A stretch of DNA of 45,459 nucleotides from a virus. Position numbers and translations under genes: made by a program. Under the pieces are notes generated by a model. It did no database searches, had not been told where the DNA came from, and saw only the letters and a list, made by a program, of their open reading frames with translations. This document shows positions 1-45,459 of the stretch, piece by piece. The DNA lies in IMG/VR virus record IMGVR_UViG_3300020733_000026, positions 1-45,459 of that record. One strand, given 5' to 3'. How positions within the stretch are numbered: position 1 is the stretch's first letter; every line of letters starts with the position of its first letter.

Positions 1-1
1 C

Positions 2-70
2 GGCAAAATCGGCGTGACAATGGCGAAGCCAAACCCCCACCGTGCCCCGACCCCCCAAATTTATAAGTAA
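2..70 (+). CDS. Possible 3' end of an upstream gene (partial)
   Basis: Frame 2 is open from the window edge to a TAA at 68-70 and would encode about 22 C-terminal residues ending HRAPTPQIYK. Frame 1 is also open until a TAA ending at 66, so the frame choice is not certain. The Pro/Lys-rich end looks like a normal protein tail, and a weak terminator-like element follows at 132-162. The product cannot be named from this fragment. Confidence 0.3.
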   Translation, partial: GKIGVTMAKPNPHRAPTPQIYK

Positions 71-131
71 GGCTCCATAAGTCCTGTAGACTCTCGAACT
101 TACATAAACGATCAGAATTTTTTAAAACCTT

Positions 132-162
132 ACCCCACTGAAGCCTCAAAAAGCGGGTTTTT
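132..162 (+). terminator. Weak candidate intrinsic terminator
   Basis: ACCC (132-135) can pair with GGGT (155-158), and CT/AG can pair inside it with bulges, followed by a run of five T (158-162). The stem is short and imperfect. Its place between a possible upstream gene end and the promoter at 236 is its best support. Confidence 0.25.
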
Positions 163-235
163 AGTAACGCATTTACTTCAACCCCTACGCCTTGCATATA
201 GGAAACACCCCCCCTATAGGATTCCTTACCTCCCC

Positions 236-264
236 TTGCATTTTGTATATCACTTGTGTATAAA
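236..264 (+). promoter_or_regulatory. Sigma70-like promoter for the packaging/head operon
   Basis: TTGCAT (236-241), a spacer of exactly 17 bases, then TATAAA (259-264). Transcription would start near 271, giving a very short leader before the GGGAGA ribosome site (278-283) and the ATG at 287. The 12-mer CTTGTGTATAAA (253-264) recurs exactly at the second promoter (9616-9627). Nothing else is evident in 71-235 apart from the weak terminator and a CCTATAGG palindrome near 213-220. Confidence 0.6.
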
Positions 265-286
265 TTCAACAAACTTGGGAGACCCC

Positions 287-886
287 ATGCAACAGCTACT
301 TCCTGAAATAGATGAATCAGTACCGCTACCACGTAGCGCAACGAACATAGACCTAGACTTATCCCCCCGCGAAGAGATTGAAATGCGGGCGCGGACATTA
401 AAGCTGCTTGCAGAACTAACCAATACCACAATTGAGACGGACGAAGAGGACGAGATCAAGGCCAGACAACTCATGGCCCACGTCAATGCCAACCCCGACT
501 TTGTGCCGGACTTCGATAAATTCTCAAATGGTTCCATCCTTATACTGGCAGAGTTGGTCAAGGCAAACAGTGTCCAGATAGTCCCAGAACTCTCTTCCCT
601 TAAACATTACATAGTCAATAAACTGATATTCGAGGTCGAGTATTCCAAGTCGTCCAAAGATCGCATTGCAGCATTAAAGAGTCTGGGCGAGATCGACGGG
701 GTCGATGCCTTCAAGAAACGAACGGAGACTACCCATCTTATTAAGCCTATCGAGGAAGTCGAGAAAGAACTCATTACCATTCTGGATAACATTGACTACG
801 AAGTGATTGAGGATGGCGAGCCGGTTGAGGATATAGACGGAATGTTGGAACAGCTTCCCGATGAGGAAGGGGAATATACTGAATGA
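287..886 (+). CDS. Probable terminase small subunit
   Basis: This is a 199-residue acidic protein immediately upstream of, and overlapping by ATGA, the large terminase gene. That is the usual place for the small subunit, which recognises DNA and regulates the packaging motor. The start at 287 follows GGGAGA at 278-283; an in-frame ATG at 236 would lie inside the promoter and is rejected. The middle and C-terminal part is helical and charged, with a segment SKSSKDRIAALKSLGEIDGV followed by an FKKRTETTH stretch. That pattern resembles phage small terminases, but no clear helix-turn-helix was recognised. The tail is very acidic (EDGEPVEDIDG...DEEGEYTE). Identity rests mainly on position. Confidence 0.55.
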   Translation: MQQLLPEIDESVPLPRSATNIDLDLSPREEIEMRARTLKLLAELTNTTIETDEEDEIKARQLMAHVNANPDFVPDFDKFSNGSILILAELVKANSVQIVPELSSLKHYIVNKLIFEVEYSKSSKDRIAALKSLGEIDGVDAFKKRTETTHLIKPIEEVEKELITILDNIDYEVIEDGEPVEDIDGMLEQLPDEEGEYTE

Positions 887-2403
887 GTGCGGCGCGTAAA
901 TTATCCCCTGCCGACGTAGCCAAACTAAAGGCCGCTTTGCCCAAGATGAACGAGGAGCAAAAGCGCAAGACCGCCGCCTTGCTGGTGGATTGGTACAAGA
1001 AAACCAACATAGACCGTTCCAAAGATAACTTCATCTCCTTTATTAAGCATGTCTATCCGGGCTACATCGTAGGCCCTCACCACTATAGATTGGCTAAGAT
1101 TTTCGAGGACGTTGCAGAGGGAATTAAGAAGCGCGTGATCGTCAATATTGCACCGCGTCACGGCAAGTCGGAGATGATTAGCTATCTGGCACCTGCGTGG
1201 TTTCTGGGGAAGTACCCCCATAAGAAGGTAATCATGGCCTCCCATACCGCAGACTTGGCGGTGAACTTCGGGCGAAGAGTCAGAAACTTGGTAGCCTCCG
1301 ATGTGTACAAAGAGATATTCCCAGAGGTTGAGTTACAGGCAGACTCCAAGTCGGCCTCGCGTTGGGGAACTAATAAGCAGGGTGAGTACTTTGCCATCGG
1401 TGTCGGCGGTGCGTTGGCAGGTCGGGGTGCTGACCTCTTTATTATTGACGACCCTCACTCCGAGCAGGAGGCAAAGCAGGGCAGACCAGACGTGTTCGAG
1501 CCAGCGTGGGAGTGGTTCCAGTCAGGCCCAATCCAACGGTTGATGCCGGGCGGTGCGATCATTGTGGTGATGACGCGGTGGTCTAAGCTCGACCTTACGG
1601 GTCAGATTATTGACCACATGATGAAGAATGACGACGCAGACGAGTGGGAAGTCGTTGAGTTTCCTGCCATTTTGGATGATAAACCCCTGTGGCCTGAGTT
1701 CTGGTCATTGGATGAGTTGTTGGCTAAAAAAGCCTCAATGGACACGCGCTACTGGCAAGCCCAGTATATGCAGGAGCCGACATCGGAAGAGGGCGCACTT
1801 ATTAAGCGTGAGTGGTGGCTAGTCTGGGAAAAGGATCAGCCTCCCCAGTGTGAGTATATTATTATGAGTCTGGACGCGGCTCAGGAAGCCAATACCCGTG
1901 CGGACTACAATGCGTTGCTGACGTGGGGCGTGTTCTACAACGAAGAAACCAAGATGAACAACATCATCTTGCTGAACGCAATCAAGGAGCGGTTGGAGTA
2001 TCCAGAGCTAAAAGAGCTTGTGCTTCGGGAGTATAAGGAGTGGAACCCCGATACGTTCATCGTCGAAAAGAAGTCAAACGGCGCGACTTTGTACCAAGAG
2101 ATGCGTAGAATGGGCGTTCCGGTGTGGGATTTTACACCGGGCAAAGGACAAGATAAGATAGCCAGAGTTAACGCTATATCAGACCTGTTTAAATCCGGGA
2201 TGGTGTATGCACCTGATCGTAGATGGGCGAGAGAAGTGATTGAGGAATGCAACGACTTCCCAGCAGGTAAAAATGATGACTTGGTTGATAGCACTACTCT
2301 TGCTTTATTACGTTTTAGACAAGGCGGCTTTATTCGGCTGCCTAATGATGAGCCAGAAGAAATTAAGTGGTTCAAGTCAAGTAGACGGAAAGGATATTAC
2401 TAA
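883..2403 (+). CDS. Terminase large subunit (packaging ATPase-nuclease)
   Basis: At 506 residues this is the usual length for a phage TerL, the motor that cuts concatemeric DNA and pumps it through the portal. The N-terminal ATPase shows Walker A PRHGKSE (91-97) and Walker B LFIIDDP (185-191), and the coupling region contains VVMTRWSKLDLTG (228-240). The C-terminal RNase H-like nuclease shows the three expected acidic residues in context: SLDAA (D331), FIVEKK (E395) and NDDLVDS (D466). The R-H-G-K-S loop and overall order fit the T4 gp17-like/Terminase_6 group. The gene overlaps the small subunit by ATGA and the portal gene by TAATG, implying translational coupling. No damage is seen. Confidence 0.97.
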   Translation: MSAARKLSPADVAKLKAALPKMNEEQKRKTAALLVDWYKKTNIDRSKDNFISFIKHVYPGYIVGPHHYRLAKIFEDVAEGIKKRVIVNIAPRHGKSEMISYLAPAWFLGKYPHKKVIMASHTADLAVNFGRRVRNLVASDVYKEIFPEVELQADSKSASRWGTNKQGEYFAIGVGGALAGRGADLFIIDDPHSEQEAKQGRPDVFEPAWEWFQSGPIQRLMPGGAIIVVMTRWSKLDLTGQIIDHMMKNDDADEWEVVEFPAILDDKPLWPEFWSLDELLAKKASMDTRYWQAQYMQEPTSEEGALIKREWWLVWEKDQPPQCEYIIMSLDAAQEANTRADYNALLTWGVFYNEETKMNNIILLNAIKERLEYPELKELVLREYKEWNPDTFIVEKKSNGATLYQEMRRMGVPVWDFTPGKGQDKIARVNAISDLFKSGMVYAPDRRWAREVIEECNDFPAGKNDDLVDSTTLALLRFRQGGFIRLPNDEPEEIKWFKSSRRKGYY

Positions 2404-5132
2404 TGAGTATTGACAAAGCATTATATGAAGCCCCGCAAGGGTTAGGCTCGTTACCAGAAGCGGAACCAATCGAGGTCGAGATCGTTGACCCTGAAGAAGT
2501 AAATATCTCAGGCCCGGGCTTTGAGATGCACATGGAAAAGCGAGAGGCTGATTTCGATGCCAACCTTGCGGAAGTGATTGATGAAGCTACGCTTAAGAGT
2601 TTAGCATATGACTTGTTGGAAGATGTTGAAGATGATATGCGTAGCCGGAAAGACTGGCTCGACATTTATATTAAAGGGCTGAAGTTACTTGGCCTCAAGT
2701 ATGAAGAGCGTAGCGAACCTTGGGCGGGCGCGTCTGGCGTATTCCATCCGTTGCTGATGGAGTCAGCGGTTAAATTCCAAGCCGAACTCATTATGGAGAC
2801 CTTCCCAGCCGCAGGGCCGGTACGCACCGAGATTGTTGGTAAAGAAACTCCAGAGACATTAAAAGCAGCTCAACGTGTTGAAACGGATATGAACTACACG
2901 CTGACGGAAAAGATGCGTGACTACAGACCCGAGCACGAGAGACTGTTATTAGCAACTGCCATATCCGGTAACGCATTTAAAAAGATTTATTTCAACCCAG
3001 CAATTAGTCTCCCTGAAGCACCGTTTATCCCAGCCGAAGACATCATCGTGCCTTATGGTGCTACTAACATCAGCACTGCCGAACGTGTTACGCATCGTAT
3101 GCGTAAGACCAAGAATGAATTGCGTAAGCTACAAGTAGCCGGATTCTACCTTGATATCGACCTTGGCGATCCTGTATTGGTGATGGACGAAGTTGAGAAG
3201 CAGAAAGCCGAAGAACAAGGCATGTCTGCATCGAAAGACGACCGCTATCAACTTCTTGAGATACACGTCGACCTAAACTTAGAGGGTTATGAAGATGTCG
3301 ATAAACATGGAAACCCAACTGGAATTGCCCTTCCCTACGTCGTCACAATTGAAAGAGGAACTTCAAACATCCTCGCCATCAGACGCAACTGGAAAGAAGG
3401 CGACAAGCTCAAGCTCCGTCGACAACATTTCACACATTACGGTTACATACCGGGGTTCGGATTCTATAATTTCGGTCTCATACACCTCGTCGGGGGTCAC
3501 ACGCATACTGCGACCTCCTTACTCCGACAACTTATCGACGCAGGTACTTTGTCAAATCTACCCGGCGGTCTTAAAGCTAAGGGACTCCGTGTTAAAGGCG
3601 ACGACACACCCATTGCACCCGGGGAATTCCGAGACGTAGACCTGCCAAGCGGCGCTATTCGTGACAACATCTTAATGTTGCCGTACAAGGAACCAAGTCA
3701 GGTTCTGATGGCGTTGATGGACAAGGTTGTTGCTGACGGTCGCCAATTCGCGGCTACGGCTGACCTTAATGTGTCGGATATGTCGGCTAATGCGCCGGTG
3801 GGTACCACGTTAGCTATCTTAGAGCGGGTGTTGAAGGTCTCCACAGCGGTACAAGCCCGCATCCACTACACGATGAAGCAAGAGTTTCAACTGCTTGCGG
3901 AAATCATCCGTGATAACACCCCAGAGGACTACGACTATGATCCTGAGACTGGAGATCGTGGTGCCAAGCGTTCTGACTACGATATGGTTAACGTATTGCC
4001 TGTATCCGATCCAAATGCGTCGACTATGGCGCAGCGTGTCATACAGTATCAGGCTGTCATGCAGCTTGCTCAAGCTGCGCCTCAAATATACAATCTACCG
4101 TACCTTCATAAGCAAATGATTGAAGTTCTTGGAATTAAGAATGTCGACAAGATCATTCCGACTAAAGATGATATGCAACCGGTCGATCCGATTTCCGAGA
4201 ACATGGCGCTTATGAACAACAAGCCCGTGAAGGCGTTCATGTACCAAGATCACGAGGCGCATTTACAAGTCCACATGGCGATGTTACATGATCCGGTTTT
4301 GGCTCAAACAATGGGTCAGAATCCGATGGCGCAGCAGATTACTGCGGCTCTTAACGCGCACATGATGGAACACATTGCATATAAGTATCGAAACGATATC
4401 CAGAAACAACTTGGCGTTATGCTGCCCCCGCCCCCTCAATCGGTTACGGCTGGAACGTCAATGCTCGATCAGTCGGACGACCCCGGCTATTTACCGCCAG
4501 AAGAGGAAACCAAAGTCTCGCAGCTCGCGGCTTTGGCAGCGCAACAACTACTGCAAACGAATCAGGCTCAAGCACAACAACAGCAGATTCAACAGCAGAT
4601 GCAAGACCCCATCATTCAGATGCAGCAGCAAGAATTGCAGCTTAAACAGCAGCAGTTACAAATGCAAAACCAACAGGCCCAAGCCGAGCTTCAGATCAAA
4701 CAACAGCAAGTACAGGTGGAATCTCAGGTCAAACAACTTGAGATGCAGATCAGAGCACAGCAATTCCAGTTGGAAGCGCAGCTTAAACAAGCTGAAGCAA
4801 AACGCAAGTCGGTTAAGGACGTTACAGACGCAACGTCTAAGGCAGACGAATTACGACTCAAAGAACATGATATACGTGTCAAACATCAACTCGAAGGCAC
4901 CAAGATCGGTGTCGATGTTGCGAAGCACAAAACCGAGCAGCACCATAGAGGAGTTGAGTTGGGCGTAGATGTTGCGAAGCACAAAGCTGAAATGAAGCAC
5001 AGCAAGTCAGAAGTCGGCATGGACGCTCTGAAACACTTAGCTACGATGCAACATCAGAAAGAGCAAGCGGATGAAAACCGTAAAGCAGAGGCGCAAGCCT
5101 CAGATCAGGAGTCGCAACAACCGGAGGAATAG
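2403..5132 (+). CDS. Portal protein with long Gln-rich C-terminal tail
   Basis: This 909-residue protein follows TerL with a TAATG overlap, the normal place for the dodecameric portal that forms the DNA gate of the capsid. The N-terminal region has the DWLDIYIKGLKLLG and WAGASGVFHPLL (107-118) segments typical of large portals of podovirus-like aquatic phages. The region around 130-200 (FQAELIMETFP, GNAFKKIYFNP) also fits. From about residue 700 the chain becomes a long Gln-rich helix (QAQAQQQQIQQQMQ, then KQQQLQMQNQQ), and it ends with two GVDVAKHKxE-like repeats and a charged tail to 909. This tail of about 200 residues is much longer than in classical portals and probably forms a coiled-coil barrel or crown. 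Confidence 0.9.
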   Translation: MSIDKALYEAPQGLGSLPEAEPIEVEIVDPEEVNISGPGFEMHMEKREADFDANLAEVIDEATLKSLAYDLLEDVEDDMRSRKDWLDIYIKGLKLLGLKYEERSEPWAGASGVFHPLLMESAVKFQAELIMETFPAAGPVRTEIVGKETPETLKAAQRVETDMNYTLTEKMRDYRPEHERLLLATAISGNAFKKIYFNPAISLPEAPFIPAEDIIVPYGATNISTAERVTHRMRKTKNELRKLQVAGFYLDIDLGDPVLVMDEVEKQKAEEQGMSASKDDRYQLLEIHVDLNLEGYEDVDKHGNPTGIALPYVVTIERGTSNILAIRRNWKEGDKLKLRRQHFTHYGYIPGFGFYNFGLIHLVGGHTHTATSLLRQLIDAGTLSNLPGGLKAKGLRVKGDDTPIAPGEFRDVDLPSGAIRDNILMLPYKEPSQVLMALMDKVVADGRQFAATADLNVSDMSANAPVGTTLAILERVLKVSTAVQARIHYTMKQEFQLLAEIIRDNTPEDYDYDPETGDRGAKRSDYDMVNVLPVSDPNASTMAQRVIQYQAVMQLAQAAPQIYNLPYLHKQMIEVLGIKNVDKIIPTKDDMQPVDPISENMALMNNKPVKAFMYQDHEAHLQVHMAMLHDPVLAQTMGQNPMAQQITAALNAHMMEHIAYKYRNDIQKQLGVMLPPPPQSVTAGTSMLDQSDDPGYLPPEEETKVSQLAALAAQQLLQTNQAQAQQQQIQQQMQDPIIQMQQQELQLKQQQLQMQNQQAQAELQIKQQQVQVESQVKQLEMQIRAQQFQLEAQLKQAEAKRKSVKDVTDATSKADELRLKEHDIRVKHQLEGTKIGVDVAKHKTEQHHRGVELGVDVAKHKAEMKHSKSEVGMDALKHLATMQHQKEQADENRKAEAQASDQESQQPEE

Positions 5133-5135
5133 TAA

Positions 5136-5330
5136 ATGCAAACGACTGACGCTGCTGAATATCTCACCAAGAAACTCAAAGAGCAGCGCGAGATTATTAA
5201 GGATGAAGTGATTAGACAGGCTCTTCCACAAGAAGAGTACAGCAGACTACGCGGGGTCACTCAAGGACTTGACTTTGCGGTGCAACTAATTTTAGACCTT
5301 GCAAAAAAAGTGGAGGAAGATGATGGCTGA
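5136..5330 (+). CDS. Small conserved head-region protein, function unknown
   Basis: A 64-residue protein starting three bases after the portal stop, with GGAGG at 5123-5127 as ribosome site. It is helical and charged, with LTKKLKEQREIIKDEV near the N-terminus and LRGVTQGLDFAVQLILDLAKK near the C-terminus. Small helical proteins in this slot are common in related phages. Its last codons overlap the start of the GroES-like gene, so the two are probably co-translated. No enzymatic motif or membrane segment is seen. Confidence 0.75.
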   Translation: MQTTDAAEYLTKKLKEQREIIKDEVIRQALPQEEYSRLRGVTQGLDFAVQLILDLAKKVEEDDG

Positions 5331-5712
5331 TATAGATGTCGATAAGACAATGAGTGAAGCGGAACGGAAAGCAAAACAGCTTCCTGAACCGACTGGATAC
5401 CATATTTTATGTATGGTTCCTAAGATCGAAGATACGTTTGGCGACAGCGTCATCGTAAAGTCTGATAGGACGGTAAACATCGAAGAACAGACAACACTTG
5501 TGTTGTTCGTAGCTAAGGTCGGGCCGGATGCCTACAAAGACAAGAAGCGGTTCCCTTCAGGGCCGTGGTGTAAAGAAGGCGATTTTATTATCACAAGAGC
5601 TTATGCAGGAACGCGGGTGCGAATCCACGGGACTGAATGGCGCATCATTAACGATGACAGCGTTGACGGCGTTGTCGAAGATCCGCGTGGCATCTCACGC
5701 GCAGGAGGCTAA
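5323..5712 (+). CDS. GroES-like co-chaperonin
   Basis: The 129-residue product resembles a GroES/gp31 chaperonin cap. A first strand GYHILCMVPKI (25-35) is followed by a variable stretch in the mobile-loop position, then LVLFVAKVGPDAY (59-71), EGDFIITRAYAGTRVRIHG (85-103) and EWRIINDDSVDGVVED (105-120). These match the G-x-V-x-x-V-G, GD-x-V and final I-x-x-x-D-I-x-x-V pattern of the family. Extra residues at 72-84 and an N-terminal extension make it longer than host GroES (about 97 residues). The start at 5323 sits seven bases after GGAGG (5312-5316); an upstream TTG is rejected. Placed between portal and scaffold, it probably helps host GroEL fold the capsid protein, as gp31 does for T4. No GroEL gene is in the window. 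Confidence 0.75.
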   Translation: MADIDVDKTMSEAERKAKQLPEPTGYHILCMVPKIEDTFGDSVIVKSDRTVNIEEQTTLVLFVAKVGPDAYKDKKRFPSGPWCKEGDFIITRAYAGTRVRIHGTEWRIINDDSVDGVVEDPRGISRAGG

Positions 5713-5714
5713 AA

Positions 5715-6650
5715 ATGTCGGAAAATCAAGAAGTTAACAACGAAACTGAAGATAGTTTCAAGGTGGAAGTCGAGGACGATACTCCTCCAGAAGATAGAAA
5801 CCGCGCTCCGTTGCCGCCAAAAATTAAGGAGGAACTGGAGAAAGATACTCTTGAAGAGTATTCAGACAAGGTAAAACAACGCCTTTCCCAGATGCGGAAA
5901 TTAGCTCACGACGAGCGCCGCGAGAAAGAAAAGTTTGCCCGTGAGCGGGAAGAAGCCGTACGCTTAGTACAGCACTATCAGAACGAGAATACTCGACTAA
6001 AACAGCGAGTTGGCGTTACTGAAAAGGTGTTTGCTAAAGAGACGACAGAAGCCGCAAACGTCAAGGTACAGGCTGCCGAGGATGCCCTTAAACGAGCATA
6101 CGAAGCGGGGGATCCTGAGAAGTTAGTTAAGGCCCAAAAGGAACTTAACGATGCTCAACTTTTATTAAGAGAGCGATCAAACTTCCGGCCCACTGTACAA
6201 GAGCAAGATTTTAGTGTACAACAGCAACCACAGACCCAAGATTCGCAGCGTGCCAATCAACCTGCCTACGACCAAAAAGCCGTAGCGTGGAGAGACAAAA
6301 ACACGTGGTTCGGCGCAGACGAGGAAATGACTGCGCTTGCGCTGGGTGTGCATGAAAAGTTATTCCGGTCAGGCGTCGACCCAACAAGCGACGATTACTA
6401 CCGACGAATCGACGAGACGATGAGAAAACGCTTCCCCGATTATTTCGGTGAGGAGACGCAAACCCCGGAGTCGGAGCCAGAAAAGCCCGCCCGCAAAGTC
6501 AGCACTGTAGTTGCTCCGGCAACACGGTCTACAAGTTCTTCTAGGCAAGTCCGTATCACAGCTTCTGAAGCTGCAATCGCTAAAAGATTAGGATTAACCC
6601 CTGAAGCTTACGCCCGTGAAAAACTTAAATTGGAGAATACAAATGGCTGA
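5715..6650 (+). CDS. Capsid scaffolding protein
   Basis: A 311-residue, highly charged, largely helical protein two bases after the GroES-like stop, with GGAGG upstream. Residues 1-45 are acidic. A long coiled coil spans about 48-160 (LSQMRKLAHDERREKEKF, then EDALKRAYEAGDPEKLVKAQ). The latter helix with its A-x-D-x-E-K break is a recurrent pattern in scaffolding proteins of aquatic podo- and myoviruses. Residues 160-250 are Gln-rich and linker-like, and the C-terminus is basic with SEAAIAKRLGLTPEAYAREKL, a helix that could bind the capsid protein. Its position upstream of the major capsid gene and its composition support the call; no protease is seen. Confidence 0.75.
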   Translation: MSENQEVNNETEDSFKVEVEDDTPPEDRNRAPLPPKIKEELEKDTLEEYSDKVKQRLSQMRKLAHDERREKEKFAREREEAVRLVQHYQNENTRLKQRVGVTEKVFAKETTEAANVKVQAAEDALKRAYEAGDPEKLVKAQKELNDAQLLLRERSNFRPTVQEQDFSVQQQPQTQDSQRANQPAYDQKAVAWRDKNTWFGADEEMTALALGVHEKLFRSGVDPTSDDYYRRIDETMRKRFPDYFGEETQTPESEPEKPARKVSTVVAPATRSTSSSRQVRITASEAAIAKRLGLTPEAYAREKLKLENTNG

Positions 6651-7104
6651 GAATCGTCAAAATCGTGAGTTAGAAAATCGGAACGCGGCTACTCGTACAG
6701 AGAGCTGGGCACCGCCACAATTACTGCCTGAGCCGAATCCCGTACCGGGCTGGAAGTTCAAGTATATCCGGATTAGTTATATGGGTGCTAATGATCCTAC
6801 TAACGTATCCGCAAGGTTTAGGGAAGGTTGGGAACCTGTAAAGGCTTCTGATGTTCCAGAAATTATGCACTTGGCAGACGAAAATCCGAACAGTCGATTT
6901 AAAGATTGCGTTGAAATTGGTGGTTTGCTTTTGTGCAAGATGCCTGAAGAGCGAGTGAAACAGCGTCGTGCTTACTACGACAATATGAACAAAGCTCAGA
7001 TGGATGGTGTAGACAATAGTTTCCTGCGGGAAAGAGATGGTAGATCGAACATGGATATGTTCACTGATAAAAAATCTACGGTCTCCTTTGGACGTGGGAA
7101 GTAA
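6643..7104 (+). CDS. Conserved head-region protein, function unknown
   Basis: A 153-residue protein overlapping the scaffold gene by eight bases. The ATG at 6643 has GGAG at 6632-6635; a GTG at 6616 is rejected because it lies deep in the scaffold gene without a ribosome site. Features are WKFKYIRISYMGANDPTNVS (about 38-57), FREGWEPVKASDVPE, and a C-terminal helix MPEERVKQRRAYYDNMNKAQ. This arrangement (aromatic strand, FREGWEPV, then C-x-M-P-E-E) resembles proteins found between scaffold and capsid genes in many aquatic phages, but I know no assigned role. It is probably a virion or head-assembly component. Confidence 0.7.
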   Translation: MAENRQNRELENRNAATRTESWAPPQLLPEPNPVPGWKFKYIRISYMGANDPTNVSARFREGWEPVKASDVPEIMHLADENPNSRFKDCVEIGGLLLCKMPEERVKQRRAYYDNMNKAQMDGVDNSFLRERDGRSNMDMFTDKKSTVSFGRGK

Positions 7105-7128
7105 TTTTTAATTTTTTAGGAGACTTCA

Positions 7129-7989
7129 ATGGCATATCCGATTGTTTCGGCCCCATACGGGCTAAAACCGGTTAACCTGTTGGGCGGTCGCGTGTACTCT
7201 GGTTCGACCCGGATGTTCCCGATTGTCAACGGTTATAGCACCAGCTTGTTCAACGGTGACGTTGTTCAGATTGGTACCGGTGGTAACATTGGTAACTTAG
7301 TTGCTTCTGGCTTTAGCTATAACGATAGTTCGGCTATTGCTGGTACGATTGGTATTTTCGTTGGTTGTGAATACAGCACGACCGGCGGCCCAATCTATGG
7401 CAAGAACCGTTATCAATTTTGGCAAGCGAGCACGACTGCTCCCGACGCGCAAGGCTACGTGGTTGATGACCCACAAGCTCTGTTCCGTTGCGTAGTCCTC
7501 TCTGGCGGTGCAACTCAAGGCACGACTATCCAATACGTAAACAATGCGTACATTGGATCGAACGCCTATTACATCCCCGGCGCTGGCTCGACCTTAACTG
7601 GCGACTCGACTGCTGGTGTCGCTATTAGCGCCTCTGCTACTAGCACTTCTAGCATCACTCCGTTGACGAGTTCGGCTCCTTTCCGTATCGTTCAGGTTGT
7701 TCCTGATACGGCGGTTACGGTTGCCCAATCGGCTACTTCCAGTAGCACCACCATCACCCTGTCGGCTGCTAACGCTGCCATTCTTCCGGGTATGGCTGTC
7801 AACGGCCCCGGCATCACCGTCGGTAGCAACACTTATGTAACCACTGTAAACGGAACCACGGTCACGATCAACAAGGCAGTGTCAACTGCTCAAGGTTCGG
7901 CTGTGAACTTCAGCTTTACTGGTTATCCAGAAGTCATCGTTGGCTGGAACGCTGGATATCACAGCTACCAGAACGCGACTGGCGTGTAA
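7129..7989 (+). CDS. Virion structural protein (possible capsid decoration)
   Basis: A 286-residue Ser/Thr/Gly-rich, beta-rich protein with a strong ribosome site (AGGAG at 7117-7121) just before the major capsid gene. The N-terminus has SAPYGLKPVNLLGG (7-20), and GCEYSTTGG and YQFWQAST lie in the middle. The Y-G-L-x-P-V-N opening is widespread in predicted structural proteins next to capsid genes in aquatic phages. Residues about 190-270 (AQSATSSSTTITLSAANAAI, GPGITVGSNTYVTTV) look like a separate Ig-like or fibre-like beta domain. No signal peptide. The role as decoration or accessory capsid protein is inferred from position and composition. Confidence 0.7.
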   Translation: MAYPIVSAPYGLKPVNLLGGRVYSGSTRMFPIVNGYSTSLFNGDVVQIGTGGNIGNLVASGFSYNDSSAIAGTIGIFVGCEYSTTGGPIYGKNRYQFWQASTTAPDAQGYVVDDPQALFRCVVLSGGATQGTTIQYVNNAYIGSNAYYIPGAGSTLTGDSTAGVAISASATSTSSITPLTSSAPFRIVQVVPDTAVTVAQSATSSSTTITLSAANAAILPGMAVNGPGITVGSNTYVTTVNGTTVTINKAVSTAQGSAVNFSFTGYPEVIVGWNAGYHSYQNATGV

Positions 7990-8005
7990 TAGGGAGTAAA
8001 TAAAC

Positions 8006-8908
8006 ATGGCAATTTCACGCGCACAACTATTGAAGGAATTACTCCCCGGCTTGAACGCTTTGTTCGGTCTGGAGTACGCCTCTTATGGCGAAGAGCATAA
8101 AGAATTATTTGAAGTGGAAACTTCAGAGCGTTCTTTTGAAGAAGAGACCAAGCTGTCGGGCTTTAACGCGGCTCCGGTGAAAAACGAAGGTCAAGCGATT
8201 GCGTACGATAACGCGCAAGAAGCATGGACTGCTCGTTACAACCACGAGACCATCGCGTTGGGCTTTTCGATCACTGAAGAAGCGATTGAAGACAACTTGT
8301 ACGACTCGCTTTCCAAGCGTTATACGAAGGCTTTGGCCCGCGCTATGGCGTATACGAAGCAAGTCAAAGCTGCTGCTATCATCAACAACGGCTTTAACAG
8401 CCAGTATGTTGGCGGTGACGGACAACCCTTGTTCTCGACTGTCCACCCGTTAGTTTCTGGCGGTACGAACAGCAACACGTTCTCGACCTCACCTGACCTC
8501 AACGAAACCTCGCTGGAAGCGGCGACGATTCAGATTGCTGGCTGGACGGACGAGCGTGGGCTGTTGATCGCTGCGAAACCTCGTAAGCTTGTTGTCCCAC
8601 CAAACCAAATGTTCGTTGCCAAGCGTCTGCTTGACACTGAGCTGCGTGTTGGCACCTCGGACAACGACATCAACGCTCTGAAGGCTATGGGAACGATTTC
8701 GGAAGGGTTCAAAGTGAACCACTTCTTGACTGACACCCACGGCTATTACATCCTGACGGACGTGCCAAACGGCCTGAAGATGTTCGAGCGTACTCCGTTG
8801 CAAAACTCAATGGATGGTGATTTCGATACCGGCAACGTACGGTATAAGAGCCGCGAGCGTTACAGCTTCGGCTGGTCTGATCCACTGGGCGCGTTCGGCG
8901 TAGCCTAA
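8006..8908 (+). CDS. Major capsid protein (HK97 fold, Mu gpT-like)
   Basis: A 300-residue shell protein that would assemble into the icosahedral capsid on the scaffold. Segments typical of the Mu gpT/HK97-fold group are visible. These include ETIALGFSITEEAIEDNLYD (E-loop/P-domain region), ALARAMAYTKQVKAAAIINN (spine helix), LFSTVHPLVSGG, KPRKLVVPPNQMFVAKRLL, and near the end GYYILTDVPNGLKMFERTP and YSFGWSDPLGAFGV. Length is normal for a capsid protein without a long cleaved N-terminal domain. GGGAG at 7991-7995 precedes the ATG. A strong terminator follows 15 bases after the stop, which fits high expression of this last gene of the first structural operon. Confidence 0.93.
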   Translation: MAISRAQLLKELLPGLNALFGLEYASYGEEHKELFEVETSERSFEEETKLSGFNAAPVKNEGQAIAYDNAQEAWTARYNHETIALGFSITEEAIEDNLYDSLSKRYTKALARAMAYTKQVKAAAIINNGFNSQYVGGDGQPLFSTVHPLVSGGTNSNTFSTSPDLNETSLEAATIQIAGWTDERGLLIAAKPRKLVVPPNQMFVAKRLLDTELRVGTSDNDINALKAMGTISEGFKVNHFLTDTHGYYILTDVPNGLKMFERTPLQNSMDGDFDTGNVRYKSRERYSFGWSDPLGAFGVA

Positions 8909-8923
8909 AATCAGGCACTTACG

Positions 8924-8960
8924 AAGGGGGATGGGGTAAAACTCATCCCCCTTTTCTTTT
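8924..8960 (+). terminator. Intrinsic terminator after the major capsid gene
   Basis: AAGGGGGATG (8924-8933) pairs perfectly with CATCCCCCTT (8944-8953) around a short loop, followed by TTCTTTT. It is GC-rich with a T tract, and is the strongest hairpin terminator noticed on the + strand. It separates the head operon from the HNH gene. Confidence 0.9.
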
Positions 8961-8963
8961 GTG

Positions 8964-8992
8964 TTGAACTAGTGTACATTACCTGTTACTAA
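8964..8992 (+). promoter_or_regulatory. Candidate promoter for the HNH gene
   Basis: TTGAAC (8964-8969), a 17-base spacer and TACTAA (8987-8992), directly after the terminator and before the AGGAGGG ribosome site (8998-9004). The -10 box is weak, but spacing and placement are right. Confidence 0.4.
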
Positions 8993-9007
8993 GTTTCAGG
9001 AGGGTAT

Positions 9008-9592
9008 ATGGACATTTCAACTTTGCCAAGAACGCGAGAAGAAGCTAGACGAACTAATGCTAAGTATTATTTTACGGGGGAACCCTGTAAACACGGGCAT
9101 ATTGCGCCGCGAAAAACAAAAGGCGTTTGTCTTGAGTGCTTAAAGACGCACTGGAAAGAATCTGCCGCTAAACGAGAAGACTATTTTGCTGACTATAACC
9201 GTAAGCGTCATGTACGGGAAAAGAAGCATGAATGGTATTTAAAAAATAAAGATAAAGTTATTGAGGCGGCTAATATTCGCCCTGCCGAAATTAAACGAAT
9301 TTACCGTAATACATGGAAAGAAAATAACCTTGTAAAAATACGGGCTGACGCAAAAGCTCGTAGACGTAAGCATAGACAGGCTACTCCGGGCTGGTTAACC
9401 CGAGCGGAACGAACCGAAATACGGCAGATTTATCAAATTGCTATTACCCTTAGCAAAAGCACGAATACGCAGTATGTAGTCGACCATATCATTCCTCTGC
9501 GGTCGGAGGAAGTCTGCGGCTTGCATGTCCCTTGGAACCTACGGGTCATCACTAGGGAGGAGAATTTAATTAAATCGAATAAAATTTTGTAA
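9008..9592 (+). CDS. HNH endonuclease (free-standing, homing-type)
   Basis: A 194-residue protein with a C-terminal HNH nuclease: VVDHIIPL (157-164, H160), GLHVPWNLRVI (171-181, N177) and NLIKSNK (186-192, N191), the arrangement of HNH enzymes in phage genomes. The N-terminus has a Cys/His cluster C-K-H-G-H plus C-L-E-C (27-44), likely a zinc-binding DNA-recognition module, followed by a long basic helical linker. It would cut DNA as a selfish element rather than serve the virion. It sits alone between a terminator and a new promoter, its reading frame looks more A/T-rich than its neighbours, and it interrupts an otherwise continuous structural block. These are signs of insertion. Confidence 0.9.
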   Translation: MDISTLPRTREEARRTNAKYYFTGEPCKHGHIAPRKTKGVCLECLKTHWKESAAKREDYFADYNRKRHVREKKHEWYLKNKDKVIEAANIRPAEIKRIYRNTWKENNLVKIRADAKARRRKHRQATPGWLTRAERTEIRQIYQIAITLSKSTNTQYVVDHIIPLRSEEVCGLHVPWNLRVITREENLIKSNKIL

Positions 9593-9594
9593 GA

Positions 9595-9618
9595 GGGCTT
9601 TACAGCCCCCCATTTCTT
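9595..9618 (+). terminator. Weak terminator after the HNH gene, overlapping a promoter
   Basis: GGGCT (9595-9599) pairs with AGCCC (9604-9608) around TTAC, followed by C and T residues. The stem is only five pairs. Its loop contains part of the -35 box of the promoter at 9599-9627. Confidence 0.3.
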
Positions 9619-9627
9619 GTGTATAAA
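9599..9627 (+). promoter_or_regulatory. Sigma70-like promoter for the second structural operon
   Basis: TTTACA (9599-9604), a spacer of exactly 17 bases, then TATAAA (9622-9627). The 12-mer CTTGTGTATAAA covering the -10 box is identical to that of the first promoter, in the same register. A third copy with one mismatch (CTTGTGCATAAA, 9694-9705) abuts the ribosome site of the next gene but lacks a -35 box at 17 bases. TGCACA (9675-9680) and TGTGCA (9696-9701) form a short inverted repeat in this 123-base gap. Confidence 0.6.
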
Positions 9628-9715
9628 GGGTTTAACTAGGGTCAAAGCCGTACCAACCATTCCTAGATGGACGTTGCACAGATGGTATGGCTACTTGTGC
9701 ATAAAGGAGTAAATA

Positions 9716-10432
9716 ATGAGCATTCAAACATTTTTAGGCCCGATTTTGTCGGGCACTCAAAAAAATACCAATCCAATAGCGGTTACGTCTGCTACCCCAA
9801 GCGCGAGCTTTTTGTCTGTTACCGGAACGGGTCAAAGCTACCGTAACACTGGCGTGGGCGATGCGCTCCAATTTTTTACGGTTCCACAATCGACTTTAAC
9901 CAGTATTGCTGCGGCTTCGTTCCCCAGCACTTTCATTCCCTACTACACCGTCAACGGCGTGAACTATCCGATCTGTATCCCAGCGGGTTCATACATTGAC
10001 AACGTTGACTTGAACATCACTACGGCTCCTACCTTCAGCGGTAGCCCAACCAGCTTGGCGGTTAACGTCCAGTTAGTCGGTGCCCCCGGATCCACCTACG
10101 CTTCGGCTCAGACGATTGCTACGGCGACCTTGACTGCGGCTTCGTTGCCCGGCATTGGAACCTACGCGATGGCGAACTCTGGTTCGACCGCTTCGGCTAC
10201 GGCTCCTTTGGTCGCTACTTCGAGCGCGACTCCGTTGGCAATGTTGTTGAATACCGGCCCGACTGACTCTATTGTCCAATTGAGCTTGGCGTTTACTGGC
10301 GGTACGACTCCTGCAATTACTGCTGGTGCGTTCGGTCTTGCGATCAGCTATGTTGTACGTAGCCCAGACGGTTCGTGGTATCCGGTTACCCCGCCGAATC
10401 CATTAACCACCCCAACCCCGAATACCTATTAA
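9716..10432 (+). CDS. Virion structural protein, function unknown
   Basis: A 238-residue Ser/Thr/Ala/Gly/Pro-rich beta protein, first gene after the second promoter, with GGAG at 9706-9709. It lacks Cys-His clusters, enzyme motifs and a signal peptide. The segments FIPYYTVNGVNYPICIPAGS (about 81-100) and SPTSLAVNVQLVGAPGST suggest stacked strands, and the tail is Pro/Thr-rich (PNPLTTPTPNT). It was probably once cotranscribed with the capsid gene before the HNH insertion. The composition suggests a head decoration or fibre protein; I do not recognise a named family. Confidence 0.65.
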   Translation: MSIQTFLGPILSGTQKNTNPIAVTSATPSASFLSVTGTGQSYRNTGVGDALQFFTVPQSTLTSIAAASFPSTFIPYYTVNGVNYPICIPAGSYIDNVDLNITTAPTFSGSPTSLAVNVQLVGAPGSTYASAQTIATATLTAASLPGIGTYAMANSGSTASATAPLVATSSATPLAMLLNTGPTDSIVQLSLAFTGGTTPAITAGAFGLAISYVVRSPDGSWYPVTPPNPLTTPTPNTY

Positions 10433-10445
10433 TAGGGAGTAGTAC

Positions 10446-10739
10446 ATGACTACTCAAACAGATGTTAAATCCGTACAAGCTAATAGCAGCGGATTATTGG
10501 GCATCGGTGGCGCGAATCCTACTCTTGGGGTTCGCGTCAAGGGTATTTACTGGAACGGTACTACGGCAGGTACACTGACGTTTGATGATGGTAGCTCAAC
10601 TGGCACAGCTAGAATTACTCTGTCTGTTCCAAACGGCACTGCATACTTACTTCTCCCCGGGGAAGGTGTGCGATTCACCAACGATGTGTACCTGACTTTT
10701 ACCACTGCGGTAGGTTACGCGACTGTATTTTACGGTTAA
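10446..10739 (+). CDS. Small beta-rich structural protein
   Basis: A 97-residue protein with GGGAG upstream. GVRVKGIYWNGTTAGTLTF (28-46) and ITLSVPNGTAYLLLPGEGV (57-75) look like alternating strands of a compact jelly-roll or Ig-like unit, and it ends YATVFYG. Similar short proteins in phage head and tail modules are presumed decoration or joining proteins. No catalytic residues are evident. Probably a virion component by context. Confidence 0.65.
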   Translation: MTTQTDVKSVQANSSGLLGIGGANPTLGVRVKGIYWNGTTAGTLTFDDGSSTGTARITLSVPNGTAYLLLPGEGVRFTNDVYLTFTTAVGYATVFYG

Positions 10740-10751
10740 GGCGGAATTATC

Positions 10752-10940
10752 ATGGTTGATAAACATGATGTGATTAAAAACGGGCTAGATGTAGTGTCAG
10801 GTGTACTTGCTTTTAGCGCGGCAGCTAATGTATTTGATCCAATTTTGACCTTTTTTGCCAGTATTCTGTCGATTATATGGCTCTCATTACGCATTTGGGA
10901 TCATAAGTCGATCAGAAAACTGACTGGGAGAGTCGGATGA
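10752..10940 (+). CDS. Small membrane protein (holin-like candidate)
   Basis: A 62-residue protein with a hydrophobic stretch from about residue 14 to 47 (VVSGVLAFSAAANVF, then ILTFFASILSIIWLSLRIW), long enough for one or two membrane helices, and a basic C-terminus (DHKSIRKLTGRVG). Size and layout fit a small phage holin or pore-forming accessory protein, but it lies in a structural block, away from a lysis gene. A separate 3TM-type holin is encoded at 27003, so this may instead be a virion-associated membrane protein. It overlaps the next gene by ATGA. Confidence 0.65.
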   Translation: MVDKHDVIKNGLDVVSGVLAFSAAANVFDPILTFFASILSIIWLSLRIWDHKSIRKLTGRVG

Positions 10941-11128
10941 CTGATACTAGATGGATTAGTAAAGCAATTAAGCACCCCGGTGCATTGCATAAACAGTTAA
11001 AAGTGCCCGCTGGACAAAAAATTCCAGCTAAAAAGCTTGCTTCAGCGGCTAAAAAGCCGGGAAAAGTCGGTCAAAGGGCGCGTTTAGCACAAACTTTAGG
11101 CAAAATGAGTCATGCCAAGCGTAAGTAA
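10937..11128 (+). CDS. Small Lys-rich basic phage protein
   Basis: A 63-residue protein with 13 Lys and 4 Arg against one acidic residue. It opens WISKAIKHPGALHKQL and continues with PAKKLASAAKKPGK and QRARLAQTLGKM. The W-I-x-K-A-I-K-x-P-G-A-L opening and the K-L-A-x-A-A-K-K-P-G run recur in small proteins of many phages, with no assigned role. The AKKP repeats recall linker-histone tails, so nucleic-acid binding inside the head is a reasonable inference. It overlaps the gene before by ATGA and the gene after by 17 bases. Confidence 0.75.
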   Translation: MTDTRWISKAIKHPGALHKQLKVPAGQKIPAKKLASAAKKPGKVGQRARLAQTLGKMSHAKRK

Positions 11129-12041
11129 GCGTCAACACCGCTTAATGGAAGCCGTAGCCCACAATCCGGGCTTCGCTAAAAAGGTTGGTATACCTCAAAA
11201 AGTTGGAAAGCATTTTCACGAGGCAGATATGAAAGGCAAAAAGCGGTTTAGCGAAGGTGGATCGGCTAATGAAACCGATAATGAGCGAGAAATGAAGGCT
11301 GAATTAGCTGCGGCTAGGATAGCTCACAAGACTCCCCCTCCTCCCCCTCCTAAGCCAGACCCAAATAATCCTACTGGTTACAAAGGAATGATCCCTTACA
11401 AAAAAGGTGGAAAAGTTATGAAAGAATCGAAAGCAATGGCGCAAGCCGAAATGAAGGCTTTGAAGCGCGGTCATGCGCCTAAGAGCGTTATGGAACACGA
11501 AAAGAAGGAGCATAAAGAAATGGGCTACAAGAAAGGTGGGCACGTTAAACACAAGCCAAAACACCACGAGAAGCACATGAAGCGCGGTGGCGTTAGTGCT
11601 CGTATGAAGAAACCTGCCGTACCCCCTGCTGCTTTGGCAGCTATGATGGGTGGTGCGGGCGCGGGCATGGGCGCAGGTGCTGGCCCAGATATGGCAGGTG
11701 CTTCGGCTCCTCCGATGGGTGTGGCTCCCGGCATGAAAAAAGGCGGTCACGTTCACGTATCTCATCATCACCACTATGCCCGTGGAGGCCATGTGAAACA
11801 TCACGCGAAAGGCGGTATGACCGCTATGAAAGGTAAGGAATTTACCAAAGACCGCAAGGGTACTGAAAAAATTATTGGCGGCGGTAGCGACAAATCTAAG
11901 CATGGCGATGGTCATGTTAAGAAAGGACATACCAAAGCCAAAATGGTTAAAATGGCTTCCGGTGGACACGTTGGGTCACACAAGCATCGTCGAGCCGATG
12001 GTATTGCTGTGAAGGGTCATACTTCTTGTAAAATGCGGTAA
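11112..12041 (+). CDS. Basic His/Gly-Gly-repeat protein with C-terminal tag
   Basis: A 309-residue protein opening SKRQHRLMEAVAHNPGFAKK, a start I have seen on diverse phage proteins. The rest is low complexity. A Pro run (75-81) is followed by at least seven short motifs of the form aromatic/Met-x-Lys/Arg-Gly-Gly-His/Lys-Val: YKKGGKV, YKKGGHV, MKKGGHV, YARGGHV, MASGGHV and others. An Ala/Gly/Met segment lies at about 172-208, with long Lys/His stretches elsewhere. The last 17 residues (RRADGIAVKGHTSCKMR) resemble the end of the next protein. No enzyme domain is seen. The charge suggests DNA or membrane contact in the virion. The ATG at 11112 overlaps the previous gene. Confidence 0.75.
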   Translation: MPSVSKRQHRLMEAVAHNPGFAKKVGIPQKVGKHFHEADMKGKKRFSEGGSANETDNEREMKAELAAARIAHKTPPPPPPKPDPNNPTGYKGMIPYKKGGKVMKESKAMAQAEMKALKRGHAPKSVMEHEKKEHKEMGYKKGGHVKHKPKHHEKHMKRGGVSARMKKPAVPPAALAAMMGGAGAGMGAGAGPDMAGASAPPMGVAPGMKKGGHVHVSHHHHYARGGHVKHHAKGGMTAMKGKEFTKDRKGTEKIIGGGSDKSKHGDGHVKKGHTKAKMVKMASGGHVGSHKHRRADGIAVKGHTSCKMR

Positions 12042-12048
12042 GTGATTT

Positions 12049-12837
12049 ATGAAAGTAATTCCTAAAGCATTGCTGAAGAAGCACGCCAAAGTCAAAAGGA
12101 TGCCGAAGTCCAATAAACGGATGAAGCGTCATTTTGACGATGGTGGTGATGTAGAAGCCTCATTACCTAACTTCGATCCTAGTCAAATTGATAATCCTGC
12201 GCCTACTCTTGGCCCAGTCAATTACGACAATCTATCGTTCGGTAAAGCCTTCGCCCTTGCACGCAAAATGGGAGACAAGACTTTCAAATGGCGTGGTGGT
12301 TCTTACGGTACTCAGTTAGCCCAACCGGGCCAAGCTAAGTCTCCGTCTGTTGCTGCGGCTGATAGAGCGATTGCACACCAAGGCGCTGCTGCGGCTATGG
12401 ACATCCCTGAAGTAACAAGTACAGTGCGTCGATCTGGCCCACAAGACTTGACTGCAAGAGACATTTCCGGTCGTTATATAGACCCTGACTTCCAGAACTA
12501 TGTAGAACGCCGTGCGGGTAACCCTAACCCCCGTCAATTTACGGACGCTGACCGACAGGCTTTAATGGCTATGGGTCAACAGGCTTTAGCGAATCAAATT
12601 AAAGCACAGAACCGTTCGTATACTGATGCAGATAGACAGGCTTTAATTCTTCAAGCTATCCAAAATGCCAAAAATACACCACGGCAACAACCGGGGTATA
12701 TGTATGGTTCACCTAATATGAAAAAAGGTGGTAAGGTTGGTAAGAAGGTCGCCAAGTATGCCAAAGGCGGGCATATTGGGTCTAAACGTGGAGATGGTTT
12801 AGCTCAAAAGGGCAAAACCAAAGGTCGAGTTCGTTAA
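12049..12837 (+). CDS. Basic virion protein with F-x-W-x-G-x-x-Y motif and C-terminal tag
   Basis: A 262-residue protein with a Lys-rich N-terminus and an HFDDGGDV motif (28-35). It then has FGKAFALARKMGDKTFKWRG (64-83), a short motif common in phage virion proteins with the pattern A-F-x-x-A-R-x-x-G-x-x-x-F-x-W-x-G-x-x-Y. A tandem repeat of TDADRQAL occurs twice, about 40 residues apart, in a helical region. The C-terminus carries MKKGGKV (224-230), YAKGGHIGS (237-245) and KRGDGLAQKGKTKGRVR (246-262), which aligns without gaps with the end of the preceding protein. Function unknown; it is probably packaged in the virion. Confidence 0.75.
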   Translation: MKVIPKALLKKHAKVKRMPKSNKRMKRHFDDGGDVEASLPNFDPSQIDNPAPTLGPVNYDNLSFGKAFALARKMGDKTFKWRGGSYGTQLAQPGQAKSPSVAAADRAIAHQGAAAAMDIPEVTSTVRRSGPQDLTARDISGRYIDPDFQNYVERRAGNPNPRQFTDADRQALMAMGQQALANQIKAQNRSYTDADRQALILQAIQNAKNTPRQQPGYMYGSPNMKKGGKVGKKVAKYAKGGHIGSKRGDGLAQKGKTKGRVR

Positions 12838-12857
12838 TTTTTTTGTAGGAGATTGAA

Positions 12858-13040
12858 ATGAAACATCATCATGTTAAGCATCATGCGAAGGGCGGTCACG
12901 TTCATCACCCCAAGCATCACGAGCCAAAACATCATCATGAGCATATGACTGCTCACGTGCATCATCACAAACACGGTGGTCACGTTGAAAGTCACGTAGC
13001 TCATCATGAGCATGTTCGTAAACACTATCACGGTAAATAA
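12858..13040 (+). CDS. Poly-histidine mini-protein (26 His in 60 residues)
   Basis: The 60-residue product is 43 % histidine with Lys, Val and Glu between, for example KHHHVKHHAKGGHVHHPKHH. It carries the same AKGGHV and HGGHV units as the two proteins before it. GGAG (12847-12850) precedes the ATG with good spacing, and the gene fits exactly between its neighbours, so it is unlikely to be a chance frame. The composition suggests binding of Zn, Ni or Cu, or pH-dependent charge switching, but no known fold or family was recognised. Confidence 0.75.
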   Translation: MKHHHVKHHAKGGHVHHPKHHEPKHHHEHMTAHVHHHKHGGHVESHVAHHEHVRKHYHGK

Positions 13041-13043
13041 ACC

Positions 13044-13394
13044 ATGATGGCTTCGCGGGGAATGGGCGCTATTAATCCTAAGAAAGTAATTAGGAAAGAT
13101 GCGCTCGTCCCCACGAAAGTGTTTTGCGAAGGTGGAATGGCTAAAGGTGGCAAGACTGAAGCTTGGACTCGCAAGGAGGGCAAAAACCCTAATGGCGGGC
13201 TTAATGCTAAGGGTAGAGCAAGCTATAACCGTGCTCACGGTGCTCACTTAAAAGCCCCGCAACCAGAAGGCGGCAAGCGTAGGAATTCATTCTGTCGAAG
13301 AATGAAAGGGATGAGAAAGAAGCTTACGAGTGCCAAAACTGCACGTGATCCAAATAGTCGGATTAATAAATCGCTTAGAGCGTGGAACTGCTAA
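13044..13394 (+). CDS. Small basic conserved phage protein (DUF6321-like)
   Basis: A 116-residue basic protein. The core TEAWTRKEGKNPNGGLNAKG (about 48-67), KRRNSFCRRMKGMRKKL and the ending INKSLRAWNC match the pattern of a small protein family I recall from T4-like cyanophages and other phages (A-W-x-R-K-E-G-K-x-P-x-G-G-L-N-x-K-G ... S-F-C-x-R-M ... L-R-x-W-x-C). I believe this is DUF6321, but the name is from memory. It also holds FCEGGMAKGGK, a Gly-Gly motif as in neighbours. There is no good ribosome site at the ATG pair 13044/13047, so translation is probably coupled to the His-rich gene that stops at 13040. Confidence 0.75.
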   Translation: MMASRGMGAINPKKVIRKDALVPTKVFCEGGMAKGGKTEAWTRKEGKNPNGGLNAKGRASYNRAHGAHLKAPQPEGGKRRNSFCRRMKGMRKKLTSAKTARDPNSRINKSLRAWNC

Positions 13395-14137
13395 TGACAA
13401 CTTCGGCGTTAGGTCAGACAACCGGTACTACGTCGTTTCTTCCTGATGTCAATGAGATCATCGAAGAGGCGTTTGAACGGTGCGGAGCAGAGTTACGCTC
13501 CGGATACGACTTCCGTACGGCGGTTCGTAGTCTTAATCTTTTGCTTATGGAGTGGGCGAATCGGGGCATTAATCTCTGGACTTTAGACTCATCTGGACTG
13601 ATTACGTTAACCCCGGGTACCGCCACTTATAACCTGCCTTTGGATACGGTGGATCTTTTAGATCACGTTATTCGCACAGGGTCGGGTACTACTCAGCAAG
13701 ACATTAACATCACGCGCATTTCCAGTTCTACTTACTGGATGATTCCTAACAAAAACGCGACAGGCCGACCCATTCAGGTTTGGATTAATCGCCTGAGTGG
13801 GCAAACTAATTCACAGACAGGCAACGTAGCGTACCCAACCATCACAGTTTGGCCTACGCCGGATAGCTCAACCACGTATACTTTTGCGTATACACGCCTA
13901 CGTCGTATGCAAGATGCAGGGACTGGTATCAATGCGGAAGATGTTCCGTTTCGCATGTGGCCCGCATTAATTTCTGGCTTGGCGTACTACTTGTCTATGA
14001 AAATTCCCAAAGCGGCTGAACGAACTGCGGTTCTTAAGTCGATGTATGAAGAAGATTGGATGCGAGCTTCGGAAGAAGACCGGGAGAAGGCGGCAGTTAG
14101 ATTTGTGCCACGAGAGATGTTTATAGGATATAGGTGA
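13394..14137 (+). CDS. Head-tail adaptor / tail-tubular-like protein
   Basis: A 247-residue protein. The ATG at 13394 overlaps the previous stop (TAATG); an upstream GTG is rejected. Segments FLPDVNEIIEEAFERCGAEL, RTAVRSLNLLLMEWANRGIN and LWTLDSSGLITLTPGTATYN, followed by IQVWINR, TITVWPTPDSSTTYTFAYTR and WPALISGLAYYLSMK, are the pattern of head-completion or tail-tubular adaptors of podoviruses. These form the ring below the portal. The N-terminal helical part and the later beta part ending in Y-x-Y-x-R-x-R match that fold class. It lies close to a second adaptor-like gene (15056). Confidence 0.75.
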   Translation: MTTSALGQTTGTTSFLPDVNEIIEEAFERCGAELRSGYDFRTAVRSLNLLLMEWANRGINLWTLDSSGLITLTPGTATYNLPLDTVDLLDHVIRTGSGTTQQDINITRISSSTYWMIPNKNATGRPIQVWINRLSGQTNSQTGNVAYPTITVWPTPDSSTTYTFAYTRLRRMQDAGTGINAEDVPFRMWPALISGLAYYLSMKIPKAAERTAVLKSMYEEDWMRASEEDREKAAVRFVPREMFIGYR

Positions 14138-14141
14138 TACC

Positions 14142-14570
14142 GTGCCTAGTCGTTTTGCATCAGGCAAAAATGCGATTGCTGAGTGTGATCGGTGTGGGTT
14201 TCGGTACAAGCTGACTCAACTGAAAAACTTGGTTATCAAGACCAAGAACGTGACAATCAAGGTTTGCCCTGAGTGCTGGGAACCGGATCAACCGCAGTTA
14301 TCGCTTGGCCTATATCCAGTTAACGACCCGCAAGCTGTACGAGAGCCGCGTCCTGACGTGAGTTACTATACTGCTACAGGTGTGATAGGCGGTGATGGCG
14401 GTAGTCGGGTTATACAATGGGGCTGGAACCCTGTAGGATATAACACGTCTTTGTTTACAAGTACGATGAATGGTTCAGGTGCCTCGAATGTTAACGATAC
14501 CCCTCGCGGTGTATCTAATGATTTGGTAGGCTACGGTGTGGTTGGTAAAGTTACGGTAGTGATTTCGTAG
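14142..14570 (+). CDS. Zinc-ribbon structural protein
   Basis: A 142-residue protein starting with GTG at 14142. The N-terminal half is a four-Cys ribbon, CDRCGFRYKLTQLK (15-28) and VCPECWEPDQPQ (41-52), followed by PVNDPQAVREPRPD. This signature (C-x-x-C-G ... C-x-x-C-W-E-x-x-x-P-Q ... D-P-Q-A) is common in small proteins of phage structural modules. The C-terminal half is Gly/Asn/Ser-rich and beta-like. The role is unknown; a structural zinc site in a connector or tail component is plausible from context. Confidence 0.75.
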   Translation: MPSRFASGKNAIAECDRCGFRYKLTQLKNLVIKTKNVTIKVCPECWEPDQPQLSLGLYPVNDPQAVREPRPDVSYYTATGVIGGDGGSRVIQWGWNPVGYNTSLFTSTMNGSGASNVNDTPRGVSNDLVGYGVVGKVTVVIS

Positions 14571-14579
14571 GAGATTAAG

Positions 14580-14750
14580 ATGGCTAAGAAAGGTATCGCG
14601 GAAGCGGTTCATGCTCACGAGAAGCACATGCACCCGGGTAAAAAGCTCACTAAGCTTGCCGGTGGCGGCGTTACTGGTGAAGCGATGAAGAAGTACGGAC
14701 GTAATCTCGCCCGTGCGATGTATCAGCGTGGGAACGCAAGGGGAAAATAA
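14580..14750 (+). CDS. Small basic phage protein (56 residues)
   Basis: ATG at 14580 after TAGGAG (14568-14573), stop TAA at 14748-14750, immediately followed by the ATG of the next gene. The product opens MAKKGIAEAVHAHEKHMHPG and continues with a Gly-Gly motif LAGGGVTGEAMKKYGRNLAR. It is rich in Lys, His and Arg, like the other proteins of this island. Fitted tightly between two genes with its own ribosome site, it is very likely real. Function unknown. Confidence 0.75.
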   Translation: MAKKGIAEAVHAHEKHMHPGKKLTKLAGGGVTGEAMKKYGRNLARAMYQRGNARGK

Positions 14751-15056
14751 ATGACTAACAAATGGCGTGATTTTGAGTACTTCGACGCTGACGAGCCGAA
14801 TCCAATCGGTAAGTACAAGCAGCCGATGCAGAATCCTCGGTTTACCAAAGGTTCAGGCTATCCGGAAGACGATATTGGTTTGACCGGAACCAAGACCTAT
14901 GGTCGCTATATTAAACCGTTTGGTAAGAAGAAAAACCAAATGGAAATCCGTGGTTGCAAAAATACGACTCGCGGCAAAAAGTTTTACTTGGACGACATGG
15001 ATCGTGATCCAGTGCAAACTAACGGTCGTATCCCAGTGGACGATGGGCATAACTAA
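14751..15056 (+). CDS. Small structural-module protein, function unknown
   Basis: A 101-residue hydrophilic protein with GGGG at 14740-14743 as a possible ribosome site. Segments are WRDFEYFDADEPNPIGKYKQ and GLTGTKTYGRYIKPFGKKKN, then GCKNTTRGKKFYLDDMDRDP. There is no membrane segment or enzyme motif. It overlaps the SU10-like adaptor gene by TAATG, so it is likely made with the connector proteins. I do not recognise the family. Confidence 0.65.
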   Translation: MTNKWRDFEYFDADEPNPIGKYKQPMQNPRFTKGSGYPEDDIGLTGTKTYGRYIKPFGKKKNQMEIRGCKNTTRGKKFYLDDMDRDPVQTNGRIPVDDGHN

Positions 15057-15739
15057 TGGCGATTACTTACACAGCAGGGGTTAACTCACCGTCTAACCTT
15101 TGGCAGATGGTGCAGGACTATACGGAGAACGTGGAAACCACGTTTGTCACCTATATCCCCACGTTTGTCCAAATTGCGGAAGAGCGGGTTAATAACACCG
15201 TTCAGATACCCTCGCTGCGTAAGAATGTCACCGGAACCTTATCGGCGGGGAACCCCTACCTCGCCATGCCTACTGACTGGACTGCATCCTTCTCCTTAGC
15301 CATCAATCAGACGGATACTAACGGGAATACCTACCAAACCTTTTTGCTAAACAAAGATGTGGAATACATGCGGTCGGCATTCCCCTACCCAAGCCCAGTT
15401 CAGTATTACGGCCCCCCTACCCACTATGCCCAGTTTGATACGTCAAACTTCATTCTCGGGCCTACCCCTGACCAGAACTATGTAGCAGAACTACATTACT
15501 ATGCCTACCCAACATCTATTGTTACGGCGGGTTCATCTTGGTTAGGGACTTATGCGTCTAACACCTTGTTATATGGGACTTTGCGTGAAGCCTACCTGTA
15601 TATGAAAGGTGAGGCAGATATGGTTAAATACTACGAAGATAAATACCAAGAGGGTATTGCGATGCTCAAAGGTCTTGTGGAAGGCAAAGATCGTCGTGAT
15701 GCTTACCGTAGCGGTCAAATTAGAGTGGATGTACCATGA
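15056..15739 (+). CDS. SU10-like phage adaptor protein
   Basis: A 227-residue protein with the marks of the phage adaptor (SU10 adaptor) family, which joins portal to tail. These are FVQIAEERVNNTVQIPSLRK near residues 36-55, NPYLAMPTDW, the strand pair NFILGPTPDQNYVAELHYYA, and the helix LLYGTLREAYLYMKGEADMV. The G-P-T-P-D-x-x-Y-x-A-E-L-x-Y-Y and L-L-Y-G-x-L-x-E-A-x-x-Y pieces are the most telling. It starts on the stop of the preceding gene and overlaps the next by ATGA. It supports a short-tailed virion. Confidence 0.85.
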   Translation: MAITYTAGVNSPSNLWQMVQDYTENVETTFVTYIPTFVQIAEERVNNTVQIPSLRKNVTGTLSAGNPYLAMPTDWTASFSLAINQTDTNGNTYQTFLLNKDVEYMRSAFPYPSPVQYYGPPTHYAQFDTSNFILGPTPDQNYVAELHYYAYPTSIVTAGSSWLGTYASNTLLYGTLREAYLYMKGEADMVKYYEDKYQEGIAMLKGLVEGKDRRDAYRSGQIRVDVP

Positions 15740-16029
15740 GTTTACAAGCATCTGGCAGTTCGTTTGTTGGCAATGTCGCGGTCTATACGACAGATCATCG
15801 CGGCTTTAATGCAGAAGAAATGGCTAATATGACGGTCGATAAGATTATTTTTATCGGTCAGAACAGTCATCCTGCTATAATTGAACAAGCTAAGGCATTT
15901 AAAGAGCATATCCGGCAAGCGTTGGTCGCCGCATTTACAGAAGCCCAACAGGAAGAACGTAAAACAATTTGCGCCCAATTAGACCTACAAGGTCAATCGG
16001 GTCTTGCTGATATCATTAGGAGACTGTAA
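15736..16029 (+). CDS. Small conserved phage protein, function unknown
   Basis: A 97-residue protein with GFNAEEMANMTVDKIIFIGQ, HPAIIEQAKAFKEHIRQALV and LDLQGQSGLADIIRRL. This order (hG-F-x-x-E-E-x-A ... D-K-I ... A-x-A-F-K ... D/G-L-A-x-I-I-R-R-L) is seen in small proteins beside connector genes in many tailed phages, with no assigned function. It is helical and soluble. It overlaps the adaptor gene by ATGA and the next gene by TAATG. Confidence 0.8.
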   Translation: MSLQASGSSFVGNVAVYTTDHRGFNAEEMANMTVDKIIFIGQNSHPAIIEQAKAFKEHIRQALVAAFTEAQQEERKTICAQLDLQGQSGLADIIRRL

Positions 16030-16511
16030 TGGCTGGCATTACTCAAGCAATGTCGACTAGCTTTAAGGTGGAACTCCTTGAGGCTTATCATAACTTTTCA
16101 ACTGTTAACCCATCACGTTCTGCATCAACTGCGGATACGTTCAAGATCGCGCTTTTCAAAGGCACGGTGACGGGTACATACGACGCGACGACTACTAACT
16201 ATTCCAATATGACGGGTAACTCGGATGAAACTTCGGGTACTGGTTATACGGCTGGTGGTAACACGCTGACGATTAGTAACGCTCCTACTTCGGGTGCGTC
16301 ACCGGCTACGACTGCATGGTTAAGCTTTAGCAACACCACTTGGTCTACGGCTACGATCTCTTCGTCGGGCGCGATGATCTACAATAGTTCTCAGGGTAAC
16401 CGTAGCGTTTGCGTGTTGAACTTCGGTTCGATCATTTCGTCTACGGCTGGTAACTTTACGATCCAGTTCCCCACCGCCGCTGCGAGTACCGCGATTATCC
16501 AAATTCAATAA
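16029..16511 (+). CDS. Conserved virion structural protein
   Basis: A 160-residue beta-rich protein. It opens MSTSFKVELLEAYHNF, then DTFKIALFKGT, GTGYTAGGNTLTISNAP, SSSGAMIYNSSQGNRSVCVL and NFTIQFPTAAASTAIIQI. The order S-F-K-x-E-L-L ... D-T-F-K-I-A-L ... G-T-G-Y-x-A-G-G ... G-A-x-I-Y-N-S ... D/N-F-G is highly recurrent in phage structural modules, usually just before tail-fibre genes. It may be a tail or head-fibre base protein. Exact role unknown. Confidence 0.8.
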   Translation: MAGITQAMSTSFKVELLEAYHNFSTVNPSRSASTADTFKIALFKGTVTGTYDATTTNYSNMTGNSDETSGTGYTAGGNTLTISNAPTSGASPATTAWLSFSNTTWSTATISSSGAMIYNSSQGNRSVCVLNFGSIISSTAGNFTIQFPTAAASTAIIQIQ

Positions 16512-16521
16512 GGGTAGTTAA

Positions 16522-18663
16522 ATGGCCCTTGTATTTGCGGATCGCGTACAAGAAACGTCTACCACCACAGGAACGGGGACGTTTTCCCTGCTGGGTGCTT
16601 CAGTAGGCTATCAATCGTTTGCCAGCGGTGTTGGCGACGGTAATACCTGCTATTACTGTATTGCTGGGCAGTCAACTAGCACTGACCCTAGTGAATGGGA
16701 AGTAGGTCTTGGAACATTTACGGCAAGTGGTGATCTACTTGCTCGTAACACCATATTAGCGTCTAGCAACTCCGGGTCTGCGGTTAACTTTAGTGCGGGT
16801 ACTAAGAACGTCTTCGTGACGTTCCCCGCATTGTGGGCGCAAGATACTTATAACGGAACCTTTGGAAACCTTTCTTCTAGTGGAACGGTTAGCGGCACGG
16901 GCTTTACTAACTACTTTGCTTCTCCCCCAGCCATAGGTTCTTCGACTCCTAATACGGGTTCTTTTACCACTTTGTCGGCCTCTTCTACCGTTAGCGGTTC
17001 AGGATTTGCCACATACCTTGCTTCGCCTCCTACGATAGGTAACACAACCCCTAATACAATCAATGGCACGTATATCTCTGCTATTGGGCCGATTTCAGCC
17101 ACACGCAACACGGGTGCGTTCTCGTTCGGAACTTTAGGCTATTCCGATACACAAGTATTCTCATCGTTTACATCATCGGTAAACAACTACAACCAGATGG
17201 TTTTGCAAAATACCAATTCTGGTAATAGCGCTTCGACTAACTTCAACGTCTCTAACGACCAAGCTACCGCAAGTACATACTTCGGCGAGTTTGGTATGAA
17301 CTCCTCCACATACAGTGGAACGGGGGCTTTTGGCACCCCCGGAATGGTTTATTTGGCTTCAGCTTCAACCGATCTTGCTATCGGTACATACGGTGCTGGT
17401 GCGATCCACTTTGTAGTTAACTCTGGCGCTACTGACGCTGCTACGATTAGTTCAGCGGGATTATTTACTATTCCGACCTTAGCTACTGGCCTGACTGGAT
17501 ATCTGTACGGCAACGGAGCGACTGCGGTCACAGCTTCAACTACTATTCCGGGTTCAGCTATCAGCGGAAACATTAGCGGATCGGCTGGCTCTGTAGCCAA
17601 CTCACTTACTATAAACAGTAGCGGAACAGGCGCTACGTCCCCAGCTACATTCAACGGCGCATCTGCGGTAACCATTTCGTACAACACTGTTGGAGCGCCT
17701 TCGACTACCGGAACAAATGCTACTGGTACGTGGAACATATCCATTAGCGGAAACGCTGCTACGGCTACGACCGCCACATCTGCTACAAGCGCTACCACGG
17801 CGACTACGGCAACCAATGCTACTAACATAGCGGTTACAGGCGGCGTAGCTACTAACTCCTCTTTCTATCCTGTATTTGTTAACGGAAGTTCTACCGGTAA
17901 CTTTGGCGCTAACTCTACGTCTGCTTTTAACTTTAACCCTTCTACAGGAACCATAGGCGCTACTGCGGTTCACGTTACTAACGGTTTAGTATCAGACGGT
18001 TCTTATACTGGGTCATACACAGACGGTATTGTCGTTGACTACGCTACTGGTAATGGACGAATTTCTGCTGGTGCGGCTGACACTATCACGCTATATACAG
18101 GCGGCGTAGCTAACACCCAGATGGCGCAGTTCTCCACGACGGGTATGAATAGTACTGCTGTCGGAGCTACAACGGCATCAACAGGCGCATTTACTACTTT
18201 GTCTGCGTCCAGTACAGTTACATTCTCTGGCGGCACTGCGAACGGCGTAGCCTATCTTAACGGGTCTAAAGTTTTAACCACTGGGTCTAGCATGACCTTT
18301 GACGGGACTAACTTTAGCTCGCAGATAAAGGCATACAAGGAATACGTCACTGCCAATACTTCGGTTGCTACAACCTATACGGTGGACTTATCCACAGCTA
18401 ACGTCTTTGCTTTAACCCTTACGGGAAACACTACATTTACATTCTCCAACCCTGCTTCGTCTGGTATATCATCGGCGTTCACTTTGATTATCACTCAGGA
18501 TGCGACAGGAAGCCGCACTGCAACATGGCCCGCGTCAGTCAAGTGGCCTAACGGCTCAACCCCAGTATTATCTACTGGCGCAAGTAAAACAGATATTTTA
18601 AACTTCATCACCACGAACGGTGGTACGACCTATTACGGTTCATTGTCACTCGCCAATATGTAA
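16522..18663 (+). CDS. Tail fibre / host-attachment protein
   Basis: A 713-residue repetitive protein. The N-terminal virion-binding domain has VQETSTTTGTGTFSLLGA (9-26), then YYCIAGQ, EWEVGLGTF and FSAGTKNVFVTFPA, a set typical of phage fibres. Two copies of a unit TPNTGSFTTLSASSTVSGSG-like sequence follow, and a third, diverged, lies near residue 555. Residues around 410-435 are an Ala/Thr/Ser run. The C-terminal domain (TFTFSNPASSG, LIITQDATGSRTATWPASVK, TNGGTTYYGSLSLANM) matches a tip domain shared by many phage fibres. It is likely a trimeric receptor-binding fibre. First of five adhesin-like genes in a row. Confidence 0.85.
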   Translation: MALVFADRVQETSTTTGTGTFSLLGASVGYQSFASGVGDGNTCYYCIAGQSTSTDPSEWEVGLGTFTASGDLLARNTILASSNSGSAVNFSAGTKNVFVTFPALWAQDTYNGTFGNLSSSGTVSGTGFTNYFASPPAIGSSTPNTGSFTTLSASSTVSGSGFATYLASPPTIGNTTPNTINGTYISAIGPISATRNTGAFSFGTLGYSDTQVFSSFTSSVNNYNQMVLQNTNSGNSASTNFNVSNDQATASTYFGEFGMNSSTYSGTGAFGTPGMVYLASASTDLAIGTYGAGAIHFVVNSGATDAATISSAGLFTIPTLATGLTGYLYGNGATAVTASTTIPGSAISGNISGSAGSVANSLTINSSGTGATSPATFNGASAVTISYNTVGAPSTTGTNATGTWNISISGNAATATTATSATSATTATTATNATNIAVTGGVATNSSFYPVFVNGSSTGNFGANSTSAFNFNPSTGTIGATAVHVTNGLVSDGSYTGSYTDGIVVDYATGNGRISAGAADTITLYTGGVANTQMAQFSTTGMNSTAVGATTASTGAFTTLSASSTVTFSGGTANGVAYLNGSKVLTTGSSMTFDGTNFSSQIKAYKEYVTANTSVATTYTVDLSTANVFALTLTGNTTFTFSNPASSGISSAFTLIITQDATGSRTATWPASVKWPNGSTPVLSTGASKTDILNFITTNGGTTYYGSLSLANM

Positions 18664-18673
18664 TGGAGGAAAC

Positions 18674-19021
18674 ATGGCGCTAAATAAAATTGATGGTATC
18701 TGTCTATATACTGGAATTACTTGGGAAAGCCCCGCTGACTATCCAGTAGAATTTGACTGCTTACAATACTTCAAAGACAACGGGATTGTTGATTTTCAAC
18801 ATCTGAATTATCATGTGGATCATCAAGCCGAATGCCTAGCGTCACTACGCAATTGGGATTATAAAGATGGTCAACACCCTGAAATTCAGGCGTTTCCGTT
18901 TGTCATTTATACCGAATGCGACTATACAACGCCGATGCACACTTGGCCTAAAGTATTAGTCTACGGTGCCGATGCAATTAAAGCAGCAGGGCTTCCTGAT
19001 CTTTATAAATTAGGTCGGTAA
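18674..19021 (+). CDS. Small protein between fibre genes, function unknown
   Basis: A 115-residue soluble protein. The ATG at 18674 follows GGAGG (18665-18669); an in-frame start upstream lies inside the fibre gene and is rejected. Opening MALNKIDGICLYTGITWESP, then FPFVIYTECDYTT and WPKVLVYGADAIKAAGLPDL. Such short proteins after a fibre gene are often tail-fibre assembly or chaperone-like factors, but I see no diagnostic motif. It stops directly before the collagen-like gene. Confidence 0.65.
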   Translation: MALNKIDGICLYTGITWESPADYPVEFDCLQYFKDNGIVDFQHLNYHVDHQAECLASLRNWDYKDGQHPEIQAFPFVIYTECDYTTPMHTWPKVLVYGADAIKAAGLPDLYKLGR

Positions 19022-21283
19022 ATGGTTCCTCCCCCGCTTAACCATACTAGCTTTACTGGCGCTGCCGCTAGCGGTAGCGTTACGTTTAATTCCCCCGGTA
19101 CATTCACTGTGCCTACAGGTATCTATAGTCTTTCCGTGACTGGAGTAGGCGGTACGGGGAATCCCGGTAATTCAGGCAATCCGGGCACAGCGGGTAACGC
19201 AGGTAATGCCGGAACTAACGGTGTGGCTGGCCCCGGTGGTAGCGCGGGTGCGGCTGGTAATGCCGGTACTACAGGTAACGCGGGCAATTCTGGAAACAAC
19301 GGCGTAGGCGGCCCCGGTGGTAGTGCTGGATCGGCAGGTAATGCTGGTGGCATAGGTGGTTCTGGCAATCCCGGAAACAATGGTACTGGTGGTGCGGGCG
19401 GTAACGCTGGTGCTGCGGGAAATTCGGGTGGTACGGGTAACGCAGGAAACCCCGGAAACAATGGTAACGGTGGCGCAGGCGGTAGTGCAGGTTCGGCTGG
19501 TAATCCCGGTAATGCTGGTAATGCTGGTAACCCCGGCGGTTCGGGTGGTGGAGGTGGCGGCGGTGGCGCTGACGGAACAGGTACAAACTCTCCTGCTACG
19601 GTTGCTAACGCTGGTACAAATAACGTAGGCGCTACTAACGGCACTGCGGGAACTTCTAATAACAGTACAAACTTATCAGGTACTCCGGGTAATGCTGGAG
19701 GTAACGGTAATGCTGGTTCTGCCGGTGCTTCAGGTACTGGAGCCACTTCTGGTGGCGCAGGGTCTCCCGGAAACGCCGGTGCTGCGGGCACCTCTGGTAA
19801 TACTGGAAACGCTGGTACTGGAGCTACAGGCGGCGGTGCAGGTTCTCCGGGTAATGCTGGTGCCAATGGTAATTCCGGTAATACAGGTAGTAACGGAACA
19901 GGCGCTACATCTGGTGGTGCAGCTCCCACTTCATGGTCGGGGCAAAACGGCGCTTCTGGTAATGCGGGCACTTCTGGCTCGGCTGGTACAGGAGCTACAC
20001 CCGGCGGTGCTGCTCCAACTTCATGGACAGGTCAAAATGGTACTGCTGGTACAGCAGGTACTGGCGGGTCAAACGGCACAGCGGGTAATGCAGGATCTTC
20101 TGGTAATGCCTCGTCGTTCGGGAGTTTTGTAACCTTCCCCGGTGGGTCTGGCGGTAATGGTGGTTCAGCCGGTACTTTCGTAGCTGGTGCTGCTGGCTCT
20201 GCCGGTAATGCTGGTACTCAAGGTAACGCAGGTAATGCCGGAACTAATGGCGCTGCTGGCCCGGGCGGTACTGCTGGCTCTGCTGGTAACGCTGGCGGTA
20301 TTGGTAATGCAGGTAATCCGGGAAATAATGGTGTAGGCGGTACTGGGGGAAATAGAGGGTTAGCAGGTAATTCGGGCGCTACAGGAAACTCTGGCAATCC
20401 GGGAAATAACGGTAACGGAGGCGCAGGTGGTAACGCTGGTGCTGCGGGAAATTCGGGTGCTACAGGAAACTCTGGTAATCCGGGAAATAACGGTACAGGT
20501 GGTAATGCGGGCGCTGCGGGTTCAGGCGGCGGTGGCGGTGGCCCCGGACTTAACGGAGGTCTTAGCGGTTTAGCTAACGGCGGCGCTGGCGGTTCTACTG
20601 GTGGTAACTCGGGTTCTCAAGGCAACGTGCCTGTTGCTCCTCAAAACACTGCTGTAGGCGGCGCTGGCGGTACTGGAGGTTCAGCGGCATTTGGAACCGG
20701 AGGAAATGGCGGTAGAGGTCACGCTGGTAGCGTAGCTGGTTCAAACCCCGGTGGTGGCGGTGGAGGCGGCGGTGGTCGATCCCCCGGAGGTGGTAGTGGT
20801 GGTTCTGGTAACGCCGGTGCTGCGGGCACCTCTGGTAATACTGGAGCTGCTGGTACTGGAGCTACTTCTGGAGGAGCTGGCTCACCCGGAAACGCCGGTG
20901 CTGCGGGCACCTCTGGTAATACTGGAGCTGCTGGTACTGGAGCTACTTCTGGAGGAGCTGGCTCACCCGGAAACCCCGGGGCTAACGGCACTGCTGGTAA
21001 TACTGGAAATGCTGGCACTGGGGCTACTGCGGGCGGCGCTGCTCCTAATACTTGGACAGGCCAGAATGGTACAGCGGGTACTGCTGGCAACTCCGGTTCT
21101 GCTGGCACAGGCGCAACATCCGGTAACCCCGGCACTGCTAACAATGGTGGCTCTGGGAGTGCAGGATCTGCGGGAACTCCTACTACTTCGCCAAACGTAT
21201 TAGTGTATCCTTACCAACAAATTGCTGTTACCGTTGGAACCGGTTCAGCTTCAGGTAGTGTCACTGTTTCGTGGTCTATTTAA
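19022..21283 (+). CDS. Collagen-like / polyglycine-helix adhesin (G-x-y repeats)
   Basis: A 753-residue protein. Residues 1-41 form a beta domain with [18 protein letters not shown], a common start of Gly-rich phage adhesins. Residues about 42-715 are almost entirely G-x-y triplets (GNAGNAG, GNPGNNG, GAAGTSG), broken by a few aromatic inserts such as TSWSGQNG. The C-terminus is a short beta domain ending VTVSWSI. The G-N-A/G-N-P pattern recalls the polyglycine-II bundles of some long tail-fibre tip adhesins, and about twenty X-Pro-Gly sites recall collagen. It is likely a rigid receptor-binding rod or brush. It contains an exact 81-base tandem duplication. A dioxygenase gene lies two genes downstream. 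Confidence 0.8.
20810..20971 (+). repeat. Exact tandem duplication of an 81-base unit
   Basis: Bases 20810-20890 and 20891-20971 are identical, each encoding 27 residues (nine G-x-y triplets, NAGAAGTSG...GGAGSPG). Diverged copies lie around 19770-19860. The identity at silent positions means a recent duplication. Confidence 0.95.
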
Positions 21284-21302
21284 TCAACCAAAAAGGGAAA
21301 TC

Positions 21303-22022
21303 ATGTTTCGCTCAGTCCTTAAAAATGACGAGATCGAGTTCTTTTGCGCTGAAGAAGATTATGGGTTAATACCGGCACCTTACGCCGCCAAGAAAAACAT
21401 ACCAGATTGGTTTAAGGCTTTACCGCCTAAATTAGGAAATAAAGGGTTTCAAACATCTACTGTAAAACGGTGTATGCCGTTTCTGGATGCGTTGAGTGTC
21501 GGATACATAATCCCCCTCGCCGCAGATGTCCATTTTGTGGTAAATGCGGATTTATCTGGTGTTGACTATAAATGGAATTTTACAAAGCCGATGATTGAAA
21601 ATCATGGGATGCAGCAGATATCTTCGGATAAATCTCCTAGCCCATTAATTCCGAGGCCCCCAATGAAGTTTATGAACTACTGGATGATTAAAACTCCTCC
21701 AGAATACTCATTGCTTTTTATGCCCCCACTGAATCGGATTGAACCAAGATTCATGTGTATGTCTGGTTTGGTTGATGCGCCATACTACCAATATGAGTAT
21801 GTCAACTTCCCATTCGTGTTTAATAAGCCTAATTTTACAGGCATTATTGAAGCTGGCACGCCTCTAGTGCAGGTTATACCGATTAGAAAAGATTCGCTTT
21901 TGCAGACCAGCAAAGTTAGACAAGCTACTGAAGAAGACGTAAAGAAAACACATTGGATTAGACGAATCGTAAATCACGTACACGAGTCTGTGTATCGCAA
22001 CAAAATTCATAGGAAAATGTAA
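21303..22022 (+). CDS. Conserved phage protein next to dioxygenase (DUF6065-like)
   Basis: A 239-residue protein starting at the ATG at 21303 after AAGGGA; upstream in-frame starts fall inside the previous gene. It shows IPDWFKALPPK (about 39-49), VKRCMPFLDALSVGYIIPLA, FMNYWMIKTPPEYSLLFMPP, VNFPFVF and AGTPLVQVIPIRKD. The set P-D-W-x-K, C-x-P-F-x-D-A-x-x-x-G-Y, W-x-I-x-T-P-x-x-Y-S and G-T-P-x-x-Q-V-I-P belongs to a family widespread in aquatic phages and environmental contigs; I recall it as DUF6065, from memory only. Its role is unknown. It overlaps the dioxygenase gene by TAATG, hinting at a shared task. Confidence 0.75.
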   Translation: MFRSVLKNDEIEFFCAEEDYGLIPAPYAAKKNIPDWFKALPPKLGNKGFQTSTVKRCMPFLDALSVGYIIPLAADVHFVVNADLSGVDYKWNFTKPMIENHGMQQISSDKSPSPLIPRPPMKFMNYWMIKTPPEYSLLFMPPLNRIEPRFMCMSGLVDAPYYQYEYVNFPFVFNKPNFTGIIEAGTPLVQVIPIRKDSLLQTSKVRQATEEDVKKTHWIRRIVNHVHESVYRNKIHRKM

Positions 22023-22618
22023 TGTCAAATTATCAATTCGCTCCGGCTGTCCCTAACGATGCAGAGAATCATGCTTTCGTTACTTGGAGTAATGGGTTCT
22101 CAGATGAGGAACTTATAGCTATCGAAAACTATTGCGATAAAAACTTAGAAGTATCAGAAGGGACTGTAGGGTTTAATAACCTAGATTCTCAGATTCGTAA
22201 GTCTAAAATAGGTTGGATTAAATACAATCCAGAAACTAGCTGGTTCTATGACCAGATGGCTTTTATTGCTCGTAAGCTAAACTCTCAATTCTATAAGTTT
22301 GATTTGTACGGTTTTGTTGAAGATTTCCAATACACCGTTTATGATGGCACTGAGGACGGTTATTATGATTGGCATATTGACATGGGGACAAATTCGACCG
22401 TTACTCGCAAATTCAGTTTAATCCTCCAGTTAACAGACCCGTCTGAATACGAAGGCGGCGATCTGCAAATTATGAACGGTAATCAAATTCAGACTGTGGA
22501 TAAGTGCAGGGGATTTGTAGTTGGGTTTCCCGGTTATGTATTACATAAGGTTACCCCCGTGACTAAAGGCATCAGAAAGACTATAGTAATCTGGGTCGCA
22601 GGGCCGCCATTTAGGTAA
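22022..22618 (+). CDS. 2-oxoglutarate/Fe(II)-dependent dioxygenase (prolyl-hydroxylase-like)
   Basis: A 198-residue soluble enzyme of the P4H/PKHD type. The iron triad is visible as WHIDM (H118, D120) and LHKV (H175), with R185 in TKGIRKTIVIW to bind 2-oxoglutarate. The double-stranded beta-helix core runs from FQYTVYDGTEDGYYDWHID through FSLILQLTDPSEYEGGDLQI to GFVVGFPGYVLHKV. Such enzymes hydroxylate proline or other residues using oxygen and 2-oxoglutarate. They are frequent in aquatic phages and their substrates are rarely known. Here the gene lies 739 bases after a protein full of X-Pro-Gly triplets, the collagen prolyl-hydroxylase site. That link is inference. Confidence 0.9.
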   Translation: MSNYQFAPAVPNDAENHAFVTWSNGFSDEELIAIENYCDKNLEVSEGTVGFNNLDSQIRKSKIGWIKYNPETSWFYDQMAFIARKLNSQFYKFDLYGFVEDFQYTVYDGTEDGYYDWHIDMGTNSTVTRKFSLILQLTDPSEYEGGDLQIMNGNQIQTVDKCRGFVVGFPGYVLHKVTPVTKGIRKTIVIWVAGPPFR

Positions 22619-22623
22619 GGAAA

Positions 22624-23784
22624 ATGCTTGGTTTAAACGCAATATCGGGAGCGCCAATATCGGCCTTAGCAGGGTCTGGTAATGCTACAGCTACCGTTTC
22701 TGCGGTTTTTGCCACCGGTGCGGTCAGTTCCGTATCCGAAGTAACTGAAGCCTATTTCACCGTATCTGCCGTAAGCGGCACTGGATTTATTGGGTTACCT
22801 ACTGAAGCCGTAACGGAAGTTGTTCCTGTTACCGGTCTTGCCGCTACTGGTGTGGTGCAATCGGTTGCAGTCGAAGTAGATATAAGTGTATCTGTATCTG
22901 GGGTACATGGTACGGGGGCTGTTCAATCCGTAACCAGCACGGGCGACGCTAATATATTTACCACGGCAGTATCAGCTACTGGCGCAGTAAGTTCTGTAAC
23001 CCCATCCGTAGCCGAGACTATTACCGTAAGCTTTGTAAACGGCATAGGCGTTGTCGGTACTGTTTCGGTAGGTATTAGTGCAAACGTCCCTGTTACGGCT
23101 GTCTCGGGCACGGGGGTTCTCCAGTCTGTAACCCCATCGGCTGCGGCTAATGAATCCGTTTTTGGGGTTTTTGCTACGGGCGCAGTCACTTCGGTATCAG
23201 AATCGGCTGATGCTAAATTTATCCTTACAGGGGTATCTGCTACTGGCGCAGTCACTTCGGTCACGACTACATCCACGGTAAATGAGCTTGTTTCTGCGGT
23301 CTCCGGAACCGGCGTGGTTCAGTCCGTATCGCCATCTGCTGCGGTCAACTTTACGGTATCTGGAGTATCTTCTACTGGCGCGGTTGGCACGGTTACTGAG
23401 AGCGCTTCTGCTAACTTCACCCTAACGGCAGTGGCTGGAACGGGAGTCGTTAATTCGGTTACCCCAAGTGTAAGCTCTACCGTCAATGTTACCGCAGTGT
23501 CTGGGGCGGGCGCAGTTAAGTCTGTTGTGGCTTCTGGCGCTGCTAATGCGTTCCCAGTAGCGGTATACACGAAAGGAGTTGTGACAAATGTACTGATTTG
23601 GGGTAGTATTACTCCAGTCGAGAACCCCAATTGGGTTCCTGTGAACGACTCTCAAACGCCCGGTTGGACACCTGTAAGTGATAGTCAGGCTGCTAACTGG
23701 ACGCAAATAACAGAATCGCAGACGCCTTCTTGGTCGCCTGTATCAGATACACAGAACCCGAATTGGACGCAGATGGCTGCGTAA
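22624..23784 (+). CDS. Repeat-built virion protein: fourteen 22-residue repeats plus Trp repeats
   Basis: A 386-residue protein. Residues 28-323 are exactly fourteen 22-residue units, each beginning like VSGTGAVQSV or VSATGAVTSV and followed by a strand ending VxG. Units then give way to an 11-residue repeat marked by Trp at 337, 348, 359, 370 and 381 (W-x-P-V-S-D-S-Q-x-x-x). The regular beta repeat suggests a stacked solenoid or fibre shaft, and the Trp repeats a tip or attachment part. Similar V-x-A-T-G-x-V and W-x-x-V/I-x-x-x-Q proteins occur in other aquatic phages. It lies in the adhesin block with no enzyme motif. Confidence 0.8.
   Translation: MLGLNAISGAPISALAGSGNATATVSAVFATGAVSSVSEVTEAYFTVSAVSGTGFIGLPTEAVTEVVPVTGLAATGVVQSVAVEVDISVSVSGVHGTGAVQSVTSTGDANIFTTAVSATGAVSSVTPSVAETITVSFVNGIGVVGTVSVGISANVPVTAVSGTGVLQSVTPSAAANESVFGVFATGAVTSVSESADAKFILTGVSATGAVTSVTTTSTVNELVSAVSGTGVVQSVSPSAAVNFTVSGVSSTGAVGTVTESASANFTLTAVAGTGVVNSVTPSVSSTVNVTAVSGAGAVKSVVASGAANAFPVAVYTKGVVTNVLIWGSITPVENPNWVPVNDSQTPGWTPVSDSQAANWTQITESQTPSWSPVSDTQNPNWTQMAA
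22705..23592 (+). repeat. Fourteen 66-base coding repeats (22 residues each)
   Basis: The repeat period is exactly 66 bases without indels. Copies differ at many bases but keep the A/S-T/G-G-x-V-x-S-V core. This is an old repeat array kept in register by selection. Confidence 0.85.
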
Positions 23785-23794
23785 GGAATGAATA

Positions 23795-25351
23795 ATGTCA
23801 AGTACCTACTCGACAAACTTAGGAACTAACCTGATGGCTACCGGAGACCAATCCGGTACTTGGGGTAACACAACCAACTTTAACCTTGGTACGTTGATGG
23901 AACAGGCCATCTCGTCCTACGTGACCCAGCAGTTTAATAATGCTGACGTTACCCTAACTTTGGTTAACGGTTCCGATGCAGGTGGAAATACCACCCCGGG
24001 TACGATCTATACGGCGGGTACTGTGGCTGTGCCGGTATCTGCTCGAAACATGTATATTGAATGTCAGGGTACTTCGTCAGGCAACAACTTGATCGTGCCT
24101 ACTAATACGAAGATTTATTATGTCTATAACAACATTAGTTCAGGTGGTGGCACAATCACTGTTAAGACAGCTTCCGGTACGGGGGTTGCTATCCCTGTTG
24201 GACAACGTGACTGCTTGGTTTGTAATGGTACTAATGTCGTTCAAGCGGCTAATTATTTTTCTACGCTTACTTCCCCAAGCGTGGCTATTACTGGCGGTAC
24301 AATTGATGGTACTCCTGTGGGTAGTACGACTGCATCTACAGTCCGTGGTACAACGATTACTGCAACCTCTCAATTCACCGGGCCGGGAACGGGATTAACT
24401 GGAACGGCTTCTGCGCTATCAATCGGCGGTAATGCGGCTACGGTTACGAATGGAGTGTATACCTCTGGGTCTTACTCTAACCCGTCTTGGATTACTTCGA
24501 TCTTAGGTTCGATTGTAAGTGGCGCGGTTGCTTCCGCAACTTCAGCTAGCACGGCTACTACGGCTACTAACTTGTCGGGCGGTTCTGTGGCTGCTACCAC
24601 AATCACTGCAAGCGGCTCTACGGTATTGGGCAGTGCTACAGGTGGGTCACAAGGCGCTGGAACGCTTAACGCTACTGGGGTATTTGTAAACGGCGTAGCC
24701 GTTGGTACGGGCAGTGGATCGGTGACTTCAGTTAGTGGTACAGGTACGGTTAGTGGTCTGACGCTTACTGGAACAGTTACGACTTCTGGTAGCTTGACGC
24801 TCGGCGGTACGCTATCTTTAACATCTGGTCAAGTAACGACTGCTTTAGGATATACTCCTCCCACACCAACTGGTACAGGTGCTTCAGGCACTTGGGGTAT
24901 TAATATTTCTGGTAACGCTGGCACGGTTACTAACGGCGTTTACACTTCGGGGTCTTACTCTAACCCATCTTGGATTACGTCAATCTCTGGGTCAATCGTA
25001 AGTGGCAACATTTCTGGCAATGCAGCAAACATTACTGGAACGTACAGCGGGTCAATATCTTCGTCTCAAGTTACAACGGCTTTAGGATACACCCCCTACA
25101 GCAATGCGAACCCAAGCGGATACATCACTTCGTCGGGCAGTATTACTGGTACTGCGTCAAATATCACTGCATACACGATCAACCAAAACTTGGGTACCGG
25201 TAACTCCCCTACGTTTTCTGGTTTAACTTACAATGGAGGCGGCGCTTTCCCGCACTACGCAAGTAGTACTTATTCTAGCGGTGCTATTACTGTTCAATCA
25301 GGTGGTTCTCCGTCTGGCGGTTCTTCTGGCGATATTTACTTCATTTATTAA
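23795..25351 (+). CDS. Tail fibre protein with ALGYTP repeats
   Basis: A 518-residue fibre-like protein. The N-terminal domain has TNLMATGDQSGTWGNTTNFN and LGTLMEQAISSYV, the usual opening of a common phage fibre family (virion-attachment part). It continues with a beta domain (YIECQGTSSGNNLIVPTNTK, GTGVAIPVGQRDCLVCNGTN). The shaft carries two copies of a 25-residue unit NGVYTSGSYSNPSWITSI...GSIVSG (residues 219-243 and 380-404) and two QVTTALGYTP motifs, which are frequent in phage fibre shafts. The C-terminus is Ser/Gly-rich, ending GGSSGDIYFIY. It is likely a receptor-binding fibre. Confidence 0.85.
   Translation: MSSTYSTNLGTNLMATGDQSGTWGNTTNFNLGTLMEQAISSYVTQQFNNADVTLTLVNGSDAGGNTTPGTIYTAGTVAVPVSARNMYIECQGTSSGNNLIVPTNTKIYYVYNNISSGGGTITVKTASGTGVAIPVGQRDCLVCNGTNVVQAANYFSTLTSPSVAITGGTIDGTPVGSTTASTVRGTTITATSQFTGPGTGLTGTASALSIGGNAATVTNGVYTSGSYSNPSWITSILGSIVSGAVASATSASTATTATNLSGGSVAATTITASGSTVLGSATGGSQGAGTLNATGVFVNGVAVGTGSGSVTSVSGTGTVSGLTLTGTVTTSGSLTLGGTLSLTSGQVTTALGYTPPTPTGTGASGTWGINISGNAGTVTNGVYTSGSYSNPSWITSISGSIVSGNISGNAANITGTYSGSISSSQVTTALGYTPYSNANPSGYITSSGSITGTASNITAYTINQNLGTGNSPTFSGLTYNGGGAFPHYASSTYSSGAITVQSGGSPSGGSSGDIYFIY
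24449..25006 (+). repeat. Two-copy 75-base direct repeat in the fibre shaft
   Basis: Copy one is 24449-24523 and copy two 24932-25006. The protein units are almost identical but the bases differ at many silent positions, so this is an older duplication under selection. Confidence 0.8.
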
Positions 25352-25359
25352 GAGCTGAC

Positions 25360-26073
25360 ATGGCTTCGATTAACGTAAATGTAAGTGGTACGTATAAGGC
25401 GCTTAAAAGCGTCTACGTCAATATTTCTGGGTCTTGGACTCCAGTAAAACAAGTCTGGGTCAACGTGTCTGGGACTTGGCAAAAAGTATTTAATTCATTT
25501 AGCCCTGTAACTAATACGTATACCTCTGGATCGGGTACAGAAACTGTGCCATCAGGCGCAAGTCAAGTCGTTATCACCGTGTGGGGCGGTGGCGGTTCCG
25601 GTGCATTTAAGGCTTCTGGCTCAGGTGGCGGCGGTGGCGGTGGCGGTGGCTACACTACTCAAACTATTTCAGTGACTGGAATTAGCTCGTTCTCGTATTC
25701 GGTTGGTAGCGGTGGTGCTAGTGTAACTACGGGTAACGGAGCTTCAGGTACAGCATCTACAGTATCTGGCGGCGCTGGTGCAGTATCTTTAACCGCAAAT
25801 GGCGGTGGCCCCGGATTGACTACCCCTGCTGGCGGTGCTGGCGGTAGCTATAGTGGGACTGGATCAGGGACTAATGGTTCTGCGGGTACGGCAGGTTCTG
25901 CTAATAATGGTGGTAATGGTGGCGCATCTCCGAATGGTGGTGCTACTGCTGTTTACAACACAGGGTATGAGGATGGTAATGCTCCCGGCGGTGGCGGTAC
26001 AGGCGGTAACGGCACTAACGATGGTCGTTCTGGTGCTGGTGCTAACGGGCAGATTAGCTTTGCTTATACATAA
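25360..26073 (+). CDS. Gly-rich adhesin protein
   Basis: A 237-residue protein. The N-terminus has three short repeats of the form V-x-V-S-G-T/S-W-x-x-V-K (VNISGSWTPVKQVWVNVSG), a frequent phage tip module. A beta segment TETVPSGASQVVITVWGGGG (about 61-80) follows, then a Gly-rich region with long Gly runs, ending GANGQISFAYT. This glycine-rich layout (P-x-G-x-x-x-V-x-V-x-G-G-G-G ... G-x-x-G-x-I-x-F) is common to phage adhesins that bind host surfaces. It is the last of the five adhesin-like proteins in this block. Confidence 0.8.
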   Translation: MASINVNVSGTYKALKSVYVNISGSWTPVKQVWVNVSGTWQKVFNSFSPVTNTYTSGSGTETVPSGASQVVITVWGGGGSGAFKASGSGGGGGGGGGYTTQTISVTGISSFSYSVGSGGASVTTGNGASGTASTVSGGAGAVSLTANGGGPGLTTPAGGAGGSYSGTGSGTNGSAGTAGSANNGGNGGASPNGGATAVYNTGYEDGNAPGGGGTGGNGTNDGRSGAGANGQISFAYT

Positions 26074-26097
26074 GAAGTTTTTTCAACGTAGGAGTAA

Positions 26098-26301
26098 ATG
26101 ATGGAAATAACGCTCAAACTTAGTCTGGACATGGTAAACACAGTGCTCAACTCACTAGCTGAAGTGCCCTACAAGTTCTCGGGTGCAGTAATTACGGAAA
26201 TTCAGTTGCAAGCTGCGGGGCAGGTAAATCCCCCCAAAGCGCCGCCACCGGCTCCGGAACCTGCTCCGGAACCTGCTCCTACTGAAACCCCTGCTGCTTA
26301 A
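26098..26301 (+). CDS. Small phage protein with Pro-rich tail
   Basis: A 67-residue protein with AGGAG at 26090-26094 before ATG 26098. The N-terminal part LKLSLDMVNTVLNSLAEVPY followed by ITEIQLQAAGQV matches a small helical family often found downstream of tail-fibre genes, role unknown. The C-terminus is a PAPEPAPEPAPTETP run, an extended linker. No membrane segment is seen. Confidence 0.75.
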   Translation: MMEITLKLSLDMVNTVLNSLAEVPYKFSGAVITEIQLQAAGQVNPPKAPPPAPEPAPEPAPTETPAA

Positions 26302-26311
26302 GGAGATTATT

Positions 26312-26452
26312 ATGATTAGTTTCGAATTAGGTTTCATTGCTGGCGTTGCTGCTTACTTTGCTTATGACTACTTCACTTATAAACCTGAAAAAGTTGCTGA
26401 AGTGAAAGAAGAAGTAGCTAAGGTTGAGGCTGAAGTTAAGAAAGATATGTAA
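26312..26452 (+). CDS. 46-residue single-pass membrane protein
   Basis: ATG at 26312 with AGGAG at 26300-26304; TAA at 26450-26452 overlaps the next ATG. The product has one hydrophobic stretch LGFIAGVAAYFAYDYF (6-21) and a charged helical tail rich in Val, Glu and Lys (VKEEVAKVEAEVKK). N-anchored helix plus coiled tail could be a holin accessory, spanin-like or tail-membrane contact protein. The neighbours (a tail-anchored coiled-coil protein and a holin) support a role at the membrane. Confidence 0.7.
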   Translation: MISFELGFIAGVAAYFAYDYFTYKPEKVAEVKEEVAKVEAEVKKDM

Positions 26453-27006
26453 TGGCTGGCCTCGACGATCTGACCAATCCTTTAAATCAAGCTGAAGGTA
26501 CGCTTAAAGCTGCCCGTGGCGTTTTAAAAGAAGGCAAAGGTCTTATCAAAGACGTTGCCCAGACCGTCGAGGAAGTCAAACAATATCGGGAGAAAAAGGC
26601 TGACCAAAAAGCGATACAGGCTAACCTTACTAACAAAAAGGCTACAACCCGTATCGCTAAACGAGCGACCAACGCGGCAATCGCAGATCACGACGCAGCG
26701 GTGACTTCTGCTCAAGAACTTGCTAAACAGGTTCTGATCCAGAAAAAAGCCCAAGAGGAAGAAGCTGCAATGATCTGGGCGATGACGCAAGACGAGCGAG
26801 AAGCATACCTCGCCGCAAAGAAGGAACAGACCGAACGGGTCAGAGCCGAAAAACTCCGCATGATACGCGAAGCGGATGAAGCCCAAGCTCGGTTTGATTT
26901 GATAATGAACATTGTAATTGGCGTTGTTTTGTTTGTATTCTTGGCATTTGGTGGATGGGTAGCATTGGATTATTTTTTGGCGGGTAAAACGCCGTGGAGT
27001 AAATGA
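26452..27006 (+). CDS. Coiled-coil protein with C-terminal membrane anchor
   Basis: A 184-residue protein. Residues 10-148 are strongly charged and helical (TVEEVKQYREKKADQKAIQA, then MTQDEREAYLAAKKEQTERV). A single hydrophobic segment at about 150-172 (IMNIVIGVVLFVFLAFGGWV) is followed by a short polar end. It resembles a tail-anchored protein set in the host inner membrane, perhaps acting with the holin downstream, with which it overlaps by ATGA. I do not know a named family. Confidence 0.75.
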   Translation: MAGLDDLTNPLNQAEGTLKAARGVLKEGKGLIKDVAQTVEEVKQYREKKADQKAIQANLTNKKATTRIAKRATNAAIADHDAAVTSAQELAKQVLIQKKAQEEEAAMIWAMTQDEREAYLAAKKEQTERVRAEKLRMIREADEAQARFDLIMNIVIGVVLFVFLAFGGWVALDYFLAGKTPWSK

Positions 27007-27506
27007 TGGATTTGTCATTCTTAAAACAACTTGCCCCTACGGTTGCGTCTGCCCTCGGCGGGCCTTTGGCTGGTATGGCTGTGGAAGCTTTGGCTGGTAA
27101 GTTAGGCGTGCCCGCTGACGAGGCTCAGAAAGTATTGGACTCTGGCAAACTTAGCGGAGATCAAGTTGCTGCTCTGCAACAAGCCGAGTTAACACTCAAG
27201 GCTAAGGCTCAGGAATTAGGACTTGACTTTGCCAAATTAGAAAACGAAGATCGAGACTCTGCTCGCAAGATGCAGATTGCTAATCACTCTTGGATACCGC
27301 CCACAATGGCGATCATTGTCACTATTGGGTTCTTTGGGATTCTGTTTGCCTTGATGTCTGGTAAGGTTGTCAAGGGCGACGAAGTGATGATTATGCTCGG
27401 TTCTTTAGGGACTGCATGGACGGGAATTATTTCGTTCTATTTTGGTTCGTCTGCTTCTTCACAGAAGAAAGATGATTTGCTCCATAAGTCACAACCGGTC
27501 GAATAA
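27003..27506 (+). CDS. Holin (3TM GTA-holin-like)
   Basis: A 167-residue membrane protein. A Gly/Ala-rich N-terminal hydrophobic stretch (ASALGGPLAGMAVEALAG, 16-32) is followed by a charged helical part containing ENEDRDSARKMQ (80-91). Two clear membrane segments come next: WIPPTMAIIVTIGFFGILFA (97-116) and VMIMLGSLGTAWTGIISFYF (128-147). The D-R-x-S-A-R motif before the membrane pair is characteristic of 3TM holins like those of gene transfer agents and aquatic phages. It would permeabilise the inner membrane at lysis. No endolysin gene is seen in the window. Confidence 0.8.
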   Translation: MMDLSFLKQLAPTVASALGGPLAGMAVEALAGKLGVPADEAQKVLDSGKLSGDQVAALQQAELTLKAKAQELGLDFAKLENEDRDSARKMQIANHSWIPPTMAIIVTIGFFGILFALMSGKVVKGDEVMIMLGSLGTAWTGIISFYFGSSASSQKKDDLLHKSQPVE

Positions 27507-29941
27507 TGCCAATAGTCAAAATACCTTTCCAACCGGGAATTAACCGCGAAGTAACTAACTACGCGGGATCGGGCGGGTATTATGATTGCGACAAGATCAG
27601 GTTTCGTGCTGGCAATCCAGAGAAGATCGGTGGGTGGATCAACGCCTACTATCCCAACACCTTTTACGGTGTAGCCAGAAGCATCTGGAACTGGGAGACG
27701 AGTACGACCCTTAACCTGATTGCGATGGGTACAAACCAAAAGTACTACGTTAACTTCGGTGGAACTTATTACGATATCACCCCAGTAGCTGGAACGGCTA
27801 CTCTAACGAACCCTTTTGCTACGACATCGGGCAGTACATTGGTAACTGTAACAGACCCAACTTCTGTAACGGTGGGCACTTGGGTAACCTATTCTGGCGC
27901 TACGGCTGTCGGTGGTTTGACGCTTAACGGGTCATACGAAGTCATTAGCATTGTATCTGGTGGGTATACGATCATTGCTGGGTCTAATGCAACTTCAACC
28001 GCAACAGGCGGTGGTACAGTCACTGCAAGCTATCAGATCAATGCTGGTAACGCTACCGTAGCGTCGTCGGGTTCTGGTTGGGGTGGCCCGGGTTGGGGTC
28101 AAGGCGGTTGGGGCGGCGTTAATTCAGGGGGGCAATTAGTCACGACTTATCTCCCCTTGCGTTTATGGTCTCAGGCAAACTTTGGCGATAACCTTGTTGC
28201 TGCGATCAGTGACGGGGCTATGTACTACTGGACTCCGACGTTCTCCAGTGGTGGCTTCTCGCCTATGGTTACGATCAATTCGGCTGCGGCATCTAACGTC
28301 AAAACGACCCAGACCGTGGTATCGGCGGTCACTTCTAGCACCACTTTTGTGGTGGCAAACTCTCAAGGCGTTGATTACGGCGCGGTCGTTGCGTTAGGCA
28401 CAGGTGCTTCTGGCGGGTCGTCTATCCCTGCTGGCACGACGGTTTCGGCTTCGCCGTATTACACAGGATACACAACGGTCACAGTTAGCAATGCTGTCAC
28501 GCTTGCAGCGGGCGATCCGGTCAACTTTAGCTACTCGGGCCAGACTGCTCCTACGCAAGTTAACCAAGTCATTGTCTCGTCCACGTATCAGTTTGTGATC
28601 GCGCTAGGCGCGACTCCGTACAATCCACAGACCTTTAGCCAGCCATTTAATCCTATGCTGGTGCGTTGGTCAGATCAGTCGATACCCTATGAATGGACTC
28701 CGGCTACGTATAACCAATCTGGTGAACAGACACTTGTTGCGGGTTCGTACATTGTAGGCGGTATCGCTACCCGCCAAGAGAACCTAATCTGGACTGACCG
28801 CGCCTTGTATTCAATGCAGTACGTCGGTGCGCCGTTCGTGTTTAGCTTCCAGTTGATGATGGACAATATCTCGATTGCCTCACCGTACGCAATGATTACG
28901 GTTAACGGTGTCACCTACTGGATGGGTACAGATAAGTTCTACATGTATAACGGTACGGTCACTCCGCTGCCTTGCTCTGTTCGTAAGTATGTGTTCTCGA
29001 ACCTGAACCAAACCCAATCCTATCAAGTGGTATGTGGGCAGAACGAACAGTTCAACGAAGTGTGGTGGCTCTATCCGTCTTCACAAAGCTACGTGAACGA
29101 TAGCTACGTCATTTATAACTATGCCGAAAACTCGTGGTACTACGGCACGATAAACCGCACGGCTTGGTTTAACTCCTCATTGCAATACAACCCGCTGGCT
29201 GTATTCAGTATCCAAACCTCTTACTTGAGTTCCGCGATTACGACGACTGGGGCTATTAATAGTATTCCGGTTATCAATGCGTTCTCCTACCCACAATCTG
29301 GCGTGGTTATTATTGGTTCTGAACAGTTAAGCTATACAGGCAATATCGGAACGGCGCTAACCGGAATCACTCGGGCGGTAAATAACACTACGGCGGTTAC
29401 GCACTCTCAATATGCCAAAGTGTCTTTTGTTGCACCGAATCAAATTTTGTTCCATGAGTACGGTGTGGACGACGTATCAACGGGTACGGCGGTGCCTATC
29501 AATTCTTATCTACAGACTTCGGACTTTGATATCGGGCAGGGTGGAGATCACTTTGGCTACGTCTGGCGCATGTTGCCTGACTTTACGTTCGTGGGTTCTA
29601 CTGCCAATACCCCAACTATATATCTCACATTAAATCCTCGCAATAACTCTGGCGTGCCATATTTGACTAGCACGGGTGGGGATGAGAATAATTCTGTAGC
29701 TCTGACGGATGGCACGGTGCTTAATACACAAGACGCTCCAACGCCGCCTAATCAAGCGACACCGGGGCTTAACTACACTTCATTCCCAAGAAATACTTAT
29801 CCTGTTGAGCAATATACGGGTGCGATTTATACTCGCGTAAGAGGCCGCCAAATGGCGTACGTTATCTCTTCTAACTCAACTGGGGTTCAGTGGCAAATGG
29901 GTGCGATGCGGTTCGATATCAGACCTGACGGGAGACGGTAA
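27506..29941 (+). CDS. Tail hub / nozzle-like virion protein
   Basis: An 811-residue beta-rich protein. The N-terminus KIPFQPGINREVTNYAGSGG (5-24) and CDKIRFRAGNPEKIGGW (28-44) match a family of large tail-tube or DNA-stabilisation hub proteins of podovirus-like phages. The order is F-x-P-G-I-N-R-E ... D-x-I-R-F-R-x-G-x-P-E-K-I-G-G-W, followed by W-x-x-x-T-x-L-N-L-I-A-x-G-T. A Gly/Trp stretch (SGWGGPGWGQGGWGG) lies near residue 193-207. Later come NLIWTDRALYSMQYVG, NGVTYWMGTDKFYMYNG and YNYAENSWYYGTINRTAW, which look like propeller-type blades, and an Ig-like insert around 90-175. It starts on the holin stop codon (TAATG). Confidence 0.75.
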   Translation: MPIVKIPFQPGINREVTNYAGSGGYYDCDKIRFRAGNPEKIGGWINAYYPNTFYGVARSIWNWETSTTLNLIAMGTNQKYYVNFGGTYYDITPVAGTATLTNPFATTSGSTLVTVTDPTSVTVGTWVTYSGATAVGGLTLNGSYEVISIVSGGYTIIAGSNATSTATGGGTVTASYQINAGNATVASSGSGWGGPGWGQGGWGGVNSGGQLVTTYLPLRLWSQANFGDNLVAAISDGAMYYWTPTFSSGGFSPMVTINSAAASNVKTTQTVVSAVTSSTTFVVANSQGVDYGAVVALGTGASGGSSIPAGTTVSASPYYTGYTTVTVSNAVTLAAGDPVNFSYSGQTAPTQVNQVIVSSTYQFVIALGATPYNPQTFSQPFNPMLVRWSDQSIPYEWTPATYNQSGEQTLVAGSYIVGGIATRQENLIWTDRALYSMQYVGAPFVFSFQLMMDNISIASPYAMITVNGVTYWMGTDKFYMYNGTVTPLPCSVRKYVFSNLNQTQSYQVVCGQNEQFNEVWWLYPSSQSYVNDSYVIYNYAENSWYYGTINRTAWFNSSLQYNPLAVFSIQTSYLSSAITTTGAINSIPVINAFSYPQSGVVIIGSEQLSYTGNIGTALTGITRAVNNTTAVTHSQYAKVSFVAPNQILFHEYGVDDVSTGTAVPINSYLQTSDFDIGQGGDHFGYVWRMLPDFTFVGSTANTPTIYLTLNPRNNSGVPYLTSTGGDENNSVALTDGTVLNTQDAPTPPNQATPGLNYTSFPRNTYPVEQYTGAIYTRVRGRQMAYVISSNSTGVQWQMGAMRFDIRPDGRR

Positions 29942-30159
29942 TGACCCAGTATTCCATTACCCCTACAGATAATACGTTAAGTCCGTCAAAGGCCCCGAAT
30001 CTGCAAGTACCCCCTGCTACGTACGACCAGAAGCAACAAAACCATTTGACTAACCAGTTGAAGCTTTATTTTAACCAGTTGGACGCAAACAACAGCCAGC
30101 TTATTACGGATGCTTTGTCGTCTTCAGTTCTCCAATGGATCAGTACGGGTAACGGTTAA
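29941..30159 (+). CDS. Small conserved virion-module protein
   Basis: A 72-residue protein with SKAPNLQVPPATYDQKQQNH and LTNQLKLYFNQLDANNSQLI. The A-P-x-L-x-x-P-P-x-x-Y ... N-x-L-x-L-Y-F-N-x-L-D pattern recurs in small helical proteins between tail genes of aquatic phages. It shares start and stop bases with both neighbours. Role unknown; it is probably a tail or head-fibre helper. Confidence 0.7.
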   Translation: MTQYSITPTDNTLSPSKAPNLQVPPATYDQKQQNHLTNQLKLYFNQLDANNSQLITDALSSSVLQWISTGNG

Positions 30160-30509
30160 TGGCACAGTATCAAAACATCGTAGCCGCTAAACTATGCCAA
30201 GCGCCAATCAGCACTTCGTATTCGACTATCTATACGGTTCCGGCCTTGACTCAAGGTTATGTCAAAGATATTGACATTGCAAACACAACGGCTAGCGCAG
30301 TAAGTGTTTATGTGCATTTAGTGGCGTACGGCTCTACTGCGGGTACTACGGACGGTAGCGCAAACGCATTATTCTATAACGTGTCTATCCCTGCTTATAG
30401 CACTCTGCAATGGACTGGGACTCAGCTTCTTAACCCTAACGATATGATTCAAGTTAAGGCTTCGGCTACAGGGCTTAATATCACCGTGTCGGGGGCACAA
30501 GCGACATGA
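30159..30509 (+). CDS. Small beta-sandwich virion protein
   Basis: A 116-residue protein. TIYTVPALTQGYVKDIDIAN (23-42), SAVSVYVHLVAYGSTAG, YNVSIPAYSTLQWTG and LNPNDMIQVKASATGLNITV are alternating strands with the T-x-Y-T-V-P and D-x-I-x-V-x-A-S-x-x-x-x-x-x-x-V-S-G marks of a family of phage decoration or tail proteins. It starts on TAATG and overlaps the next gene by ATGA. It is likely a surface-exposed virion component. Confidence 0.7.
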   Translation: MAQYQNIVAAKLCQAPISTSYSTIYTVPALTQGYVKDIDIANTTASAVSVYVHLVAYGSTAGTTDGSANALFYNVSIPAYSTLQWTGTQLLNPNDMIQVKASATGLNITVSGAQAT

Positions 30510-31312
30510 GCATAAATCTTTATCCGTCTTCCAGCGCCTCTAACCCTTCTCAAGTTACTCCTAATAACGAGTCTATCTACGCCTTACCTCCGTACATGCA
30601 GGTATCAAGAGGGCTTGTTAGTGGGGCTTCGCTTGTTAACATCTACGGGTATCAAGGCGCTTTGCCTAATAGTGGTGGGGCTACTTTTTATCCAGTTTGG
30701 GAAAATGCCACGGCATACGCTTACCCCGGCTCTGCAATAACAATGTATTTGTGGAGTTCGTCTGGATCTGATACAGCGGTTCAAGTATTGGTCAGCGGAC
30801 TAGATGCTAGCTACAATCTTCAATCAGAAACGGTCACTTTAAACGGCACGACTCACGTTGCTACAACAAATACTTACTTAAGAATCAATGGCTTAAGTAT
30901 TACTGGGACTGTTAATGCGGTCGGTACTATTAACATCGGGCCTTCTTCTACTACGACTACCGTGCAATATGCAGAGATTACGGCTGGGTTCGGTAAAAGC
31001 CAGATGATGATTTATACTGTGCCTAACGGTTATACGTTCTATTTGACTAGATCAAATGCCTATTCAAGCTTAAACGGTAATACTGCGGGTAACTATTCTT
31101 ATTATCGGGTTTGGACTCAAACCAATACTGGGCTAATACAAGTTTTACTTCAGGCACCCTTTACAGGCGCTTATGAGACCCTTCGGGTAGCCCCTAGAGC
31201 CTATCCGCAAAAAACAGATATTCAATGGCAGGTTGCAGGTAACCCTGCGTCAAGTACGTTCGAAGTTGGTATAGGTGTCGAAGGCATTCTCATATCGAAC
31301 TCTGCGAGTTAA
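30506..31312 (+). CDS. Virion structural protein, beta-rich
   Basis: A 268-residue protein. Segments include YMQVSRGLVSGASLVNIYGY (30-49), ITMYLWSSSGSDTAVQVLVS, GLDASYNLQSETVTLNG, and later MMIYTVPNGYTFYLTRSNAY and KTDIQWQVAGNPASSTFEVG. The R-G-x-V-x-G-x-x-x-V-x-x-x-G-x ... S-S-x-x-x-D-T ... G-L-D-x-x-x-x-x-x-E-x-V-T-L-N-G order is a recurrent phage virion pattern, and T-V-P-x-G-x-T-F-Y echoes the smaller protein before it. Exact place in the particle is unknown. Confidence 0.7.
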   Translation: MSINLYPSSSASNPSQVTPNNESIYALPPYMQVSRGLVSGASLVNIYGYQGALPNSGGATFYPVWENATAYAYPGSAITMYLWSSSGSDTAVQVLVSGLDASYNLQSETVTLNGTTHVATTNTYLRINGLSITGTVNAVGTINIGPSSTTTTVQYAEITAGFGKSQMMIYTVPNGYTFYLTRSNAYSSLNGNTAGNYSYYRVWTQTNTGLIQVLLQAPFTGAYETLRVAPRAYPQKTDIQWQVAGNPASSTFEVGIGVEGILISNSAS

Positions 31313-31353
31313 TGGTGTAACATTATGAATAAATTCAATCGGATGGTACAGGT

Positions 31354-33924
31354 ATGAAAACAGGTATACCAAGACCCTTGGCACGTCACCCGCACGAGAT
31401 GGCATCGGGTTTGGCTTCTTTAGGCCGCCGAGGTGACTCGACTCTTGTGCATATGAGTCCTCAAGAAGTTGGTGGACTTCAAAAACTTGCTATGGCGCAT
31501 GGTGGTACTTTAACAACCAATCCTCAAACTGGACTTCCTGAAGCTAGCTTTTTAAGCAATATTTTACCGTTAGTAGGCGGCGCTTTATTAGGTGGGTTTG
31601 GTGGCAGTACAATTACTGATTTATTGCCCGAACTATCTGTCGGTGTCGGTCTTATTGATAAAGCCGCCGGTGGTTCGTGGACTGATGCGTTAACGAAGGG
31701 TTTGCAGTTTTATGGTGGGGCTTCTGCTGGCGAGTCGCTTGCTAACATGTCTAATACCCCACAACTTACTCAGACCCAATTAGATCAAATAGCTAGTCAA
31801 GCCCCAACAGCAGCGACTACAACTTCTGTTACCACTCCAAGTACTCTTAATCTTGAAACTGGAGCAATGGGGGAAGGCGTTCAGACTCCTAATTTACCAA
31901 TTTATAATATAACCCCATCTGGAGTTGTATCGGGTGCGGATATAGTTAATCCTGATACTGGGGAAACTGTTTCGTCTGTTACTGGGTCGCAATCCGAATT
32001 ACAAAATGTTACAAGTAATCCTAAATTAGCGGGTAAAGAATTTCTTTCTGGTTTGGGTACATCTCCATTAGGACAAAAACTCGCATTAGCGGGCATAGCT
32101 TCCGGAGTCGGTTCTGCATTGCAGCCATCTTCGACAAGTAGTTCGGGAACACCTCAAAATGTTCCTAATGAATACTATGTCCCCGCCGCTGGCTATTCGA
32201 GTTTATGGAATCAAGGCACGATCAATCCTAACTTTGCAAAGTACGGATACCTACCTCCGGGACAGGCAATGTGGATAGGACAGGGCATGAATCCGGGAAC
32301 CTATACTACTACGTACCCTTACGGGCCGGGCGGTGCATATTATCAAGCGCCTACTTCTGCCGTTACTCAGCCGGGGTCAGCCGGTAAAGCGACAGTTAAT
32401 ACTCCTCTTGGAATGAAAGAGGGCGGCCTTGCTTCTTTAAAACGATTCGACGGTGGCGGAATTACAAGCCCATTAGCTGCGGGGTTGGCAGAAGAAGGAA
32501 CTGGAATTAGCCCATTTGTGCCGCCTCCTCCTATGCCTCCTGACCAACAAGCGGCTATTTCACAGCAAGCGTTAGAACAACAAGCTGCAATGCAACATCC
32601 TGCTATACCTACAAATAGTTTTAGTCGAGCAGCGCAAGCTGACCCTACGGCAGCAGCTACATTTTTGAACGCGCTTAATACCCCCTCTAATCAATGGACA
32701 CCTCCTCCATCACCCGATGCAATGAATCAGTATCTTGCTAATATGTACGGCCCCGGCAATCCTGTTGGTGGTGTTACAGGGCAAGGTGGTTACACGGTCA
32801 CTGATCCAAATGCAAATAAACCCGCATCAAATACTGGGGATTCCCCCGCTGCTAATACGCAAGGGTCTATAACTGGAGGCAGGACTGTAAGCACTCCTAC
32901 AGACGCTGGTAATACTGCTGGCACTGCGGGTAGCGGTACAAGTTATGGCGGCAATGTGTATGGCGCTACAGACCCTACTGCTGGTGGCGGTAGTAATGGG
33001 TACGGTACTTTTAATCCTTCAGGTTCTTTTGGGATAAAAGGCAGCATGTCTGGAGTATTGCCTTCCTCTTTAGCTAGCGGAGCGCAAAACGTGGCTGATT
33101 GGGCTAGTGCTCATCCTTGGCTTGCGACGGCAGCTAGTCTCATTCCGGGAGTTGGACTAGGCATATTAGGGGCAAAAGGGTTAAATTATTTAGCTAATAA
33201 TCCGCAAACAGCAAGCACAGAAAGTCCTGCTGCCCCAAATGTAGAGTACCCAGCACCTACTAATGATCCGGAACTTGCTGCTGCACAACAAGCCGCTAGT
33301 GATGCGGCGGCTCTAGGAGAGTCCGGTGGAGGTAGTGGCGGGGGTTATGGAACACCTGATCCTTCTCATGTTATGTTAACTCCTGCTTCACAGCAACAAA
33401 TTGCTGGAAATATATTAGATACGATGACTAGCAATTACGATATTAGTCCAACTGACTATGCAAGTTGGGGTAGTAATGTATCTATAATGGGTAATGAAGT
33501 TAATGGAGATACTGTTGGAGGTTCAGCCGGTCGTAACATTTATGATCCAAACACCGGCAAATGGATTTCTACTACAGCCGCTAGAGGGCAACCTACATTA
33601 ATGGCGGGAGGCGGCTTGGCTCATGGCGGTATTGGATCATTACCTGAAGCTACGTACGCCGCAGGTGGTAAACTATTAAGAGGGCCGGGAGATGGAATGT
33701 CCGACTCGATTCCGGCAGTTATTCACGGATCGAAACCACAACGCGCTGCACTTGCGGATGGCGAATTTGTTATTCCAGCGGATGTTGTCTCACATCTCGG
33801 AAACGGTTCGACGGAAGCGGGTTCAAGAAAATTATACGAGATGATGGACAAGATTCGTCATGCTCGCACTGGTCGTAAACAACAAGCTCCGGCGGTTAAA
33901 GCCGATAAATATCTACCGGCTTAA
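31354..33924 (+). CDS. Large internal/tail-associated virion protein with Gly-Gly motifs
   Basis: An 856-residue protein. The N-terminal GLASLGRRGDSTLVHMSPQE (19-38) followed by HGGTLTTNPQTGLPE is a known start in large internal proteins of aquatic phages (G-D-x-x-L-x-H-x-x-P-x-E ... N-P-x-T-G-L-P-E). A small-residue hydrophobic stretch (LPLVGGALLGGFGG) follows. The middle is Ser/Thr/Pro/Gly-rich and probably disordered, with motifs KEGGLASLKRFDGGGI and MAGGGLAHGGIG. The C-terminus has GPGDGMSDSIPAVIHG (777-792) and DGEFVIPADVVSHLG (802-816), a module found at the end of many phage virion proteins. A role in DNA ejection or tail assembly is inferred. Confidence 0.7.
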   Translation: MKTGIPRPLARHPHEMASGLASLGRRGDSTLVHMSPQEVGGLQKLAMAHGGTLTTNPQTGLPEASFLSNILPLVGGALLGGFGGSTITDLLPELSVGVGLIDKAAGGSWTDALTKGLQFYGGASAGESLANMSNTPQLTQTQLDQIASQAPTAATTTSVTTPSTLNLETGAMGEGVQTPNLPIYNITPSGVVSGADIVNPDTGETVSSVTGSQSELQNVTSNPKLAGKEFLSGLGTSPLGQKLALAGIASGVGSALQPSSTSSSGTPQNVPNEYYVPAAGYSSLWNQGTINPNFAKYGYLPPGQAMWIGQGMNPGTYTTTYPYGPGGAYYQAPTSAVTQPGSAGKATVNTPLGMKEGGLASLKRFDGGGITSPLAAGLAEEGTGISPFVPPPPMPPDQQAAISQQALEQQAAMQHPAIPTNSFSRAAQADPTAAATFLNALNTPSNQWTPPPSPDAMNQYLANMYGPGNPVGGVTGQGGYTVTDPNANKPASNTGDSPAANTQGSITGGRTVSTPTDAGNTAGTAGSGTSYGGNVYGATDPTAGGGSNGYGTFNPSGSFGIKGSMSGVLPSSLASGAQNVADWASAHPWLATAASLIPGVGLGILGAKGLNYLANNPQTASTESPAAPNVEYPAPTNDPELAAAQQAASDAAALGESGGGSGGGYGTPDPSHVMLTPASQQQIAGNILDTMTSNYDISPTDYASWGSNVSIMGNEVNGDTVGGSAGRNIYDPNTGKWISTTAARGQPTLMAGGGLAHGGIGSLPEATYAAGGKLLRGPGDGMSDSIPAVIHGSKPQRAALADGEFVIPADVVSHLGNGSTEAGSRKLYEMMDKIRHARTGRKQQAPAVKADKYLPA

Positions 33925-33935
33925 AGGATTTTAAA

Positions 33936-34814
33936 ATGGCTGACGTAACACCTACATCAAGTACCGTATATCAAAATGCAATTCAACCTGAGTTGTTGCC
34001 GTATGCCTCGCAAATATTAGGCACTGCCCAAGGAGTTTATTCTGCTCAAGGCGCTACTGATCCTACTACGGGCTTACCTGCGGGTCTAGCGGGACAACTG
34101 CAACAAGTAGCGGGATTTAGTCCGTTACAAAACCAAGCGTTTAATAATATTCAGCAGATGCAGCCTTCGGCGCAAACGAACCAAGCTACTGGTATGGCAG
34201 GGTTAGCGGGGTTAGCCGCTATGAATATCCCTCAGTATACTGGGGCAAATGTTCAGCAGTATATGAATCCTTATTTGCAGACGACTCAAAATGCGGCTAT
34301 CTCAAACTATGCGAATAGCTTACCGTCATTGGGTTCGGCTGCATCTCAAGTGGGTGGTCTAGGCGGGTCTCGTGAAGCCCTCATGCAAGCGCAAGCGCAA
34401 CAGGGCCTACAAAATACTTTGGCTGGTAACGTAGCCAATGCGTTCCAGAACGCTCAAAACCAATTCAACACTTCTGTTGCACAGCAACAACAGGGCCAGA
34501 ATACCGCGATTAATGCCGCCAACACTCTTGGCAATCTTGGATTGCAGAACTTCCAACAACAAGCTGGCATTAACACCGCTCTCTTGGGTGCTGGACAGTT
34601 ACAACAGCAACAGCAACAGAACATCTATAATACGGGTGTCGCTAACGCGCAGTTGCAAGCTAACTATCCGTGGCAGCAATCTCAGAACTTTATGAACTTG
34701 GTACGTGGTACACCGACAGCTACTACGGGTACGACCACTTCTACGGCAACCCCAAGCATTGGAGCGAACCTCGCTAACCTCGGTCTTGGGTCACTCTTCG
34801 GAGTCGGGGGATAA
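33936..34814 (+). CDS. Internal virion (ejection-type) protein, Gln-rich
   Basis: A 292-residue helical protein rich in Gln, Ala and Asn. QQYMNPYLQTTQNAAISNYA and GLGGSREALMQAQAQQGLQN, then ANAFQNAQNQFNTSVAQQQQ, match a family in aquatic podoviruses with the markers Y-M-N-P-Y and G-G-S-R-x-A-L. These proteins sit beside other internal proteins and are thought to be ejected or to line the internal core. A hydrophobic Gly-rich end (LANLGLGSLFGVGG) could insert in a membrane. Coiled-coil content is high. Confidence 0.7.
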   Translation: MADVTPTSSTVYQNAIQPELLPYASQILGTAQGVYSAQGATDPTTGLPAGLAGQLQQVAGFSPLQNQAFNNIQQMQPSAQTNQATGMAGLAGLAAMNIPQYTGANVQQYMNPYLQTTQNAAISNYANSLPSLGSAASQVGGLGGSREALMQAQAQQGLQNTLAGNVANAFQNAQNQFNTSVAQQQQGQNTAINAANTLGNLGLQNFQQQAGINTALLGAGQLQQQQQQNIYNTGVANAQLQANYPWQQSQNFMNLVRGTPTATTGTTTSTATPSIGANLANLGLGSLFGVGG

Positions 34815-34817
34815 TTT

Positions 34818-36515
34818 ATGATGCCATCTAACATGACCGCGATATACCAGCGCATTAAGCAGTTGCAATCGCAAGGCATACCACAGAACCAAATTGACGC
34901 GATCCTTAAAAATACTGATCCCACCGTCAATAGCGTCTCTTTGGAAGATGCTGAACGAATGATTGAGTATTCTAAAACTCATCCCGCAATGGTTCAGCCC
35001 CCTCCACAAGACAATGTAATCGTATCATTGGCTAAACAAATTGCTGCTCAAGATGCGGCTAAAAAAGCTGGTATTATGAATGCACTGCCGGGTCAGCAAC
35101 CACTCCCCGGCCAACAACCTTTGCCCGGTAATGCGCCTATGCAAGCACAACAAAACCCCGGAATCGCTGCGCTGCCTGTGGCGAATGTAGGCAATCAGAA
35201 AGCTTATGCGTCTGGTGGTATCGTCGCGTTTGATGTTGGTGGTAATGTTGAAAGTCAGATGATTGAGGCGCGTATGTTAGGGGCGCAAGGGACTCCTCAA
35301 GCTTCTCAAGCTATGCCGTGGGAACAACAGGAAAATGCGAATTTAGGTGACGTAGATTTTGCTGCGGCGCACGGCGGCCCTGTTAGACATTATGATGTTG
35401 GTGGTGACGTTTTTGATAGTAGGCGTTTATTCGGTGGAATAGTACCTACCCCCTATTCTGACTTAGCTTTCGGCCCACAAATAACTTTACCGGCATCTTC
35501 AGCGCAAGATCAAACTGAGTCTGTGACCACACCTCCGGCTCCGTCAAATGTTGGTATCGCTGGAAAGCATCCTGCTAATGTTCCTCAAGATCAGTCATTC
35601 AATCAATGGCTACAACAACAGCAAGCCAATTTAAATAATTGGAAACCTAAAGATTACACAAGCCTAATGACAGAGATGCAAAATGCTCAAGGCTTCCCTG
35701 AACTACGTCAACACGTGGTAGGTCAATTAGGTAACGCCCATGACATCGCTCAAAGACAGTACGACATCGCTAATGGAAAAGGTGCGGCTGCGGCGGGTAT
35801 GGAAGCCGGTATGGTAACTGCCGGTGCTAATGGTATGAGTCCTAACTACGCAGGGCAGGGTCTTGCTAGTATTTTGGCGACGATGAATCGTAATATTGCG
35901 GGTCGGTCTGCTGCACAAGCGCAAGCTGCTAAAGACCTTGCTGGAAGTCAACTGTCCCTTACTAAGATGGATATGGACTCTACGTTGGCAGACGAAGCCA
36001 ACCGACGCAACGATATCCGTTACGCTATGGGACTGACCAGAGAAGATATGCGGGATCACGCTACGGAGTTGAACAACTATATTGGGCATAGAATCACTTT
36101 ACAAGGCGTTGAAGAAAGTGCTGCTGCAAGAAGGGATGCTGCTCAGGCTAGAATTGAATCGCAGCAAACGATGAAGTCTATTTATGAAAATCCTGTAACG
36201 CTACAACAACGAGCAGTTTTGGACTCTCTGAATAAGAAGTATCCAAATGATCCGACTAAAGCGTTGCAGGAATACTACAACACAACCCCACAAGGTAAAA
36301 AAGTTGATTTAGAGGCTCAAAAAACTTTAATGAATGATCCTGAATACAGTAGGCAGTATGCGACATACAATAACCTTAATTCGTCCGATGCACAAAAAGC
36401 TACCGCTGTGCGTATAATGAGGGAAAGAGCGCAGCGATTACAAGTGGATGAAAATTTAGCAGTGCCGGGTAATTCGTTAGCGTTCCCTACTGGTAGCCCA
36501 TACGAGATTCCATAA
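34818..36515 (+). CDS. Internal virion protein with paired Gly-Gly motifs
   Basis: A 565-residue protein. The N-terminus is helical (MTAIYQRIKQLQSQGIPQNQ), followed by a Pro/Gln linker with two LPGQQP copies. YASGGIVAFDVGGNV (130-144) and HGGPVRHYDVGGDV (185-198) are two related motifs, which also resemble HFDDGGDV in the 12049 protein. Residues about 260-560 are helical and charged (ARIESQQTMKSIYENPVTLQ), like an internal core or ejection protein. Position between two other internal proteins supports this. The function of the motifs is unknown. Confidence 0.7.
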   Translation: MMPSNMTAIYQRIKQLQSQGIPQNQIDAILKNTDPTVNSVSLEDAERMIEYSKTHPAMVQPPPQDNVIVSLAKQIAAQDAAKKAGIMNALPGQQPLPGQQPLPGNAPMQAQQNPGIAALPVANVGNQKAYASGGIVAFDVGGNVESQMIEARMLGAQGTPQASQAMPWEQQENANLGDVDFAAAHGGPVRHYDVGGDVFDSRRLFGGIVPTPYSDLAFGPQITLPASSAQDQTESVTTPPAPSNVGIAGKHPANVPQDQSFNQWLQQQQANLNNWKPKDYTSLMTEMQNAQGFPELRQHVVGQLGNAHDIAQRQYDIANGKGAAAAGMEAGMVTAGANGMSPNYAGQGLASILATMNRNIAGRSAAQAQAAKDLAGSQLSLTKMDMDSTLADEANRRNDIRYAMGLTREDMRDHATELNNYIGHRITLQGVEESAAARRDAAQARIESQQTMKSIYENPVTLQQRAVLDSLNKKYPNDPTKALQEYYNTTPQGKKVDLEAQKTLMNDPEYSRQYATYNNLNSSDAQKATAVRIMRERAQRLQVDENLAVPGNSLAFPTGSPYEIP

Positions 36516-36524
36516 GAGGGTATC

Positions 36525-39500
36525 GTGCCTTATAACATCTATCTGCCGAATGGTGATCGTGTAGAGAATATACCGGACGAAGTATCCCGTGATGAGGCGA
36601 TGTTACGTCTACGCAATGCGTATCCTCATGCGTTTCCCGCGCCACACGAAGAGACAGTAGGTGGGGCTTTTTTAAAAGGGTTTCGTAAAGCTGGGGCTGA
36701 TTTACAAACAGCCTACGGGATGGCTACTGAAGATTCTCGACAGGCTGCGATTGAGGCTTTAGAACGTAACCGAGAGATTGAAGAAAAGTACGGTACAAGT
36801 CCTGAGTTTTCTGACGTATCCGGTAAATGGAATAAGGGTGACTATTTAGGCGCTTTAGGCGAGGCGGGGAAACAATTCGTCAAGGCTAGTGGTGAAAACC
36901 TTCCTGCTATGGCTGGTATAGGTACTGTTGGTTATTTTGGTGGGCTACCCGCCGCCGCCGCCGCTGCATACGCCATGCGCGTTCCTTCTGGATTCGCGGC
37001 TCAAGCCGAATCTCAATTGGCAGAGGGTAAACCTCTCGAAGACGTAAGCAAGGCTAAATCCTTTGAGTATGCGGCTCCAATGGCTGCGCTTGATGTTGTA
37101 TCCGAGCTTGTACCGATGGGTCGAGGTGTTGTAAGCAAAGTATTTGGCCCTGAAGTTGCAAAATTACTGGAAAGAGGTGCAACTGCGGAAGCTGAAGTTG
37201 CTGCTAGAAGTAGATTAGCGGCGGGCGCTATCGGAATGGGCAAGAACCTTGCCGTTCAAGGCGTAATACAACCCACTGAAGTAGCCCTACAACGTGCTGA
37301 GAACGGACAAGATCTATTAAGCAAAGACGCTTTAGAATCCTACGGCGCTTCGCTTTATCAAGCAGGATTACTGTCACCTTTAGGTATTTATGGTGGTCTA
37401 TCTGAACGTAGCGCCGCTAAAGCTAGATTAGCTAAAAAAGCTAAATTAGCTAAAGAAACTATGGCATTTAGGGTTGATCCTGATACTGGTGAAGTAGTAC
37501 CGCCGAATGAAGAAGCGCAAGCTGCATCGCAAGAAGCGGTCGAACCTGTTAAACCGCCACCTGTAGAAACAAAACCTGAGCAGGGCGATTTATTTGAAGA
37601 GCCAGCCAAACCCGTTGAAGCTGCGCCCGAACCTGCTGCACCGCAAGAAGCGGTCGAACCTGTTAAACCGCCACCTGTAGAAACAAAATGGGCGTTCTGG
37701 CCTGAGCAGGGCGATTTATTTGAAGAGCCAGCTACGCCTGAACAACCTGCTACGCCTGAACCTGCTGCTGAAACCCCTGTTGAGCAACCGAAACCAGTGC
37801 TTGATGATGGACTTAAACAAAGGATTAAAAGCAAGTTCTCCGATCTAGTTCGTTCTATAAATATGTTAAAGCGAGAGGGTTGGATTGACTCAGATAAATC
37901 TAATGATTACTTAGCCCAGTTAGCGAATATAAGACTTGACGCGACTTCGCTTAAAGACTTTTTGCCTTTTGAAAGACAGATCGCAAAAGACTTCGGGACA
38001 GCTAAAAAAGTCTCCGATGAAACCGTTAAGGTACGACCTTCTAGGGATGAGGGTGAACCCAGAGCGTTAACTGGGCGTGACTTAAGTTATTCTGAAAGCG
38101 ATGTGACTGATGGAGTCACAGGGTCTAGTACTGTTGAAGATGTAGAAAACAAAATTAGAAGCGAGTTTGGTATTCACGGTGATCGACTGCTTGATAGCGG
38201 CAAGGTAACAGTAGTACCGGATGTAGATTCTCTGCCTCCTCGTGAAGATGGATTAGACCATCCAGAAGGCGCTCGTGGTGCTGTGATTGGAGATAACGCA
38301 TATATCGTTGCTGGCAATATCGGCGTTGATGAAGTTAAAAGCGTCATGCTCCACGAGGTCGGAGCGCATATTGGTTTAGAACGAATGATACCCGCCGACC
38401 AATATCAGCGTATTCTGAATGATGCAGAAAAAAGAATTCAGAATGGTGAAGAACCTTTTGTTAAAGCCCGCGCCCGTGCAGATGCTGTGGTAGATGCAAA
38501 TGATCCAGATCGTGAAGACACTGTGCGTAGAGAAACGCTTGCATACCTGATCGAGAATCGACCAGACTTACCGTTTGTAAAACGAATCCTAAGTCAAATA
38601 AAAGTAGCATTGAATAATTGGTCTGGCGGACGGTTGTTTAACCTCAACGCGGATGATTTGCGTACCGCAGCTATAGGGGCTTTACGCCGGGTGAGTTCTG
38701 CCGAAGAAGCCGCTCGACCTGATTCGTTCTATCGGAAGAATAATCCTACCATCAGTTATTCTAAGGCTGCTAAACAAACCGTAACCCGTATTGAGGATGC
38801 AGTGCGTGTCAATCTACCCGACCCCACTGATAGCATTTTAGGGAAAGCTAGAAGTATATTTTTCGGGGCAAGCAACCTGCCTACCATGTTAAGAAACGGT
38901 ATCAATAGCTTCTTGAGTATCCATGACTTCGCTCGATTCTATGGCGATAAGGTTCCTGAGTTAAAAACGCTAGATGCGTTTCAAAATAACTTCCAGTATG
39001 AACTGAATGAAGGCAGGGAAAAGATAAACAAGAATATTAAAAACTGGATGTCTTTGCTGAGAGATGAAAAGACTGGCAAAATGAAGTTTGATAAAGCGAC
39101 GATGAAACGCTTTATGTCTATTGCGTTAGACACTACCATTAACCAAGTAGAAGTCTTAGACACGCCAGAAAGAATTGTGGATGGCGTAAAGATCAACAGT
39201 CGTAAGGTCGCTCCTAAAAATCCACAAGAAGCTAAGATCGTACAAGACTTCAATAAGCTGCCTGAAGAACTTAAAAGAATCTACCGTGAGTTACGGGACG
39301 AGTACGATTCAAAAAGTGCTAAATACTTAGACGCTGCATCTAAGATGGGCGCTAGTGAACAGGCTATAAAAGCGTTTAGAGAGTCATACGAGAAGAACCG
39401 TCTGCAAGTCTACTTGCCTTTATTCCGTCGGGGCAACTACTGGTTATCATTTGAAGATGCCGATGGTCAATCGTATCGTATGGCGTTCCGTAGTTACCTA

Positions 39501-41579
39501 GAACGTGAGCAAGCAATGAAAGATGCTAAAGCTCAAGGCGCGGTAAATGTAACTAAATTCAAACGTCTGGAAGAACTAATCCAACGTGATAAAGAACGTC
39601 CACCAATGGGCATCCTCGGTGACATGATGAAGCTGGTAGGCGATAAAGCCGACCCGGGATTGCGTAATGCCATATACGAGACCTACTTAGATTACCTTCC
39701 GGCTTCGTCGTTAAAGCAAAGATTTAGAAGTCGTAGCAACCTAAACATTCTCGGTATGGAGTCCGACATCATCCAAGCCTACGCTCATGTTGGTGGGGCT
39801 ATGGAAAACGCCTTGGCTAAGATTAAGAACTCTCCTAAGCAAGACGAGATAATGAAGTCGATCAAGGCACGAGTAGAAAGCTCGCCGCCTGAAGAAAAAG
39901 AAAAGCTGCAAGAAATGTATGCGTCCCTTAATGAGCAGGTGAACTTCTTTAATAACCCTCATTACAACAACCTAATCAGTAAGGCTGGTTGGTATAGCTA
40001 CATTTGGGACTTGGCGGGTAACGCATCTACAGCAGTCGTGGCGCTTCTCCACTCACCTATTCTAGTATCACGGTTAGCCGCAGAGCATGGGTACGGCAAA
40101 GCATTTAGCGCCTTGTTAGATGCAACTACTAAATTCAAAATCCGTATGGGCGAGGATGACCGCACCACGTTGCCGGAAAACTATTCTGCTCTTGCCGAAC
40201 GTGCGTTAAAAGAAGGCGCGTTGGGGTATCACATTGGTCGGGAGATGTTTGACATACGCGAGACTCCTATCGTCGATTACACAGGCATGAAGTCTAAAGT
40301 AACGAACGGTATGAATTACATGCTACAACTCGCAGACCGATTCAATCGAGAGGCCGTCCTCAAAGCTGCCTACGAATTAGAGTTGGCTAAAAATGAAACC
40401 ACGCACGAGACTGCCACTGAAGAACAAAAACGCACCGCAGAAGAAGTAGCTATCAATCACGTTAAGGATGGTTACGGGTCTGCCTTTTCTCAAACTGGCC
40501 CCGCTATTAACCACAAGTTTATGGGTGCAGGTAGATTGGCTTTTACGTTTAAGCGGTTCGCCTTTGCCCGTCTTGCTAACTTAGCCAAGATGTTTAATAC
40601 CGTATTCTCTGACCCTACAAAAGATTTAGACGCAACGCTTCAAGGTATGAAGGACGCTGGCAAGACTCCTGCCGAGATCAAAGCCTACGAAGATCATATC
40701 AGTACGCTTAAGGACAATTACCAAGCCACTCGCAAGATGGCTATGAAGACTTTGTTAGGTTATTACGCCACTGCATTTGCGATGTCGGGTGTGTCGGGTA
40801 TGCCATTAGTAGGCGGGTTGAAATACTTGGCCCAGCTCCTCAGTGACGAGTTCGCTGATGCACCGCATGACATAGATGCCGAACTGCATGATCTCATGGG
40901 CGAGTTTATGTACAAAGGCCCGATAAATGCCTTGATGGGTATTGAGATGGCAGACCGTACGGGCTGGAACGATATGTTCTGGAAAGAAGAACCGAGTCAC
41001 ATGGCAGAGTCGTCAGCGTTTGGTTGGCTGGGTGAACGTGCCTTCGGCCCGATTTATAGCCTAGCCTCAAAGAGCTATCATGGACTTCAGTTATTCAAAG
41101 ACGGTCAGTTTGAGCGTGGACTTGAAATGGTCATGCCTACGGCAATAGCGAACGTAGCAAAAGCCTTACGGTATGCAAGCGAGGGCGCTAGAACAGAAAG
41201 CGGTCGGGTTCTGTCGGATGATGTCAACGGCTACAACGTCCTGATGCAAGCTATCGGGTTTGCTCCTACTAAGGTTAATGAACCTAGAGCGCGGCAAGAA
41301 GCTATGTCCGAGATGCAGAAGAAGTTAGATTCTCAACGCAATAGTCTTTTGACTAAGATGTACTCTGCCGAGGAGCGCGGGGATGCAGATGACATGACCA
41401 ATGTATATGAGAGGATTTATAAATACAACGAGACGTTCCCAGACAACCCCATCACAGAGTCGGATATCGACCGTCATAGAAATACCATGCACAGCAGAGA
41501 GCAGAATGCAGTTGACGGATTCCAAGCCAAAAAGAAATGGGCAGGGTATTTAAGAGAAGAATACGGGGTTAGGGATTAA
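36525..41579 (+). CDS. Giant ejection-type (polyvalent) protein with peptidase-like domain
   Basis: A 1684-residue protein starting at GTG 36525 after GAGGG. An N-terminal module IYLPNGDRVENIPDEVSRDE is typical of large phage polyvalent proteins. A hydrophobic Ala/Gly stretch at about 125-165 follows, then a Glu/Pro linker (about 325-430). A zincin-like domain carries HEVGAH (H610, E611, H615) with acidic helix RRETLAYLIEN (E670, E677). The spacing is HExxxH, not the classic HExxH, so activity is uncertain. The long helical C-terminal half includes a region AGRLAFTFKRFAFARLANLA and a hydrophobic segment near 1405-1440. The size, hydrophobic parts and last position fit a protein ejected with the DNA, like T7 gp16, that may span or modify the cell envelope. 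Confidence 0.75.
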   Translation: MPYNIYLPNGDRVENIPDEVSRDEAMLRLRNAYPHAFPAPHEETVGGAFLKGFRKAGADLQTAYGMATEDSRQAAIEALERNREIEEKYGTSPEFSDVSGKWNKGDYLGALGEAGKQFVKASGENLPAMAGIGTVGYFGGLPAAAAAAYAMRVPSGFAAQAESQLAEGKPLEDVSKAKSFEYAAPMAALDVVSELVPMGRGVVSKVFGPEVAKLLERGATAEAEVAARSRLAAGAIGMGKNLAVQGVIQPTEVALQRAENGQDLLSKDALESYGASLYQAGLLSPLGIYGGLSERSAAKARLAKKAKLAKETMAFRVDPDTGEVVPPNEEAQAASQEAVEPVKPPPVETKPEQGDLFEEPAKPVEAAPEPAAPQEAVEPVKPPPVETKWAFWPEQGDLFEEPATPEQPATPEPAAETPVEQPKPVLDDGLKQRIKSKFSDLVRSINMLKREGWIDSDKSNDYLAQLANIRLDATSLKDFLPFERQIAKDFGTAKKVSDETVKVRPSRDEGEPRALTGRDLSYSESDVTDGVTGSSTVEDVENKIRSEFGIHGDRLLDSGKVTVVPDVDSLPPREDGLDHPEGARGAVIGDNAYIVAGNIGVDEVKSVMLHEVGAHIGLERMIPADQYQRILNDAEKRIQNGEEPFVKARARADAVVDANDPDREDTVRRETLAYLIENRPDLPFVKRILSQIKVALNNWSGGRLFNLNADDLRTAAIGALRRVSSAEEAARPDSFYRKNNPTISYSKAAKQTVTRIEDAVRVNLPDPTDSILGKARSIFFGASNLPTMLRNGINSFLSIHDFARFYGDKVPELKTLDAFQNNFQYELNEGREKINKNIKNWMSLLRDEKTGKMKFDKATMKRFMSIALDTTINQVEVLDTPERIVDGVKINSRKVAPKNPQEAKIVQDFNKLPEELKRIYRELRDEYDSKSAKYLDAASKMGASEQAIKAFRESYEKNRLQVYLPLFRRGNYWLSFEDADGQSYRMAFRSYLEREQAMKDAKAQGAVNVTKFKRLEELIQRDKERPPMGILGDMMKLVGDKADPGLRNAIYETYLDYLPASSLKQRFRSRSNLNILGMESDIIQAYAHVGGAMENALAKIKNSPKQDEIMKSIKARVESSPPEEKEKLQEMYASLNEQVNFFNNPHYNNLISKAGWYSYIWDLAGNASTAVVALLHSPILVSRLAAEHGYGKAFSALLDATTKFKIRMGEDDRTTLPENYSALAERALKEGALGYHIGREMFDIRETPIVDYTGMKSKVTNGMNYMLQLADRFNREAVLKAAYELELAKNETTHETATEEQKRTAEEVAINHVKDGYGSAFSQTGPAINHKFMGAGRLAFTFKRFAFARLANLAKMFNTVFSDPTKDLDATLQGMKDAGKTPAEIKAYEDHISTLKDNYQATRKMAMKTLLGYYATAFAMSGVSGMPLVGGLKYLAQLLSDEFADAPHDIDAELHDLMGEFMYKGPINALMGIEMADRTGWNDMFWKEEPSHMAESSAFGWLGERAFGPIYSLASKSYHGLQLFKDGQFERGLEMVMPTAIANVAKALRYASEGARTESGRVLSDDVNGYNVLMQAIGFAPTKVNEPRARQEAMSEMQKKLDSQRNSLLTKMYSAEERGDADDMTNVYERIYKYNETFPDNPITESDIDRHRNTMHSREQNAVDGFQAKKKWAGYLREEYGVRD
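37528..37732 (+). repeat. Direct repeat in the Pro/Glu linker with a 12-base insertion
   Basis: Bases 37528-37574 recur exactly at 37642-37688 and bases 37575-37606 recur exactly at 37701-37732. The second copy is split by 12 extra bases (37689-37700) that encode Trp-Ala-Phe-Trp. Identity at silent sites means a recent duplication. Confidence 0.95.
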
Positions 41580-41791
41580 TTAGTAAGCCAAACGCGAACG
41601 CCCAGAACACCATCTGTAACGTCACGCTTGGCTATGATCTTAACCTTGGAAAGTTTAGCCCGACTATAAGCGACCGCAATAATACGATCAGGGTTCATAG
41701 TCGGGATAAAGAAGCTCTGCCCTAACTCCATGTAGTCGAAAGGGAAGAGCCATACAGGTTCGTTTGTATTTGAATCAATCTCAACTTTCAT
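41576..41791 (-). CDS. Small conserved phage protein (71 residues)
   Basis: The ATG at 41791 overlaps the primase stop (ATGAAAGTTGA, reading on the - strand); a longer frame inside the primase gene is rejected. The product has VWLFPFDYMELGQSFFIPT (13-31) and ends GVLGVRVWLTN. The pattern P-F-x-x-M-x-x-G-x-S-F-x-x-P ... K ... R-x-x-x-x-G-V-x-V-W is a small family very common in phage replication modules, with no proven role. Its stop codon shares TTAA (41576-41579) with the stop of the giant + strand gene. Confidence 0.8.
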   Translation of the reverse strand: MKVEIDSNTNEPVWLFPFDYMELGQSFFIPTMNPDRIIAVAYSRAKLSKVKIIAKRDVTDGVLGVRVWLTN

Positions 41792-44570
41792 TTTTAACAA
41801 AAATCTCGTCTGGAATCTTCTCTTTAAACATATACAAATGCACAGCCGATGTGCTGCTGCGTCCACCCCAGTTATCAGTCAAGCGCTTCTTGACCTTACC
41901 GACTAGGATACCTTTGTCCTTCATATGGTCTGCAAACGCTCTTGTATCAAGCTGCAACTTGCGTAGGTGTTCGTCCAGTATCTTTGTAGATACATAATAC
42001 AGTCGGTTATCAACTTCTATGCGAGCCATCAATGCCAGCTTAGGTTCGACTATGACGTTACTGTCCTTGACCACAATCGTGCCACCCAAGTTCTGATTCT
42101 GAAACTCGCCTAGTATACTTTCATAATCGACATTGTTAAGTTTATTAGCGCCCTCTGTTTGCTCCTTCAGGTGTGAAAGTAGTACTTTATAGATGCGTTC
42201 TAAATCCCAATCAATGATGCCACGCTCGACAGCAAGTTCGCCGCCAGCAAATGATACTGACACTAAATGGTCGTAATATCTATAACTCGTGTCGTGACCA
42301 AAGTCCTTCTGGAATCTTATCTTCCACTTCTCTACCCTGCGTTGGATTTCCACGTCGCCGACTTCAAATAGGTACTGGATGTAATCCGGCCCAGCATGAC
42401 CGTAATTCAGTCTCATGGGTTCAATGATTTGGGAAGGTAGCGTAGGGTCATCGGTAAACGGTTTCGGCTTCCGATAATTAATGTCTATGAGACGCGCTAA
42501 CTCACCATCTGGGTTGGCCTTGTTAGTATTCAGTTTAGCAATCAAAGATTGGTTAGACGTTAAGAACGCGATCAGTTGGGTTTCAGTTGGGATGTCCCGC
42601 AGTGCGTCAGATGACGCCTGCATACGCAACTTGCTCTTTCCGTCAGACACTTTGTGTATAAGATCGGATACTTCCTCTGGAGGTCTGTTTGAGGCTTCGT
42701 CCAACGGCATCATAATGTTTTTAAGGTTGACCATCCATTGGAGCAAAGCGTTGTCCGTAGCAGAGGTTCTTTTAGTTCCCGACAAACTTAACTTCTTAGG
42801 CTCACCGAATAGGCTAGCGCCGCAAAACAAAGATCCTGACTTACCGATACCTGTGCCACCAGTAAAGCAAACTGATACACCATTGATCGGTGTGAATCTA
42901 ATAAGGGGCGAACCTAGACCGCACAGCAAAGGCAAACAAAAGAGTTCAAGCCCCTCCTTGTTCATCAAAGCCGCGCCACGCTTCCACTCGTCGTAGCTGC
43001 CTTCCTTTACCAATATCTTCGACACGCCTAACACAAAGGCAGAAGCAGCGGTACGTTTAGTAGTTCCATCTCTTCTATACTCTGTATTGCCAATGACGAA
43101 TCCATCCTTGTCATCCGTCCAGCCCATCTGCTTACGCATCTGTTCAGCTTCTTTCAAATTCAACATATAAGTTACCCATAGGTTGATGTAGTTAACCATG
43201 TGGTTAATATCTTTAGGTTTAAAATTCACACCAATACTTAAAACCAAATCCCTAACTTTGTCCGGAGACTGCGATTGTCTTACTGGAATCTGTAGATCAC
43301 GGGGAGGGTCATGCGGCAGAATATGACGCATTAAAAGAATCTCACCATTCTGAGGGTCGTACATACGTTTGATTGGAAAGAAGTCGTGCTGCCAAATCTC
43401 TTTGACTTCCTCTTCCTTGATGTATATACCACCGTTCTTGCCACGTACATAAGGGAATAATTGTTTTGGAAAACTATCAATGACAGGATTTATTGAAAGG
43501 TCATCATCAAACTCGATGGGTTCATCTGATGCCTCCGCCTCTTTAAAGTGCTTTCCAAAATACAATGGGTTTGTAATCTTGCCTTTAAACGGACAGCCTT
43601 CACACCCCTGCGGATTACGTGACGCAAACACTTCGCAGCTATGCGGTTTACCGTAAGTCTCATTTGCCTTACGCAGAGTTTCTTCAGCGTCGTAGGCAGG
43701 GTACTCTTCAGACAGTTTATGTATTGCCTCTTCCCAATCGTCACAGTGCCGCGCAATTGACAAAGCCGAGTGCCACAACGGTTCAGGTAACGTCGCTGCG
43801 TGTTCGATACAATACCTAATCTGTTTACAACCCTTGTCATCCTTAAAGCTGTTAATAACAATCTGATCGAATAACGTCTCGTAGTTAGGTGAGTTATAAA
43901 TAGACGAAGTATCTTCATCTAAACCTTTCTTAGCCTCACTAAGAATACTAGCCAGCGACTTAGTTAAGTTTGGTTCCCCAACTATCTTTGTTATATCTTG
44001 TAAGTCATGCTCTTCAATGTCGGCGACTAGGAATCTCGTAGGCAGGGGTGGGTCAGATTTAAAATTAAAGGTATCAGGGCAGCGCATAATCCGAGACACA
44101 TCCGCAGTAACGGATGGATCAATCTTTATATGCTCCATGCAGTATGCTTTGAATTTCTCAGCGTACTGCTTCCATTCCGCGCTAGGCAGGTCGGACTTCA
44201 AGGCCCAATAAGCGTGTATGCCATTCCCAGAATCAATGACTACGGGAACAGGAAGTCCAGAGCTGTCTACAAAATTAACAAGAGCTTCTAAGGCTTCGTC
44301 CTTGTTAGAATACTTCTGCGGGTCATCGCCCACATCAAGATCTATAAAGAACGACTTAGCGTAAGCTGCGTTATCACCCTTGCGGCTATACCCGTTAAAC
44401 GTGTTAGGTGCTACGAATACATTGTTATTTCCTTCTACCAGTCGATCAATCTTTTCAATCAGTTCGTCGATGCTCTCGGCAAAGTGGTGAGTTACCTTTC
44501 CACCCTTTATAGCTGCCGCGCAATAAACTCCCTGCCCCGATAAAATCTTTTCATAAAATTCTTTTTTCAT
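41781..44570 (-). CDS. Primase-helicase fusion (AEP-type primase, DUF927-like helicase)
   Basis: A 929-residue replication protein. The start at 44570 follows GAAGG; upstream in-frame codons overlap the regulator gene and terminator. The N-terminal primase-polymerase domain shows the archaeo-eukaryotic primase marks FFIDLDVG (D77, D79), GNGIHAYW (H119) and TADVSRIMRCPDTFNFK (155-171). A Cys cluster follows (C312, C323, C326, in NPQGCEGCPFKG). The C-terminal ATPase has Walker A GGTGIGKSG (571-579), Walker B IMMPLDEAS (619-627) and a sensor-like FLTSNQSL (669-676), as in DUF927/D5-like helicases. It would prime and unwind DNA at the phage fork. An intrinsic terminator lies just before it, so it may depend on read-through. 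Confidence 0.88.
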   Translation of the reverse strand: MKKEFYEKILSGQGVYCAAAIKGGKVTHHFAESIDELIEKIDRLVEGNNNVFVAPNTFNGYSRKGDNAAYAKSFFIDLDVGDDPQKYSNKDEALEALVNFVDSSGLPVPVVIDSGNGIHAYWALKSDLPSAEWKQYAEKFKAYCMEHIKIDPSVTADVSRIMRCPDTFNFKSDPPLPTRFLVADIEEHDLQDITKIVGEPNLTKSLASILSEAKKGLDEDTSSIYNSPNYETLFDQIVINSFKDDKGCKQIRYCIEHAATLPEPLWHSALSIARHCDDWEEAIHKLSEEYPAYDAEETLRKANETYGKPHSCEVFASRNPQGCEGCPFKGKITNPLYFGKHFKEAEASDEPIEFDDDLSINPVIDSFPKQLFPYVRGKNGGIYIKEEEVKEIWQHDFFPIKRMYDPQNGEILLMRHILPHDPPRDLQIPVRQSQSPDKVRDLVLSIGVNFKPKDINHMVNYINLWVTYMLNLKEAEQMRKQMGWTDDKDGFVIGNTEYRRDGTTKRTAASAFVLGVSKILVKEGSYDEWKRGAALMNKEGLELFCLPLLCGLGSPLIRFTPINGVSVCFTGGTGIGKSGSLFCGASLFGEPKKLSLSGTKRTSATDNALLQWMVNLKNIMMPLDEASNRPPEEVSDLIHKVSDGKSKLRMQASSDALRDIPTETQLIAFLTSNQSLIAKLNTNKANPDGELARLIDINYRKPKPFTDDPTLPSQIIEPMRLNYGHAGPDYIQYLFEVGDVEIQRRVEKWKIRFQKDFGHDTSYRYYDHLVSVSFAGGELAVERGIIDWDLERIYKVLLSHLKEQTEGANKLNNVDYESILGEFQNQNLGGTIVVKDSNVIVEPKLALMARIEVDNRLYYVSTKILDEHLRKLQLDTRAFADHMKDKGILVGKVKKRLTDNWGGRSSTSAVHLYMFKEKIPDEIFVKNES

Positions 44571-44581
44571 AACCTTCAGAG

Positions 44582-44612
44582 AAAAAAAGACGGCGTAGCC
44601 TTGACTACGCCG
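44582..44612 (-). terminator. Intrinsic terminator between regulator and primase genes
   Basis: Read on the - strand, CGGCGTAG (44612-44605) pairs perfectly with CTACGCCG (44598-44591) around a six-base loop, followed by TC and seven T (44588-44582). It is a strong hairpin plus T tract, ending only 12 bases before the primase ATG. Confidence 0.9.
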
Positions 44613-44628
44613 CCAAGGGGGGTATACA

Positions 44629-44859
44629 TTAAAGAGCGAATGAATCCATAAACTGTTTGATAGCTTCTCGATTCTTTTTACGAATGTCGCAGCCATTAAA
44701 CCATCTATAGAGCGTCATTCTTGTTACTCCTAATTCCTTTGAGACGAAATCAATACTTAGCTTTTTCGCTATGCAAAACTTAGCAAACTTGACCCCGAAC
44801 GAATCGGGGTCGCCATTCTTAACCGTCTCTAAAATTTTCGGACTATAACCTTTAGTCAT
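44629..44859 (-). CDS. Small helix-turn-helix DNA-binding protein
   Basis: A 76-residue protein with a helix-turn-helix at about 35-56 (LSIDFVSKELGVTRMTLYRW), where V-S-K-E-L-G-V-T-x-x-T-L-Y-R-W is the two-helix unit of XRE/Cro-like or resolvase-like regulators. The rest is helical and basic. It starts on the stop codon of the upstream gene (TAATG) and is followed by a strong terminator. It may regulate the replication genes around it. Targets are unknown. Confidence 0.8.
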   Translation of the reverse strand: MTKGYSPKILETVKNGDPDSFGVKFAKFCIAKKLSIDFVSKELGVTRMTLYRWFNGCDIRKKNREAIKQFMDSFAL

Positions 44860-45459
44860 TACTTACCTTTCTTTCCCCATTTCTTGAGGACATCCGGCAC
44901 ATCATCAACAGTGACTTCTTGTTTAGGGGATTCACGTAAAACAGGTTTGTCCTCAACAGGTGCAGACGATTCTACTACCTCTTCAGATTCGTCGTCGCCA
45001 CCATCTTGCTGATACACGTTCAGCTTAACAGCGCGTTCGGCTTCTTGAGACTTCGACTGTTCGACAATATCACTCAGCACGTCTTCCGGCACGGCTGCGA
45101 TAGGCGCAAACTGTAACTTCGGAACCGGAGAGTTAATATCAAAACTTGCCTCGGTGATTACTCGGCTTGCGCTGATATTGTTGCTTGCCAACATCTGAAC
45201 GTATGCACGGAAAGGCCATTTGCCGTCAGCCTCTTTGCCGAATACAGAGGTTGGGGGAAGGACTAATTGCATTACATCCCCTGCTGGGTCGTGTGGTAAC
45301 ACAACCGCTGTACGCCATTGCAAGCGACAGGCAGAGCCTTGACCGTTAGCTGCGCTACCCTTGATAGACATTGGGCATTGTTCGCAGGTTTTGGCAATGG
45401 GATTCTTAACTTCGGCATCAGGCACTTTGCTGTCGTTCGACCAACAACTAGGCGCTACT
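44859..45459 (-). CDS. Cys-rich conserved phage protein, 5' end cut by window edge
   Basis: The frame stays open to the right edge, so the GTG at 45425 is probably not the true start. Visible residues include APSCWSNDSKVPDAEV, TCEQCPMSIKG and ACRLQWRTAVVLPHDPAGD. Together they give Cys residues in a C...C-x-x-C...C pattern (likely zinc site), followed by MQLVLPPTSVFGKEADGKWP, FRAYVQMLASNNI and VITEASFDINSPVPKLQFAP. This is a phage family of unknown function often found near primase and polymerase genes, perhaps ssDNA-associated. From memory of the family, about 100 N-terminal residues may be missing. The C-terminus is acidic then basic (DDVPDVLKKWGKKGK). Confidence 0.8.
   Translation of the reverse strand, partial: VAPSCWSNDSKVPDAEVKNPIAKTCEQCPMSIKGSAANGQGSACRLQWRTAVVLPHDPAGDVMQLVLPPTSVFGKEADGKWPFRAYVQMLASNNISASRVITEASFDINSPVPKLQFAPIAAVPEDVLSDIVEQSKSQEAERAVKLNVYQQDGGDDESEEVVESSAPVEDKPVLRESPKQEVTVDDVPDVLKKWGKKGK

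Follow-up and report, generated by a model that had tools for sequence, protein, structure and literature searches.

Two neighbouring genes in a 45,459-nucleotide virus sequence (IMG/VR record IMGVR_UViG_3300020733_000026; this whole stretch is called the window here) encode proteins with unlike bodies and a common short C-terminal tag, and this tag also ends scores of unrelated proteins across an abundant phage family of fresh and marine waters. That the tag acts as a portable C-terminal short linear motif, which directs late proteins of small size and basic charge to the prohead or the virion, is a reading for which we see roughly balanced chances.

Both open reading frames were confirmed on the plus strand (11112-12041 and 12049-12837), and their final 17 residues, RRADGIAVKGHTSCKMR and KRGDGLAQKGKTKGRVR respectively, align without gaps, as the first-pass annotation of this DNA had reported; it had counted nine identities, and our recount gives eight. 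Each tag is preceded by the GGH-V/I-GS described there, and in the first protein three additional residues (HKH) are inserted between the two. Eight or more identities arise by chance with P ~ 2 × 10-4 when the last 40 residues of each protein are shuffled, which is moderate evidence taken alone, and one other pair among the 175 mechanical ORFs of the window also has eight identities, a spurious match of low complexity. The two bodies are indeed unlike: their alignment scores at the shuffled level (10% of shuffles match its score), Pfam and PHROG searches place them in no common family, and we reject full-length paralogy on these grounds. The N-terminal module of the first protein matches phrog_16759 and PHROG virion structural proteins, and the second protein has no match in Pfam and PHROG searches. 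Within the window alone the pair is suggestive and not decisive, and outside evidence settles its significance.

Table 1. Features of the window that bear on the C-terminal tag
Feature	Position	Strand	Basis or remark
Tagged protein 1, 309 aa	11112-12041	+	Very basic, GG-x-V/K repeats, body pI 10.3
N-terminal module D, PSxSKxQHxLMxAVAHNPxFAKKVGIPQxVGKxF	11112-11243	+	phrog_16759/22033/25121
Degenerate upstream tag copy HGDGHVKKGHTKAKMV in the 11112 protein (tandem tag)	11901-11948	+	Sequence; missed in the first-pass annotation
C-terminal tag 1, GGHVGS-HKH-RRADGIAVKGHTSCKMR	11961-12038	+	Sequence
Tagged protein 2, 262 aa, basic; AlphaFold model mostly disordered	12049-12837	+	ORF
Module F FGKAFALARKMGDKTFKWRGGSYGTQ, small helix-hairpin	12226-12318	+	Best-confidence part of AlphaFold model
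C-terminal tag 2, GGHIGS-KRGDGLAQKGKTKGRVR	12766-12834	+	Sequence; disordered in model
60-aa His-rich protein, GGHV repeats, untagged, same gene run	12858-13040	+	ORF
DUF6321 protein	13044-13394	+	PF19846, E 3e-22
Major capsid protein (MCP), marker of the tag-carrying lineage	8006-8908	+	PF25209, phrog_371
Co-chaperonin, GroES-like, lineage feature	5299-5712	+	phrog_3188
Ejection-type: DNA ejection protein (phrog_4287) and DarB-like protein (phrog_10089)	33936-41579	+	PHROG matches

In IMG/VR, at least 120 stretches matched a DNA pattern encoding DG[hydrophobic]Ax[KR]GxT[KR]G, with no stop codon included, whereas the pattern with its codon order reversed gave no match in the whole collection. 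The tag has the form [KR][AG]DG[IC]Ax[KR]GxT[KR]Gxxx-COOH, with the fuller consensus [FYM]xxGGxVxSASKRADG[IC]Ax[KR]GKT[RK]G[KR][MIF][VC]. A sister form, RGxGAAxKGxxF-x(2-8)-COOH, was prompted by the end of HTVC023P gp51 and scanned likewise, and 119 of its 121 matches lie 15 residues or fewer before the stop. The two forms make up the exact C-terminus of hundreds of small, basic and otherwise unrelated IMG/VR proteins, which bears out the earlier remark that similar endings occur on other small phage proteins.

Among the matches listed, the tagged set consists of 322 ORFs on 140 loci. The stop falls exactly five residues past the T of the motif in 170 of these 322, and much of the remainder has a second fixed form, KMxKMxxGGKxC, with the stop 13-14 residues past the T. 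Counted over unique cases, the DGxA motif lies within eight residues of the C-terminus in 130 of 234 among the matches listed, against 19 expected, and the RGxGAA form does so in 96 of 100, against 11 expected, the expected counts being those for uniform placement within the same ORFs. The search of phage proteins that the first-pass annotation had proposed thus finds the motif strongly C-terminal in the IMG/VR loci, and of the two outcomes it had named as contrary to its claim, a motif no more frequent at C-termini than elsewhere and a pair of full-length paralogues, we find neither. Many contigs among the matches listed have two to six tagged ORFs, usually neighbouring genes, and tandem copies of the tag occur in 11 of the 322 tagged proteins. 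With their fixed distance from motif to stop and their unrelated bodies, both window proteins fit this family of portable C-terminal tags. A tblastn search of the phage collection with the bare tag and one tagged protein gave no match, probably through low-complexity filtering; neither tag alignment found anything meaningful in the PDB, and the open-access literature yielded nothing relevant on a comparable C-terminal phage tag or on the domain.

Stripped of the tag, the DGxA-tagged bodies among the matches listed form between 84 and 148 unrelated clusters, the number varying with the stringency applied, and one large cluster has 83 members. The bodies are strongly basic (median pI 9.9, 92% above 9) compared with the other genes of the same genomes (6.7, 35%). 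Pfam and PHROGs reveal no enzymatic domain in 140 DGxA-tagged proteins, and the matches are almost only to the function-unknown modules D (phrog_16759), DUF6321 and DUF6496. In DUF6321 homologues of tagged phages, the tag stands directly after the domain (RAWNCADGGYVKSADGIAQRGKTKGKMC). Of 107 sister-tagged proteins, 5 have LysM peptidoglycan-binding domains, and module D is also found with the sister tag: 70 proteins with the D body have the ending DGxAxKGxT and one has RGCGAATKGTSF. Because the same body takes both endings, the tag and its sister form seem to be versions of a single signal. As an observation on the LysM-bearing proteins themselves (L212 3102-3707 and similar), these could be cargo that acts on the cell wall.

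The modules also occur in other settings. Module D was found in 124 phage records, including those of phiKZ (PHIKZ165.1), Eowyn and BUCT555; many of the records are of jumbo phages such as phiKZ, and the module stands alone or fused to virion structural proteins (examples are window 11112-11243 and L199 3001-3177). Module F (FxxAFxxARxxGxxxFxWxGKxY) is present in other tagged proteins, in the crAss-like protein cr107_1 and in the T7-like Rhizobium phage RHEph01, where it lies near the scaffold gene, between head-tail joining and capsid assembly genes; a further copy is in a Roseobacter phage, and outside the window the module was located on unrelated phage proteins at L201 4942-7320, L204 5010-5510 and L203 4405-4800. 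PDB searches with module F, the MCP and the crAss-like protein gave no meaningful match. In eight or more PHROG families DUF6321 makes up the C-terminal portion, and it may therefore be another portable end module.

A homologue of the window MCP is present in 25 of 30 tested tag-bearing records (59-87% identity), and the window MCP is 61% identical to that of HTVC023P, which puts the window in the HTVC023P-like MCP lineage. Three records without an MCP region (G005, G016 and G017) have homologues of the neck and tail genes of the window or of HTVC023P, and they are fragments of the same lineage of HTVC023P-like short-tailed phages; of the remaining tested records, G024 is unplaced and G020 has a portal match only. 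Across 84,980 GTDB genomes, 7 contigs match the pattern and only two have a tagged ORF, both in assemblies with the window's MCP, so that the tag is carried mainly by lytic phages. The annotated relatives comprise the Pelagibacter phages HTVC023P and HTVC027P, Roseobacter phages CRP-901/902, DSL-LC04 and the Planktothrix phage Pag-Yong1. Cultured members carry the tag: in HTVC023P, gp32, beside the gene in the portal position, ends in RPDGIRGVGAAIRGHKFIGVK and gp51 in GGGAAVRGMGFKGVF, and UMO75986.1 of Pag-Yong1 ends in GRDGCAKRGRTKGRFI. The stretches of HTVC027P, CRP-902 and DSL-LC04 that were read show no tag, so that head assembly does not depend on it.

Where the MCP gene could be mapped in a genome, the genes with a DGxA-type tag follow it on the same strand at a distance of 0.6-4.5 kb, apart from one gene between TerL and portal. 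As would be expected of virion cargo, the DGxA-tagged genes lie in the structural region beside the head genes. Small proteins with an RGTGxATKG ending lie further downstream. Two further regex matches in the MCP neighbourhood were rejected as chance, their ends being without the tag. As a separate feature of this region, the window has an endonuclease VII/HNH-like ORF (9008-9592, phrog_1035) as an insertion after the MCP gene and before the structural gene that follows.

When tags of the same contig are paired, they differ in 10% of their residues and in 58% of their fourfold codons, where unrelated codons differ in 70-75%. Since the fourfold codons have diverged and the residues are kept, it is the peptide that is conserved and not the DNA, and the shared tags are not mainly due to recent copying of DNA. 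An AlphaFold model of the 12049 protein from a five-sequence alignment has a mean pLDDT of 49.5; module F (about residues 61-90, helix plus hairpin) is its best-modelled part with a pLDDT of 75-80, and residues 213-262, which include the tag, fall below 50 and are modelled as disordered. With so thin an alignment, the model agrees with a disordered tag tail and does not prove it.

We read the tag as a docking signal because it is short, C-terminal, conserved in its residues and disordered in the model, and because it sits on unrelated basic head-region proteins of one capsid lineage. Small, basic and largely disordered late proteins with unrelated bodies would bear the common tag, a single shared part of the head under assembly (scaffold, portal or the inner surface of the capsid) would bind it, this binding would bring the tagged proteins into the prohead, and they would remain in the virion as cargo, perhaps to be ejected with the DNA. 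The cluster of head genes, the basic and disordered carriers and the link to one capsid lineage all fit the earlier suggestion of a sorting, scaffold-binding or DNA-packing signal; the signal role itself we infer, as we do the binding to a head component, the presence in the virion and a role after ejection. The carriers also hold modules with links to virions (D, through PHROG virion structural proteins, F and LysM), and gene position and charge bear on sorting indirectly. The ejection-type proteins of the window suggest that its phage packages cargo proteins; one of them, the DarB-like protein of 1684 aa (36525-41579), has an antirestriction match to phrog_10089. The lineage papers that we searched yielded no virion proteomics of tagged phages, and neither a tag-binding partner nor a structure was found.

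Portable targeting signals of two kinds are known for capsids. Encapsulin cargo-loading peptides are short, C-terminal, present on unrelated cargo proteins and load these into an HK97-fold shell. The T4 capsid targeting sequence (CTS) is likewise portable and brings unrelated internal proteins into the phage prohead, and it is N-terminal and removed by the protease gp21. The tag resembles the encapsulin peptides in being short, C-terminal and on unrelated proteins, but it occurs in phages on small basic proteins, and a GSLxI-type core was found in 0 of 443 tagged proteins, for which reason we reject an encapsulin cargo-loading peptide. A T4-type CTS is rejected as well, as the tag is at the extreme C-terminus and only 19 of the 443 have a gp21-type [LI]xE site among their last 40 residues. 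If the tag does have a sorting role, it works like the portable capsid-targeting signals but belongs to neither of these two types, because their sequence cores or cleavage sites are absent or rare in the tagged proteins. DUF6321 (PF19846) and phrog_16759 modules are, like the tag, short and shared by various phage proteins, in which they are often terminal; they differ from it in sequence and have a wider spread (cyanophages, jumbo phages). Among virion-packed accessory proteins, the cargo proteins of crAss001 (gp45 and others) are stored in head and tail (PMC10172136). As in the tagged proteins, gp45 has GG-x repeats and a basic C-terminal end, whereas the crAss001 cargo proteins are large and without the C-terminal tag. 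The crAss-like protein cr107_1, which has module F, gave no clear sequence match to the proven cargo gp45, and for this reason the link between these two is only positional.

The basic, G/R/K-rich composition of tag and bodies, together with the disorder of the tag in the model, would also be expected if the RG/K-rich tail bound nucleic acid, so that the tagged proteins would compact phage DNA, cover it or attach to RNA inside the cell, and packaging would be unnecessary. We hold this to be unlikely, as the invariant D, A and T, the fixed spacing and the fixed distance to the stop exceed what non-specific charge needs, and confinement to one capsid lineage points to a protein partner. The position of the tagged genes among head and neck genes, and of a GroES gene near the MCP gene in the lineage, could instead mean that the tag attaches proteins to the outer face of head or neck as decoration, or that an assembly helper (the phage GroES or a protease) recognises it, with no packaging signal involved. 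This is rather improbable, since no known decoration or protease site was found (T4-type [LI]xE in 19 of 443, encapsulin GSLxI in none), and carriers that are basic and mostly without recognisable folds are probably unlike the usual decoration proteins.

Shared ancestry alone would have one old gene duplicated repeatedly, with bodies that diverged and a C-terminus that survived without a signalling function, and the GG-x-V repeats common to some bodies, the tandem tags and the one large body cluster of 83 members are in line with it. Several bodies have distinct modules of their own (D, F, DUF6321, LysM), however, so that the tag was joined to different proteins, and a functionless end would not stay at 90% identity while codons diverge; we give this explanation little credence. 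A conserved element at the level of the DNA, for instance a recombination site by which gene ends are shuffled, with the peptide as a by-product, would account for tags at gene junctions on many bodies but is very improbable given the divergence of fourfold sites between tags of one contig described above.

Sorting into the head remains the reading that we prefer, and if it holds, scores of unannotated proteins are marked at once as packaged in the virion, a simple rule predicts what these phages carry into cells, and a short peptide becomes available for loading foreign proteins into phage heads. Two cultured phages (HTVC023P and Pag-Yong1) are already tagged, which makes the idea testable now. 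A broader form, put forward tentatively and somewhat doubtful in our view, is that the tag is a lineage-wide address label by which one of the most abundant aquatic phage groups loads changing sets of unrelated small basic proteins into its heads through one C-terminal peptide, as a phage counterpart of the encapsulin targeting peptides, so that any gene could become virion cargo by gaining about 20 residues.

Two smaller observations concern proteins near the tagged pair. A small basic module, FIxKAIKxPGxL...KKPGKxGQRARLAxTL (window 10937-11128; L205 4690-4956), is shared with HTVC027P gp44, and it shows a weak, below-cut-off similarity to Fusellovirus VP2. At 14751-15056 the window encodes a small protein with an internal, degenerate RGxGAAxKGxxF (EIRGCKNTTRGKKFY), and its apparent relatives elsewhere end in the sister tag.
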